A DNA stretch of 64,000 bases from an uncultured Anaeromyxobacter sp. (lineage in GTDB: Bacteria; Myxococcota; Myxococcia; Myxococcales; Anaeromyxobacteraceae), in the NCBI GenBank assembly GCA_903904005.1, contig CAIVAR010000034.1, positions 1 to 64,000 of the forward strand, read 5' to 3'. Position numbers and translations under genes: made by a program. The notes under the pieces are model-generated. The model did not search any database. It saw only the letters and a list, made by a program, of their open reading frames with translations, and was not told the origin of the DNA. This document shows positions 1-64,000 of the stretch, in pieces; position 1 is the first letter of the stretch, and each line of letters starts with the position of its first letter.

Positions 1-327
1 CCCCCTGCCGCCCTCGCCCTGGGCGTGGACCTCCGGCGGCTCCTCATCGTGCGCCCCGGGACGGCGCGGGGGGAGGTGCTGCCGGGGCTCTGGGCCGCCG
101 AGGTGCTGCTCGGGAGCGGCGCCTTCTGTGCGGTGGCCATCGACGTCCCCCTGCGCGGCGTGCCGGCGGCGCGGGCCGAGCCCATCCTGCGCCGGCTTCG
201 GGCGGCGGCAGAGAAGGGCGGTGCGGCGGCGCTCCTGCTCTCCGGCCCGGGCGACCCGGCCATCCCGGCGGCGGTCCGGATCGACCTGGACGCGGTGCGC
301 CTCGCGGAGGTCCACCATGTTGCATGA
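1..327 (+). CDS. imuA: ImuA, 3' end (partial)
   Basis: This is the C-terminal part of a RecA-like ATPase-fold protein of the damage-inducible mutagenesis cassette. The frame is open to the left edge, so the true start lies outside the window. The visible part, about 108 codons, begins with a stretch containing LGVDLRRLLIVRP and ends with ALLLSGPGDPAIPAAVRIDL; both are typical of the last strands of ImuA/SulA-related proteins. The stop overlaps the imuB start by 11 bases, and imuB and dnaE2 follow directly. That operon context decides the call, because the fragment alone would be weak. In characterised systems ImuA, ImuB and DnaE2 act together in translesion synthesis and are usually LexA-controlled; the promoter is not visible here. 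Confidence 0.8.
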   Translation, partial: PPAALALGVDLRRLLIVRPGTARGEVLPGLWAAEVLLGSGAFCAVAIDVPLRGVPAARAEPILRRLRAAAEKGGAAALLLSGPGDPAIPAAVRIDLDAVRLAEVHHVA

Positions 328-1861
328 GCGGGCCCCGCCGCGCGCGCTCGCCGTCGTCCTCCCCGACCTGCCGCTGCAGCGGGTCCTGCGGGCCCGGCCG
401 CCGGCCGGGGCGCTCGCGGTGGTGTGGGAGGGGCTCGTGCGCCACGCCACCGCCCCGGCGCTCGCCGCCGGGGTCCGCCCGGGTGACTCGCTCGTGCAGG
501 CGCGGGCGGCCTGCGCCGATCTCGAGGCCGTGCCGCTCGACGCCGCCGCCGACCGGGCGGCGCTGCGCGCGCTCGCCGAGGCGCTCCTGGCCCTCGCCCC
601 CGTGGTCGAGGTGGCCCCTCCCGACGCGGTGCTCCTCGACGCTGCCGGCGCCCGCCTGTCCGGCAGCGATCCGGCGGAGGCGGAGCGGGTGCTGGCCGGG
701 AGGGTGCTCGCCCTCTGCGCCGACATGGGGTTCCGGGGACGCATCGCGGTGGCCGATGGCAAGGGGGTGGCGATCGCGCTGGCACGCCACGCCGGCCGGG
801 AGCGGACGAGGGTTCCGTCCGGGCCCGGAGAGGGGGCGCGGGCGCTCGCCCCGCTGCCGCTCGCGGCGCTCGACCTGCCCGCCGAGGTGGCGGGCTGGCT
901 CTCCGCGGTGGGGGTCGAGGACGTCGGCGCGCTGGCCGCCCTGCCGGCGGAGACGCTGGCCCACCGCTTCGGCGCGGCGGGCGCGGCGGCCGGTCGGCTG
1001 GCCCGCGGGGTCGATCCGCGGCCGCTCGTCCCCTTCGTCTCCGAGACCTTCCCGCGCGAGCGCTGGGACCTCGAGGGGGAGGTGGGCGTGCTCGAGAGCG
1101 CCGAGCCGGTGATCTTCGCGGCGAAGCGGCTCGCCGACCGGGTGGCGGCGCGCCTCGTCGGGCGCGGCCTGGGGGCGAGCCGGTTGCGACTCACGCTGCT
1201 GCTCGACCCGCGCGGCGAGGAGCGGGTCGACCTGCCGCTCTCGCGGCCGGGCGCCGACGCGGCGGCCTGGCTCGCGCCGCTCCGTGAGCGGCTCGCCGGG
1301 CTGCGGCTCCCGGCCCCGGTGCGCGCCCTCGAGTTCGCCGTGGTGGAGGCGGCCGAGGTCCCGGCCGAGCAGCTCGCGGTGGGCGACCGGCCCGAGGTGG
1401 CGCGCGCGCTCGACGTGGCCCTCTCGCGCCTCGCCGCCCGGCTGGGCGAGCGCTCCCTCTTCGCCGCCGAGGCGGCCGACCGGCACCGGCCGGAGGCGGC
1501 CTACCGGGAGACCCCGTTCCGTCACGGTGGGGCCGGGCGGGGCGGCGGGGCGGGACCGCAGCAGCCCCGGTCGCCGCCGGAGTCGCCGCCGGAACCGCAA
1601 CCGGAGCGCCCCACGCGGCTCCTCGATCCCCCGCGCCCGATCGTCGCGCTGGGGGAGGGAGGCCGGCTCACCTCCCTGCGGATCGAGGGTGCGGTCCGCG
1701 CCGTCCTCGCCCTCTCCGGCCCCGAGCGGCTGGCCGGCGAGTGGTGGAACGAACCCTTCGACCGCGACTACTACCGGGTCCGGCTCGAGGGGCTGGGCGA
1801 GACCTGGATCTACCGCGACGGACGCGACGGCCGGCTCTGGCTCCACGGCCTCTTCGACTGA
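317..1861 (+). CDS. imuB: ImuB, Y-family polymerase-like mutasome subunit
   Basis: The product is a 514-residue DinB/UmuC-fold protein that in known systems is catalytically dead and tethers DnaE2 to the beta clamp during mutagenic repair. The start chosen is ATG 317, giving MLHERAPPRALAVVLPDLPL, which matches the usual ImuB N-terminus; a longer frame to 128 only overlaps imuA. The acidic residues of active Y-family polymerases are not in their usual setting: the palm strand reads VLPDLPLQ and the second site reads PPDAVLLD, as expected for ImuB. An HhH region (about residues 185-235) precedes a little-finger-like region, a Gly/Pro-rich linker (about 400-445) and a conserved tail ending in WLHGLFD. 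dnaE2 starts 7 bases downstream. Confidence 0.9.
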   Translation: MLHERAPPRALAVVLPDLPLQRVLRARPPAGALAVVWEGLVRHATAPALAAGVRPGDSLVQARAACADLEAVPLDAAADRAALRALAEALLALAPVVEVAPPDAVLLDAAGARLSGSDPAEAERVLAGRVLALCADMGFRGRIAVADGKGVAIALARHAGRERTRVPSGPGEGARALAPLPLAALDLPAEVAGWLSAVGVEDVGALAALPAETLAHRFGAAGAAAGRLARGVDPRPLVPFVSETFPRERWDLEGEVGVLESAEPVIFAAKRLADRVAARLVGRGLGASRLRLTLLLDPRGEERVDLPLSRPGADAAAWLAPLRERLAGLRLPAPVRALEFAVVEAAEVPAEQLAVGDRPEVARALDVALSRLAARLGERSLFAAEAADRHRPEAAYRETPFRHGGAGRGGGAGPQQPRSPPESPPEPQPERPTRLLDPPRPIVALGEGGRLTSLRIEGAVRAVLALSGPERLAGEWWNEPFDRDYYRVRLEGLGETWIYRDGRDGRLWLHGLFD

Positions 1862-1868
1862 CGCCCGG

Positions 1869-4800
1869 ATGCCCCCCCGCTACGCCGAGCTGCGCTGCCG
1901 GTCGAGCTTCTCCTTCCTCACGGGGGCGAGCCAGCCGGAGGAGCTCGTCGACCGCGCCGCCGACCTGGGGCTCGAGGCGCTGGCGCTCGCCGATCGCGGA
2001 GGGCTCTACGGCGTGGTTCGGGCCCACGCCCGGGCGCGCCGGCGGGGGATCCCGCTCGTCGTGGGGGCCGAGCTCGCCTGTGACGGACTCGGGCCCGGCG
2101 CGGCTGCGCTCACCCTGCTGGCGATGGACCGCGAGGGGTACGCCGGGTTGTGCCGGCTCCTCACCGAGGCCCACGCGGGCACGCCGCTCGGGGAGGGGGA
2201 GGCGCCGGAGGGGACGGTGGTCCGGCCGCCCGAGCCCAGGCTCCCCTTCCTGGCGGTGGCCGAGCGGTCCCGCGGTCTCCTCGCGCTCCACGCCGGCACC
2301 GACGCCGGGGTGGCGGCCCGGCTGCGGGAGGTCTTCGGCGGGCGGCTCGCGCTCGTGGTGTCGCGCCACCGGGCGGCCGGCGAGGAGGCGCGCATCGCCG
2401 CGGTGCGCAGCGTGGGGCGAAGGCTCTCGATCCCGGTGGCGGTGACGAACGACGTCCACACCCACGACCGCCGCCGCCAGCCCCTGCAGGACGTCCTCAC
2501 CTGCATCCGGCTGGGGACGAGCGTCGACCGGGTGGGGCGGCGCCTCTTTCCGAACGCCGAGCGCACGCTGAAGGGGCCCGAGGAGATGGCGAGGCTCTGG
2601 GCCGACTTCCCGGAGGGGCTCGAGACCGCCGCCGACCTCGCCGCCTCCTGTGCCTTCCGGATCGAGGAGATCCGCGGCGAGCATCCGCTGCCGCCGGTGC
2701 TGGCCGAGGGGGGCGAGGGGGGCGACGCGGCGGGCGGCATGGAGCTGCTCCGGCGCCTCGTGCGGGAGGGGGCCGTCGATCGCTACGGCGGAACGCCGCC
2801 GGTCGACGTGGAGCGGCAGCTCGCCCGGGAGCTCGCGCTCGTCGAGCAGCTCGGCTACGAGAGCTACTTCCTCACCGTCTGGGACGTGGTCCGCTTCGCC
2901 CGCGCGCGCGGCATCCTCTGCCAGGGGCGGGGCAGCGCGGCCAACTCGGCCATCTGCTTCGTGCTCGGCATCACCTCGATCGACCCGGTGCGGATGGGGC
3001 TGCTCTTCGAGCGCTTCCTCTCCGCGGAGCGGGGCGAGCCGCCCGACATCGACGTCGACTTCGAGCACGAGCGGCGCGAGGAGGTCATCCAGTACGTCTA
3101 CGCGCGCTACGGGCGCGACCGGGCCGGCATGGTCTGCGAGGTCATCGCCTACCGGGCCCGCTCGGCCATCCGTGACGTGGGCAAGGCGCTCGGGCTCGCC
3201 CCCGACCAGGTGGATCGGCTGGCGAAGCTCGTGGGAAGCCACGACACGGCCGGGGAGGTGCCGCCCGCCGTGCTGGCGCAGGCCGGGCTCGACCCGGAGG
3301 GCTCGCCGGCGGTGCGCCACGCGCTGCGCCTCGCCGCGGAGATCGCCGGCTTCCCGCGACACCTCTCCATCCACGTGGGGGGCTTCGTCATCACGAAGCG
3401 GCCGCTCGTGGAGACCGTTCCGGTGCAGCCCGCCGCCATGGCCGGGCGCACGGTGGTCCAGTGGGACAAGGACGACCTCGCCGAGCTCGGGCTCCTCAAG
3501 GTCGACCTGCTGGCGCTCGGCATGCTCACCGCGCTCTCCCGGTCGCTCGCGCTGCTCGGGCGCCACCGGCCGGCACCCTCCGGCGCCACGGCCGATCCCT
3601 GGCCCGCCTCGCTCGCCGCCATCCCCGCCGAGGAGCCCGGGGTCTACGAGATGATCTCCCGGGCCGACACCATCGGGGTCTTCCAGATCGAGTCCCGGGC
3701 GCAGATGTCGCTCTTGCCCCGGCTGCGCCCGCGCCGCTTCTACGACCTCGTCATCTCGGTGGCCATCATCCGCCCCGGCCCCATCCAGGGGGGCATGGTC
3801 CACCCCTTCCTGCGCCGCCGCGACGGGCGGGAGGAGGTCCGCTATCCGTACGAGCCGCTGCGGGCGGTGCTCGAGCGCACGCTCGGCATCCCGCTCTTCC
3901 AGGAGCAGGCCATGCGGCTCGCGGTGGTGGCCGCCGGCTACACCCCCGGCGAGGCCGACGAGCTGCGCCGGGCCATGACCCACAAGCGCTCCCACGAGCG
4001 CATCGAGGAGATGCGCGGGCGGCTCGTGGCCGGCATGGCCGCGAAGGGCATCCCGCCGGCCGACGCCGATGCCATCCTGCAGCAGCTCCACGGCTTCGCC
4101 GGCTACGGCTTCCCGGAGTCCCACGCCGCATCCTTCGCGCTGCTCGTCTACGCGTCGGCCTGGGTGAAGCGGCACCATCCGGCCGCCTTCGTCGCGGCCC
4201 TGCTCGACAGCCAGCCCATGGGGTTCTACGCCCCCCACACGCTGCTCGAGGACGCCAGGCGGCACGGGGTGGAGGTCCGAGGGGTGGACGTGCTGCACAG
4301 CGACTGGGGGTGCACGCTGGAGGGGGAGGCGGAGGGGGTGCCCTCCGCGCCCGGGGAGCGGCCGGCGCTGCGGCTCGGCCTCTCCCGGATCCGCGGGCTG
4401 CCGCGGACGGTGGGGGAGGCGGTGCTCACGGCCCGGCGGGAGGGGCCCTTCGCCTCGGTGGAGGACCTGTCGCGGCGGGCGCGGCTGTCGCGGGCCTGGC
4501 TCACGCGGCTCGCCGAGGCGGCGGCGCTGCGATCGCTCACGCCGGGCCGGCGGGCCGCCCTCTGGACGGCGCTGGGGCTCTCTCCGGGGGACGAGGGGGG
4601 GCTCTTCGCCGGGCGGTTGCCGCCCGAGGCCCCGGCCGCGCTCGTCGAGCCGGCTGCGGCCGAGGAGGTGGCGCGGGACTACGCCGCCACCGGCCTCTCC
4701 GAGCGGGCCCACCCGATCTCCTTCCTGCGCGCGGCGCTGGCGGCCCGTGGGGCGCGCACCGCGCGGGAGCTCTCCCGGATGCGCGACCGGGCGGCGGTCG

Positions 4801-5069
4801 AGGTGGGCGGGCTCGTCATCGTCCGGCAGCGCCCGGAGACCGCGCGGGGGATCACCTTCGTCTCGCTGGAGGACGAGACCGGGATCGCCAACCTGGTGGT
4901 GATGCCCGACGTCTACGAGCGCTACCGGCCGCTCGTCCGGAACGCCCCGTTCCTCCTCGCCCGGGGGCGGGTGGAGCGAACCGGCAAGGTGGTGAATCTT
5001 CAAGTCAGGGAGCTGTTGCCGCTCGCCCCGCTCGAGGAAGTGCGGACCGCCTCCCGGGACTTCCACTGA
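1869..5069 (+). CDS. dnaE2: Error-prone DNA polymerase DnaE2 (ImuC)
   Basis: This is a 1066-residue C-family polymerase alpha subunit, the catalytic part of the ImuA-ImuB-DnaE2 mutasome. The N-terminal PHP domain opens with YAELRCRSSFSFLTGASQ, the form typical of DnaE2 rather than DnaE1. The palm carries the catalytic aspartates in PPDIDVDFEHERR (about residue 395), followed by the conserved GRGSAANSAI-type region just upstream and HLSIHVGGFVI further on. A C-terminal OB-fold (about 970-1060, VSLEDETGIANLVV) binds single-stranded DNA. The length is right for DnaE2 and shorter than DnaE1. ATG 1869 is the only sensible start, since upstream codons in this frame lie inside imuB. The gene ends just before the cupredoxin gene. 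Confidence 0.95.
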   Translation: MPPRYAELRCRSSFSFLTGASQPEELVDRAADLGLEALALADRGGLYGVVRAHARARRRGIPLVVGAELACDGLGPGAAALTLLAMDREGYAGLCRLLTEAHAGTPLGEGEAPEGTVVRPPEPRLPFLAVAERSRGLLALHAGTDAGVAARLREVFGGRLALVVSRHRAAGEEARIAAVRSVGRRLSIPVAVTNDVHTHDRRRQPLQDVLTCIRLGTSVDRVGRRLFPNAERTLKGPEEMARLWADFPEGLETAADLAASCAFRIEEIRGEHPLPPVLAEGGEGGDAAGGMELLRRLVREGAVDRYGGTPPVDVERQLARELALVEQLGYESYFLTVWDVVRFARARGILCQGRGSAANSAICFVLGITSIDPVRMGLLFERFLSAERGEPPDIDVDFEHERREEVIQYVYARYGRDRAGMVCEVIAYRARSAIRDVGKALGLAPDQVDRLAKLVGSHDTAGEVPPAVLAQAGLDPEGSPAVRHALRLAAEIAGFPRHLSIHVGGFVITKRPLVETVPVQPAAMAGRTVVQWDKDDLAELGLLKVDLLALGMLTALSRSLALLGRHRPAPSGATADPWPASLAAIPAEEPGVYEMISRADTIGVFQIESRAQMSLLPRLRPRRFYDLVISVAIIRPGPIQGGMVHPFLRRRDGREEVRYPYEPLRAVLERTLGIPLFQEQAMRLAVVAAGYTPGEADELRRAMTHKRSHERIEEMRGRLVAGMAAKGIPPADADAILQQLHGFAGYGFPESHAASFALLVYASAWVKRHHPAAFVAALLDSQPMGFYAPHTLLEDARRHGVEVRGVDVLHSDWGCTLEGEAEGVPSAPGERPALRLGLSRIRGLPRTVGEAVLTARREGPFASVEDLSRRARLSRAWLTRLAEAAALRSLTPGRRAALWTALGLSPGDEGGLFAGRLPPEAPAALVEPAAAEEVARDYAATGLSERAHPISFLRAALAARGARTARELSRMRDRAAVEVGGLVIVRQRPETARGITFVSLEDETGIANLVVMPDVYERYRPLVRNAPFLLARGRVERTGKVVNLQVRELLPLAPLEEVRTASRDFH

Positions 5070-5108
5070 TATACTGCTCCCCGGACCGAACCCCTGGAGG
5101 ATTCCCGA

Positions 5109-5462
5109 ATGCGTCTCGCCGCACTGCTCGCCGTTCTGCTCGCGCTCCCCGTCCTCGCCGCCGACAAGGCACCCGCCGCGGCCGCCGCCGGGAAGAAGAT
5201 CGAGATCAAGGTCACCGAGAACGGGTTCGAGCCCAAGGAGATCAAGGTGAAGAAGGGGGAGCCGGTGACGCTCTCCTTCCTGCGCACCACCGACCGCACC
5301 TGCATCAAGGCCATCGACATCCCGGCCGAGAAGGTGAAGAACTTCACGCTCCCGCTCGACAAGGCCGTGGCCCTCACCATCACGCCGGCCAAGGCCGGGG
5401 TGGAGAAGTTCCACTGCACGGCCATGGCCATGGGTGGCGGGAAGATCGTGGTTTCCGACTGA
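5109..5462 (+). CDS. Periplasmic cupredoxin-domain protein
   Basis: This 117-residue secreted protein has a clear Sec signal peptide (residues 1-17, cut after VLA) followed by an Ala-rich linker and one cupredoxin-like beta domain. Candidate copper ligands are Cys64 in TDRTCIKAID and His102, Cys103, Met106 and Met108 in FHCTAMAMGGG. The pattern matches the small cupredoxin family often annotated near copper or respiratory genes, but the canonical His-Cys-His-Met set is not complete. GAGG lies 8-12 bases before the ATG. No functional partner is adjacent. A role in copper binding or periplasmic electron transfer is inferred from the fold alone. Confidence 0.8.
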   Translation: MRLAALLAVLLALPVLAADKAPAAAAAGKKIEIKVTENGFEPKEIKVKKGEPVTLSFLRTTDRTCIKAIDIPAEKVKNFTLPLDKAVALTITPAKAGVEKFHCTAMAMGGGKIVVSD

Positions 5463-5526
5463 TCCCTGCCCCCGGACAGGGGTGACGATATCTCCGCCCG
5501 GAGAGTCGCCACCCGACGAGCCTTCG

Positions 5527-5566
5527 CGCCGCACCCCGTCCGAGACGTGGTGCGGCGTTCCTTATT
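5527..5566 (+). terminator. Rho-independent terminator after cupredoxin gene
   Basis: A perfect 9-bp stem (CGCCGCACC at 5527-5535 with GGTGCGGCG at 5549-5557) has a 13-base loop and is followed by the T-rich TTCCTTATT. It lies 65 bases after the cupredoxin stop and separates that gene from the sensor kinase. Confidence 0.7.
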
Positions 5567-5584
5567 CTGGGATCATCCCGGCAG

Positions 5585-7542
5585 GTGAGCTGTCGAACGG
5601 GGGGGGCCTTGGTTCGCGCGACCGACCTGACGCTGGACGAGCCCCTCTACCGGGCCATCCTCGACAGCATCCCGAGCGGGAGGGTGCTCGTCGTCGATCG
5701 GGAGTTGCGCGTGATCGCCGCCGGTGGAGCTACCTCGCTGACCGGGGCTCCGTTGAAGGATCTCGTCGGGAGGCCCGCCGCGGACCTCCTCAGCCCCGAC
5801 GAGATGGCGCGTCTCGCACCAGCTCTGCGCGAGGCACTGGACGGGAAATCCGTGCACCGGGAGGGGCGCCTGCGAGGCGTGGACGTGGAGTACTGGCTGC
5901 AGCCGATCCGGGATGACGGGGGAGAGGTGGATGCAGTCGTTGCCACCGTCCAGAACGTCACGGAGCGGAAGCGGGCGGAGCGCGAGCTCCGGGAGGAGCG
6001 GGAGCGCCTGGTGCGGGTGCTCGAAGGCAGCTCCGACGGCTACGGAGAGCTCGACCTGGAGCGCCACGTCTGCGAGGTCAGCCCCCGGTGGAACGAGATC
6101 CTTGGGCGGGATCCGGGACTGCGGACCATGCCGGAAGACGAGATGATGTCGCTCGTTCACCCCGACGACCTCCGCGCCCTGCGGCCGAAACTGGATGACG
6201 TCTTGCTGGGACGGGCCTCGCGCTTCGACGAGGAGCATCGCCTGTGCCGGGCGGACGGCTCATGGGGCTGGATCCGGGCCCGTGCGAAGGTCGTCGCCCG
6301 GGACGGAGAGGGGAGGCCCGCGCTCCTCGCGGGAACCATCTCGGACATCACCACCCACCGGAACTTGGCGACCGAGCGCCGTGCGGCGCTGATGGCCTCC
6401 GAGGCCAGGTACCGAACACTGTACGAAAGCATGATGGACGGCTTCGTCCGGGTCGGAATGGACGGGGTCATCCGCGAGACCAACGAGGCCTTCCGTCAGA
6501 TGCTCGGGTACGGGTCCAAGGAACTGGAGTCCCTCACCTACGTGCAGATCACCCCGGAACGGTGGCACGCCGAGGAGGCCCACGTCGTCCGGGAACAGAT
6601 CCTTCCGCGGGGCTACTCCGACGTCTACGAGAAGGAGTACCGGCGCAAGGATGGATCGGTCTTCCCCGTCGAGTTGCGAACCTTTCTCCTCCGCGAGGGA
6701 GGCGAACCGGTCGGGATGTGGGCGATCGTCCGGGACGTCTCCGCTCGGAACCACCTTCGGGATCAACTCTCCGTGGCCGCGAGGCTGGCCGCCCTCGGGA
6801 CGCTGGTGGCGTCCGTCGCGCACGAGATCAACAACCCGCTGGCGGCGGTGCTCGCGAGCGAGGGGTTCGCCATGGAGGCGATCGAGGACGTTCTCGCGGA
6901 GATCCACGCGTCACGCCCGCTGGCGACGGAAGACCTCTCCAGGATGCTCATCGAGGTGATGGACGCCTTGTGCGACTCGCAGGGCGAGGGGAAGCGGATC
7001 GCAAGGATCGTGAAGGACATGGCCGCGTTCGCCCGGCCCGAGGCGCCGCGAGGTCGATCCAGCCTGGCCGAGGTGGTCGACCACGCGCTGCGCATGCTGC
7101 CAGCGTCGACCCGGATCGAGCACGCATACGGGTCGAGGATGCGGGGCGCGTCGAGGTGGCGACGCAGACGGGGTTGCTCGCGCAGGTGCTGGTGAGCCTC
7201 GTGAGCAACTCGGCCGATGCCATCCCGCCTGACCGTCCGGGAAACGTCACCATCCGGATCGGGCCCGGCGCGCCCGGCCGGGCCTGCCTCGAGGTGGAGG
7301 ACGACGGCATGGGGATGACGCCCGACGTGATGGCCCGGGTCTTCGACCCATTCTTCTCGACGCGGCTGTCGAGGCACGGGGCCGGACTGGGCCTGTCGAT
7401 CGCCCACTCCGTCGTGAAGGCCATGGGCGGGACCATCACGGCCCGCAGCGAGCCCGGAAAGGGTGCCACCTTTCGCGTGGAGATCCCGGAGGCATCCGGG
7501 ACACCGGTGGAGGGAACGGGGTTCGCTCCGCTGCCGACCTGA
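5585..7542 (+). pseudogene. Multi-PAS sensor histidine kinase, frameshifted
   Basis: Two frames together encode one hybrid-length PAS-PAS-PAS-HisKA-HATPase kinase. Frame one runs from GTG 5585 and carries three PAS domains (about residues 20-125, 140-260 and 270-395) and a HisKA dimerisation domain with the phospho-acceptor in SVAHEINNPLAAV (about residue 412). At about 7113-7140 the coding signal jumps to the next frame, which then encodes QVLVSLVSNSADAI (N box), VEDDGMGMTPDV (G1) and GAGLGLSIAHSVV (G2), ending at 7542. The first frame runs into a basic nonsense tail ending at 7195. One missing base would restore a single protein. No slippery heptamer is visible, so a real indel or a sequencing error is likelier than programmed shifting. 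A separate ATPase fragment could start at GTG 7156. No response regulator is adjacent. Confidence 0.75.
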
Positions 7543-7575
7543 CGTTTTCTCGCAGTACCGGAAGGGGGGATAGGC

Positions 7576-7809
7576 ATGTCACAGTACGTTGTCGGGGGGC
7601 ACGAGATCGTCGTCTGGAATCGACGGGGTCGCTGGACCGCGATCGTGGACCGCGCTCCTGTCCCGGGCTGGTACCTCAGCGAGGCGGAGGCGTGGGCCGT
7701 GGGCGTCCGCGAGGTCTTCCGGAGGGAGCGTCGAAGGGATGAGATGGAAGAAGGGCGCCCGGAGGTTTCCGAGCGCCCTTCGTCTTTCAGCGGGCCTTGC
7801 GCGCCCTGA
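7576..7809 (+). CDS. Small hypothetical protein (77 aa)
   Basis: The gene has an unusually good GGAAGGGGGG Shine-Dalgarno region before ATG 7576. The first 50 residues look like real coding sequence, with an amphipathic pattern rich in Trp and Val (VVWNRRGRWTAIVD, GWYLSEAEAWAVG). I recognise no family. The last 20 codons run through a strong hairpin at 7750-7781, so the 3' end of the gene and a terminator share sequence. A second frame (7589-7828) overlaps it but looks like a shadow because of its Ser/Arg-rich composition. It could be a small regulatory or structural protein; its function is unknown. Confidence 0.5.
   Translation: MSQYVVGGHEIVVWNRRGRWTAIVDRAPVPGWYLSEAEAWAVGVREVFRRERRRDEMEEGRPEVSERPSSFSGPCAP
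7750..7787 (+). terminator. Terminator-like hairpin
   Basis: The 9-bp perfect stem GAAGGGCGC / GCGCCCTTC (7750-7758 and 7773-7781) extends inward through CGGA/TCCG and is followed by GTCTTTC. It overlaps the last codons of the small ORF. The T-tract is short, so efficiency is uncertain. Confidence 0.5.
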
Positions 7810-7818
7810 AGGGCGCGC
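7799..7818 (-). terminator. Inverted repeat after nrdJ
   Basis: GCGCGCCCT at 7799-7807 and AGGGCGCGC at 7810-7818 form a perfect 9-bp stem with almost no loop, 7 bases beyond the nrdJ stop on the minus strand. There is no T-tract on the minus strand, so it may be a transcript 3'-end stabiliser rather than a full intrinsic terminator. Confidence 0.4.
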
Positions 7819-7824
7819 CGTGGG

Positions 7825-10611
<2,787 letters not shown>

Positions 10612-10806
10612 CTCTGACCTCCCGATAGCCAAGTGGGGCGTGAAGCGTCGCCGCCCTTCGCCCCGTTTCCCCATCCCCTGCCTCCGCGTCCACCGCGATG
10701 GCGGACCGGAGGCTTTACACGTCGCCTCTGACACGGGGGGCGCCTTCGCCCCTCCACCCGAAACGGCCTGCCGGGCTCCACTCCCCAACTCCGGCGGCGA
10801 TGGCGG

Positions 10807-10834
10807 ACGATATCCAGGCAAGATGGGCTGTCAA
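10807..10834 (-). promoter_or_regulatory. Candidate nrdJ promoter
   Basis: On the minus strand a perfect TTGACA (10834-10829) is followed after 16 bases by TATCGT (10812-10807). The predicted start of transcription is near 10800, giving a leader of about 190 bases before nrdJ. The NrdR-type palindrome lies 8 bases upstream of the -35. Confidence 0.5.
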
Positions 10835-10842
10835 GGCGTGAA

Positions 10843-10858
10843 CCACAATATATTGTGG
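10843..10858. promoter_or_regulatory. NrdR box (perfect 16-bp palindrome)
   Basis: CCACAATATATTGTGG is a perfect dyad that matches the known NrdR-box pattern (ACACwATATaTwGTGT core) in its inner 14 bases. It sits between the divergent nrdJ and lepA genes, next to the candidate nrdJ promoter. NrdR normally binds two boxes about three helical turns apart; I see only one convincing copy. Confidence 0.75.
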
Positions 10859-11062
10859 GGCATGGTCTTGACAGACACTAGATGCGGTAAATTTGGCCAA
10901 ATCCACAGGTAGGACAATGTGGGAGGGTCCTCATCTCCCGGCGAGGACCCCCATCAGGGTTCCCTCGCACGCGTGGGCCCGTCGCGGATGACGCAAGGCA
11001 GCATCGACCGGCGCCTCGGGGGGTGTCTCGGTCGGTATCGCGTGCTAGAAAGCCCCGACCCG
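10859..11062 (+). promoter_or_regulatory. lepA leader region with TTGACA and 12-bp palindrome
   Basis: This is the rest of the 451-base nrdJ-lepA intergenic gap. It holds a perfect TTGACA at 10868-10873, pointing to lepA. The best -10-like TAAATT (10888-10893) is only 14 bases away, so the promoter is uncertain. A perfect 12-bp palindrome, ATTTGGCCAAAT, lies at 10891-10902 and could be an operator. Local AT content is well above the surroundings. From 10920 to 11062 nothing clear is visible. Confidence 0.35.
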
Positions 11063-12868
11063 ATGCCCGCCTCGAACCAGAACATCCGAAATTTCTCCAT
11101 CATCGCGCACATCGACCACGGAAAGTCGACGCTCGCCGACCGACTCCTCGAGACCACCGGAACGGTGACGGCGCGGGAATCGCATGCCCAGTTCCTCGAC
11201 AACATGGAACTGGAGCGGGAACGGGGCATCACCATCAAGGCCCAGACCGTCCGCATGGCCTACCGGGCCAAGGACGGCAAGGACTACATCCTCAACCTCA
11301 TCGACACGCCCGGACACGTCGACTTCGCCTACGAGGTGTCGCGGTCGCTCGCCGCCTGCGAGGGCGCGGTGCTCGTCGTCGACGCCACGCAGGGCGTGGA
11401 GGCCCAGACCCTCGCCAACGTCTACCAGGCGCTCGACCACGACCTCGAGATCATCCCGGTCATCAACAAGATCGACCTGCCGAGCGCCGACGTGGAGGGG
11501 GTCCGCCAGGAGATCGAGGACGTCATCGGACTCGACGCCTCCGAGGCCATCCCCACCAGCGCCAAGGAGGGGATCGGCATCGAGGAGATCCTCGAGCAGG
11601 TGGTGCGCAAGGTGCCGCCCCCCTCGGGCGATCCCGAGGGCCCGCTCAAGGCCATCATCTTCGACTCCTGGTACGACACCTACCGCGGCGTGGTCATGCT
11701 GGTGCGGGTCTTCGAGGGCACGCTGCGCCCCGGCCAGCAGATCCTGCTCTTCGCGAACAAGAAGGAGTTCGAGGTGCAGGGGCTCGGCGTCTTCGCCCCC
11801 TTCTCACGCCCCGTGCAGCATCTCATGGCCGGCGAGGTGGGCGTGGTGGTCGCCAACGTGAAGGACGTCCACGACGCCAAGGTGGGCGACACCATCACCG
11901 AGGCGCGCCGCCCCATCGACGCCCCCTTCCCGGGCTTCAAGGTGGTGAAGCCCATGGTCTTCAGCGGCGTCTTCCCGGTCGACGCCGCCGACTACGACCA
12001 GCTGCGCGACGCGCTCGTGAAGCTGCGCCTCAACGACTCGGCCTTCACCTTCGAGCCGGAGACCAGCCAGGCGCTCGGCTTCGGGTTCCGCTGCGGCTAC
12101 CTGGGGCTGCTCCACATGGAGATCGTCCAGGAGCGGCTGGAGCGCGAGTACAACCTCACGCTCATCACCACCGCGCCGTCGGTGGTCTACCGCATCACCG
12201 ACACCCAGGGGCAGGTGATCGAGATCGACAACCCGGCCAAGCTCCCACCGGTCCAGAGGATCGCCACCTTCGAGGAGCCCATCCTCACCTGCCACATCCA
12301 CGGGCGCACCGACGACGTGGGAAACATCCTCAAGCTCTGTCAGGACCGGCGCGGCGTGCAGCGCGACCTCAAGTACATCGGGACGAGGCGCGTGCAGATC
12401 ACCTACGAGATCCCCCTCGCCGAGGTGGTCTTCGACTTCTTCGACAAGCTGAAGAGCGTCACCAGCGGCTACGCCTCGCTCGACTACGAGCTGCTCGGCT
12501 ACCTGGAGGCCGACCTGGTCCGGCTCGACATCCTCATCAACGGCGAGCCGGTCGACGCCCTCTCGGTCATCGTCCACCGGGAGCGGGCCTACCAGCGCGG
12601 CCGCGACAACTGCCAGAAGCTCCGCGAGGTGATCCCGAAGCAGATGTACGAGGTGGCCATCCAGGCCGCCATCGGGGCCAAGGTCATCTCGCGGGAGACC
12701 GTGAAGGCCTACCGAAAGAACGTCCTCGCCAAGTGCTACGGTGGCGACATCAGCCGCAAGCGGAAGCTCCTCGAGAAGCAGAAGGAGGGGAAGAAGCGCA
12801 TGAAACAGGTCGGCCAGGTCGAGATCCCCCAGGAGGCGTTCCTCGCGGTCCTCAAGGTGGAGGACTGA
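11063..12868 (+). CDS. lepA: Elongation factor 4 (LepA), ribosome GTPase
   Basis: This is a 601-residue translational GTPase of the LepA/EF4 family, normal length. G1 is AHIDHGKS (residues 15-22), G3 is [16 protein letters not shown] and G4 is NKIDL. The LepA-specific C-terminus is intact ([19 protein letters not shown] then [10 protein letters not shown]). ATG 11063 gives the family N-terminus ([18 protein letters not shown]); the 48 upstream codons of the open frame are not conserved in character. The Shine-Dalgarno is weak. The next gene starts 2 bases after the stop, so the two are probably co-transcribed. Confidence 0.97.
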
Positions 12869-12870
12869 TC

Positions 12871-13368
12871 ATGTCGACCGGGAACGGGACGCCCCGCCTT
12901 GCCGCTACCCGGTGTCGGAGGGAGCGGCTAGAACGTGGAGCCGCGAGCTGGGTGACCATGCTCCTCCTGCTGGGACTGGCCGCCGCGGCCTACGCGGCGG
13001 TGGTCTTCGTCCCGCCGGCGGTGCTCCAGTACGAGGTGAAGCAGGTGGTCCGCGACTACGGGAACCAGGCGGTGAAGAACCCCGACGACGAGGCCCTCTT
13101 GCAGGGCATGATCCAGAAGATCGGCACCCTGCAGCAGGAGCCCGGGGTCGACGCCGCCGGCAAGCGCATCTGGATCCCCGTCGTCAGCCTCCGCCGGGAG
13201 GACGTCCTCTGGGAGCGCAACCGGGACGCCACGCCGCCCACCCTGCACGTGTCCTTCGAGTACCCGCGAACGATCGACCTCCCATGGCTCGACCGGAGCC
13301 TGGAGCGGGTCTTCCGGGTGGACCTGACCATGGACATCGCCCGCCCGGACTGGGGTCCGCCGCGGTGA
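12871..13368 (+). CDS. Membrane-anchored hypothetical protein
   Basis: This 165-residue protein has a basic N-terminus, one transmembrane segment at about residues 30-50 (MLLLLGLAAAAYAAVVFV) and an extracytoplasmic alpha/beta domain rich in charged residues. This layout resembles the small DUF4845-like proteins found near lepA/lepB in other proteobacteria, but I cannot confirm that family. It starts 2 bases after lepA and ends 22 bases before pyrR, so it probably sits in the same transcript. Function unknown. Confidence 0.7.
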   Translation: MSTGNGTPRLAATRCRRERLERGAASWVTMLLLLGLAAAAYAAVVFVPPAVLQYEVKQVVRDYGNQAVKNPDDEALLQGMIQKIGTLQQEPGVDAAGKRIWIPVVSLRREDVLWERNRDATPPTLHVSFEYPRTIDLPWLDRSLERVFRVDLTMDIARPDWGPPR

Positions 13369-13390
13369 CGAGGAAGGGGAGAGGGTAGCC

Positions 13391-13927
13391 ATGAACGCCG
13401 AGGCCGTGCAGCGCGCGGTGCAGCGCATCGCCCACGAGGTCCTGGAGCGGGCCCGGGCAGAGGGCTCCCTGGAGCGGCTGGCCTTCGTGGGCATCCGCCG
13501 GGGCGGGGTCCCCCTGGCCGAGCGCATCCGCGCCGAGATCGGCAAGGCGACCGGGGCGCCCCCGCCGCTCGGCACCCTCGACATCGCCCTCTACCGCGAC
13601 GATCTCTCCCAGCGCGGCGCCGCCCCGGTGGTGGGCCCCACCGACGTGCGCTTCCCGCTCGAGGGGCGCACCATCGTGCTCGCCGACGACGTCCTCTACA
13701 CCGGCCGAACCATTCGCGCCGCCCTCGACGAGCTGGTCGACTTCGGACGGCCGCGCCGGGTGTGGCTGGCCGTGCTCGTCGATCGCGGTGGGCGGGAGTT
13801 GCCCATCGCCGCCGACTTCGCCGGGGTTCGGCTCGAGGTCCCCGAGGGGGACGACGTGCAGGTTCGCTGGCGGGAGAACGGCGCCGCCGAGGATTCGGTG
13901 GTGGTTCGAGAGGGGAGGAAGCCGTGA
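13391..13927 (+). CDS. pyrR: Bifunctional PyrR: pyr operon regulator / uracil phosphoribosyltransferase
   Basis: This 178-residue protein has a phosphoribosyltransferase fold. The PRPP-binding motif [19 protein letters not shown] (about residues 95-113) and the [13 protein letters not shown] loop are the PyrR signatures. In Gram-positives PyrR is an RNA-binding attenuator protein; in proteobacteria its regulatory role is less settled. Here it is the first gene of the pyrimidine operon, and its stop overlaps the pyrB GTG start (GTGA), which supports a pyrimidine role. No attenuator hairpin is evident in the 22-base gap upstream. ATG 13391 has AGGGGAGAGGG before it. Confidence 0.93.
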
Positions 13928-14877
13928 TCGGACGTCATCGCCACCTCATCGCCCTGGAGGGGCTCTCCCGCGAGGAGATCCTGCAGGTGCTCGACCTGGC
14001 CGTCTCGATGAAGGAGGTCCTGTCACGGCCGGTGAAGAAGGTCCCCTCGCTCCGCGGCAAGAACGTGGTGAACCTCTTCTTCGAGACCTCCACCCGCACC
14101 CGGAGCTCCTTCGAGATCGCTGCCAAGGTGCTCTCGGCCGACTCGCTCAACTGGACGGCGGCCCAGTCCTCCACCACCAAGGGCGAGACCCTCCTCGACA
14201 CCGCCAAGAACCTCGAGGCCATGCGCCCCGACGTGCTGGTGGTGCGCCACTCGGCGAGCGGCGCCCCCAACTTCCTGGCCCGCCACGTGGGCTGCTCGGT
14301 GGTCTCCGCCGGCGACGGCGCCCACGAGCACCCCAGCCAGGGTCTCCTCGACTGTTTCACCCTGCGTGAGCGGTTTGGGAGCCTGGAGGGGCGCACCGTC
14401 GCCATCGTCGGCGACATCAGCCACTCCCGCGTGGCCCGCTCCGACCTGCACTCCCTTCCCAAGCTGGGAGCCAAGGTCCGGCTGTGCGGCCCGCCCACCA
14501 TGATCCCCCAGGGGATCGAGCGACTCGGCGCCACCGTCCACCACGACCTGCGCACCGCGGTCGAGGGCGTCGACGCGGTCATCATGCTGCGCATCCAGCA
14601 CGAGCGGATCGGCGACCCGCTCATCCCCAACACCCGGGAGTACTCCAAGTTCTGGGGGCTCAATGCGCGGAAGGCCGCCGACTGGCTGAAGGAGGACGCG
14701 GTGATCCTCCATCCCGGACCCATCAACCGGGGCGTCGAGCTCTCCTCCGACGTCGCCGACGGGCCTCGCAGCGTCATCCTCGACCAGGTGCAGAACGGCG
14801 TGGCCGTGCGGATGGCGATCCTCTACCTCCTCGCCGGCGGCGCCGGCGACGACCGAGCGGAGAAGGTTTCGGCATGA
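13924..14877 (+). CDS. pyrB: Aspartate carbamoyltransferase, catalytic chain
   Basis: This 317-residue enzyme joins carbamoyl phosphate and aspartate in the committed step of UMP synthesis. The carbamoyl-phosphate motif STRTRSSFE is at about residues 57-65, [10 protein letters not shown] follows mid-protein and the C-terminal [10 protein letters not shown] is present. The length and lack of an adjacent pyrI fit the class that is not regulated by a separate PyrI chain. GTG 13924 overlaps the pyrR stop, and pyrC starts inside the pyrB stop (ATGA), indicating translational coupling. Confidence 0.96.
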
Positions 14878-16181
14878 GCAACCCGAAGGACGTGATCGTC
14901 ATCCAGGGCGGCCGGGTCATCGACCCGGCGAGCGGCATCGACGGGATCCGGACCGTGCTCCTGCGCGAGGGCAAGGTCGCGGCCGTGGCCGAGCGGGTGG
15001 ACGTCCCCGCCGGGGCCCGGGTGGTCGACGCCCGGGGCCGGTGGGTCACCCCCGGCTTCATCGACCTGCACGTGCACCTGCGCGAGCCCGGGCAGGAGTA
15101 CAAGGAGAGCGTGGCCACCGGCACGCGGGCCGCGGTCGCCGGCGGCTTCACCGCCGTCTGCGCCATGCCCAACACCGTCCCGGCCAACGACAACACCAGC
15201 GTCACCGAGCTCATGCTGGCCCGGGCGGCGGCGGCGGGGCTGGCCCGCGTCTACCCGATCGGCGCCGTGACCAAGGGGCGCAAGGGGGAGGAGTTGGCCG
15301 AGTACGGTGAGCTCAAGGCCGCCGGCTGCGTGGCCCTCTCCGACGACGGGAGCCCGGTGATGTCGTCTGCGCTCATGCGCCGCGCCCTCGAGTACTCCCG
15401 CGCCTTCGGCCTCCCCATCGCGGTCCACGAGGAGGACCTCCACCTCGTAGGCAAGGGGGTCATGAACGAGGGCGCCGCAGCCACCCGGCTCGGGCTGAAG
15501 GGCGTCCCGGCCCAGGCCGAGGACGTGATGGTGCTGCGCGACCTCTCGCTCCTCGAGCTCACCGGGGGACGGCTCCACCTCTGCCACGTCTCCACCGCCG
15601 GCAGCGTGCGCGCGCTTCGCGAGGCGCGGCGGCGGGGTCTGCCGGTCACCGCCGAGGTGACGCCACACCACCTGGCGCTCACCGACGAGGACGTGGCCCG
15701 GAGCGACTACGACCCCGATTTCAAGATGAACCCGCCGCTGCGCACCGCCGAGGACGTGAAGGCCCTGCAGGAGGGGCTCGCCGACGGCACCATCGACGCC
15801 ATCGCCACCGACCACGCTCCGCACTCTCCGGAGGAGAAGAAGCTCGAGTTCGATGCCGCGCTGAACGGCGTGCTCGGGCTCGAGACGGCCTTCCCGGTCT
15901 GCCTCGACCTGGTCCGCCAGGGGCTCCTCACCGAGCGGCGGCTGGTCGAGGCCCTGACCGTGGGTGCTGCCCGCTGCTTCGGGCTGCCGGGGGGCACGCT
16001 CGCCGTGGGGTCGCCCGCCGACGTGGCGGTCCTCGATCCCACGCTCGCCTGGGTCGTCGACCCGATGCGCGGCTTCAGCAAGAGCCGGAATACCCCGTGG
16101 AAGGGGAGGACGCTCACCGGGCGCTGCACCCACGCCTTCGTCGGTGGCCGCCTGGTGCACGAGGCGGGGGTCGCTCCGTGA
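14874..16181 (+). CDS. pyrC: Dihydroorotase (class I)
   Basis: This 435-residue metal-dependent amidohydrolase closes carbamoyl aspartate to dihydroorotate. The metal-binding HxH is in [10 protein letters not shown] (about residues 63-72), further ligands are in the [12 protein letters not shown] region, and the catalytic Asp is in IATDHAPHS (about 312). The metal ligands appear intact, so this is an active enzyme rather than the inactive PyrC-prime type that assembles with PyrB. ATG 14874 overlaps the pyrB stop, and the end overlaps carA (GTGA). Confidence 0.95.
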
Positions 16182-17299
16182 AGAAGGCGACGCTCGCGCT
16201 CGCCGACGGGACGACCTTCGAGGGGGAGGCCTTCGGCGCCGCCGGGGAGACCTGCGGCGAGGTGGTCTTCAACACCTCGATGACCGGGTACCAGGAGATC
16301 CTGACCGACCCGTCCTACGTCGGCCAGATGGTCTGCATGACCTACCCGGAGCAGGGGAACTACGGGACGAACCGTGCCGACGAGGAATCGGCGCGGCCGC
16401 ACCCGACCGGATTCATCGTCCGCCACTTCGCCCGCGAGCCGTCCAGCTTCCGGGCCGAGGAGGGGATCGAGGCTTATCTCGCGAAGAACGGGATCGTCGG
16501 CATCCACGGCATCGACACCCGCCGCCTCACCCGCCACATCCGCACCACCGGCGCGCAGATGGGGATCATCGCCACCGAGGGAAGTCCGGCTGCGCTGGTC
16601 GACCGGGCCCGGTCGCTGCCCGGGATGGAGGGGCAGGACCTCGCGACCCGCATCTCCACGACCGTGCCCTACGAGTGGCGCGAGGGGGGCGCCGACGCCT
16701 GGAGCGACGACGAGCGGCGCCAGGTCGAGAGCCCACGCTTCCACGTGGTCGCCTACGACTGGGGGCTCAAGCGGGCCATGCTCCGCCTCCTCGCCGAGGC
16801 GGGCTGCCGGATCACGGTGGTCCCGAGCCGCACCACCGCCGCCGAGGCGCTCGCCCACCGGCCCGACGGCGTCTTCCTCACCAACGGTCCCGGCGACCCT
16901 GCCGCGGTGGTGGGGGCGCGCGACACCGTCGCCGCCATCCTCGGGAAGGTGCCGGTCTTCGGCATCTGCCTCGGCCACCAGATCCTCTCGCTGGCGCTCG
17001 GCGGCTCCACCTACAAGCTCAAGTTCGGCCACCGCGGGGCGAACCAGCCGGTGAAGGACCTCGCCACCGGCAAGGTCGACATCACCGCGCAGAACCATGG
17101 CTTCGCGGTGGACGATCGCTCCCTCGGGAGGCGGGCCCGCGTCTCCCATGTGAACCTGAACGACGGCACCGTCGAGGGCATCGAGGTGCTCGACGCGGCG
17201 GCCTTCGGCGTCCAGTACCATCCGGAGTCCTCGCCCGGGCCGCACGACGCCCGCCACCTCTTCGGGCGCTTCGTCCGGATGATGGAGCAGCGCCGGTGA
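16178..17299 (+). CDS. carA: Carbamoyl-phosphate synthase, small (glutaminase) chain
   Basis: This 373-residue protein has an N-terminal CarA domain (FNTSMTGYQEILTDPSY) and a class I glutamine amidotransferase domain. The nucleophile Cys is in FGICLGHQILSLALGG (about residue 263) and the His/Glu pair is in VQYHPESSPGPHD (about 346). It supplies ammonia to CarB for carbamoyl phosphate. The large subunit carB is not adjacent and not in this window, so it must be elsewhere. GTG 16178 overlaps the pyrC stop, and the next gene overlaps the carA stop by 4 bases. Confidence 0.96.
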   Translation: MKKATLALADGTTFEGEAFGAAGETCGEVVFNTSMTGYQEILTDPSYVGQMVCMTYPEQGNYGTNRADEESARPHPTGFIVRHFAREPSSFRAEEGIEAYLAKNGIVGIHGIDTRRLTRHIRTTGAQMGIIATEGSPAALVDRARSLPGMEGQDLATRISTTVPYEWREGGADAWSDDERRQVESPRFHVVAYDWGLKRAMLRLLAEAGCRITVVPSRTTAAEALAHRPDGVFLTNGPGDPAAVVGARDTVAAILGKVPVFGICLGHQILSLALGGSTYKLKFGHRGANQPVKDLATGKVDITAQNHGFAVDDRSLGRRARVSHVNLNDGTVEGIEVLDAAAFGVQYHPESSPGPHDARHLFGRFVRMMEQRR

Positions 17300-17958
17300 C
17301 CCTGGCCGACCTCCACGATCGACTCCTCGCCTGGGCAGGCGCGGAGGAGCGGCAGCCCTGGCTCCTCGAGGCGCGCCGGGCGTGGTTCGCCGCCGTGGGA
17401 GAACCGCACGAGGAGGACAAGAGCTTCGAGCACCGGATGAACGGCCTGCTCGATCACTACCTCTACGATTTCCGCCCCGACGGGGAGAACTCGATCATCG
17501 ACCTGTTCCTCCGGGACGGCGCCGCCGACCTCACCACCGACGAGCGGGCCCAGATGAGGGACCTGGGGCGCAGCCGCCGTGCGCTCTTCGAGGTCCGCCG
17601 CATCCAGCCCGGGATGGTGGAACTCCAGGAGGTGCTCGGCGGGCAGCGGCACGAGGTGGAGGAGCGGCGGGTCGTGGTCGCGCTCGCCAAGGGGGACATC
17701 CTCGAGGCGCGGCTGCTCCCCCACGAGGGGAAGTTCCACTTCTCGGCCTCGTTCGTCTACCACCCGCGCGAGGTCCGGCGGGCGATCCTGAAGGAGGCCA
17801 AGCGCAGGCAGAAGGCGGCGCCGGCGGGGCAGACGCCCGACGGCGTCGAGTTCCTGGCGCTCCTCTCCCGGATGGCCCTGAAGCTGGAGCGCTACCGGAA
17901 CGTGCGGGTCGAGTCGCTCTACGACTTCGACGCGCCCCAGGGACGAAACGCGGTCTGA
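17296..17958 (+). CDS. Conserved-looking hypothetical protein at end of pyr operon
   Basis: This 220-residue soluble protein has no signal peptide or membrane segment. It is rich in charged residues with two Arg-rich helices (RRALFEVRRIQ and RRAILKEAKRRQK) and a central HYLYDFRPDGENSIID segment. GTG 17296 overlaps the carA stop (GTGA), so it is translated from the same message. I recognise no family. Tight coupling to carA suggests steady co-expression, but a pyrimidine role is not shown by sequence. The codon usage is host-like. Confidence 0.75.
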   Translation: MTLADLHDRLLAWAGAEERQPWLLEARRAWFAAVGEPHEEDKSFEHRMNGLLDHYLYDFRPDGENSIIDLFLRDGAADLTTDERAQMRDLGRSRRALFEVRRIQPGMVELQEVLGGQRHEVEERRVVVALAKGDILEARLLPHEGKFHFSASFVYHPREVRRAILKEAKRRQKAAPAGQTPDGVEFLALLSRMALKLERYRNVRVESLYDFDAPQGRNAV

Positions 17959-17978
17959 ATGCCGGCGGGAAGGCGGCC

Positions 17979-20715
<2,737 letters not shown>

Positions 20716-20727
20716 GTCCCGCTTTTC

Positions 20728-20756
20728 TTCACCCCGCGGCCGCCAAGCCAGATAAA
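20728..20756 (+). promoter_or_regulatory. Candidate sucCD promoter
   Basis: TTCACC (20728-20733) and GATAAA (20751-20756) are spaced 17 bases apart in the mdh-sucC gap, each matching four of six consensus bases. Transcription would start near 20763, about 48 bases before sucC. Confidence 0.35.
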
Positions 20757-20810
20757 AGGGAGGCCCGCGGGAGGCAGCTGCCCCCGCAGGGTGACCCTCA
20801 GGAGGCCCCG

Positions 20811-21983
20811 GTGAAGATCCACGAGTACCAGGCCAAGGAAATCCTCAAGAAGTTCGGGGTGTCCATACCCCGAGGCATTCTCGCGACCACCCCGCTCCAG
20901 GCCGAGGGCGCCGCCCGCCAGCTCGGCGGGGGCATCTGCGCCGTGAAGGCCCAGATCCACGCCGGCGGACGCGGCAAGGCGGGAGGCATCAAGCTGGCCC
21001 GCTCCCCCGAGGAAGCCCGGCTCCACGCCGAGGCGTTGCTCGGGATGGTCCTGCACACGCCCCAGACCGGGCCGGAAGGGCAGGAGGTCCGCAAGCTCTA
21101 CATCGAGGAGGGCGTCCGCATCGCCCGCGAGCTCTACCTCGGCATCGCCCTCGACCGCGAGCGCAGCCGCATGACGGTGATGGCGTCGGCGGAGGGCGGC
21201 ATGGACATCGAGGAGGTGGCCAAGGCCCACCCCGAGAAGATCCTGAAGGAGACCGTCGATCCGCTGCTCGGCTTCATGCCCTTCCAGGCCCGGCAGCTGG
21301 CGTTCCAGCTCGGCCTGCAGGGGGACAGCGTGAGCGCCTTCGTGCGCTTCTCCACCGGCCTCTTCCAGGCGGCGATCGCCACCGACGCCTCCATCGCGGA
21401 GATCAACCCGCTCGTGGTCACGGCGACGGGTGGGGTCATCGCCCTCGACGCGAAGCTCAACTTCGACGACAACGCCATCTACCGCCACCCCGAGGTCGCC
21501 GCGATGCGCGACCCCGGCGAGGAGGATCCCAAGGAGACGCAGGCGAAGGAGTACGACCTCGCCTACATCGCCCTCGACGGGAACATCGGCTGCATGGTGA
21601 ACGGCGCCGGCCTGGCCATGGCCACCATGGACGTCATCCAGCTCGCGGGCGGGGCGCCGGCCAACTTCCTCGACGTGGGCGGAGGCGCCGACGAGAAGAA
21701 GGTCACCGAGGCCTTCAAGATCATCCTCCAGGATCCCGCCGTGAAGGCGGTGCTCGTGAACATCTTCGGCGGCATCATGAAGTGCGACGTCATCGCCAAC
21801 GGTGTGGTGGCCGCGGCGCGCCAGCTGGGGCTGTCGATGCCGCTCGTGGTCCGGCTCCAGGGGACCAACGTCGAGCTCGGCAACGAGATCCTGGCCAAGA
21901 GCGGTCTCGACATCATCGCTGCCGACGATCTCGGCGACGCCGCACGGAAGGTCGTGGCGGCGGTCCGGTCGGCCAAGGCGTAG
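20811..21983 (+). CDS. sucC: Succinyl-CoA ligase (ADP-forming), beta subunit
   Basis: This 390-residue ATP-grasp protein is the beta chain of succinyl-CoA synthetase (succinyl-CoA to succinate with ATP formation). It begins [16 protein letters not shown], has the hallmark [24 protein letters not shown]-type metal and nucleotide region, and carries [13 protein letters not shown] (about 317). GTG 20811 has a strong AGGAGG 6 bases upstream. sucD follows after 15 bases. Confidence 0.97.
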
Positions 21984-21998
21984 GCGGGAGGAGACACC

Positions 21999-23045
21999 GT
22001 GAGCATCCTCGTCGATCGAAACACGCGCGTCGTCGTCCAGGGCATCACCGGCTCGGCCGGCAGCTTCCACTCGGAGCAGATGCTGGCCTACGGCACCAAG
22101 GTCGTGGCCGGCGTCACCCCCGGGCGCGGTGGAACCCGCTTCCAGGGGCAAGTGCCCATCTTCAACACGGTCGAGCAGGCCGTGCGGGAGACCGGCGCGA
22201 ACGCCTCGGCGGTCTTCGTGCCACCGCCCTTCGCCGCCGACTCCATCCTCGAGGCTGCCGACGCGGGCGTCCCGCTGGTGATCGCCATCACCGAGGGCAT
22301 CCCGGTCCTCGACATGGTCCGGGTGAAGCGCTACCTGCAGGACCAGCCCGGCGTGCGTCTGCTCGGGCCGAACTGCCCCGGCGTCATCACCCCCGGCCAG
22401 TGCAAGATTGGCATCATGCCCGGACACATCCACCGGCCCGGCCGGGTGGGCGTCGTCTCCCGCTCCGGCACGCTCACCTACGAGGCGGTGCTCCAGCTCA
22501 CCCAGATCGGGCTCGGCCAGACGACCGCGGTGGGCATCGGCGGCGACCCGGTGCACGGCTTCGACTTCATCGAGGTCCTCCGGCTCTTCGAGGCCGATCC
22601 CGAAACCGACGGCGTCATCATGATCGGCGAGATCGGTGGCACCGAGGAGGCGCGCGGCGCCGAGTGGGTGAAGGCCAACATGACGAAGCCCGTGGTCGGC
22701 TTCATCGCCGGCCGCACCGCGCCCCCGGGCAAGCGCATGGGGCACGCGGGCGCCGTCATCTCGGGCGGTGGCGACACCGCCGAGGCCAAGATGGCCATCA
22801 TGCGGGACGCCGGGATCGTGGTCTGCGAGTCCCCGTCGACCCTCGGGCAGGCGATGAAGGATCTCCTCGCGGGGGCGAAGCCCCGGGCGAAGGAGGAACC
22901 CCGTTCCGCTGCGAAGCCGGCGCCGAAGGCTGCCGGGAAGCCGGCGGCGAAGCCCGCGGCCAAGGCGGCCGCGAAGGTCGCCGTGAAGCCCGCAGCAAAG
23001 CCGGCCCCGAAGGGCGCGTCCGGCAAGAAGCCTTCCAAGCGGTAG
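21999..23045 (+). CDS. sucD: Succinyl-CoA ligase alpha subunit with histone-like C-terminal tail
   Basis: The first 290 residues are a normal SucD: CoA-binding Rossmann domain ([14 protein letters not shown]), a second domain with [10 protein letters not shown], and the phospho-His in [18 protein letters not shown] (about 249). The usual length is about 290. Here a further 58 residues follow, made almost wholly of Lys, Ala and Pro (for example [13 protein letters not shown]), ending KKPSKR. Such tails are typical of histone H1-like and some myxobacterial DNA-binding proteins, not of SucD. The frame is intact and no start for a separate gene is evident. Its role is unknown; it could bind nucleic acid or another polyanion, or tether the enzyme. 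Confidence 0.95.
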
Positions 23046-23061
23046 CGAACAGGAGAGACAC

Positions 23062-23505
23062 ATGGCAATCGAGAGAACGTTTTCCATCATCAAGCCGGAC
23101 GGGGTCGAGAAGGGCGTCATCGGCCGCGTCATCGCCCGGTTCGAGTCGGTCGGGCTGAAGCCGGTGGCCATCAAGTTGAAGCGGCTCTCCCAGGCCGAGG
23201 CCGAGGGGTTCTACGCGGTCCACAAGGCGCGCCCGTTCTTCGCCGACCTGGTGAAGTTCATGACGAGCGGTCCGGTCGTGCTGATGGTCCTCGAGGGCGA
23301 GGGGGCCATCGCCAAGAACCGCGAAGTGATGGGGGCCACCGACCCCAAGAAGGCCGCGCCGGGAACGCTCCGCGCCGACTTCGCCACCGACATCGAGAAG
23401 AACACGGTGCACGGTTCCGACGCTCCGGAGACGGCCAAGGGCGAGATCTCCTACTTCTTCCCGGAGATCGACGTCCACGCCTACGAGTGGGTCGGAAAGC
23501 GCTAA
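23062..23505 (+). CDS. ndk: Nucleoside diphosphate kinase
   Basis: This 147-residue enzyme transfers phosphate from ATP to nucleoside diphosphates. It starts [14 protein letters not shown], and the phospho-His is His117 in NTVHGSD. Length and all core motifs are standard. AGGAGAGACAC precedes ATG 23062. It follows sucD by 16 bases; succinyl-CoA synthetase and Ndk are known to associate in some bacteria, so the linkage makes sense. A GC-rich hairpin lies downstream. Confidence 0.97.
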
Positions 23506-23534
23506 GTAGTCGAAACAACTGAGAGTGGCGAGTT

Positions 23535-23567
23535 GCGCCCCGCCCGGCACGGCCCGGAGCGGGGCGC
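23535..23567 (+). terminator. GC-rich hairpin after ndk
   Basis: A perfect 9-bp stem, GCGCCCCGC (23535-23543) with GCGGGGCGC (23559-23567), has extra CCGG pairing in the loop and lies 30 bases past the ndk stop. There is no T-tract. It may attenuate or protect the sucCD-ndk message. Confidence 0.45.
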
Positions 23568-23587
23568 TGCGCTATAGGGATACCGAC

Positions 23588-24925
23588 GTGCTGGGTGCTC
23601 CGACATGGGAATGGCTGTCGATGGTAGGGGTCGTCCTCGGCTCCGCGGCGGCGTCCGCGTCCGAGACGGCGCTGACCTCGCTCGGCGACCTCAAGACCCG
23701 GCAACTGGTCGAGGCGGGCGGGCGACGCGCCCGGCTCCTCCGGGTGTGGGTGGAGCACCCGGAGCGGGTGCTCTCCGCCGTGCTGGTCACCAACACGCTC
23801 CTCAACATCGGTGGCGGCGTGCTGGCCGGGGAGATCGCGGCCGGGGTGGCGGCGGCGAACGGGATCTCGGCCGCGACCGCGCTCGGGGTGGCCACCGCGG
23901 TCGCCACCGTGGTCGTCCTCTTCGCCGGCGAGGTGGTCCCGAAGACCCTCGCCAAGCGCCATCCCGTCCGCTTCGCGCTGGCGCTCGCCCCGTTCGTGAG
24001 CGCGGTCTCCTGGGTGCTCTGGCCGGTGTCGATGGGGCTGGTGCGCGCCACCCACGGGCTCATGCGGCTGTTCGGGGGAGGGCAGATCGCACCCGGCCCT
24101 GCCGTGACCAGCGAGGAGATCGAGTACATCATCGAGATGGGCACGCGGGAGGGCGTCCTCGACGAGGTGAAGGAGGAGCTGCTGAACAGCGTCCTCGAGT
24201 TCGCCGACCGGGTGGTGAAGGAGGTCATGGTCCCCCGCACCCGCATGGTGGCGATCGACCGCGACGCCCCCCGGGACGAGATCGTCCGCACGGTGACCGA
24301 GAACCCCTACAGCCGGATGCCGGTTTACGAGGGCTCCGCCGACAACATCGTGGGCATCCTCATGGTGCGCGACATCGTGCTCGAGGTGGCCCGGGGCCCC
24401 GGTCCGATCCCGTGGGATCGGGTGCTCAAGCCCGCCTTCTTCGTGCCCGAGCAGATGAAGGTCTCCCGGCTGCTCAAGGAGATGCAGCGGCGCAAGACCC
24501 ACCTCGCGGTGGTGGTCGACGAGTTCGGTGGGACGAGCGGCGTCGTCACCCTGGAGGACGTGCTCGAGGAGATCGTCGGCGAGATCCAGGACGAGGGGGA
24601 TGCCGAGGCGGCGCCGGTGAAGAACGTCGGCGCCGGCGTCTGGATGGCCGATGCGGCGGTTCCCCTCCGGGAGCTCGAGGAGTTCATCGACCGCGAGTCG
24701 GGCGTCGAGCCCGGGGCGCGGGGCGTTCTCCGCTTCCCGGACGAGGGGGACTACGAGACGCTGGGCGGGTTCGTCACCGCCACCGCCGGACGGGTGCCGC
24801 CGGTGGGCGCCCACGTCGACCACGACGGGTTCCGATTCACCGTGCGCGGCGCCGACGAGCGCCGGGTGACCCGGGTGGAGATCGCCCGCCGGGAGCCGGT
24901 CGCCGTCGTGGCCGAGGGGGCCTGA
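23588..24925 (+). CDS. CNNM/CorC-family membrane protein with CBS pair
   Basis: This 445-residue protein has an N-terminal DUF21/CNNM membrane domain (about 1-165; several hydrophobic segments, SETALTSL, FAGEVVPKTLAKR), a CBS domain pair (about 200-320; VMVPRTRMVAID and YSRMPVYEG) and a C-terminal CorC/HlyC domain (about 345-430). Proteins of this family (HlyC/CorC, YfjD, MpfA) are linked to Mg or Co efflux. The start chosen is GTG 23588 because the earlier GTG 23525 would translate through the ndk hairpin and give a non-membrane leader. rlmN begins 3 bases after the stop. Confidence 0.88.
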   Translation: MLGAPTWEWLSMVGVVLGSAAASASETALTSLGDLKTRQLVEAGGRRARLLRVWVEHPERVLSAVLVTNTLLNIGGGVLAGEIAAGVAAANGISAATALGVATAVATVVVLFAGEVVPKTLAKRHPVRFALALAPFVSAVSWVLWPVSMGLVRATHGLMRLFGGGQIAPGPAVTSEEIEYIIEMGTREGVLDEVKEELLNSVLEFADRVVKEVMVPRTRMVAIDRDAPRDEIVRTVTENPYSRMPVYEGSADNIVGILMVRDIVLEVARGPGPIPWDRVLKPAFFVPEQMKVSRLLKEMQRRKTHLAVVVDEFGGTSGVVTLEDVLEEIVGEIQDEGDAEAAPVKNVGAGVWMADAAVPLRELEEFIDRESGVEPGARGVLRFPDEGDYETLGGFVTATAGRVPPVGAHVDHDGFRFTVRGADERRVTRVEIARREPVAVVAEGA

Positions 24926-24927
24926 GC

Positions 24928-26049
24928 TTGGACCCGGGCAAGGTGCCCGACCTCCGCTCCCTGCCGCGGGCGGAGATCGATCGCCTCCTCGCCCGCCTGG
25001 GCGAGAAGCCCTACCGGGCCCGGCAGCTCTTCCGCTGGCTGCACCAGAAGGGCGCCGCCTCGCTCGACGAGATGAGCGACTTGCCGGCGACCCTCCGGGC
25101 GCGGCTCGCCGCCGAGACCTCCCTCGCGGCGCTCGAGCGGGCCGAGGAGCGGCGGTCCACCGATGGGACGATCAAGTGGACGTGGCGCACCCACGACGGG
25201 AAGCTCATCGAGTCGGTCTACATGCCCGAGCCCGGGCGCAAGACCCTCTGCGTCTCCACCCAGGCGGGCTGCGCGGTGGGCTGCACCTTCTGCATGACCG
25301 GAACGATGGGGCTGTCGCGAAACCTCTCCTCCGGGGAGATCGTCGACCAGGTCTCCCGCGCCAACCGGCGGCTCGTCGAGCTCGGGGAGGGCGCGGCCCC
25401 GCGGCCGCTCACCAACCTGGTCTTCATGGGAATGGGGGAGCCCCTCCACAACTTCGATGCCGTGAAGGCGGCCCTCGACGTGCTCCTCGCCGAGGACGGT
25501 CCCAACTTCTCCAACCGGCACGTGACCGTCTCCACCTCCGGGATCGTGCCGGAGATGCGCCGCTTCGGGGAGGAGACCGACGTGAAGCTGGCGGTCTCGC
25601 TCAACGCCACCACCGACGAGGTCCGCACCGCCCTCATGCCCCTGAACCGGCGCTGGCCGCTGCGGGAGCTCCTGGCCGCCTGCCGCGAGTTCCCCATGAA
25701 GAAGGGGCGGCGCATCACCTTCGAGTACGTGATGCTCGGCGGGGTGAACGACGCCGATGCGGATGCCATCCGGCTCTCCCGGATGGTGAAGGGGATCCCG
25801 GCCAAGGTGAACCTCATCCCGTACAACGAGAACCCCGGGCTGGGCTTCCGGGCCCCGGCCCCCGGGAGGGTCGAGGCCTTCCGGGACATCCTCCTCTCGG
25901 CCAACGTGACCGCCGTGGTCCGGCGGAACCGGGGCAGCGACATCGCGGCCGCCTGCGGCCAGCTGGCCGCCGAGGGCGGACCGGGCGACCCGCGGCGGCG
26001 TGCCGGAGGTTCCACGCCACCGTTGACCGAGAATGGTTCCGCGGGGTAG
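24928..26049 (+). CDS. rlmN: Dual-specificity 23S rRNA/tRNA m2A methyltransferase RlmN
   Basis: This radical SAM methyltransferase modifies A2503 of 23S rRNA and A37 of some tRNAs. The 4Fe-4S motif CAVGCTFC lies at about residues 115-122, and FMGMGEPLHNF near 169. The methyl-carrying Cys is in RGSDIAAACGQL (about 343). The start is TTG 24928, placed 7 bases after GAGGGGG; GTG 24943 is a possible alternative with a poorer ribosome site. The C-terminal 25 residues are a Pro/Gly-rich extension. The gene lies tightly between the CNNM gene and the PfkB kinase. Confidence 0.94.
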   Translation: MDPGKVPDLRSLPRAEIDRLLARLGEKPYRARQLFRWLHQKGAASLDEMSDLPATLRARLAAETSLAALERAEERRSTDGTIKWTWRTHDGKLIESVYMPEPGRKTLCVSTQAGCAVGCTFCMTGTMGLSRNLSSGEIVDQVSRANRRLVELGEGAAPRPLTNLVFMGMGEPLHNFDAVKAALDVLLAEDGPNFSNRHVTVSTSGIVPEMRRFGEETDVKLAVSLNATTDEVRTALMPLNRRWPLRELLAACREFPMKKGRRITFEYVMLGGVNDADADAIRLSRMVKGIPAKVNLIPYNENPGLGFRAPAPGRVEAFRDILLSANVTAVVRRNRGSDIAAACGQLAAEGGPGDPRRRAGGSTPPLTENGSAG

Positions 26050-26060
26050 AGCACCGCACC

Positions 26061-27002
26061 ATGGCTCTACTCGCGGTGGGTTCGGTGGCGCTCGATTCTC
26101 TCCAGACGCCCTTCGGCGTCCGCGAGGACGTGCTGGGCGGGTCGGCGACGTACTTCTCGACCGCGGCGAGCTTCTTCGCGCCGGTCCGGGTCGTGGCGGT
26201 GGTCGGGGAGGATTTCCCCGAGGTCCACGTGGACTTCCTGCGCGGGCGCGGCGTCGACGTCTCGGGGCTGGAGCGGCGACCGGGGCGGACCTTCCGGTGG
26301 TCCGGACGCTACGAGTTCGACCTCAACCAGGCCCACACGCTCGACACGCAGCTCAACGTCTTCGCCGACTTCCGGCCCGACCTGCCCGAGCGCTTCCGCG
26401 ACTCGAGCCACGTCTTCCTCGGCAACATCGACCCGGAGCTCCAGGTCCGGGTGCTCGACCAGATCCGCGCGCCGCGGATCGTCGCCGCCGACACGATGAA
26501 CTTCTGGATCACCTCGAAGCGCAAGCAGCTCCTCGAGGTGCTGCGCCGCGTGGACCTCCTCTTCGTGAACGACGCCGAGGCGCGGCAGCTGGCGGGCGAG
26601 CACAACGTCGTCAAGGCGGCACGGGCCATCCTCTCGCTCGGGCCCCGCGCGGTGGTGGTGAAGCGCGGGGAGTACGGCGCGCTCTTCTTCTCCGGGGCGG
26701 AGGTCTTCGCGAGCTCCGCGTACCCGCTCGCCGAGCTCTTCGATCCCACCGGCGCCGGCGACAGCTTCGCGGGCGGGTTCATGGGCTACCTGGCCCGCTC
26801 CGGGTCGCTCGAGCCGGCCGCCATGCGGCGCGCCATCGTGGTGGGGAGCGTGCTCGCGAGCTTCGCCGTGGAGCGCTTCAGCCTCGACCGGCTCCGCGAC
26901 CTGGGACCGGAGGAGATCCGGTCCCGGTACGCCGAGTTCCGCCGCCTCTCCCATTTCGACGATCTCGACGTCGACGTCCTTCCGGTCTCCGCCATCCCCT
27001 GA
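26061..27002 (+). CDS. PfkB-family sugar/nucleoside kinase
   Basis: This 313-residue ribokinase-fold kinase has an N-terminal GSVALDSLQTPFG and the PfkB C-terminal signature DPTGAGDSFAGGFMGY (about residue 229; catalytic Asp in GAGDS). VNDAEARQL and VVKRGEYGAL are the usual ATP-site strands. It has no close resemblance I can name to fructokinase or adenosine kinase, so the substrate is not assigned. ATG 26061 follows rlmN by 11 bases, and a phosphoesterase follows by 3. Confidence 0.88.
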   Translation: MALLAVGSVALDSLQTPFGVREDVLGGSATYFSTAASFFAPVRVVAVVGEDFPEVHVDFLRGRGVDVSGLERRPGRTFRWSGRYEFDLNQAHTLDTQLNVFADFRPDLPERFRDSSHVFLGNIDPELQVRVLDQIRAPRIVAADTMNFWITSKRKQLLEVLRRVDLLFVNDAEARQLAGEHNVVKAARAILSLGPRAVVVKRGEYGALFFSGAEVFASSAYPLAELFDPTGAGDSFAGGFMGYLARSGSLEPAAMRRAIVVGSVLASFAVERFSLDRLRDLGPEEIRSRYAEFRRLSHFDDLDVDVLPVSAIP

Positions 27003-27005
27003 CCG

Positions 27006-27740
27006 ATGCGCATCGCCGTCCTCAGCGACGTCCACGCCAACCTCGAGGCCCTGACCGAGGTGGAGCGGGCGATCGCCGGGCGCGGCGTCGACCTGGTGGC
27101 GTCGCTGGGCGACGTGGTTGGCTACGGCGCGAGCCCCAACGAGTGCTGCGAGGTGCTCCGGCGCCTCACCGGCGTGGCGCTTCTCGGGAACCACGACGCG
27201 GCGGTGACCGGCCGGATGGACTACGCGTTCTACTACGACGCGGCCCGGCACGCGCTCGACTGGACCGCCGGCGTGCTGCACCCCGAGCACCGGGACTGGC
27301 TCGTCGGGCTTCCCTACGCGCACCGGATCGACGAGGTGGGGTTCAGCCACGGTTCGCCGCTCAAGCCGGAGGCCTACGACTACATCCTGGCGAGCGAGCA
27401 GGCGGCCGAGCTCATCCCGGTGGTCGAGTCGCTTCCGCGCGTGACCTTCATCGGCCACTCGCACCTCACCAAGGTCTTCGCCCTGCAGGCGGGGAGCGAC
27501 GTGGTCGAGGTCTCGGGGCGGAAGTTCCGGCTGCGCCCCGGCTACAAGTACGTCGTCACCGTGGGTGCGGTTGGGCAGCCGCGCGACTACGACAACCGGG
27601 CCTGCTTCGTCGTGCACGACACCGACGAGCGGACCGTCGAGTACGTGCGCGTCCCGTACGACATCGAGACCGCGGCCCAGCGCATCTTCGCGGCGAGGGT
27701 GGCGGCGAACTTCGGTCGGCGGCTCTTCCTCGGCGTCTAG
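27006..27740 (+). CDS. Calcineurin-like metallophosphoesterase
   Basis: This 244-residue phosphoesterase has the full dimetal set: D and H in SDVHANLEAL, D in GDVVGYG, NH in LLGNHDAAV, H in SHGSP and H-x-H in GHSHL. This order fits the YfcE/ApaH-like class, which includes phosphodiesterases and diadenosine-polyphosphate hydrolases; the substrate is unclear. It probably shares an operon with the PfkB kinase. Its stop codon overlaps the stop of the convergent minus-strand gene in a single CTAG. Confidence 0.87.
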   Translation: MRIAVLSDVHANLEALTEVERAIAGRGVDLVASLGDVVGYGASPNECCEVLRRLTGVALLGNHDAAVTGRMDYAFYYDAARHALDWTAGVLHPEHRDWLVGLPYAHRIDEVGFSHGSPLKPEAYDYILASEQAAELIPVVESLPRVTFIGHSHLTKVFALQAGSDVVEVSGRKFRLRPGYKYVVTVGAVGQPRDYDNRACFVVHDTDERTVEYVRVPYDIETAAQRIFAARVAANFGRRLFLGV

Positions 27741-29983
27741 GGAGGGGAGGGCGGAGGCGGCCCGACCTCGGCGAGGTGGCCGCGGACGCGGGCGCCGGCG
27801 AGGAGCCCGTCCCCGTCGAGCGTCCAGGTCGCGAGGTCGTCGCCGACGGCCAGCTGCGCCGGGGCGTGCGCCGGGACGCGCCCCACCGGCTGACCCGTCG
27901 CGCCGTCGAGCCACTCCACCTCCTCGGCGGCCACGAGCACGAGGCCTCGAACGGCGACCGGGGGCAGGTTTCCGGGAGGGGAGGGGCGTCCGGCGGCGGA
28001 GCGGATCCAGAGGGTCCGCCCCTCGCGATCGAGCGCCGCGCAGGTCCCGTCGGGCCCCTTCGCGAGCAGCCCACCGGGGCGGGGCGCGAGTGCCGGGACG
28101 ACTCCCGTGGGCGAGGGCTCGGTCCAGGCATGCGCGCCGTCCTCCTCGATCGCCGCGACGACCCCGTCGCCCGCGACCCGGCCGGCGATGACGATCCGTC
28201 CGGCTGCACGGAGCGGTGGGCCGTCCGGCGTGAAGTCGAGTGAGCTCTCGAAGCAGCGCGTCCCGGTGGACGGGTCGACGGAGGCCAGGGTCGCTCCGGT
28301 GGGGGTGCGGAAGGCGAGCAGGCAGGATCGCGCCGTGCCCACCGGAGGGGTGGCGAGAGGACCGGCGCCCCGGAGGCGCCAGGCGACGCGCCCGTCCGGA
28401 TCGAGGGCGTGGACCATGCCCCCGTCGGCGGCCACGACGAGCAGCGTCCCGAGCGGCAGGAGGCGCACCCGGGCGGCACCGGGCGAGGCGAACGACCAGG
28501 CCGGCTGCCCACCCGCGGCGTCGAACGCGTGGACCGAGCCGCCGGAGGCGACGAGGATGTGGCCGACGGGATCGAGGACGAGCGTGCTCCGGGTGCCGAC
28601 GTCGGGAGGCGGTGGACGGGACCAGAGGACGGAGCCGGTCGCCGCGTCCCGCATTTCGAGCGCGTCTCCGCGGAGGAGCGCCACCCGCCCCCCGGAAGCC
28701 GCCGCCTGGGAGGCCCCGGGCGCGATCCAGCGCTCCTCCCCCCCGGCAGGATCGAGCCCGACGGTCCGATCGCGCCCGCAGGCCACGAGCACGCCGGGGA
28801 GGAGGAAGAGCCCGTCGCGCGCGGGCGGGCCGACCTCGGACGAGGTGGTCGGGCGGAAGGAGACCCGGCGCAGCCGTCCCGGGGCGAGGGGCGTCGGCGA
28901 GGCACGGGGCTCCCGGCGCACCCGAATCCTACGCCGGGAGGCGGACGCCCGGTCCCCTTCCCGCAGCTCCAGCACGTGGGTGAGGCAGGAGGAGGCCGAC
29001 TGTTCCAGATCGACGAGGAGCGCGTTATGCGCCTGGCGCCGGGCCCGGCCCCGGACCACCGAGCAGAAGTCGGCCGCACCCTCGACGATGGCCTGGGCGA
29101 AGGCGAGCGGGTCGCAGCGGACGGGTTCGCCCCCATCGACGGAGACCGTGTCACCGGCGGCGAGGACCCGTGCGGTCGCGCTCCGGCCAGGGCGCGCCAG
29201 GTCGAAGGAGAGCGGTGCTCCGGGTGCCGCGGCCAGGCGGGACGCGGCGGCGCACAGGTCGCGGAACAGGAGGTACGGGGAGCCGGTGATGGCGAGGAAC
29301 TCCTCGCCGGTCGGGGAGCGGAACGCGACGCGCCCCTGGACGAGGAGCGAGGCCAGGTCCGCGCCAGGCCCCCGGAAGGTCGAGAGACGACCCTCCTCGT
29401 CGTGGAGCTCGAAGCTGCAGGAGGCGTCCCGGGGACGGCGTCGGGTCCGCCGGGAACGGGTGCCGGGGACTGCCGGCCGGGACGCCTCGGCCACGGCAGG
29501 GGCCCGCGTTGCGGCCGCGAGGAGGGCGCGGAGCTCCGGCAGCGCCCGTGCGCTCGGGGCGATCTCGGCAACGCGGTCGCAGAAGGTGAGGGCTGCGGCC
29601 CGGGCCGCCTCGGCGAGGCGCGGGAGGTCGATCTCCACGTCGTGGGCGAGGAGGCGGGCGGGCCGGGCCAGCGTGGCCACCGAGAGGAGCGCCTGTCCAC
29701 CTCGCCGGTGGAGCAGGAGCTCCACGGCCCCGTCGTCGAAAGGCACGGAGGCGTGCTCCCCGCCCGAGGCGAGCCGTCCGACGGCCCGGAGGAGTCCGAG
29801 CACCCCCTCGGCCACAGGGCCCTCGGTCCGCCCCGCACCGATGTCGACCCCGTCGACCTCCACCGCGACCACGTCGACGATCGAGCGGATCGCGTCCCGC
29901 CGGGGCCCGGATGACCCGGCCCGAAGGCCGGCCCTGACCCCGGGGTCCGACTCCCACCCCTCGCCGATGCGGATGCGAACCAC
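27737..29983 (-). CDS. PQQ-like beta-propeller repeat protein
   Basis: This is a 748-residue protein. The first 330 residues are an uncharacterised region with Arg-rich linkers. From about 360 onward, tandem beta-propeller blades of the PQQ/YVTN type are evident (LDPAGGEERW, AFDAAGGQPAW, LDPDGRVAWRL, LDREGRTLW, the usual A-x-D-x-x-G-x-x-W pattern). There is no signal peptide or membrane segment, which is unusual for a BamB-like propeller and suggests a cytoplasmic role. The GTG start at 29983 has GGAGG 9 bases upstream. It is divergent from the HARE-HTH gene and convergent with the phosphoesterase. Function unknown. Confidence 0.85.
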   Translation of the reverse strand: MVRIRIGEGWESDPGVRAGLRAGSSGPRRDAIRSIVDVVAVEVDGVDIGAGRTEGPVAEGVLGLLRAVGRLASGGEHASVPFDDGAVELLLHRRGGQALLSVATLARPARLLAHDVEIDLPRLAEAARAAALTFCDRVAEIAPSARALPELRALLAAATRAPAVAEASRPAVPGTRSRRTRRRPRDASCSFELHDEEGRLSTFRGPGADLASLLVQGRVAFRSPTGEEFLAITGSPYLLFRDLCAAASRLAAAPGAPLSFDLARPGRSATARVLAAGDTVSVDGGEPVRCDPLAFAQAIVEGAADFCSVVRGRARRQAHNALLVDLEQSASSCLTHVLELREGDRASASRRRIRVRREPRASPTPLAPGRLRRVSFRPTTSSEVGPPARDGLFLLPGVLVACGRDRTVGLDPAGGEERWIAPGASQAAASGGRVALLRGDALEMRDAATGSVLWSRPPPPDVGTRSTLVLDPVGHILVASGGSVHAFDAAGGQPAWSFASPGAARVRLLPLGTLLVVAADGGMVHALDPDGRVAWRLRGAGPLATPPVGTARSCLLAFRTPTGATLASVDPSTGTRCFESSLDFTPDGPPLRAAGRIVIAGRVAGDGVVAAIEEDGAHAWTEPSPTGVVPALAPRPGGLLAKGPDGTCAALDREGRTLWIRSAAGRPSPPGNLPPVAVRGLVLVAAEEVEWLDGATGQPVGRVPAHAPAQLAVGDDLATWTLDGDGLLAGARVRGHLAEVGPPPPSPP

Positions 29984-30037
29984 CTGCCGCGTACCTCCAG
30001 AGCGTCGAAGTCTCCGGTGATCCGGAGGAATTCCACG

Positions 30038-30066
30038 TTGACAGGGGACTTACCGCGACACAAGAT
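30038..30066 (+). promoter_or_regulatory. Candidate promoter of HARE-HTH gene
   Basis: A perfect TTGACA (30038-30043) is followed after 17 bases by CAAGAT (30061-30066) in the divergent gap. Transcription would start near 30073, giving a leader of about 50 bases; AAGGA lies ahead of the ATG at 30124. Confidence 0.45.
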
Positions 30067-30123
30067 GAAGAACTGCCCGCGGCGACATCCGCCGCGAAAT
30101 CTGCAAGGAATCCTGAGACTTTC

Positions 30124-31839
30124 ATGACCTTCACCGAAGCAGCCGTCGAGGTGCTGAAGCGGGAAGGCAAGCCACTCCACTTCCGGAAGATCGCCGAGAT
30201 CGCGATCCGCGAGAACCTGCTCGACCACGTCGGCAAGATTCCCGAGGACACGATGGCCGACCAGCTGGCCGCGCACTGCAAGTTGCCGCGGCCGGACCGG
30301 GCCATCGTGGTGATCCAGCACGGGACCTTCGCGATGGAGGAGTGGGGCCTGCCCGAAGACCCAGCTGGGCTCGAGAACCTGGTCGAGGTTCCGCCGGCCG
30401 ATGAACCGCCCTATCGCCCCCGGGAGCGTCACCCCATCCCTGCGCGCGAGCTGGCCCGCTCGTCGGGTCGGGACGCAGCGCGTGGGCGTCGCCGGGAGGA
30501 GGGGGGGGACGACAAGCACCGCCGCTTCCCGCCGCCGGCCGAGGTGGCCTACGAGATCCTCTCGGGTGCCGAGCGGCCGCTCACCCTCCGCGAGCTGGCG
30601 TCGCTGGGGGCGGAGCGCATGCTCATGCCCGACGCCTTCGTCCGCGACGCTGGATCGCTCGCGGCCGCGCTCCGCGAGGACAACCGGCGGCGCGAGTCGG
30701 CCGGTCGCAAGGCACTCTTCACCATCGACGGGGATACGGTCGCGCTGGGGGCTACCCCCGAGCCGGGCGACCGTCCGGCGCCCGTCGTGGCGGCCCGCAC
30801 CTCCACGAGCCCCGCCGAGATGCGGCGCGCGGCCCTGGCCGCGCTGCGGCGTCGCCTGCTGGAGTGCGACGGTGCCACGGTCGAATACCTGGTCGCCCGC
30901 CTGCTCGAGAAGAGCGGCCTCAAGGAGGTCAAGGTCGCGAAGCGTGGACGGGACAGCGTGGTCTTCACGGCGCGCCGTCGCATGGGGCTCGTCGAGATCC
31001 GGCACGCCATCCGCGTCCTTCGCGGTGGCGCCGACGTGGGTCGCCGGGACGTCGCCGACGTGCGGCGCGACCTCGGCCACTACGGGGCCCAGATCGGCAT
31101 GCTCGTGACGTCGGGTGAGGCCCAGCGCGAGGCCCGCAGCGAAGCCACGGCGGCCGGGCAGTTGCCCGTCCTGCTCATCGCTGGCGAGGCCTTCGCGGAG
31201 GCCTTCGCCGACGCCGGCGTCGGTTGCCGGATCGTGGAGATCCCGGAGGCCGATGAGGACTTCCTGGCCACCGCCACCGAGGCGGCGCAGCGCGACGAGG
31301 TCGCGCGCAAGGCCCGGCGCGAGGAGAGGGACCGGCGGGACGGCCGGGAGGGTCGGGAGGAGCGGGACGATCGCGGACGGGATCGGCGCGAGGAGCGCAG
31401 GCCCCGCCCCGAGCCCGCCGCCGTGCCAGAGGAAGGCGCTGCGCCCGTGGAGGTGTCGCGGCCGGAGGAGGGAGGGGAGCAGTCCGCCGTCCCGGCTTCG
31501 CTCGCGCTGGTTCGCGTGGAGGCTCCTCCTTCGTCCACCGGCCCCGAGAGCGACGACGACGAGGGCGACGACGACGACGGAGACGACGACGACGGTTCTC
31601 CCGAGGGTCCTCCCACCGAGGGCGCAAAGGCCGACGGTGCGCCGGGGGAGGCTGCCCGCGAGGGTCCGGCAGGAGAGGGTCGGCGTCGCAGGCGCCGTCG
31701 CCGCAGGCGCGGTGGGCGTGGACGGGGCGAACGGCGTCCCGACGGTTCGCCGGCGCCCGAGGGTGGGGAGGCGAGCGCACCTGCGCCCGCGCCCCCGTCC
31801 GGCGACGCTCCGCCTTCCGGATCGAACGAGGGCAGCTAG
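30124..31839 (+). CDS. Twin HARE-HTH protein with Mrr-like region and Arg-rich tail
   Basis: This 571-residue protein has an unusual architecture. Residues 1-70 form a HARE-HTH winged helix (FTEAAVEVLKREGKPLHFRK), known from the RNA polymerase delta subunit and restriction-linked proteins. A second copy appears at about 138-205. Residues 243-377 resemble the Mrr-type restriction endonuclease fold, but the expected D...QxK triad is not recognisable (VEIRHAIRVLRGG where QCKR is usual), so it is probably not a nuclease. Then come an acidic/Arg-Glu linker, an Asp-rich stretch at about 478-495 and a run of ten Arg followed by GGRGRG. It looks like a nucleic-acid-binding or transcription-linked protein; the function is inferred from the domains only. 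Confidence 0.8.
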   Translation: MTFTEAAVEVLKREGKPLHFRKIAEIAIRENLLDHVGKIPEDTMADQLAAHCKLPRPDRAIVVIQHGTFAMEEWGLPEDPAGLENLVEVPPADEPPYRPRERHPIPARELARSSGRDAARGRRREEGGDDKHRRFPPPAEVAYEILSGAERPLTLRELASLGAERMLMPDAFVRDAGSLAAALREDNRRRESAGRKALFTIDGDTVALGATPEPGDRPAPVVAARTSTSPAEMRRAALAALRRRLLECDGATVEYLVARLLEKSGLKEVKVAKRGRDSVVFTARRRMGLVEIRHAIRVLRGGADVGRRDVADVRRDLGHYGAQIGMLVTSGEAQREARSEATAAGQLPVLLIAGEAFAEAFADAGVGCRIVEIPEADEDFLATATEAAQRDEVARKARREERDRRDGREGREERDDRGRDRREERRPRPEPAAVPEEGAAPVEVSRPEEGGEQSAVPASLALVRVEAPPSSTGPESDDDEGDDDDGDDDDGSPEGPPTEGAKADGAPGEAAREGPAGEGRRRRRRRRRRGGRGRGERRPDGSPAPEGGEASAPAPAPPSGDAPPSGSNEGS

Positions 31840-31868
31840 CGGTTCCAGCGGAGGTCCGGGCACGGTCG

Positions 31869-32771
31869 ATGCGCACCGTCGCATGGCTCCTGGCGGTGGC
31901 GATGGCGCTCGGCGTTGCGGGCTGCCGGAAGGCGGCAGAGCCCTGCGTCGTCACCGGCGTCACCGTCGAGGAGGATCCCGGCCCGTTCCGGATGGACGCG
32001 ACCGGGATCGATCGCGAGGACCTGCGGCGCATCGCCGTCGATGCCTTCGCGCGCACCTCCGGCTTCGAGGTTCCCTCCGGCGAGGTGCGAAAGGGGGCGA
32101 ACCGGTGCCGCGGTCTCGTCTCCCTCCTGGACGCGCGGGTCGGCCCGAAGGGTGGCGGCGCCCAGGTCGAGGTGCTCCTGCGCATGGACGTCATGCCTGG
32201 AGACGACGCCGACCCGGTCTCGGAGACGGTCCGAGCCACCGAACAGGTGGCGCCCGGCGAGGCGCGGGCGGCCTCGTTCCGGCGCGCCATCCAGGGGGGC
32301 GCGTCGCGGGCAGCGAGCGCGCTCGCCCTCGCGCTGGCGGAGGCCCGCAAGCCGGACGCCGAGGTCATCCGCGACCTGGAGGCGAGCGATCCGAGGCTGC
32401 GGGAACTCGCGGTCGGGGTCCTCGCCGACCGGAAGAATCCGGCGGCGGTGCCCGGACTCGTGGCCCGCCTCCAGGACCCCGATCCGGACGTGGCAGACCG
32501 TGCGGTGGGCGCCCTGGCGCAGATCGGCGACCCGCGGGGAGTCGGGCCGATCATCGCGCTCTCGCGGCGAAGGGAGGGTCCTTTCGTCGCCGAGATGGTC
32601 CGGGCCATCGGGGACATCGGCGGCCCGGAGGCCGAGGCCTACCTCGACACCCTGGCCGCCGGTCATCCCGACCCGCTCGTGTCGGAGGCGGCCCGGGAAG
32701 CCCTGCGGGATGCCCGCCGCCGCCGCGCCTCGGGGCAGGGGGCAGGCCGCACCGTGGGCGGGGCGCGGTGA
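31869..32771 (+). CDS. HEAT-repeat lipoprotein
   Basis: This 300-residue exported protein has a lipoprotein signal peptide (lipobox LGVAGC, Cys19). After a domain of unknown type (about 25-160), residues 165-285 hold HEAT/PBS-lyase-like helical repeats (DPRLRELAVGVLADRKNPAAV, then DPDVADRAVGALAQIGDPR). Such repeats make protein-binding scaffolds. The next gene, another lipoprotein, follows closely, so the two may act together at the membrane. ATG 31869 is chosen because it gives the signal peptide. Confidence 0.82.
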   Translation: MRTVAWLLAVAMALGVAGCRKAAEPCVVTGVTVEEDPGPFRMDATGIDREDLRRIAVDAFARTSGFEVPSGEVRKGANRCRGLVSLLDARVGPKGGGAQVEVLLRMDVMPGDDADPVSETVRATEQVAPGEARAASFRRAIQGGASRAASALALALAEARKPDAEVIRDLEASDPRLRELAVGVLADRKNPAAVPGLVARLQDPDPDVADRAVGALAQIGDPRGVGPIIALSRRREGPFVAEMVRAIGDIGGPEAEAYLDTLAAGHPDPLVSEAAREALRDARRRRASGQGAGRTVGGAR

Positions 32772-32803
32772 GCGGCGCGTCGGGGCGCGACTTTGAGGGT
32801 AAG

Positions 32804-33427
32804 ATGCGCGCCGTGCATCGGAGAACCGCCCCCCTGCTCCTGGCCGCGCTCGCGGCCTGCGCCCACGCTCCCACGGACGCCTCCCCGGCGGCGCCACGCG
32901 CCACGCCGGCCGCTTCCTCCGCGGGAGACCCCACCGCCTACTTCCCGCTCGCGGTCGGGAACGAGTGGACCTGGATCGACCGGTCCCCGCAGGCGGGGCA
33001 GGGTGGGACGAAGCGCCGCACCGTCCGGATCGTCTCCCGGGACGCGGAGGGCTACTTCGTCGACGACGCGCGCGGAGCGCTCAAGGTGGCACACGGGTGC
33101 GTCCAGGACAGGGTCCGCCGGGTGCTCTGCGCCCCGTTCGACGCCGACCGGTCCTGGTCCTCGGTGGTGAGCGAGACCTCCACCGAGCGCTACCAGATCG
33201 CCGCCACCGGCCTCACGACCACCGTCCCGGCGGGTACCTTTGCGGGCTGCGTCCTGGTGCGCGCCCGGACCCGGGCGGCCGAGGACGCGGAGATGCTCCT
33301 CGAGACCACCTACGCACCGGGCGTGGGCCCGGTCCGGATCGAGACCTTCGCGGTCGTGAACGGGCGCAGGATTCCCCAGGTCCAGGCGGAGCTCGCCTCG
33401 TACCGGACGGAGAGGACATCGAGATGA
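32804..33427 (+). CDS. Hypothetical lipoprotein
   Basis: This 207-residue protein has a lipoprotein-type N-terminus (RRTAPLLLAALAAC, lipobox Cys about residue 20) and an Ala/Pro linker. The soluble beta-rich domain begins YFPLAVGNEWTW, a motif common in exported proteins of this bacterial group. ATG 32804 is preceded by TGAGGGTAAG. An in-frame GTG at 32768 overlaps the previous stop and would add 12 residues, but it would bury the signal. The last codons run up to the hom start with overlap. Function unknown. Confidence 0.75.
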   Translation: MRAVHRRTAPLLLAALAACAHAPTDASPAAPRATPAASSAGDPTAYFPLAVGNEWTWIDRSPQAGQGGTKRRTVRIVSRDAEGYFVDDARGALKVAHGCVQDRVRRVLCAPFDADRSWSSVVSETSTERYQIAATGLTTTVPAGTFAGCVLVRARTRAAEDAEMLLETTYAPGVGPVRIETFAVVNGRRIPQVQAELASYRTERTSR

Positions 33428-34740
33428 GAGAGGTTGGCATCGGCATCGCAGGGTTCGGCACCGTGGGCGGCGGCGTGATCTCCATCCTTCGCAGCCATGC
33501 CCGGGAGATCGAGGCGCGGCTCGGGGCGCGCATCGTCGTCCGGCGTGTGGCGGTGCGGGATCCGGAGAAGGAGCGCATGGTCGACCTCGACCGGTCGCTC
33601 CTCACCACCCGTTACCAGGACCTCGTCGCGGACCCGACGGTCCAGGTGGTGGTCGAGCTCGTCGGCGGGACGACCGAGGCGCGCAGCCTGGTGCTCGCGG
33701 CGCTCGCGGCGGGGAAGCACGTCGTCACCGCCAACAAGGCGCTCCTCGCATTCCACGGCGAGGAGATCTTTCGCCTCGCGGAGGAGAAGGGCGTCGACGT
33801 CTACTACGAGGGCGCCGTCGCCGGAGGGGTCCCGGTCATCCGGACGCTGCGCGAGGCGCTCGCCTCCGACCGCATCCAGGCCATCCACGGCATCGTGAAC
33901 GGAACGACCAACTACATCCTCACCTCCATGGCCGAGAAGGGCGAGCCCCTCGCCACCGCACTCGCCGAGGCGCAGCGGCTCGGCTACGCCGAGGCCGACC
34001 CCACGCTCGACGTCTCCGGCGGAGACGCCGCACAGAAGCTCTGCCTGCTCGCCCAGCTGGCTTTCGGCGCCCGCGTGGCGCCCCAGGACGTGCTCACGGA
34101 GGGGATCATGGGGCTCCTCCCCGAGGACTTCGCCTGGGCGAAGGAGTTCGGCTACGCGTTGAAGCTCCTCGCCGTCGCCCGGCGATCCGGTCCGAACGGC
34201 GGGGACGCCGGGGGGCTCATCGAGGCCCGGGTCCACCCCGCCTTCATCCCGCGGGACTCCATGCTGGCCGGTGTCCGAGGGGCGATGAACGCGGTGCTCC
34301 TGCACTCGGAGGCGCTCGGCCCCACGTTGCTCTTCGGGCAGGGCGCCGGCGCCATGCCCACCGGCAGCGCGGTGGTCGCCGACATCATCGACCTCTCCCG
34401 GAACCTGCTGTCCGGAAGCCCCGGCCGCGTCCCGCTGCCCCCCGCCACATCCACGGTCCGGCTCCGCTCGCACGCCGAGATCCGCACCGCCTACTACCTG
34501 TGCTTCTCGGTGAAGGACACGCCCGGCGTGCTGGCGCGCATCGCCGCCACGCTGGCGGGGCGCGGGATCTCCATCGCCGCCGTCCAGCAGCGCGAGCACG
34601 AGGAGGAGGGAGCGCCGGTGGCGCTCGTCATCGTCACCCACCAGGCGCGCGAGGCGGATCTGAAAGCGGCCATCCGGGAGATCGACGCCTACGAGACCAC
34701 CGCGGCGCCCACCCGGCTCATCCGCATCGAGCAGGTCTAG
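33424..34740 (+). CDS. hom: Homoserine dehydrogenase
   Basis: This 438-residue enzyme reduces aspartate semialdehyde to homoserine for Thr and Met. It has the NAD(P) motif GFGTVGGGV (residues 11-19), the catalytic-domain segment GIVNGTTNYILT and the active-site DPTLDVSGGDAAQKL. A C-terminal ACT domain (about 360-438, VKDTPGVLARIAATLAGRG) allows threonine feedback. ATG 33424 overlaps the stop of the lipoprotein gene. The matching aspartokinase lies about 18 kb away, at 51,891. Confidence 0.95.
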   Translation: MREVGIGIAGFGTVGGGVISILRSHAREIEARLGARIVVRRVAVRDPEKERMVDLDRSLLTTRYQDLVADPTVQVVVELVGGTTEARSLVLAALAAGKHVVTANKALLAFHGEEIFRLAEEKGVDVYYEGAVAGGVPVIRTLREALASDRIQAIHGIVNGTTNYILTSMAEKGEPLATALAEAQRLGYAEADPTLDVSGGDAAQKLCLLAQLAFGARVAPQDVLTEGIMGLLPEDFAWAKEFGYALKLLAVARRSGPNGGDAGGLIEARVHPAFIPRDSMLAGVRGAMNAVLLHSEALGPTLLFGQGAGAMPTGSAVVADIIDLSRNLLSGSPGRVPLPPATSTVRLRSHAEIRTAYYLCFSVKDTPGVLARIAATLAGRGISIAAVQQREHEEEGAPVALVIVTHQAREADLKAAIREIDAYETTAAPTRLIRIEQV

Positions 34741-34744
34741 TTCC

Positions 34745-35149
34745 ATGGTGCGCTGCGAACTCCGGGTGATCTACGGCGACACCGACCAGATGGGGGTCGT
34801 GTACTACGCCAACTACCTCCGCTGGTTCGAGGCCGGGCGCACCGAGTTCCTGCGGGCGAAGGGGCTCTCGTACTCGGCGTTCGAGGCGAGGGAGAAGCTC
34901 GTGCTGCCGGTGGCGGAGGCCGGCGTGAGCTATCGCTCGCCGGCGCGTTACGACGACCTCGTCGTCGTGGAGACGAGCCTCGCGCAGGCGCGCCGGGCGT
35001 CGGCCCGTTTCACCTACGAGATCCGGCGCGGACCGGACCTGCTCGCCACCGGTTTCACCGTGCACGCCTGCGTGGACGCGACGGGGCGGATCCGGCGCCT
35101 GCCCGAGGATTTCCTGATGCGGATGAAGGTCGGAGAGGACGCGTCCTAG
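34745..35149 (+). CDS. YbgC-type acyl-CoA thioesterase (hotdog fold)
   Basis: This 134-residue hotdog protein has the signature YGDTDQMGVVYYANYLRW (catalytic Asp in TDQMGVVYY), typical of 4-hydroxybenzoyl-CoA/YbgC thioesterases. YbgC is usually beside tol-pal; that context is absent here, so the substrate may be another acyl-CoA. It begins 4 bases after hom and is followed by glpX after 16. Confidence 0.9.
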   Translation: MVRCELRVIYGDTDQMGVVYYANYLRWFEAGRTEFLRAKGLSYSAFEAREKLVLPVAEAGVSYRSPARYDDLVVVETSLAQARRASARFTYEIRRGPDLLATGFTVHACVDATGRIRRLPEDFLMRMKVGEDAS

Positions 35150-35165
35150 CACCGAGGGAGGAAAC

Positions 35166-36131
35166 GTGGATCGCAACCTGGCGCTCGAAGGGGTGCGCAT
35201 CACCGAGGCGGCTGCCCTGGCCTCCGCCCGGCTCATGGGACGCGGCGACCACCACGGCGCCGATCACGCCGCGACCGAGGCCATGCGCGGTGCCTTCAAC
35301 GACATGGACGTCGCCGGAGAGGTGGTCATCGGCGAGGGGGAGATGGACGAGGCCCCCATGCTCTACATCGGCGAGCGGGTGGGCCGGGCGCCCCCGGGCG
35401 CGATGGAGATCGAGATCGCCGTCGACCCCCTGGAGGGCACCAACCTCTGCGCCACCGGGGCCGCGAACGCCGTGAGCGTCATCGCCATGGGGCCGAAGGG
35501 CTCCCTGCTGCGCGCCCCCGATACCTACATGGAGAAGATCGCCGTGGGGCCCGAGGCGCGCGGTGTGGTCGACCTCACCCGGCCGGCGCGGGAGAACCTG
35601 AGGGCCGTGGCCGACGCGCTCGGCAAGTACGTCGAGGACCTCACCGTGGTGATCCTCGACCGCCCGCGCCACGAACGGCTCATCCGGGAGGTCCGGGAGT
35701 CCGGGGCGCGGATCCGGCTCATCAGTGACGGCGACGTCTCGGCGGCCATCAACACCTGCCTGCCCGACACCGGAATCGACATGCTCATCGGGATCGGCGG
35801 GGCGCCCGAGGGGGTCGTCAGCGCCGCGGCGCTTCGTTGCATGGGGGGCGACATGCAGGGCAAGCTCCGCTACCGGAACGACGGGGAGCGGGATCGGGCC
35901 CGGGCCATGGGGATCGACGACGTCGAGAAGGTGTTCCGCATCGACGAGCTGGCCCGCGGCGACGTCATGTTCGCCGCCACCGGGGTCACCAACGGCGACT
36001 TCCTGAAGGGGGTCCGCTTCACCGGCGACGGGGCGCGGACCCACTCCGTGGTCATGCGCAGCCGCACCGGCACCGTCCGCTACATCGAGACCGAGCACCA
36101 CTTCCAGCACAAGCCCAACTACGGCTGGTAA
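35166..36131 (+). CDS. glpX: Fructose-1,6-bisphosphatase, class II
   Basis: This 321-residue GlpX-type phosphatase is used in gluconeogenesis. Metal-binding motifs are GEGEMDEAPMLYIGE (about 57-72) and DPLEGTNLCATG (about 89-100), followed by GIGGAPEGVVSAAAL. All are intact and the length is standard. GAGGGAGGAAAC precedes GTG 35166. With eno at 37.8 kb it marks the gluconeogenic/glycolytic core. Confidence 0.95.
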   Translation: MDRNLALEGVRITEAAALASARLMGRGDHHGADHAATEAMRGAFNDMDVAGEVVIGEGEMDEAPMLYIGERVGRAPPGAMEIEIAVDPLEGTNLCATGAANAVSVIAMGPKGSLLRAPDTYMEKIAVGPEARGVVDLTRPARENLRAVADALGKYVEDLTVVILDRPRHERLIREVRESGARIRLISDGDVSAAINTCLPDTGIDMLIGIGGAPEGVVSAAALRCMGGDMQGKLRYRNDGERDRARAMGIDDVEKVFRIDELARGDVMFAATGVTNGDFLKGVRFTGDGARTHSVVMRSRTGTVRYIETEHHFQHKPNYGW

Positions 36132-36153
36132 CCGGCCGGGGAGAGGAAACGCG

Positions 36154-36603
36154 ATGGCGTCCAAGGTTTCGAAGGAGATGGTGGTGAGCGTCCCGATCGA
36201 GGCGTTCTGGAAGGTGATCGCCGACTACCCGGCCTACCCGGGGTTCGTGCCCGGGGTGAAGCGCTGCCGGGTGGTCCACGACGACAAGGGTGTGAAGGAC
36301 GTCGAGTACGAGGTGGATCTGGGCGTGAAGACCATCAAGTACGTGCTCCGCCACCTCGAGCAGGCGCCGAACAAGATGACCTGGTCGCTCCTGAAGGGCG
36401 ACATGATGAAGGTCTCGAACGGGGCCTGGGAGCTCTCGAACCACGCCGGGAAGACGCTCGCCCGGTACACGGTGGAGGTCCAGGTCTCGAAGCCGCCCCT
36501 CGTGCCCCAGGCCATCGTCGACCGGGTGAGCGACGAGCTCACCAAGGTTCAACTCCCGAAGACCCTCGAGGCCTTCAAGGGGCGGGCCGAAAAGGGACGC
36601 TGA
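36154..36603 (+). CDS. SRPBCC (START-like) domain protein
   Basis: This 149-residue soluble protein has the polyketide-cyclase/COQ10-like helix-grip fold: VSVPIEAFWKVIADYPAYP at the start, a central VKRCRVVHDD strand and a long C-terminal helix. Members bind hydrophobic ligands such as quinones or lipids; the ligand is unknown. GAGAGGAAACGCG precedes ATG 36154. It lies close after glpX. Confidence 0.85.
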   Translation: MASKVSKEMVVSVPIEAFWKVIADYPAYPGFVPGVKRCRVVHDDKGVKDVEYEVDLGVKTIKYVLRHLEQAPNKMTWSLLKGDMMKVSNGAWELSNHAGKTLARYTVEVQVSKPPLVPQAIVDRVSDELTKVQLPKTLEAFKGRAEKGR

Positions 36604-36648
36604 CCGGGCGGCTTGCCCCCGGGATCCGCGCGTGTTACCGGATCGGAC

Positions 36649-39097
<2,449 letters not shown>

Positions 39098-39123
39098 GCG
39101 CCAATTCACGCGTCGGCGAGGGT

Positions 39124-40579
<1,456 letters not shown>

Positions 40580-40591
40580 GCGCCGGGGCGG

Positions 40592-40987
40592 TCAACCCTT
40601 CGGGGCCCCGGCCTCGACCGGCTTTCCGGCCTTGAGCCATCCCTGGATGCCGTCGGGCATCACCCAGACGTTGACGTGACCGAGCTTGGCCGCCTCACGG
40701 GCGGCCGAGTGGCTGGCCGTTCATCTGGGGTTGGAGCAGTAGAAGACGAGCCGCGCACCCTTGTCGGTGGGCAAGGAAGCCGTCCACTTCTTGCCGGTCA
40801 GGAAGCGTGCGCCGGGCAGGTGGTTCTTCGCGTAGACCTCGTCGGGATTGACGTCGTAGACGACGACGTCCTTCGCCGCGATCCACTTCTCGACCTGGTC
40901 CATCGTCGCGTCCTGGTAAGGGTCCGCGGCCAGTGCGGTTCCGGTGAGCCCGAGGAGCGCGACGAGGAGGGAAAGCCTTCCGTTCAT
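40592..40987 (-). CDS. Periplasmic rhodanese-domain selenoprotein (in-frame TGA as Sec)
   Basis: Read straight through TGA 40723-40721, this frame gives a complete 131-residue exported rhodanese: signal peptide 1-20 (ending GTALA), DVVVYDVNPDEVYAKNHLPG, then LVFYCSNPR (Cys84), the TGA at residue 89, and TASHSAAREAAKLGH...DGIQGWLKAGKPV to the stop at 40592. In this family the pattern is FYCxNxxC(T/P)ASHxAA, so TGA stands exactly where a Cys is expected. Both halves are fully coding and continue the same domain. A SECIS-like hairpin begins 11 bases after the TGA. Without readthrough the protein would lack the active-site loop and C-terminal helix. The start at 40987 has GGAGG 8 bases upstream. 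It follows moaA on the same strand. A nonsense mutation is the main alternative. Confidence 0.75.
40685..40709 (-). promoter_or_regulatory. SECIS-like stem-loop
   Basis: On the minus strand CTCGGCCGCC-CGTGA-GGCGGCCAAG folds into a 10-bp stem with one mismatch and a 5-base loop. It begins 11 bases after the in-frame TGA, and its loop starts 21 bases after it. The loop has G as its second base. Bacterial SECIS elements lie immediately 3' of the UGA, with a G in the first two loop positions and roughly 16-37 bases from UGA to loop; this fits. Confidence 0.65.
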
Positions 40988-41056
40988 GTGGGTGACCTCC
41001 GCCCGGATGTGCCCGGGAAGCGGTCCCCTAACGGGGCCCCGGGCGGGGCGCCACCG

Positions 41057-42034
41057 TCAACCGCCGATCCGAACCATGGTCTCGAACGACTCGTCCTCCA
41101 TGTGGTGCCGGTCCCGCTTCCGGGAGAGCCCCTCGCGGATGGCCGCCTCGATCGCCTCGCCGGAGGCCGACCGGAGGAGCCCCACGAGCGGGACCTCGTC
41201 CCTGCCGCCCAGGCAGGCGCGCAACGCCCCGGAGGCGCTCACCCGGACCCGGTTGCAGTCGCCGCAGAAGTTCTCGGTGATGGCCCCGATGAAGCCGAGG
41301 AGCCCTTGGCGAAGGACGTCGCCGTCGAGGGAGGCGCCGCGCATGTGCCGGGCCGGGCCCCATCCACGGGTGGCGTCGGGCACGAGGGTCACGCCCTGCT
41401 CCTCGAGGAGGCGTTGCATCTCGGCCACTGACACCGGTGTCCCACCCCCGAACGGCATGAGCTCGATGTACCGGGCGATGGCCCCGTGGCGCCAGGCGAA
41501 GCGGGCCAGGTCCCCGAGCTCGCCGTCGTTCACGTCGCGCAGCACCACCGTGTTCACCTTGAGCGAGGGGAATCCGGCCGCGGCCGCGGCCGCGATGCCG
41601 CGCCGGATGCGCTCCACGTCGGCAGCCCGGCCGGACAGCCGCTCCAGCCGGTCGCCGTCGAAGGTATCGAAGGAGACGTTGAGCTGTCGCAGGCCGGCCT
41701 GGCGAAGCGGCCCGGCGAGTTCCTCCAGCCGGTGGCCGTTGGTGGTGAGGGCGACCTCGTCGATCCCGGGCGTGGCGGTCAGGTCGGCGACGATCTCGAC
41801 GATGTCCTTGCGCAGCGTGGGCTCGCCCCCGGTGAGGCGCACCCGGCGGATGCCCATCTCGGCGAAGATCCCGACCATCCGCCGGATGTCGGACCGGTCG
41901 AGGACATCCCCGTGCGCCGTCTCGAGCCCCGGGCTGCAGTAGCTGCAGCGAAAGTTGCAGCGGTCGGTGAGGGAGAGGCGCAGGTAGACGATGTGCCGGC
42001 CCTGGGGGTCGACGAGCGGGGTTCGGGGCGTCAC
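41057..42034 (-). CDS. moaA: GTP 3',8-cyclase MoaA (molybdopterin synthesis)
   Basis: This 325-residue radical SAM enzyme performs the first step of molybdenum cofactor synthesis. The N-terminal cluster motif is CNFRCSYC (about residues 26-33); the C-terminal second cluster is CGDCNRVRV plus a later Cys in GALRAC. The C-terminal VRIGG pair of glycines, needed for activity in studied MoaA, is present. GTG 42034 overlaps the stop of the HD-GYP regulator gene (GTGA), so the two are coupled. The rhodanese follows after 69 bases. Confidence 0.95.
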   Translation of the reverse strand: MTPRTPLVDPQGRHIVYLRLSLTDRCNFRCSYCSPGLETAHGDVLDRSDIRRMVGIFAEMGIRRVRLTGGEPTLRKDIVEIVADLTATPGIDEVALTTNGHRLEELAGPLRQAGLRQLNVSFDTFDGDRLERLSGRAADVERIRRGIAAAAAAGFPSLKVNTVVLRDVNDGELGDLARFAWRHGAIARYIELMPFGGGTPVSVAEMQRLLEEQGVTLVPDATRGWGPARHMRGASLDGDVLRQGLLGFIGAITENFCGDCNRVRVSASGALRACLGGRDEVPLVGLLRSASGEAIEAAIREGLSRKRDRHHMEDESFETMVRIGG

Positions 42035-43122
42035 AGGGGGCGGCTCTCCAGCCGGGCGATGGTCTCGATCCCCGGCTTGCCTATGGCGAGGAGCGCGTCG
42101 ACGACTTGCGGGTCGAACTGCGTCCCCGACTGGCGGGTGATCTCCTGGATGGCCTGGTCGAACCCGAGGCTCTTCCGGTACGGCCGGTCGGAGGCCATGG
42201 CGTCGAGGGCGTCGGCCACCGCGAAGATCCGGGCCCCGAGCGGGATGGCCTCCCGCTCGAGCCCCCGGGGGTAGCCGGAGCCGTCGAACCGCTCCTGGTG
42301 GGAGAGCACGATCTCGGCGGGCACCTTGAGGAAGCCGATCGACTTCAGGATGTTGAACCCGGTCTGGGGGTGCTTGCGCATCTCCTCCCATTCCCGCGGG
42401 TCGAGCGGGCCGGGCTTCAGGAGGATGGCGTCGGGGACGCCGATCTTCCCGATGTCGTGCAGGAGGGCGCCGCGGAAGATGTCGTTGCGCTGGGTCATCG
42501 GGACGCCAAGACGGTCGGCCAGGGCGAGCGTGTAGCGCGCCACCCGCTGGGAATGGTCGCCGGTCTCGTGTTCCCGCGCGTCGAGGGCGGCCACCAGGGC
42601 GTAGAGGGTGCTGTGGTAGGCAGCCTCCACCTCGACGAGGGCCCGGCGCAGATCGCCGGCCTTCTCCTTGACGGTCCGCTGGAGACTCGAGCGGTAGCGC
42701 TCGCGGGCCCGCTCGTCCCTGCGCCGGGAGAGGGCGCGCTCGATGGCCCGCAGCAGGTCGCTCGACTTGGGCGGCTTGAGGAGGTAGTCGGTGGCGCCCC
42801 GGCGAAGGCACTCCACCGCGGCCTCGGTGTCCCCGAAGGCCGTGAGCATCACCACGGCGGTGTCGGGGCGCTCCCGGCGCAGCCGGTCGAGGAGCCAGAG
42901 CCCGTCCTTGCCGGGCATCTTCATGTCGCTGAGGACGAGGTGGGGCTCGGTGGCGCGGACCAGCTCGAGCGCCTCCTCGGCTCCCGAGGTCGTCCGGCAC
43001 TCGTAGCCCTCTTCGGCGAGGACCATGCCGAGAGCGTCGCGGACCACCGCGTCGTCGTCGACGATCAGCACGCGTGCCGCCGTGCCGTCGGCCGGTTCCA
43101 GGCTCGACGAGTCGCCGGTCAT
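42031..43122 (-). CDS. Response regulator with HD-GYP domain
   Basis: This 363-residue protein has a receiver domain (1-135; VLIVDDDAVVRDAL, phospho-Asp in LVLSDMKMPG, Lys in YLLKPP), a short helical linker and an HD-GYP phosphodiesterase domain (about 190-355; HSQRVARYT, LLHDIGKIGVPD, HQERFDGSGYPRG). HD-GYP proteins break down cyclic di-GMP. The GYP motif is intact. ATG 43122 is preceded by GAAGGTG. It is divergent from lipA; its kinase is not adjacent. Confidence 0.93.
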   Translation of the reverse strand: MTGDSSSLEPADGTAARVLIVDDDAVVRDALGMVLAEEGYECRTTSGAEEALELVRATEPHLVLSDMKMPGKDGLWLLDRLRRERPDTAVVMLTAFGDTEAAVECLRRGATDYLLKPPKSSDLLRAIERALSRRRDERARERYRSSLQRTVKEKAGDLRRALVEVEAAYHSTLYALVAALDAREHETGDHSQRVARYTLALADRLGVPMTQRNDIFRGALLHDIGKIGVPDAILLKPGPLDPREWEEMRKHPQTGFNILKSIGFLKVPAEIVLSHQERFDGSGYPRGLEREAIPLGARIFAVADALDAMASDRPYRKSLGFDQAIQEITRQSGTQFDPQVVDALLAIGKPGIETIARLESRPL

Positions 43123-43196
43123 GGGGACACCTTCATACCCCACCGGGTCGGCCGCGGCCACGGGAACTCCGCTTCCAGGGTACGACGCAAGCCACC

Positions 43197-43225
43197 TTGA
43201 ACCGGCGGAACCCAGCGAATAGAAA
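43197..43225 (+). promoter_or_regulatory. Candidate lipA promoter
   Basis: TTGAAC (43197-43202) and TAGAAA (43220-43225) are spaced exactly 17 bases apart. The expected transcription start falls at about the lipA ATG (43234), so the message would be leaderless or the promoter is spurious. Confidence 0.4.
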
Positions 43226-43233
43226 GCGCCCCG

Positions 43234-44172
43234 ATGGCCAACCCCACGACGAGACTTCCGGTGATGCCCGCCGGCCTGCCCATCAACGCGCGCAAGCCGG
43301 GATGGTTGCGGGTCGGGGTGCCCGGCGGCGAGCGGTACGGCCGGGTGCGGGATACCCTGTCCGGGCTGAATCTCCACACCGTATGTGCCGAGGCCCACTG
43401 CCCGAACGTCGCCGAGTGCTGGGGGGGCGGCACCGCCACGGTCATGCTCATGGGGGACACCTGCACCCGGGGCTGCCGCTTCTGCCAGGTGAAGACCGCC
43501 GCGCGCCCCCCGGCGCTCGACCCGGACGAGCCCCGCCACATGGCGGAGGCGGTCCGAAAGCTGAACCTCGACTACGTGGTGGTGACGAGCGTCGACCGGG
43601 ACGACCTCCCGGACGGCGGCGCGGCCCATTTCGCCGAGGCCATCTTGCGGCTGAAGGAGATCCCGGGGCTCCTCGTCGAGGTATTGACGCCCGACTTCCA
43701 GGGGGACGTCGAGGCGGTCCGGACGGTCGGCCGGGCGGCGCCCGACGTCTTCGCGAACAACGTGGAGACCGTTCGGCGCCTCACCCCGCACGTCCGGGAC
43801 GGACGGGCCGGCTACGACCAGACACTCTCGGTCCTGGCCCGGATGAAGCAGGAGTTTCCCGGCGTGGTGACCAAGTCCTCCATCATGGTTGGCCTGGGGG
43901 AGACCTCGGCGGAGGTCGAGGAGACCATGCGCGACCTGCGCGCGGCGGGGGTCGAGGTGCTGACCCTGGGGCAGTACCTGCGGCCGTCGGCCTGGCACCT
44001 CCCCGTCGTCGAATTCGTGACCCCGGAGGCCTTCGCCGCCCACGAGGTCACCGGCAGGAACATGGGGTTCCGCTACGTGGCGAGCGGGCCGCTCGTGCGT
44101 TCCAGTTACCGGGCGGGCGAGCTCTTCATGAAGGGCGTCATCGAGACGCGCGCGGCACCGGCGCGGCCGTGA
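43234..44172 (+). CDS. lipA: Lipoyl synthase
   Basis: This 312-residue radical SAM enzyme inserts two sulfurs into octanoyl groups. Both clusters are present: auxiliary CxxxxCxxxxxC (CAEAHCPNVAEC) and radical SAM CTRGCRFC. The C-terminal RSSYRAGELF holds the RSSY auxiliary ligand. The length is standard. The next gene starts 14 bases later, making a lipoylation-dehydrogenase operon; lipB lies at its far end. Confidence 0.97.
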   Translation: MANPTTRLPVMPAGLPINARKPGWLRVGVPGGERYGRVRDTLSGLNLHTVCAEAHCPNVAECWGGGTATVMLMGDTCTRGCRFCQVKTAARPPALDPDEPRHMAEAVRKLNLDYVVVTSVDRDDLPDGGAAHFAEAILRLKEIPGLLVEVLTPDFQGDVEAVRTVGRAAPDVFANNVETVRRLTPHVRDGRAGYDQTLSVLARMKQEFPGVVTKSSIMVGLGETSAEVEETMRDLRAAGVEVLTLGQYLRPSAWHLPVVEFVTPEAFAAHEVTGRNMGFRYVASGPLVRSSYRAGELFMKGVIETRAAPARP

Positions 44173-44186
44173 CGGAGGGGGAGACG

Positions 44187-45326
44187 ATGCCACGGGTACG
44201 GGACATCGAGGACGGGCGCTGGGAGCGGGAGTTCCCGCTCCGGTCGGTGATCCGCGACGACGGCTCGGCCGACCCGGCCGACGTGGCGCTCCCCGACGAC
44301 CAGGCGGTCGACCTCTTCCGCTGGATGGTGCTCTCCCGCGAGGTGGACGAGCGGATGGTCCAGCTCCAGCGCCAGGGGCGCATCGCCTTCTACATCGGGG
44401 CCATCGGCGAGGAGGCCACGGTGCTCGGCACCGTCGCCGGCATGGAACAGCGGGACTGGCTCTTCCCATCCTATCGGGAGCACGCCGGCGCCCTGTTCCG
44501 CGGGATGCCGCTCGTCACCTTCGTCTGCGACCTGCTCGGCAACGCGGGCGACCGGATGCTCGGGCACCAGATGCCCTGCCACGAGGCCTGGGCGGCGGGA
44601 CGTTTCGTGTCGATCAGCGCGCCCATCGCGACCCAGGTTCCCCAGGCCGTGGGGGCTGCGTGGGCGGCCCGGATCCGCGGCGACGACATGGTGGCCCTCA
44701 CCTGGTTCGGCGAGGGGGCCACGAGCGCCAACGACTTCCACACCGGCGCGAACTTTGCCGGGGTCCACAAGATCCCGGTGCTCATGGTGTGCCGGAACAA
44801 CGGCTGGGCCATCAGCGTCCCACGTGAGCTGCAGACCGCCTCGGAGACCATCGCCCAGAAGGCCATCGCCTACGGGATCCACGGGGAGCGGGTCGACGGC
44901 AACGACCTGCTCGCGGTCCACGCCGCCACCCGTCGTGCCCGGGCGCGCGCCTCGGCCGGGCAGGGGCCGACCCTCCTCGAGTGCGTGACCTACCGGGTGG
45001 AAGGGCACTCCACCTCCGACGACCCGCGCGCCTACCGCGGCGCCGAGGAGGTCGACGCCTGGAAGGCCCGGGACCCGATCCTCCGGCTGGGGCGCTACCT
45101 CTCCTGGAAGAAGCTGGTCTCGCCGGAGGAGGTCGAGGGCTTCCGGGTCGAGGCGCGGGAGCGGGTCCGGCGCGCCGTGGAGGAGGCCGAGGCCTTCGCC
45201 GCGAAGCCGGCGCTCGAGACGCTCTTCGAGGGGGTGTACGCGGAGCCCCTGTGGCAGCAGCGCGAGCAGCTCGAGGAGCTGCGCGCCGCGGTGGCCGCCG
45301 ACCCCCGCGTCGCGAACCCCAGGTGA
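44187..45326 (+). CDS. bkdA: 2-oxoisovalerate dehydrogenase E1, alpha subunit
   Basis: This 379-residue TPP-dependent subunit has the TPP motif spanning GDDMVALTWFGEGATS to the N of the NNGWAISVP region, and the active loop EGHSTSDDPRAYR. The GHSTSDDP form points to the branched-chain rather than pyruvate enzyme. It decarboxylates branched 2-oxo acids and passes the acyl group to E2, giving starters for iso-fatty acids, which myxobacteria use heavily. ATG 44187 has GGAGGGGGA upstream; a GTG at 44169 is an alternative overlapping the lipA stop. Confidence 0.92.
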   Translation: MPRVRDIEDGRWEREFPLRSVIRDDGSADPADVALPDDQAVDLFRWMVLSREVDERMVQLQRQGRIAFYIGAIGEEATVLGTVAGMEQRDWLFPSYREHAGALFRGMPLVTFVCDLLGNAGDRMLGHQMPCHEAWAAGRFVSISAPIATQVPQAVGAAWAARIRGDDMVALTWFGEGATSANDFHTGANFAGVHKIPVLMVCRNNGWAISVPRELQTASETIAQKAIAYGIHGERVDGNDLLAVHAATRRARARASAGQGPTLLECVTYRVEGHSTSDDPRAYRGAEEVDAWKARDPILRLGRYLSWKKLVSPEEVEGFRVEARERVRRAVEEAEAFAAKPALETLFEGVYAEPLWQQREQLEELRAAVAADPRVANPR

Positions 45327-45336
45327 CCAGCCCCCC

Positions 45337-46311
45337 ATGCCGACGATGAACATCATCCAGGCGGTGAACGACGCGCTGCGGCTCGAGATGCGCCGGGATC
45401 GGGACGTCGTCGTCCTCGGCGAGGACGTGGGCAAGTTCGGCGGGGTATTCCGCGCCAGCCAGGGTCTCCAGGAGGAGTTCGGCAAGGACCGGGTCATCGA
45501 CACGCCGCTGGCCGAGAGCGGCGTCATCGGGACGGCCATCGGGATGGCGCTCTACGGGCTGAAGCCCGTACCGGAGATCCAGTTCGCCGATTTCATCTTC
45601 CCGGCCATGGACCAGATCCTGAGCGAGGTGGCCAAGTACCGGTACCGCTCGGGCGGGCAGTACACCTGCCCCATGGTCATCCGGACCCCCTACGGCGGCG
45701 GCATCCGGGGCGGGCACTATCACTCCCAGTCACCGGAGGCCCACTTCATCCACACCGCGGGGCTCAAGGTGGTGGTCCCGTCGAATCCGCACGACGCCAA
45801 GGGGCTCCTCACCTCGGCCATCCGCGACCCCGATCCGGTGCTCTTCTTCGAGCCGAAGAGGGTCTACCGCGCGGCCAAGGGGGAGGTCCCGGAGGGAGAG
45901 GTGCTCGTGCCCATCGGGAAGGCCAAGGTGACGCGGGAGGGGCGGCACGTCACCCTCATCGCCTGGGGCGCCATGTGGCACGAGGCCGACCAGGCGGCGC
46001 GGGAGGCGGCGGCCCTGGGCATCGAGGCCGAGGTGCTCGACCTCCGCTCCCTGCAGCCGCTCGACGTCGACGCCATCGTCGCATCGGTGCTGAAGACCGG
46101 CCGGGCGGTGGTGGTCCACGAGGCACCCCGCACTTGCGGGTTCGGTGCCGAGATCGCCGCGCTCATCCAGGAGCGCTGCTTCCTCTCCCTCGAGGCGCCG
46201 GTGACCCGCGTGACCGGCTTCGACACCCCGTTTCCGTACACGCTCGAGAGCGAGTACCTTCCGCGTGCGCCGCGCATCCTGAAGGCCATCCGCGAGGTGG
46301 TGGCGTTCTAG
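45337..46311 (+). CDS. bkdB: 2-oxoisovalerate dehydrogenase E1, beta subunit
   Basis: This 324-residue transketolase-fold beta subunit shows VVVLGEDVGKFGGVFRAS, DTPLAESGVIGTAIGMA, the conserved RTPYGGGIRGGHYHSQSPEA and FGAEIAALIQE. It pairs with the alpha chain 10 bases upstream to form the E1 heterotetramer. ATG 45337 is supported by the family start, MPTMNIIQAVNDALRLEM. Confidence 0.95.
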   Translation: MPTMNIIQAVNDALRLEMRRDRDVVVLGEDVGKFGGVFRASQGLQEEFGKDRVIDTPLAESGVIGTAIGMALYGLKPVPEIQFADFIFPAMDQILSEVAKYRYRSGGQYTCPMVIRTPYGGGIRGGHYHSQSPEAHFIHTAGLKVVVPSNPHDAKGLLTSAIRDPDPVLFFEPKRVYRAAKGEVPEGEVLVPIGKAKVTREGRHVTLIAWGAMWHEADQAAREAAALGIEAEVLDLRSLQPLDVDAIVASVLKTGRAVVVHEAPRTCGFGAEIAALIQERCFLSLEAPVTRVTGFDTPFPYTLESEYLPRAPRILKAIREVVAF

Positions 46312-46331
46312 CCGCCAGGGAGGGGAGAGAC

Positions 46332-47609
46332 ATGGCCTACCAGTTCCTGTTGCCCGACATCGGCGAGGGAGTCGTCGAGGCCGAGATCCTGAAGTGGTTC
46401 GTCCGGGCCGGCGACGCCGTGGCCGAGGACCAGCCCCTCGCCGAGGTCATGACCGACAAGGCGACCGTCACCATCCCGTCGCCGAAGCGCGGCAGGGTGA
46501 CCCGCCTCCTCTGGAAGGAGGGGGATGTGGCGAAGGTGCATCACCCGCTCCTGGAGATGGAACTCGACGGCGTTGCCCCCGAGGTGGCCGTGGTCGTGCC
46601 CGTTCCCAGGTCCGCCGCGGTGGCGCCGGAACCGATCCCGGCCATGGCCGCCGCCGAGGTCCGGGCGGCCGTGGCAGAAGCCGTGGATCGGGCCGGGCCG
46701 GTGGGCTCCGGAAGGGCGCTCGCCACGCCGGCGGTCCGGGCGCTCGCCCGGGAACTCGGCGTGGACCTGCAGCGTCTGAGCCCCACCGGGGCCGGTGGCC
46801 GCGTCACGAAGGACGACGTCCGCGCCGGCGCGGGGAGGAACGGCGCCGCCGGAAACGCGACCGCCACCGGCCTGGCCTCGGTGCCGGTGGCAGGCGTCGA
46901 GTCCCACGAGGTCGAGATCGTCCCGGTGCGGGGCCTTCGCCGGCGCATCGCCGAGAAGATGGCCGCATCGAAGCGGACCGCGGCCCACTTCACCTTCGTG
47001 GAGCAGGTGGACGCGACCGAGCTCGTCGCCGCGAAAGACCGGATGGCGAAGGGCGCCGCCGGCGAGGGGGTGAAGGTCACCTTCCTCCCGTTCGTCCTGA
47101 AGGCGGCCGTCGCCGCACTCCGGAAGTTCCCGCAGCTCAACGCCTCCTTCGACGAGGCGAGGGGCGAGATCCACCGGAAGCGCTGGTACGACCTCGGCTT
47201 CGCGGCGGCCACCGACCAGGGGCTCACCGTGCCCGTCATCCGGAACGTCGACCGGCGGTCCATCGCCGACCTGGCGCGGGAGATCGAGCGGCTCGGCGCC
47301 GACAGCCGGGCCGGCCGGCTTCGCCCCGAGGACGTCGGCAACTCCACCTTCACCGTGACCAGCCTGGGCGCGCTCGGTGGCATGTTCGCCACGCCGGTCA
47401 TCAACCACCCGGAGGTGGCCATCCTGGGTGTCCACCGCATCCGCCCCACGCCGGTGGTCCGGGACGGGCAGGTCGTGGTGCGGGACGTGATGTACGTCTC
47501 GCTCACGAGCGACCACCGGGTCGTCGACGGCAGCGAGGCGGCGGCCTTCACCTACGAGGTCATCCGCCACCTCGAGGACCCGTCGCTGCTCTTCCTTCAC
47601 TCGGTGTAG
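46332..47609 (+). CDS. bkdC: Dihydrolipoyl acyltransferase (E2)
   Basis: This 425-residue core protein has one lipoyl domain (1-80; lipoylated Lys in VMTDKATVTIPSP, about residue 43), a Pro/Ala-rich linker, a peripheral-subunit-binding domain (ATPAVRALARELGVDL, about 133-165) and the catalytic acyltransferase domain (about 195-425) ending with the HxxxDG site in TSDHRVVDGSEAAAF. Only one lipoyl domain is present, as expected for the branched-chain type. AGGGAGGGGAGAGAC precedes ATG 46332. Its E3 partner lpd lies three genes downstream. Confidence 0.95.
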   Translation: MAYQFLLPDIGEGVVEAEILKWFVRAGDAVAEDQPLAEVMTDKATVTIPSPKRGRVTRLLWKEGDVAKVHHPLLEMELDGVAPEVAVVVPVPRSAAVAPEPIPAMAAAEVRAAVAEAVDRAGPVGSGRALATPAVRALARELGVDLQRLSPTGAGGRVTKDDVRAGAGRNGAAGNATATGLASVPVAGVESHEVEIVPVRGLRRRIAEKMAASKRTAAHFTFVEQVDATELVAAKDRMAKGAAGEGVKVTFLPFVLKAAVAALRKFPQLNASFDEARGEIHRKRWYDLGFAAATDQGLTVPVIRNVDRRSIADLAREIERLGADSRAGRLRPEDVGNSTFTVTSLGALGGMFATPVINHPEVAILGVHRIRPTPVVRDGQVVVRDVMYVSLTSDHRVVDGSEAAAFTYEVIRHLEDPSLLFLHSV

Positions 47610-47612
47610 CGG

Positions 47613-48404
47613 GTGATCGACACCCACTGCCACCTCGACGCCGCGGCCTTCGACGCCGACCGGGAGGAGGTGCTCGACCGGGCCCGGGGCGCAGGTGTGA
47701 CCGACGTCGTGGTCCCGGCCGTGGAACCCGCCGGCTGGGAGCGGCTCCTCGCCTTCGCCGCAGCCCACCCCGGGGTCCACGCCGCGCTCGGCATCCACCC
47801 CCAGGCCCTGCCCGGGATCGACCCGGCGGACGACGACCGCCACCTGGCCGACCTCGAGCGGCTTCTCGGGCGCGGCGGTGCCGTGGCCGTCGGCGAGTGC
47901 GGCCTCGACGGCCCGACCGCAGCGAACGGGGCGCCGCTCGACCGGCAGCGGGCTGTGATGCGGGGCCACCTCGCCATCGCCCGCAGGCTCGGGCTTCCGG
48001 TTCTCCTCCACTCGTTCCGGGTCCCCGACGCCATGCGAGAGGATCTCGAACGGGACGGGCTCCCCGCCGGTGGCGCCCTGCACAGCTTCTCGGGGAGCGC
48101 GGAGCAGGTCCCGGCACTGGCGGCGCTCGGGCTGCACTTCTCCTTCGCCGGGCCGGTCACCTACGAATCGGCGCGCAAGCCGCTCGACGCCGCGCGGGCC
48201 GTCCCGCGCGACCGGCTCCTGCTCGAGACCGACGCTCCGGATCAGACCCCCCATCCGCACCGGGGTTCGCGCAACGAGCCGGCCCGGTTGCCCCTCGTCC
48301 GGGACGCCGTCGCCCGGGCCATCGGCGCCACCCCGGACGAGGTGGACGCGCTCACCACCGGGAACGCACGGCGCCTCCTCCGGCTCGGCATGGCCCGATC
48401 GTGA
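47613..48404 (+). CDS. TatD-family metal-dependent hydrolase
   Basis: This 263-residue TIM-barrel hydrolase has the metal residues HxH (IDTHCHLD), Glu in GECGLD, His in VLLHSF and the Asp in LETDAPDQ. TatD proteins are 3'-5' DNA/RNA exonucleases or deacylases. The short family spacing is kept. GTG 47613 begins 3 bases after E2, so it rides in the lipoylation operon for unclear reasons. The stop overlaps the tcdA start. Confidence 0.88.
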   Translation: MIDTHCHLDAAAFDADREEVLDRARGAGVTDVVVPAVEPAGWERLLAFAAAHPGVHAALGIHPQALPGIDPADDDRHLADLERLLGRGGAVAVGECGLDGPTAANGAPLDRQRAVMRGHLAIARRLGLPVLLHSFRVPDAMREDLERDGLPAGGALHSFSGSAEQVPALAALGLHFSFAGPVTYESARKPLDAARAVPRDRLLLETDAPDQTPHPHRGSRNEPARLPLVRDAVARAIGATPDEVDALTTGNARRLLRLGMARS

Positions 48405-49276
48405 CGGTGTCCAGGAAGCCATCGGCCCGCGCCGACCGCAACGCGCGGGTCCTCGGGCTCGATGCTGTCGACCGGCTCGCCGCCGCCCACGTGGTCGTGC
48501 TGGGGCTCGGCGGGGTGGGTTCCTTCACCGCCGAGGCGCTCGCCCGGGCCGGGGTGGGGTGGCTCACCCTGGTTGACGGGGAGCGGGTCGAGGAGACCAA
48601 CGCCAACCGGCAACTCCACGCGCTCGATGGCAACTTCGGGCGGTTCAAGGCCGAGGTCGTGGCCGAGCGGCTCGCCCGGGTGGCGCCCGCAGCCCGGATC
48701 GAGCCCGTCTGCTCGCCCTACGGTCCCGAGACCGCCGAGGCGCTCGTCCCGGCCGGGGTGTCCTACGTGGTCGACGCCATGGACACGGTGGTGGCGAAGC
48801 TCCACGTCATCGCCCGTTGCCTCGACCTCGCGGTCCCCGTGGTGACCTCCCTCGGGGCGGCGCGACGGGTCGACCCGACCGCGGTGCAGGTCACCGACCT
48901 CTCCGAGACCCACACCGACCAGCTGGCGAAGGACGTCCGGAAGTACCTCCGGCGCCGCCACGCCATCTCGGCCACGGCGCCGCTGGGGGTGAAGGCCGTA
49001 TGGTCGGTGGAGGAGGCTCGGGAGACCCTCCCCATGCCCGGGGACGAGTCGGGGGTGCCGGGGACCCGGCCGCGGCCGGAGGGGCAGCGGCGGCGGGATC
49101 CGAAGTGCTACGGCAGCGTGGCCTTCGTGACCGGCGTCTTCGGGCTGGTGGCGGCGGGGGTCGTCGTCCAGGACCTCTCCGGTGTGGTCCCGCGGACCCC
49201 TCGGGTACTGGCCGACGCGGAACGGGCGAGACGGCGCAAGCGCGGTATATCCAGGGGAACCAGGAGAGACGCATGA
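48401..49276 (+). CDS. tcdA: tRNA threonylcarbamoyladenosine dehydratase (TcdA/CsdL-like)
   Basis: This 291-residue E1-like protein has the ATP-binding VLGLGGVGSFTAEALARAG (about 32-50), DGERVEETNANRQ and the conserved YVVDAMDTVVAK. TcdA cyclises t6A in tRNA to ct6A. The catalytic Arg and NRQ are present, and the C-terminal membrane-like hydrophobic segment FVTGVFGLVAAGVVV is typical of this family. GTG 48401 overlaps the tatD stop. The lpd start overlaps its stop (ATGA). Confidence 0.88.
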   Translation: MTVSRKPSARADRNARVLGLDAVDRLAAAHVVVLGLGGVGSFTAEALARAGVGWLTLVDGERVEETNANRQLHALDGNFGRFKAEVVAERLARVAPAARIEPVCSPYGPETAEALVPAGVSYVVDAMDTVVAKLHVIARCLDLAVPVVTSLGAARRVDPTAVQVTDLSETHTDQLAKDVRKYLRRRHAISATAPLGVKAVWSVEEARETLPMPGDESGVPGTRPRPEGQRRRDPKCYGSVAFVTGVFGLVAAGVVVQDLSGVVPRTPRVLADAERARRRKRGISRGTRRDA

Positions 49277-50712
49277 CGACGAAGACGTTCGACGCCGTGG
49301 TGATCGGGGCCGGGCCCGGCGGGTACGTGGCCGCCATCCGGCTGGCACAGCTCGGCAAGAAGACGGCGCTCGTGGAGCGGGAGTCCCTCGGCGGGGTTTG
49401 CCTGAACTGGGGGTGCATCCCGTCCAAGGCCTTCATCGCTGCGGGAAACCTCGTCGACGAGATCCGGGGAGCGGCCGACCGCGGGATCCTGGTCTCCGAG
49501 CCGAAGGTCGACGTGGCGAAGCTCCGGGCCTTCAAGGAAGGGGTGGTGAAGAAGCTCGTCTCCGGCGTCGGCGCGCTCGAAAAGGGCAACGGCGTCGAGG
49601 TGCTGAAGGGGAAGGCGACCTTCGTGGGCCCGAACGCGGTCGAGGTCGATGCCGGCGGGGAGAAGACCCGGATCGAAGCGGCGGCCTTCATCGTCGCCAC
49701 CGGGGCGCGCCCCATCGCCATCCCGGGCTTCGCCTACGGCAAGGACGTCTGGAGCGCGAAGGAAGCGCTCGACCTGCCTGAGGTTCCGGGTCGGCTCGTG
49801 GTCATCGGCGGCGGAGTCATCGGGCTCGAGCTCGGGACGGTCTACGCCAAGCTCGGCTCCAAGGTCACCATCGTGGAGGCGCTGCCGGCGCTCCTCACGG
49901 GGGTCGATCCCGAGGCGGTCCGCATCGTCCAGAAGGGGTTGCGGCAGCGGGGCGTCGACGTCCACCTGAATGCCAAGGCGAAGGGGCTCGATGCCGTGGC
50001 GGGCGCCCTCTCGGTCCGCATCGAGGTGGATGGAAAGGAGCAGGCCATCCCCGCCGACAAGGTGCTCGTGGCCGTGGGGTTCCGCCCCAACACCGAGGGG
50101 ATCGGTCTCGAGGCGGCCGGGGTGAAGCTCGACGCCAAGGGATACGTCCAGGTCGACGACCAGCTGCGCAGCTCGAACCCCGCCGTGTTCGCCATCGGCG
50201 ACATCGTCGGCCCCCCGTTCCTCGCCCACAAGGCGTCGAAGGAGGGGGAGATCGCCGCCGAGGTGATCGCCGGCCACCGCTCCGCCCGGGACTGGGTGGC
50301 CATGCCCGGCGCAATCTTCACCGACCCCGAGGTTGCCACCGTCGGCCTCTCCGAGGAGCAGGCCCGGGCGAAGGGGCTCGACCCGCTCGTGGGGAAGTTC
50401 GCCTTCGCCGCGCTCGGCCGGGCCATCGCCATCGACCACACCGAGGGGTTCGTGAAGGTCATCGCCGACCGGGAATCGAAGCTGCTGCTCGGCGTGACCA
50501 TGGTGGGGCCGGAGGCCTCCGATCTCATCGCCGAGGCGACGCTGGCCCTCGAGATGGGCGCCTACGTCGAGGACGTGGCCCTCACCGTCCACGCCCACCC
50601 GACGCTGGCCGAGGCCTTCATGGAGGCGTCGAAGGCGGCGCTCGGCGAGGCCATCCACGCCATCAACCGGCCGGAGCGTCCGCGCAAGGACAAGGGCGCG
50701 GCGCCAGCGTAG
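49273..50712 (+). CDS. lpd: Dihydrolipoyl dehydrogenase (E3)
   Basis: This 479-residue FAD-dependent disulfide oxidoreductase reoxidises the E2 lipoyl group. The N-terminal FAD site is IGAGPGGYVAAI, the redox pair is Cys43/Cys48 (GGVCLNWGCIPSK), the NAD site is VIGGGVIGLELG, and the C-terminal active base is in HAHPTLAEAFMEA. It has no N-terminal lipoyl domain. ATG 49273 overlaps the tcdA stop. It completes the E1-E2-E3 set in one operon. Confidence 0.97.
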   Translation: MTTKTFDAVVIGAGPGGYVAAIRLAQLGKKTALVERESLGGVCLNWGCIPSKAFIAAGNLVDEIRGAADRGILVSEPKVDVAKLRAFKEGVVKKLVSGVGALEKGNGVEVLKGKATFVGPNAVEVDAGGEKTRIEAAAFIVATGARPIAIPGFAYGKDVWSAKEALDLPEVPGRLVVIGGGVIGLELGTVYAKLGSKVTIVEALPALLTGVDPEAVRIVQKGLRQRGVDVHLNAKAKGLDAVAGALSVRIEVDGKEQAIPADKVLVAVGFRPNTEGIGLEAAGVKLDAKGYVQVDDQLRSSNPAVFAIGDIVGPPFLAHKASKEGEIAAEVIAGHRSARDWVAMPGAIFTDPEVATVGLSEEQARAKGLDPLVGKFAFAALGRAIAIDHTEGFVKVIADRESKLLLGVTMVGPEASDLIAEATLALEMGAYVEDVALTVHAHPTLAEAFMEASKAALGEAIHAINRPERPRKDKGAAPA

Positions 50713-50727
50713 GGAAGGGGAGCCTCC

Positions 50728-51852
50728 GTGCGCCCGATCCGGGTCCACAAGCTGGGGCGGGTCGAGTATGCGGACGGGCTCGAGCTCATGCGCCGCGCCG
50801 TGGTCCAGGTGCGCGCCCGGGAGCCCGACACCGACTGGCTCTTCCTGCTCGAGCACCCGCCCGTCCTCACGCTGGGCAGGGGCGCCGATGACGGGAACGT
50901 CGTCGCGGCGCCGGCCTGGCTCGAGGCCCGGGGATTCGAGGTCCACCGGACCGACCGGGGAGGGGACGTCACCTACCACGGGCCCGGGCAGGTGGTGGCC
51001 TACCCGGTGGTCGACCTCTCCGACCGCCCCGACGTCCGGAAGTTCGTGGGTGCGCTGGAGGAGGCGATGATCCGGACCTGCGCGGCCTGGGGGATCGAGG
51101 CGGGTCGCCATCCCGAGCACCGGGGCGCCTGGGTCGGGGCGCGCAAGATCGGGGCCGTCGGCGTTCACCTGTCCCGCTGGATCTCCACCCACGGGCTCGC
51201 CTTCAACGCCACGGCCGATCTCTCCCACTTCTCGGCCATCGTGCCGTGCGGCATCGCCGACCCTTCACTTGGCGTGACCACACTGGCCGCCGAGCTGGCC
51301 CGGGCCGGCCGTTCCGCGCCGCCGTTCGCCGAGGTCGAGGAACGGATCGCGTCCGAACTCTGCACCCTCCTCGGGCGGGCGCGGCAGGACCGGGACTTCG
51401 ACCTCCGGACCATCTCGGTCACCGCACTCCGGCCGGACGGCAAGGTCCTGCTGATGCGCCGCACCGAGGCGCGGGGAGGGTTCTGGCAGCAGGTGACGGG
51501 CCGGATCGAGGCCGGGGAGGACGCCGCCGCCGCGGCCCGCCGGGAGCTCCGGGAGGAGACCGGCGCAGACCTCCCGGTGCGTTCCCTCGGCTACGTCCAC
51601 GGATTTGCGCTCGGCGGTGCCCTGGCGGGCCAGGCCGGGGAGGGGCTCGCCACGGGCCAGGAGACTGCCTTTGCGGCGGTCCTGCCCGAAGGGTTCGAGC
51701 CCCGTCTCTCCGACGAGCACGAGGAATGGTCCTTCCTCGATCCGGCCGAGGCCATCTCCCGGCTTCCCTGGGCGGGGCTGCGCCGGTCGGTCGGGCTCGC
51801 CGGGGAGGCGGCGCCCCCGCGCGTCGTGCTTGCCCCCGACGTCGCTTCGTGA
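50728..51852 (+). CDS. lipB: LipB-Nudix fusion: octanoyltransferase plus Nudix hydrolase
   Basis: This 374-residue protein has two full domains. Residues 1-215 are an octanoyl-ACP:protein transferase: RGGDVTYHGPGQVVAYPVV (about 77-95), GARKIGAVGVHLSRW and the acyl-Cys in IVPCGIADPSLGVTTL (about 174). Residues 220-360 are a Nudix hydrolase with an intact box: G at 258 through REL.EE.G (GRIEAGEDAAAAARRELREE and on). The Nudix part is closest in feel to the dATP/dihydroneopterin-triphosphate type. Ordinary LipB is about 210-230 residues. No stop or start signal separates the halves. GGGGAG precedes GTG 50728. It follows lpd by 15 bases. Confidence 0.9.
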   Translation: MRPIRVHKLGRVEYADGLELMRRAVVQVRAREPDTDWLFLLEHPPVLTLGRGADDGNVVAAPAWLEARGFEVHRTDRGGDVTYHGPGQVVAYPVVDLSDRPDVRKFVGALEEAMIRTCAAWGIEAGRHPEHRGAWVGARKIGAVGVHLSRWISTHGLAFNATADLSHFSAIVPCGIADPSLGVTTLAAELARAGRSAPPFAEVEERIASELCTLLGRARQDRDFDLRTISVTALRPDGKVLLMRRTEARGGFWQQVTGRIEAGEDAAAAARRELREETGADLPVRSLGYVHGFALGGALAGQAGEGLATGQETAFAAVLPEGFEPRLSDEHEEWSFLDPAEAISRLPWAGLRRSVGLAGEAAPPRVVLAPDVAS

Positions 51853-51890
51853 TTCCTTTTCCGCCTCCACCATCAATCGGGAAGGCGAAG

Positions 51891-53282
51891 ATGATCACCG
51901 TCGAGAAGATCGGCGGCACGTCGATGTCGAAGTTCGACGACGTGCTCGCCAACATCATGCTGCGTGACCCGAAGCACGTGTACGGGCGCGTCTACATCGT
52001 CTCCGCCTACGCCGGCGTGACCAACGAGCTGCTCGAGAACAAGAAGAACGGCGCGCCGGGCATCTACGCCAAGTTCGCGCAGGGCGACGACTACCACGGC
52101 GCGCTCGAGGGGCTGCTCGGCAAGCTCAAGGCCACCAACGCCGGCTTCGCCTCCCTCGGACTCGACGTGAAGGCGGCCGACGACTTCCTCGAGAAGCGCA
52201 TGCGGGAGCTGCGCGCCTACCTCGACTCCATGCGCCACGTGCTGGCGAGCGGCTACCTCCGGCGGGACAACGTCCTCCTCGCCGCCCGCGAGATGCTCGC
52301 CGCCATCGGCGAGGCCCACAGCGCGTACAACAGCGTGGCCATCCTGAAGGCGAAGGGGGTCAAGGCGCAGCTCCTCGACCTCTCGGGCTTCGACGACGAC
52401 GAGGCGCTCTCCATCGACCAGCGCATCCACAAGTCCTTCCAGGGCGTGGACGTGGCCGGCCAGGTGGTGGTGGTCACCGGTTACACCAAGGGTGTCGAGG
52501 GCATCATGCGGGAGTTCGACCGCGGCTACTCCGAGGTCACCTTCAGCAAGGTGGCGGTGGAGCTCCGCCCCGGCGAGGCCATCATCCACAAGGAGTTCCA
52601 CCTCTCGTCGGCCGACCCGGAGATCGTGGGGGCGAAGAACACCGTGCTCGTGGGGATGACGAACTACGACGTGGCCGATCAGCTGGCCGACGTGGGGATG
52701 GAGGCCATCCACCCCAAGGCCGCCAAGCCCATGGAGCTCGCGGCCATCCCGCTGCGCCTCAAGAACACCTTCGAGCCGGACCACCCCGGCACCCTCATCA
52801 CCAAGGAGTACGTGGGAACGAAGGCCCGCATCGAGGTGATCGCGGGATCGCCCAAGGTGACGGCCATCGAGATCCACGACCCGTCGATGGTGGGCACGGT
52901 GGGGTTCGACGCCCGGGTGATGGAGGTCTTCGCCCGGCACGGCGTCTCGTACATTCTCAAGGCCACCAACGCGAACTCGATCACCCACGTGGTCTGGGAC
53001 AAGGCCGTCACGCCGGCATTCGTCGAGGAGCTCGAGAACGCCTACGAGGTGGTGACCGTGATCCCGTCGGCCATGGTCTGCGCCATCGGCACCAACATCG
53101 CCTTTCCGGGCGTGCTGGCCCGCGCCACCCAGGCGCTGGCCGAGCACCGCATCAACGTGAACGCGGTCTCCCAGTCGCTCCGGCAGACCAACATCCAGTT
53201 CGTGATCGGGCGGGACGACTACAAGCGGGCCGTGGCGGCGCTCAACGAGGCGCTCTGCCTGCATCCGCCCGCGATCGCGTAG
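51891..53282 (+). CDS. Aspartate kinase, Ask_Ect type
   Basis: This 463-residue aspartokinase makes aspartyl phosphate for Lys, Met and Thr. The start TVEKIGGTSMSKFDDVLANI is the form of the Ask_Ect class found in ectoine clusters rather than the usual LysC KFGG start. RIHKSF, YSEVTFSK, GMEAIHPKAAKPME and two C-terminal ACT repeats (MVGTVGFDARVMEVFARHG, then FPGVLARATQALAEHRINV) are present. No ectABC is adjacent. ATG 51891 has GGGAAGG upstream. As no other ask is in the window, it may be the general aspartokinase of this organism. Confidence 0.88.
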   Translation: MITVEKIGGTSMSKFDDVLANIMLRDPKHVYGRVYIVSAYAGVTNELLENKKNGAPGIYAKFAQGDDYHGALEGLLGKLKATNAGFASLGLDVKAADDFLEKRMRELRAYLDSMRHVLASGYLRRDNVLLAAREMLAAIGEAHSAYNSVAILKAKGVKAQLLDLSGFDDDEALSIDQRIHKSFQGVDVAGQVVVVTGYTKGVEGIMREFDRGYSEVTFSKVAVELRPGEAIIHKEFHLSSADPEIVGAKNTVLVGMTNYDVADQLADVGMEAIHPKAAKPMELAAIPLRLKNTFEPDHPGTLITKEYVGTKARIEVIAGSPKVTAIEIHDPSMVGTVGFDARVMEVFARHGVSYILKATNANSITHVVWDKAVTPAFVEELENAYEVVTVIPSAMVCAIGTNIAFPGVLARATQALAEHRINVNAVSQSLRQTNIQFVIGRDDYKRAVAALNEALCLHPPAIA

Positions 53283-53286
53283 CCCG

Positions 53287-54792
53287 CTACAGGTCGAGCC
53301 CGCCCTCGTCGACGAGGCGGCAGACCGCCGAGATGTCGCGGTGGAGCTCCCGGTCCTCGTCGAGGTGGGGAACCACGTCGCGGACGCGCCGGTGGGCCTC
53401 GGCGACACGCTTCGCGGGGCGGAGCGGCAGGCGCAGATCGAGCGCCTGCGCGGCCACGAGCATCTCGATGGCGAGGCAGGTGCGGACGTTCTCCACCACC
53501 GACCGGGCCTTGAGCGCCGCGGTCATTCCCATCGAGACGTGGTCCTCCCGCCCGGCGGACGACGGGATGGAGTCCACGCTGGCCGGATGGGCGAGAACCT
53601 TGTTCTCCGACACCAGGGCCGCGCTCGTGACCTGGGCGATCATGTAGCCGGAATCGAGCCCCGGGTTGCGGGCCAGGAAGGGCGGGAGTCCCGAGAGCAT
53701 GGGGTTCACGAGCTGCTCGACGCGCCGTTCCGAGATGGTGGCGAGGTGGGAGGCCGCGATGGCGAGGACGTCGAGCGCCAGGGAAACGGGCTGGCCGTGG
53801 AAATTCCCGCCCGAGACGATCTCCCCGACGTCGGCGAAGACGAGCGGGTTGTCGGTGGCGGCATTCGCCTCCCGGGCGAGGACGCCCCGGGAGAAGGCGA
53901 GCCCGTCCCGGGCCGCGCCATGGACCTGCGGCATGCATCGGAGCGAGTAGGGATCCTGGACCCTGTGGCAGTCGGGCCCCTGGTGGGAGGTGTTGAGCGG
54001 GGAGTCGGCGAGCAGGTCGCGGAGGTGCGCGGCCGCGGCCGTCTGCCCGGGTTGTCCCCGGGCGGCCTGGATGGAGGCGAGGAAAGGGCGGTGGGAGCCG
54101 AGGAGCCCCTCGAGCGTCATCGCACCCGCGACGTCGGCCATCCCGGCCAGCCGGTCGGCGCGGACCTGCGCGAGGGATCCCACGGCCACCATGGCCTGGG
54201 TCCCGTTCACGAGGGCGAGCCCCTCCTTGGCCTGGAGGACCACCGGACGCAGCCCCACCCGGGCGAGCGCCTCGCGCCCCGGGAGCCGCTGGCCGCCGAC
54301 CCAGGCCTCTCCCTCGCCGATGAGCACGAGGGCGAGGTGGGCGAGGGGAGCGAGGTCGCCGGAGGCGCCGACCGAGCCGCGCTCGGGCACCACCGGGATG
54401 CATCCCCGCTCGAGAAGCGCGAGCACGAGGTCGAGGGTCTCCTCCCGGATCCCGCTGTGCCCCTTGGCGAGCACGTTGGCGCGGAGCAGGACGAGGGCCC
54501 GGGCCTCGGCCTGCGAGAGCGGCTCCCCCACGCCGGCGGCATGGGAGAGGACCAGGTTCCGCTGGAGCTTCTCCAGATCCGCTCGGGCGATCCGGACCTC
54601 GGCGAGCGTCCCGAAGCCGGTGTTGATGCCGTAGTGGGCCTCGCCGTCGTCGAGCCTCGCCTCGACGAGGGCGCGAGCGGCCCGGACCCGTTCCCGCGCG
54701 ACGGGGGACAGCTCGACCCGCGCGCTGCCGCGCGCCACCTGCTCGACCTGGTCGAGCCCCAGGTTCTCACCGTCCACGACGACCCTCGCCAT
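53287..54792 (-). CDS. hutH: Histidine ammonia-lyase
   Basis: This 501-residue enzyme removes ammonia from His to give urocanate. The self-formed MIO cofactor comes from the ASG in [14 protein letters not shown] (about residue 142). [13 protein letters not shown] and the [14 protein letters not shown] active-site loop are present. The length is standard. ATG 54792 has GGAGGTG upstream. hutU, hutI and hutG are not nearby, so the pathway must continue elsewhere. It is convergent with the aspartokinase gene. Confidence 0.95.
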
Positions 54793-54812
54793 GTGCACCT
54801 CCAGCAGCGGGC

Positions 54813-55280
54813 ATGAATCGCATGTTTCCGGGGCGATTCCCACCCCTGCCCGAGGCTGGCCCGGGGGCTGCACGGAGGGCTTCCGTGCACCAACGCCTCG
54901 CCCTCGCCGCGGTCGTCGTGGCCGCGCTCCTGCCCACCGGGATCCGGAAGTTCCCGTCGGGAACCCGGCGCGAATGCGAGCCGGAGGGGCGAGGGACGCC
55001 GCCCCGGCACTGGATCGGATGTCGCGGGGATCCCGGACCGGCGCGGCCGCTCACCGGGCTCGAACTCGTCCTCCTGGGCCGTCCGGTGGACCTCGACCGG
55101 GCGAGCGCCGAGGACCTCGCCGCGGTGCCGGGCATCGGGCCGGGGCTCGCCGCGGAGGTCGTCCGGGACCGGGAGGAGCGCGGCCCGTTCGGGAAGCCCG
55201 ACGCCCTCCGGCGGGTCCGGGGGATCGGTCCGGCCCGGATGGAGCGGGCACGCCCCTGGATCCGCACGACGCCACCGTAG
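54813..55280 (+). CDS. ComEA-like helix-hairpin-helix protein
   Basis: This 155-residue protein has an N-terminal hydrophobic segment ([13 protein letters not shown], about 28-42) followed by a basic/Pro region and a C-terminal helix-hairpin-helix DNA-binding domain (about 85-150; [20 protein letters not shown] and then [16 protein letters not shown]). This is the ComEA layout, used for DNA uptake in competent bacteria. ATG 54813 is used here; GTG 54885 is an alternative that would shorten the leader to the hydrophobic segment. Confidence 0.75.
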
Positions 55281-55311
55281 CGGCGGACGGAGCGCATGGG
55301 CTAGTCTCGGA

Positions 55312-55830
55312 ATGGAGGAAGGCACCTTGCGGATCCGCTGCGAGCGCTGCGCGACCACGTACGAGCTCGACGAGAAGCGGCTCCCGCCGCACGGAGCGCT
55401 CGTGAAGTGCACCCGCTGTGATCATGTCTTCCGCGCGGCTCCACCCGGGGCGGTGGCGGAGGGCGCTCCGGCGCAGCCTCCCGCCCCGCAGCCTGCCGAT
55501 GCCGGACGCTCGGCCGGCGAGGAAAGGACGGCGATCTTCGGCTACGGCGCGGGCGCCCAGCAGCAGGAGGATCGGACGGCGCCCATCCCGGCCCCGGCTC
55601 CGATCGGCCCGGCCCGACCTTCCGCTGCACGCCCCGTCGCGGCACGCCCCGTCGCGCCGCGGAACGCCGAGGCGAGGGCGTCCGGCACGAAGGGACGGCG
55701 CGTCGGGTGGTGGGTGCTGGCCGCGCTGCTCCTCGCCGCGGCGGCCGGTCTCGGCTGGTACCTGGTTCAGAGCAGGGTGGCGACGCCGACGACCAGGCTG
55801 CCGGCCGGCGCCCTGCTCTTGCCGACCTGA
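55312..55830 (+). CDS. Zinc-ribbon (MJ0042-type) membrane protein
   Basis: This 172-residue protein has an N-terminal zinc ribbon with two Cys pairs (IRCERCATTYELDE and VKCTRCDHVF; CxxC spacing), an Ala/Pro/Gln-rich disordered middle (about 50-125) and one C-terminal transmembrane segment (VGWWVLAALLLAAAAGLGWYL, about 130-150). MJ0042-type proteins with this layout are common in myxobacteria, mostly of unknown function. ATG 55312; TTG 55327 is possible. Its last 64 bases overlap the 3' end of the convergent NlpC-like gene. Confidence 0.8.
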   Translation: MEEGTLRIRCERCATTYELDEKRLPPHGALVKCTRCDHVFRAAPPGAVAEGAPAQPPAPQPADAGRSAGEERTAIFGYGAGAQQQEDRTAPIPAPAPIGPARPSAARPVAARPVAPRNAEARASGTKGRRVGWWVLAALLLAAAAGLGWYLVQSRVATPTTRLPAGALLLPT

Positions 55831-56444
55831 AGCGTGTCGTTGAGCCGCTTGCCGGTGGCGGGGTCGGAGACCCGGCTGGGATAGCCCAGGTTGACCCGCA
55901 TCTTCGCGATGCCGCGCGCAAGCCTGTGGACGACCACGGCGGTGCCGTCGGGGTCGACGCCGGTCACGAGACCGACGTGGGCCGCCGCGCCGCCGGGGCG
56001 ATCGGCGAGGAAGATCACGTCGCCCGGGGAACAGCGGATGCCGGAACGCATGGCGTTGCGGCCGCGGGCCACGTCGAGCAGGGCGCCAGCGGTGCGGGCA
56101 TCCGAGGGGAGGGGCTTGCCGGCGTGGTCGAAGGCGGCGCGGACGAGGGCGGTGCAGCCGGCGCCGTAGTCCCGTCCGTCGACGACGACGTCGCGCCGGC
56201 CGACGAGGGACCGGGCGGTGTCGACGGCGGCACGGACGTCGGGCTTCATCTCCGGGGCGGAGGCCTTCGGCCCGGAAGCGAGAGCCGGGCCGGCGCCGCG
56301 TTCGTCGCGGACACCGGCCCGGCCATCACCGGCGGGCGGGGGCAGGGGTCGACGGGCCGCGGCCGCCTGGCTGGACGTGCAGGCGACGGAGGCGGTCGCC
56401 AGGGCCAGGAGCAGGAGAGTGCGGGGTGCCGCCATGCGGGTCAT
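55767..56444 (-). CDS. NlpC/CHAP-like lipoprotein
   Basis: This 225-residue exported protein has a lipoprotein-type leader (LLLLALATASVAC, Cys about 20). The catalytic domain shows Cys in YGAGCTALVRAAF (about 113), the segment CSPGDVIFLADR and His in AAHVGLVTGV (about 170). This order fits an NlpC/P60 or CHAP cell-wall peptidase, though a third catalytic residue is not obvious. ATG 56444 is used; ATG 56435 is nearly as good. The 3' end overlaps the zinc-ribbon gene on the other strand. Confidence 0.78.
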   Translation of the reverse strand: MTRMAAPRTLLLLALATASVACTSSQAAAARRPLPPPAGDGRAGVRDERGAGPALASGPKASAPEMKPDVRAAVDTARSLVGRRDVVVDGRDYGAGCTALVRAAFDHAGKPLPSDARTAGALLDVARGRNAMRSGIRCSPGDVIFLADRPGGAAAHVGLVTGVDPDGTAVVVHRLARGIAKMRVNLGYPSRVSDPATGKRLNDTLQVGKSRAPAGSLVVGVATLL

Positions 56445-56531
56445 GCTAGCTGGGCCGCAAGGTCCGTCCACTTCCCGGGCGTCACGGGCGATATCGACCT
56501 GTCGGACCCCGGTGTTACGGTCCACGGCTCG

Positions 56532-58655
56532 ATGACGCGCCGCTACCAGCTGCGACCGGCCGCCGGGGCGCCGCGCGCATTCGATTCCGGCGGCCAGCTC
56601 AACGACGAGCAGCAGGCGGTGATCGAGGCGCCCGACGGGCCGCTCCTCGTCATCGCCGGCGCCGGTTCGGGGAAGACCCGCACGCTCACCTGGCGGGTGG
56701 CCCGCCTCCTCCACGGCCACCTCGAGCCCGAGTCGCTCCTCCTGCTCACCTTCACCAACAAGGCGGCGCGGGAGATGCTGCGCCGCGTGGAGGAGGTGGC
56801 GCACGTCGACACCCGCCGGATCTGGGGCGGCACCTTCCACCACGTCGCCCACCGCGTGCTCCGCGAGCACGCCGGCCTGCTCGGGTACGAGAAGGGCTAC
56901 TCCATCCTCGACCGGGAGGACGGCCGAGACGTCATGGCCGCCTCCGTCGCCGACTGCGGGCTCGCCGTCGGCGCGCGACGCTTCCCCAAGGCCGACGTCC
57001 TCATCGACCTCGTCTCCATGGCGGTGAACACCCAGACCCCGCTCGCCGACGTGGTCCTCGATCGACGGCCGCAGTTCGCGCCCCTGGTGGAGGACATCCT
57101 GCGGGTGGCGCGGCGATACGCCGAGCGCAAGCACGGCATGAACGCCATGGACTTCGACGACCTCCTCCTCAACTGGAAGGTGCTGCTCGTGGAGCACGAG
57201 GGGGTGCGCCGCCTGCTCGCCGAGCGCTTCCGCCACGTGCTCGTCGACGAGTACCAGGACACCAACCGGCTCCAGGGGGACGTGGTCGACCTCGTCGCCT
57301 CCCACCACCGCAACCTGTGCGTCGTCGGCGACGACGCACAGAGCATCTACTCGTTCCGGGGAGCGCATTTCGCGAACATCCTCGAGTTCGAAAAGCGCTA
57401 CCCCGACGCGCGCCGCTTCCACCTCACCGTGAACTACCGGTCGACGCCGCAGATCCTCGACCTCGCCAACGCCTCCATCGAGAACAACTTCAAGCAATTC
57501 AAGAAGGAGCTCCGCAGCGTGCGGCCGAACGGCTCGCTGCCCGGGCTCGTGCCCTGCCGCAACGTCGAGCAGCAGGCCGCCTTCGTGGCCCAGCGGGTGC
57601 TCGAGCTCCGGGACGAGGGGATCCCGCTGGCCGAGGTCGCCGTGCTCTACCGGGCGCACCACCACTCCATGGAGATCCAGTTCGAGCTGGCCCGGCGGGG
57701 GATCCCCTTCGTGGTCCGCAGCGGCGTGCGGTTCTTCGAGGCGGCCCACATCAAGGATGTCCTCGCCCATCTGCGATTCGCGGCCAACCCCGGCGACGAG
57801 CTGGCGCTCAAGCGGGTGCTGAAGCTCTTCCCCGGGATCGGCAGCATGACCGCCGACGCGGTCTGGAACGCTCTCGCCGCCCGGCGGCGCGGCGGGGCGG
57901 GCTCGGTCGACGAGCTCTCCTCGCCCGACGTGGCGAGCCACGTGCCGCCGAAGGCGCGGGAGGGCTACCGGCGTGCCGCCGAGCTCCTGCGCGCCCTCAC
58001 CCGCGCCCCCACCCGCGACCTGCCCGGGGAGTCGATCGACCGGGTGCTCGAGGGCGGATACGAGGAATACCTCCGGACCGCCTTCCTCAATGCCGATTCC
58101 CGCATCGAGGACATCCGGCAGCTCGCCGACTACGCCCGAGGTTACGAGGACGGCGAGGCCTTCCTGTCCGAGATCGCGCTCCTCACCGAGCTCACCGCCG
58201 AGACGGTGGCGGAGGGGGAGGAGCCCGACGAGAAGATGGTGCTCTCCAGCGTGCACCAGGCCAAGGGGCTCGAGTGGCGGGCGGTGTTCGTGGTGTGGCT
58301 GGCCGACGGGCGATTCCCGAGCGCGCAGGCGCTCCGGGACCCGGAGGGGGAGGAGGAGGAACGGCGCCTCTTCTACGTGGCCTGCACGCGGGCCCGGGAC
58401 GAGCTCACCCTCTGCCATCCCCTGGTGGCTGCTCCCCGCGACCGGGAGCGGGTGGTCCTGAAGGCCTCCCGCTTCGTCGAGGAGCTTCCCGGCGAACCGG
58501 CCGTCTACGAGCGCTGGCAGCTCGACGACGTCGCGGGTCCCCCCGCGCTGGGGCCCGCCCCGGAAGGGCCGCTGCCGCTCCCCGCCATGACCCTGCCGCG
58601 CCTCTTCGCTTCCGGGTCGGGGGAGGATGGCGGGGGTGACGACGTCCCCTTCTGA
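56532..58655 (+). CDS. UvrD/Rep-type DNA helicase with SSB-like C-terminal tip
   Basis: This 707-residue SF1A helicase has motif I AGAGSGKTRTLTWR (about 40), motif Ia FTNKAAREM, motif II VDEYQDTN (about 239), motif III GDDAQSIYSFRGA, motif IV VNYRS, and motifs V/VI VHQAKGLEWR and FYVACTRARDEL. All are intact, so it is an active ATPase of the Rep/PcrA/UvrD group. The last residues, GGDDVPF, match the acidic C-terminal tip of SSB (DD(D/x)(I/V)PF), which recruits repair partners; helicases rarely carry it. It follows a short gap after the divergent lipoprotein gene. Confidence 0.93.
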   Translation: MTRRYQLRPAAGAPRAFDSGGQLNDEQQAVIEAPDGPLLVIAGAGSGKTRTLTWRVARLLHGHLEPESLLLLTFTNKAAREMLRRVEEVAHVDTRRIWGGTFHHVAHRVLREHAGLLGYEKGYSILDREDGRDVMAASVADCGLAVGARRFPKADVLIDLVSMAVNTQTPLADVVLDRRPQFAPLVEDILRVARRYAERKHGMNAMDFDDLLLNWKVLLVEHEGVRRLLAERFRHVLVDEYQDTNRLQGDVVDLVASHHRNLCVVGDDAQSIYSFRGAHFANILEFEKRYPDARRFHLTVNYRSTPQILDLANASIENNFKQFKKELRSVRPNGSLPGLVPCRNVEQQAAFVAQRVLELRDEGIPLAEVAVLYRAHHHSMEIQFELARRGIPFVVRSGVRFFEAAHIKDVLAHLRFAANPGDELALKRVLKLFPGIGSMTADAVWNALAARRRGGAGSVDELSSPDVASHVPPKAREGYRRAAELLRALTRAPTRDLPGESIDRVLEGGYEEYLRTAFLNADSRIEDIRQLADYARGYEDGEAFLSEIALLTELTAETVAEGEEPDEKMVLSSVHQAKGLEWRAVFVVWLADGRFPSAQALRDPEGEEEERRLFYVACTRARDELTLCHPLVAAPRDRERVVLKASRFVEELPGEPAVYERWQLDDVAGPPALGPAPEGPLPLPAMTLPRLFASGSGEDGGGDDVPF

Positions 58656-58721
58656 GGGGCGGGATCCCGGAAGGTACGGGAGGGGGGCGGACGCCCCGGA
58701 CCGTGCTACGGTTCCCACCGG

Positions 58722-60332
58722 ATGCCTCAGCCCCTGAGCAGGGACAAGCCGATCCTCGGCATCGACCTCGGGACCACGAACACCTGCGTGGCCCACGTGC
58801 GGAACCGCATTCCGCGGATCGTTCCCACCGACAAGGGCAGCCTCATCCTCCCGTCGGTGGTGGCGCTCTCCAGCCGGGGCGACATCCTCGTGGGGGGCGC
58901 GGCCAAGGACCAGCTCCTCACCAACCCGCGCAACACCATCTACGGCGCCAAGCGTCTCATCGGGCGCAAGTTCAACTCCCGCGTCGTCCAGGATCTGCGG
59001 TCCTACTACTCCTACGACATCGTCGAGGGGCCGCAGGGCGAGGCGGCCGTCTCGCTCGGCGACCGCATCTACGGGCTCCCCGAGATCTCCGGGATGGTGC
59101 TCGCGCACGTGAAGAAGATCGCCGAGGCCTTCCTGGGCCGGACGATGCCCCAGGCCATCATCTCGGTGCCGGCCTACTACAACGACAACCAGCGACACGC
59201 GGTGAAGGAAGCGGGACGGCTGGCCGGCTTCGACGTGAAACGCATCGTCAACGAGCCCACCGCCGCGGCGCTGGCCTACGGCTTCAACCGTGGGCTCGAC
59301 CAGCGGGTCCTGGTCTACGACCTCGGCGGCGGGACCTGCGACATCTCCGTCCTGCAGCTCCAGCAGAACGTCTTCGAGGTGGTGGCCACCGGCGGCGACA
59401 CCTTCCTCGGCGGCGTCGACTTCGACAACCGGATCATCGACTGGGCGCTCGACCAGTTCTGGCGGGAGCACAAGGTCGACCTGGCCCAGTCGCCGATTCC
59501 ACTGCAGCGGGTGAAGGCGGCGGCCGAGGCGGCCAAGATCGACCTCTCCCTCATCCCCAACACGGTGATCGACCTCCCCTTCGTCGAGGAGCGGCGCGGC
59601 AAGCCGCTCGACCTGCGGATGTCCATCTCCCGGTCGCAGCTCGAGGACCTGACGCGGGACCTGGTGGACCGGAGCTTCGCCCTCTGCGACGAGGTGCTGG
59701 AGCAGAAGGGGATCTCCCGTTCGTCCATCGACGAGATCATCCTGGTGGGCGGGCAGAGCCGCATGCCCCTCGTGCAGCAGCGCATCCACGAGCACTTCGG
59801 CAAGCCACCGCGCAAGGGGGTCCACCCCGACGAGTGCGTGGCCCTGGGCGCGGCGCTGCTCGGCGAATCGCTCGACAGCATCGACTCGCTGACGCTGGTC
59901 GACGTCCTCTCGATGCCCATCGGGATCGCCGCGCCGAACGACCGGATGCGCCGCGTGCTGGAGAAGAACCAGCCCATCCCGGCCACCCGCAGCTTCCGGC
60001 TTCCGCCGCCGCGGGAGCCGGGCAAGCCCATCGAGATCGACATCTACCAGGGCGACAGCGACCAGATCATCGACGACGAGTTCCTGGGATCGCTCCGGCT
60101 GCCGGCCGCGGCCACCGGCCGGCGCATCGACTTCAAGCTCGACGAGGAGTGCCTCCTGCGGGTCTCCTTCGACGATCCGGAGCGGGGGATGGTCGAGGTC
60201 CCGTTCGCCACCCGCGACACCCCCGAGGCTCTCCGGCGGGCCATCGCCGAGCGGGCGCCCCCGCCCGGCGCGGCCGGCGCGGCGCCCCGCGAACACCGCC
60301 GCGGCCTCTTCGGCTGGCTGACCCGGAGCTGA
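58722..60332 (+). CDS. Hsp70-family chaperone (DnaK-like, lid-less)
   Basis: This 536-residue Hsp70 has the ATPase domain intact: LGIDLGTTNTCVAHV at the N-terminus, VYDLGGGTCDISVL (about 204), VPAYYNDNQRHA and ILVGGQSRMPLVQQRI (about 343). The substrate-binding beta domain follows (about 390-510). The helical lid of DnaK (normally to about 610-640) is missing, replaced by a Pro/Ala stretch ending in GLFGWLTRS. It lacks dnaJ/grpE neighbours, so it is a second, specialised Hsp70 rather than the main DnaK. ATG 58722 is used. Confidence 0.9.
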   Translation: MPQPLSRDKPILGIDLGTTNTCVAHVRNRIPRIVPTDKGSLILPSVVALSSRGDILVGGAAKDQLLTNPRNTIYGAKRLIGRKFNSRVVQDLRSYYSYDIVEGPQGEAAVSLGDRIYGLPEISGMVLAHVKKIAEAFLGRTMPQAIISVPAYYNDNQRHAVKEAGRLAGFDVKRIVNEPTAAALAYGFNRGLDQRVLVYDLGGGTCDISVLQLQQNVFEVVATGGDTFLGGVDFDNRIIDWALDQFWREHKVDLAQSPIPLQRVKAAAEAAKIDLSLIPNTVIDLPFVEERRGKPLDLRMSISRSQLEDLTRDLVDRSFALCDEVLEQKGISRSSIDEIILVGGQSRMPLVQQRIHEHFGKPPRKGVHPDECVALGAALLGESLDSIDSLTLVDVLSMPIGIAAPNDRMRRVLEKNQPIPATRSFRLPPPREPGKPIEIDIYQGDSDQIIDDEFLGSLRLPAAATGRRIDFKLDEECLLRVSFDDPERGMVEVPFATRDTPEALRRAIAERAPPPGAAGAAPREHRRGLFGWLTRS

Positions 60333-60334
60333 CG

Positions 60335-60763
60335 TTGCGCTTCGCCTCCGTCGAGTGGATCGAGGCGGTCGTGCGCGAGGTGAACGCCCATCCCGACCTG
60401 CCGCGCGCGCTCTCCGGGCTCGGCGCCGACCTCGCGGCCGTGGTGGAGCGGGACCCGGTTCACTTCCCGCACGGTGCCGCTGCGTGGGGGCGGCAGGAGG
60501 GCGGGCGCATCGTGGCGTGGCGCGCCCTCGAGGACGAGGACGACGTGCTCGAGATCGATCCGGCCTACGTGGTCCGGGCCCCGCTCACGCTCTGGAAGGA
60601 GCTCCTGACCGGGAAGGCCGACCCCGTCCAGGCGGCGCTCTCGGGTCGGGTGAGGGTGAAGGGTGATCTCGAAGGGCTGGTGCGGCGGGCCGGCTACCGG
60701 TACATCGTGGAGGCGGCGCTGCGGCGCGTGGAGACGGTCTTCCCGGACGAGGTGAAGCGATGA
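60335..60763 (+). CDS. SCP2-like sterol/lipid-carrier domain protein
   Basis: This 142-residue protein has an SCP2-type fold: a central beta sheet (VLEIDPAYVVRAPLTLWKEL) and the family-type GKADPVQAALSGRVRVKGDL near the C-terminus. Such proteins bind lipids or form dimers in lipid metabolism. The start is TTG 60335, 2 bases after the Hsp70 stop; GGAG lies about 8 bases upstream. No other start codon early in the frame fits. The next gene overlaps its stop (ATGA). Confidence 0.75.
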   Translation: MRFASVEWIEAVVREVNAHPDLPRALSGLGADLAAVVERDPVHFPHGAAAWGRQEGGRIVAWRALEDEDDVLEIDPAYVVRAPLTLWKELLTGKADPVQAALSGRVRVKGDLEGLVRRAGYRYIVEAALRRVETVFPDEVKR

Positions 60764-61053
60764 GCGAAGGACGGAAGGGCATTCCTGAGGCGCTGCTGGA
60801 GCAGGGGATCCGCGCGGCGTCGCGCGCGGCGCGGGTGGTCCTCGACGACCCGCGCGGCCAGGAGGTCCTCGCCGCGGCCGTCGGCGCGGCCCAGAAGGGG
60901 AAGCGAAAGGTCGAGGAGGTCCAGGGCCTGGTGATGCGCGCGGCCGGGCTTCCAACCAAGGGGGACTACGAGGACGTCGCGAAGAGCATGGCGCGGCTCA
61001 AGCGAAAGCTGCGCGACCTGGCGAAGCAGGTGGACGGGGAGCGGAAGCGTTGA
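60760..61053 (+). CDS. Small basic hypothetical protein
   Basis: This 97-residue soluble, Lys/Arg-rich helical protein has no signal peptide. Heptad-like patterns (LEQGIRAASRAARVVL, then MARLKRKLRDLAKQV) suggest a coiled-coil helix bundle, as seen in phasin-like or granule-bound proteins. I assign no family. ATG 60760 overlaps the SCP2 gene stop, and the context hints at lipid or granule association, which is inference only. Confidence 0.65.
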   Translation: MSEGRKGIPEALLEQGIRAASRAARVVLDDPRGQEVLAAAVGAAQKGKRKVEEVQGLVMRAAGLPTKGDYEDVAKSMARLKRKLRDLAKQVDGERKR

Positions 61054-61099
61054 CAGGGTAGGGGTCCCCCGGCATACTCCGCGGCCGTTTTGGTGAAAT

Positions 61100-61175
61100 C
61101 GGGCGATTAGCTCAGCGGTAGAGCACTGCCTTCACACGGCAGGGGTCGAAGGTTCGAAACCTTCATCGCCCACCA
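61100..61175 (+). tRNA. tRNA-Val (anticodon CAC)
   Basis: The full cloverleaf is visible: acceptor GGGCGAT / ATCGCCC, D-arm GCTC...GAGC, anticodon stem CTGCC / GGCAG with loop TTCACAC (anticodon CAC, reads GTG), T-arm GAAGG / CCTTC with loop TTCGAAA, then A and encoded CCA. It borders prophage-like genes, so it may be their integration site. Confidence 0.97.
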
Positions 61176-61194
61176 GCAGGAAACACAATAGACA

Positions 61195-61232
61195 AGGGCG
61201 GTTCCGGCGAAATCGGAACCGCCCTTTTTCTT
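61195..61232 (+). terminator. Strong rho-independent terminator
   Basis: The stem GGGCGGTTCCG / CGGAACCGCCC (11 bp perfect, 7-base loop; 61196-61206 and 61214-61224) is followed by TTTTTCTT. It ends the tRNA-Val transcript. Confidence 0.9.
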
Positions 61233-61255
61233 GCCCGCGAGCACCCGTTTTCCTC

Positions 61256-61279
61256 TGAGGTGACAAATGAGGTGACAAA
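61256..61279. repeat. Tandem 12-bp repeat TGAGGTGACAAA x2
   Basis: Two exact direct copies of TGAGGTGACAAA (61256-61267 and 61268-61279) lie 24 bases past the terminator. Immediately after comes GGTGA...TCACC as an inverted pair (61271-61285). This could be a recombination core or integrase-binding arm site; no function is proven. The rest of 61233-61298 shows no gene. Confidence 0.55.
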
Positions 61280-61298
61280 ATCACCCCCCCGGCGGGGC

Positions 61299-61499
61299 CT
61301 ACGCCCCCGGGAGCGCCCGGTCGAGGAGCTCCCGGAGCACGGCGGACACGTCGAGGGCGCCGCCCGTCTCCTTCGCCCGGAGCCGCGCCAGGCGCCGGAG
61401 GGCCTTCGCCTGGTCGGGACGTACCCGGACCGTGAGGACGGCCCGCCGCGGGCCTGCCGGGCGCCCCACGGGCCTACCAGTGAGGGGGCGAGGGGTCAC
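61299..61499 (-). CDS. Ribbon-helix-helix-like small protein
   Basis: This 66-residue basic protein has an RHH-type core: RRAVLTVRVRPDQAKALRRL (short beta strand) followed by helices with LDVSAVLRELLDRAL. Such proteins bind DNA as dimers, as antitoxins or phage regulators. GTG 61499 overlaps the stop of the next upstream gene (GTGA); the longer reading to 61607 is a shadow. It is the last gene before the tRNA end. Confidence 0.65.
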   Translation of the reverse strand: MTPRPLTGRPVGRPAGPRRAVLTVRVRPDQAKALRRLARLRAKETGGALDVSAVLRELLDRALPGA

Positions 61500-61993
61500 G
61501 CGGCCACCTTGCCGGCCCTCTTGCCGGCCCGGAGCCAGCCCTTGCGCCGGGCGAAGGCGAACACGTCTACGGCCATGGCATCCTTGGCGGAGGCGTCGAG
61601 CGCGCACCTGGGAAGTTCACAGTTCTTGCCCACGACATCGAACCATTCCCCGGCTCGCTTGGCCGCGGGCGACGCCCAGGTGAGCACCACGAATGCAGCC
61701 GTTTCGCTCGTGATGAACAGGCGTCCGCACGTCGCCTCGACTTGGTGGTTTGGGATCGACGCCCACTCCCGCCGCGGGAGGTTGGGGGCGTCTTCCCACC
61801 GGTCGTCATTCGGGGACCACTCCACGAGCTCGCCCGACTCGAAGCGCGGCCGGAGGATCGTCGCCACCGCCTCAACCGCGAAGGCGTATGTGCGACGGGT
61901 CCCGACGAGAAACCCGCCAGCCTGCTTCCCGATGTGCCGCGCCGCCTTCAGCCAGCCTTGCGGGTTCTCTCCTGCGATCGTCGCCTTCGCCAT
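61496..61993 (-). CDS. Hypothetical phage-region protein
   Basis: This 165-residue protein begins AKATIAGENPQGWLKAARH and has a central Trp/Asp-rich stretch (VEWSPNDDRWEDAPN) followed by a FVVLTWASP strand and a basic C-terminus (RKGWLRAGKRAGK). No family is recognised. GGGGCCACA is just upstream of ATG 61993, with no strong Shine-Dalgarno. Its position among phage genes suggests a phage or host-take-over role; this is only context. Confidence 0.55.
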   Translation of the reverse strand: MAKATIAGENPQGWLKAARHIGKQAGGFLVGTRRTYAFAVEAVATILRPRFESGELVEWSPNDDRWEDAPNLPRREWASIPNHQVEATCGRLFITSETAAFVVLTWASPAAKRAGEWFDVVGKNCELPRCALDASAKDAMAVDVFAFARRKGWLRAGKRAGKVAA

Positions 61994-62101
61994 TGTGGCC
62001 CCTTGGTGGTGCCGGCCGGGATGGCCGGTGCCGGGAACCTACCAGCGGGGAGGGGGAATACCAACAGCACTAATACACCCCACCCACGAGGGGTGCCGGA
62101 G

Positions 62102-62311
62102 TCAGTCCCGGTCGAGGTTCTGAACCGCCGCCACGAGCGCCACGTGCAGCGCGTGGGTGCGGACTTGGAGCGCGAGGAGCTCGCCCTTGACCGGACGATC
62201 CCCGGCCACCCGGCGCGCTCGATCCAGTGCCGTCCGCGCAACCGACACTTGCGCCTCCACCGCCTCCAGTTTCAACCGCTCGTGCTGCCGCGCGTCGCGT
62301 GAGTCCGCCAT
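62102..62311 (-). CDS. Small coiled-coil phage protein
   Basis: This 69-residue helical protein (ERLKLEAVEAQVSVARTALD, then GELLALQVRTHALHVALVAA) has repeating hydrophobic spacing and looks like a coiled coil. A possible small head or packaging accessory, by position only. ATG 62311 has AGGCGGC upstream. The flanks (61994-62101 and 62312-62426) hold nothing further that I can support. Confidence 0.5.
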   Translation of the reverse strand: MADSRDARQHERLKLEAVEAQVSVARTALDRARRVAGDRPVKGELLALQVRTHALHVALVAAVQNLDRD

Positions 62312-62426
62312 GCCGCCTCCGTTCCTGCCGCCGGAGAGACAACCCGGGTGCCCCGAGAGAAGACCGCTCAACCCCCGAGGCACCCGGCCCAACGCCACCA
62401 CCTTCGCCGGGCGGGGATCCCGAGGG

Positions 62427-62876
62427 CTATTCCACCGCCCTGAGTGCGCCGGGGCGCCGCTCCACGGAGAACTCGTCCAAGGCGGAGGGGGCCTTTTTCT
62501 TGGGCGCGTGACTCGCCTTGCTCACGCTCGCCGGGTCCAGGCCGAGGCGGGAGAGCATGCCCGCCGCCGTCTGCACGTAGCGCCCCACCGCCGTCGGCGG
62601 AGTGTCCGGCCCGGCGGAGTCCACGAGGTAGACCGCACGCACTGCGAGCCGGAAGCACGAATAGAACGCGGGCGAGTAGATCCCCGTTCCACCCGGCCCC
62701 ACCTGGCGGGCGAGCTCGCGCCACACGGCGCGCTCCATCTCCGGGAGGTGCTTTGGCGGACGGGGAGGGGAGCCGGCCTCCACCTTGGGCGCGGCCGGAT
62801 TCTCGCGACTCCGCCTCAGGGTGCCGCGGGCCGCCTTCACTGCCGCCGGGAGTCTGTTTCCGCCGCCTCGTGGCAT
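62427..62876 (-). CDS. Phage terminase small subunit, P27-like
   Basis: This 149-residue protein matches the P27 small-terminase layout: basic N-terminus (RGTLRRSRENPAAPKVEAG), then PPKHLPEMERAVWRELARQ and the helical domain with GLDPASVSKA near the end. Small terminases recognise phage DNA for packaging. No large terminase is within this window, and its usual place would be next to this gene. It is the strongest sign that the right end is a prophage. Confidence 0.7.
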   Translation of the reverse strand: MPRGGGNRLPAAVKAARGTLRRSRENPAAPKVEAGSPPRPPKHLPEMERAVWRELARQVGPGGTGIYSPAFYSCFRLAVRAVYLVDSAGPDTPPTAVGRYVQTAAGMLSRLGLDPASVSKASHAPKKKAPSALDEFSVERRPGALRAVE

Positions 62877-62877
62877 G

Positions 62878-63231
62878 TCACGCCCTCGGGAGATCCGGGA
62901 GGAAGGGCGGGCGGAGGTCTAGCCAAAAGTCCCGCCCGAGGTCACGGGCCATGTGCACGAGCTCGCCGGCCGTGGGGTGCCCGGCATGCACCGCGTCCCC
63001 TGCCGCCACCACCGCACGCGCCAGGAGGCCGAGCGCCAGGCCGTCACGGGCGAGGAGGGCGGAGCCGTGCGCCGCCACCGCCCGCTCCGCCATGCACGCG
63101 AGGAGGCGGAACGCCCGCCGCTCGCGCTCCCCGAGCTCCTCGGGCGCCACGAGCTCGCCGGGAGGGCACTGGAGCCGGTGGAGCACCACCAGGGGCGAGC
63201 CGAGCGGGTAGCACGGCGGGCGGCGCCTCAT
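62878..63231 (-). CDS. Hypothetical phage-region protein
   Basis: This 117-residue, Ala/Leu-rich helical protein (RAFRLLACMAERAVAAHGSALL) is of unknown family. It starts by overlapping the ClpP-like gene stop (ATGA) and ends one base before the small-terminase gene on the same strand. The position suggests a virion or packaging accessory role, by context only. Confidence 0.55.
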   Translation of the reverse strand: MRRRPPCYPLGSPLVVLHRLQCPPGELVAPEELGERERRAFRLLACMAERAVAAHGSALLARDGLALGLLARAVVAAGDAVHAGHPTAGELVHMARDLGRDFWLDLRPPFLPDLPRA

Positions 63232-64000
63232 GCCCGCCGCCTGGACGCGAGCGCGAGCCGGCGCTCGCTCCGCGGGAGTCCGAGGCCGGCGGCAACCTCG
63301 GCCGCCACGGCCACGGCGCGCGCCTCGTCCCCCACCTCGTCCGTGAGCCCGGCCCCCAAGGCCCCCTCGCTGGTGAAGTGCCCGATGTCAGCGGACATGA
63401 GCCCGCCCACCTCCGCCGCACTCATGGTCGAGTGTCGCTGGTAGTGCTCCCGGAGCTTGGCCCTGGCGCCGTGGAGCGTGGACAGTTGCTCGACCGTCTC
63501 GATCGGGCAGTTGAGGACGGGCTCATGCACGAGCCACTCGCCCTCCGGCGCGGTCACGGAGTAGTCGCACGCGAGCGCCACCACGGAGGCGGCCGAGCTC
63601 GCGTTGGTGACGTGCGCCACCGTTGCCACCCCCATCGCGGAGAGGAGGCGGATCCGCCGGGCCATGCCCTCCGCCTCGGCCAGGTCGCCACCGCCGCTCC
63701 CGACGTGCACCACCACCGCCTTCGCGCCACGCGCCTTCACCTCGTCCAGATCCCGGTGAAGCATGCCCGCGGTCCGGCCCGTGCGCGGGGAGGCCGAAAT
63801 GGCCCCCTGGACCATGACGTGTCCGACGTTGCCCGGGAGCGGGGGGAGCTTGGCCACGCGGGCCGGCGCCACCGTGAGGGAGCGCGCCACGGGCGCCGTC
63901 GCCACCGGAGCGGGGGCGGGCCGGGCTTGCCCTTTCCGGCTCACGTGCCCGCGCTCGCACTTCATGTCGCCCGTGTTGCCCTGGTAGGAAGCCGCCCGCG
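63228..64000 (-). CDS. Phage ClpP-like serine protease (start open at edge)
   Basis: This ClpP-fold protein shows VVVHVGSGGGDLAEAEGMARR, the Ser nucleophile in TNASSAASVVALACD and His in EWLVHEP, as in phage head-maturation proteases. ATG 63965 gives 245 residues but has no Shine-Dalgarno, and the frame stays open to the right edge (about 11 more codons, including YQGNTGD), so the true start may lie outside. The C-terminus is Arg-rich. It supports a phage head module. Confidence 0.65.
   Translation of the reverse strand, partial: RAASYQGNTGDMKCERGHVSRKGQARPAPAPVATAPVARSLTVAPARVAKLPPLPGNVGHVMVQGAISASPRTGRTAGMLHRDLDEVKARGAKAVVVHVGSGGGDLAEAEGMARRIRLLSAMGVATVAHVTNASSAASVVALACDYSVTAPEGEWLVHEPVLNCPIETVEQLSTLHGARAKLREHYQRHSTMSAAEVGGLMSADIGHFTSEGALGAGLTDEVGDEARAVAVAAEVAAGLGLPRSERRLALASRRRA

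Follow-up and report, generated by a model that had tools for sequence, protein, structure and literature searches.

The window analysed here, a stretch of 64,000 nucleotides of DNA taken as a whole, carries on its minus strand a small gene for a predicted exported rhodanese with an in-frame TGA inside its active-site loop. The features of the locus are given below by coordinates, strand and identity, with the basis for each in parentheses.

39185..40579, plus strand: thiC, convergent neighbour, not part of the system (Pfam, synteny)
40592..40987, minus strand: exported Cys84/Sec89 rhodanese gene, 131 aa, from ATG to a TGA stop (translation)
40688..40706, minus strand: bacterial SECIS-type hairpin, 7-bp stem 40706-40700/40694-40688, loop CGUGA 40699-40695 (register, covariation)
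40697..40699, minus strand: loop codon CGT, rare in the window's genome and the source of the loop GU (codon counts)
40721..40723, minus strand: in-frame TGA, codon 89, predicted to be read as selenocysteine (Sec) (column with only TGA or Cys, Sec machinery of the genome)
40736..40738, minus strand: TGC codon for Cys84 at the catalytic position (FYC), start of the rhodanese loop (homologue alignment)
40928..40987, minus strand: putative signal peptide MNGRLSLLVALLGLTGTALA (judged by eye; low pLDDT over the first 20 residues)
40995..41000, minus strand: Shine-Dalgarno sequence GGAGGT, 7 nt 5' of the ATG (sequence)
41057..42046, minus strand: moaA, for a radical SAM protein of molybdenum cofactor synthesis; lies upstream, outside the system (Pfam)

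Translation of the minus strand from 40987 to 40592 gives 131 residues, in which the TGA at codon 89 and the terminal stop are the only stops; the gene reads MNGRLSLL...LVFYCSNPR-TGA-TASHSAAREAAKL...EAGAPKG-stop. The frame and the TGA at 40723-40721 reported in the earlier note are thereby exact, and its forecast that gene finders would end the gene at residue 88 was borne out by the ORF tool, which by itself returned an 88-residue protein. The window gene is probably mis-annotated as truncated. Coding signal, domain and frame do continue past the TGA as claimed: the Pfam Rhodanese match (PF00581) spans it (residues 28-119, E 2e-13, 51 bits against a cut-off of 22.2), and the GC content per codon position follows a coding pattern on both sides (0.61/0.43/0.89 upstream, 0.70/0.56/0.86 downstream). 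Compared with the nearest orthologue, the half after the TGA shows 7 changes at first, 2 at second and 12 at third codon positions, and it evolves as coding sequence under purifying selection.

The rhodanese gene lies on the same strand as moaA, some 70 bases from it, and thiC faces it from the other side. In a congener (G015) moaA adjoins the rhodanese gene too, and in several genomes of the window's bacterial family thiC has kept its place beside the gene. The neighbourhood in a second family (f2) holds an OPT-like transporter, judged by eye. Taken together, moaA and thiC in the window's family and the transporter in f2 indicate no single substrate.

Column 89 of the homologue alignment is occupied by TGA in 37 and by Cys in 64 of 101 readable sequences, with other residues in none, which upholds the claim that the TGA replaces a Cys; examples of the Cys form are FYCANEKCTASH and FYCSNPMCRKAP. 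The 37 TGA loci, the window's included, are spread over 35 genomes, that is, 36 relatives in 34 other genomes. Orthologues with a single TGA at codon 89 were found in nine other genomes of the same bacterial family, and a scan of 195 genomes of the phylum added further families with both Sec and Cys versions. Four distant matches in a plasmid collection were not included, and widening the set around genome G341 for Sec-bearing genomes reached a class of just two genomes. Cys84 is invariant across all homologues read except TsoB, which has Sec there, and the proposed Cys84/Sec89 pair (CxxxxU) is a conserved motif. The protein tree calls for at least 6-8 exchanges between Sec and Cys, a count taken from a short alignment in which many forks are weak.

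Several variants of the motif were seen alongside the orthologues. A second paralogue in the same bacterial family, with the motif FYCRGxGU(T/S)LS, accounts for five TGA loci (L027, L028, L030, L038 and L039, in G009, G005, G004, G006 and G003, respectively). Sec and Cys copies of the rhodanese occur together in eight genomes (G150, G151, G149, G148, G153, G154, G111 and G103). Members from family f2 and from G155 (L115-L124, L126, L127 and L152) carry xACH after the Sec or Cys, giving UxACH or CxACH; this is the pattern by which c-type haem is attached in exported proteins, though the likeness may be coincidence.

The genome from which the window comes is 98% complete and holds the whole set of genes whose presence the earlier note had asked to be checked: a tRNA-Sec with anticodon UCA (80 bits), SelB (over its cut-off) and SelA on one contig (C37), and SelD. 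The SelD gene has an in-frame TGA of its own in the motif GAG-U-ACK. Sec-containing SelD is a well-known selenoprotein, and through it the genome supplies its own positive control for Sec decoding. Across the 35 genomes with a TGA-bearing rhodanese, tRNA-Sec was found at the strict cut-off in 29, and SelB scored over its cut-off in five of the other six. In the remaining genome (G008, 66% complete, TGA gene present) neither tRNA-Sec nor SelB was found over the cut-off, which incompleteness of the genome can explain.

The hairpin described in the earlier note, GGCCGCC-CGUGA-GGCGGCC, begins 14 nt 3' of the TGA; its place just downstream and the G (with U) in its apical loop are as in a bacterial SECIS element. 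When the gene was recoded synonymously with the codon usage of the window, a stem at least as long as the observed one arose in 8-9% of trials (P about 0.08-0.09); the Ala-rich peptide could bring about such a hairpin by chance, and the hairpin of the window gene by itself was rejected as proof. A search against Rfam around the rhodanese gene gave chance matches and nothing more. The family comparison is much stronger. Of the 37 Sec genes, 34 have a hairpin in register, as does 1 of the 64 Cys genes; the remaining three Sec genes have a slightly shifted hairpin with a 6-7 bp stem and the loop GGUC. Compensatory changes in the stem (GC to CG, CG to GC and CG to UA) were counted in 10 cells, against 0 of 500 shuffles and with lower scores for slid controls. 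A T-ending loop codon occurs in 27/37 Sec genes and 1/39 Cys genes of the same phylum (Fisher P 3e-11, uncorrected for relatedness). T-ending codons are rare in the phylum; in six genes of the window, CGT accounts for 7 of the 163 Arg codons. The hairpin evidence is therefore weak in the window gene and strong across the family.

The shifted hairpin with the loop GGUC was seen in two members of the second paralogue. The one Cys gene with the hairpin, a member of that paralogue in the congener G016 (L029/L173, G016:C98:4064-4399, minus strand), retains a perfect 7-bp stem-loop in SECIS register with the loop AGCGA, probably the remnant of a SECIS element after a recent switch from Sec to Cys.

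Given these observations, the UGA at codon 89 would be decoded as selenocysteine by SelB and Sec-tRNA, guided by the hairpin 14 nt downstream. Insertion of Sec at residue 89, as put forward in the earlier note, is very probable from the Sec machinery, the column restricted to Cys or TGA and the recurrence of the TGA; a genome lacking selB and selC, homologues with an unrelated residue, or resequencing to TGC or TGT had been named as findings that would speak against it, and none of them turned up. We are highly confident that the gene encodes a predicted exported single-domain rhodanese with hairpin-guided Sec decoding at this codon.

A single change from TGC to TGA in one genome would look identical to what is seen in the window, the gene then being a pseudogene or the TGA a sequencing error, with a broken Cys codon and a protein truncated at residue 88. 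The TGA is not a sequencing error because the same codon is TGA in 36 loci of 34 other genomes, complete single-contig genomes among them. The location beside thiC is moreover preserved across several genera, the downstream half is under purifying selection, and the domain runs on without further stops; we give this explanation practically no weight. It is also very improbable that the UGA is read by a near-cognate tRNA as Trp or Cys, or that the protein works in its 88-residue form, with a regulatory role for the hairpin. Low-level read-through of certain stop codons does occur and speaks for this reading. Against it stand the strict alternation of TGA and Cys at column 89, the Sec machinery with its Sec-containing SelD, and stem and loop features specific to TGA genes, and an 88-residue protein would stop within the active-site loop, without the rest of the rhodanese fold. 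Decoding as selenocysteine is the reading followed below.

Among known families, TsoB (NF045694), for which a 2025 paper by Haft and Tolstoy is cited, resembles the window protein in having a rhodanese domain with Sec at alignment column 89. It differs in having Sec rather than Cys at column 84 and a fused DsbD-like membrane part (the model has 572 positions); the window protein has Cys84, lacks the DsbD part and scores 42 bits against the TsoB cut-off of 805. A TsoB in G384 (L192, G384:C202; 880.7 bits against the same cut-off) reads FYUAGLTU, with TGA at both columns 84 and 89, and adjoins a frame that resembles a multihaem cytochrome and has several CxxCH motifs. Two exported multi-rhodanese proteins of another phylum (L183, G341:C326; L190, G384:C328) read FYC....UTLS with one TGA at column 89. 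They share Cys84, Sec at column 89 and a hairpin with a CGUGA loop with the window protein, but are about 500 residues long with several rhodanese domains, whereas the window protein has one.

A 2026 review (PMC13188914) catalogues five forms of rhodanese selenoprotein and gives UxxS as the motif of form 1. PMC9312934 attributes the form 1 rhodanese-like protein of Geobacter, WP_010941598.1, to Zhang and Gladyshev 2005; the window protein also combines PF00581 with UxxS (U89-T-A-S92), a likeness in domain and motif. LYCAU (NF041203, form 3) is likewise a small rhodanese selenoprotein that retains the catalytic Cys, but its Sec lies two residues after the Cys (CxU) and not five (CxxxxU), and the window protein reaches 41.8 bits where the model's cut-off is 115. 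Selenoproteins of a similar kind are therefore already known, since TsoB has Sec at column 89 and rhodanese selenoproteins have been catalogued (PMC13188914), and the earlier claim of an unannotated selenoprotein is supported but less new than it was presented. The window protein falls far below every cut-off of the NCBIfam models.

AlphaFold2, run with nine orthologues, predicts a rhodanese fold (pLDDT 88.8, low values at the ends only). Profile, fold and a catalytic Cys that opens the active-site loop all place the protein in PF00581. The alignment gives a six-residue loop C-S-N-P-R-U with Cys84 first and Sec89 last, where we take the general definition of the six-residue rhodanese active-site loop to apply to Cys84-Sec89. 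Foldseek matched the model to GlpE, YgaP, BH2092 and the polysulfide transferase Sud (1qxn). Sud of Wolinella, a periplasmic protein that is not known to contain selenocysteine, is a small rhodanese fold and a structural match, but shares 18% identity with the window protein. A literature search for rhodanese loops with a second Cys found nothing.

From these comparisons we infer that the window protein is most likely a periplasmic sulfane-sulfur transferase or reductase. Cys84 would accept sulfane sulfur in the periplasm and carry it as a persulfide, Sec89 would help to release this sulfur or hand it on, and the resulting Cys84-Sec89 selenenyl-sulfide would then be reduced by a periplasmic thiol donor. 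Resolving or passing on the persulfide with the help of Sec89 would be the most economical chemistry, and the fusion of TsoB to a DsbD-like part suggests reduction through a periplasmic thiol relay; we hold the scheme as a whole to be about evenly balanced between right and wrong. It is possible, though we lean against it, that the protein acts instead in redox defence or in selenite or selenium handling, with Sec89 as the attacking residue in a reductase- or peroxidase-like manner. Selenoproteins of known function are for the most part oxidoreductases (reviewed in PMC9312934), a selenium-substituted rhodanese is on record as cited in a passage of PMC5877670, and in one bacterial family the Sec stands in UxAC beside a further Cys. 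Against this, the invariance of the loop Cys84 outside TsoB favours rhodanese chemistry.

The exported, single-domain Cys84/Sec89 rhodaneses make up a family found mainly in Myxococcota. A list of 11 selenoproteins of A. dehalogenans published in 2006 contains no rhodanese (PMC1794560). The TGA gene is carried by G002 (C1:1886249-1886623), which is very probably A. dehalogenans, and was thus very probably missed. Our tentative proposal, which has nearly as much for it as against it, is that these proteins form a distinct, undescribed exported family in several families of Myxococcota, with at least six Sec/Cys exchanges, in which Sec would act in the periplasm, on sulfur or selenium, as the partner of the Cys that bears the persulfide.

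The Cys84/Sec89 rhodaneses are an additional selenoprotein family that escapes the current NCBIfam models, and because both these models and the A. dehalogenans list (PMC1794560) miss it, many myxobacterial annotations are probably truncated. As many close Sec and Cys versions exist, some within one genome, the family is a good natural test of the value of Sec in a rhodanese, and it is equally suited to studying the gain and loss of SECIS hairpins within a coding sequence.
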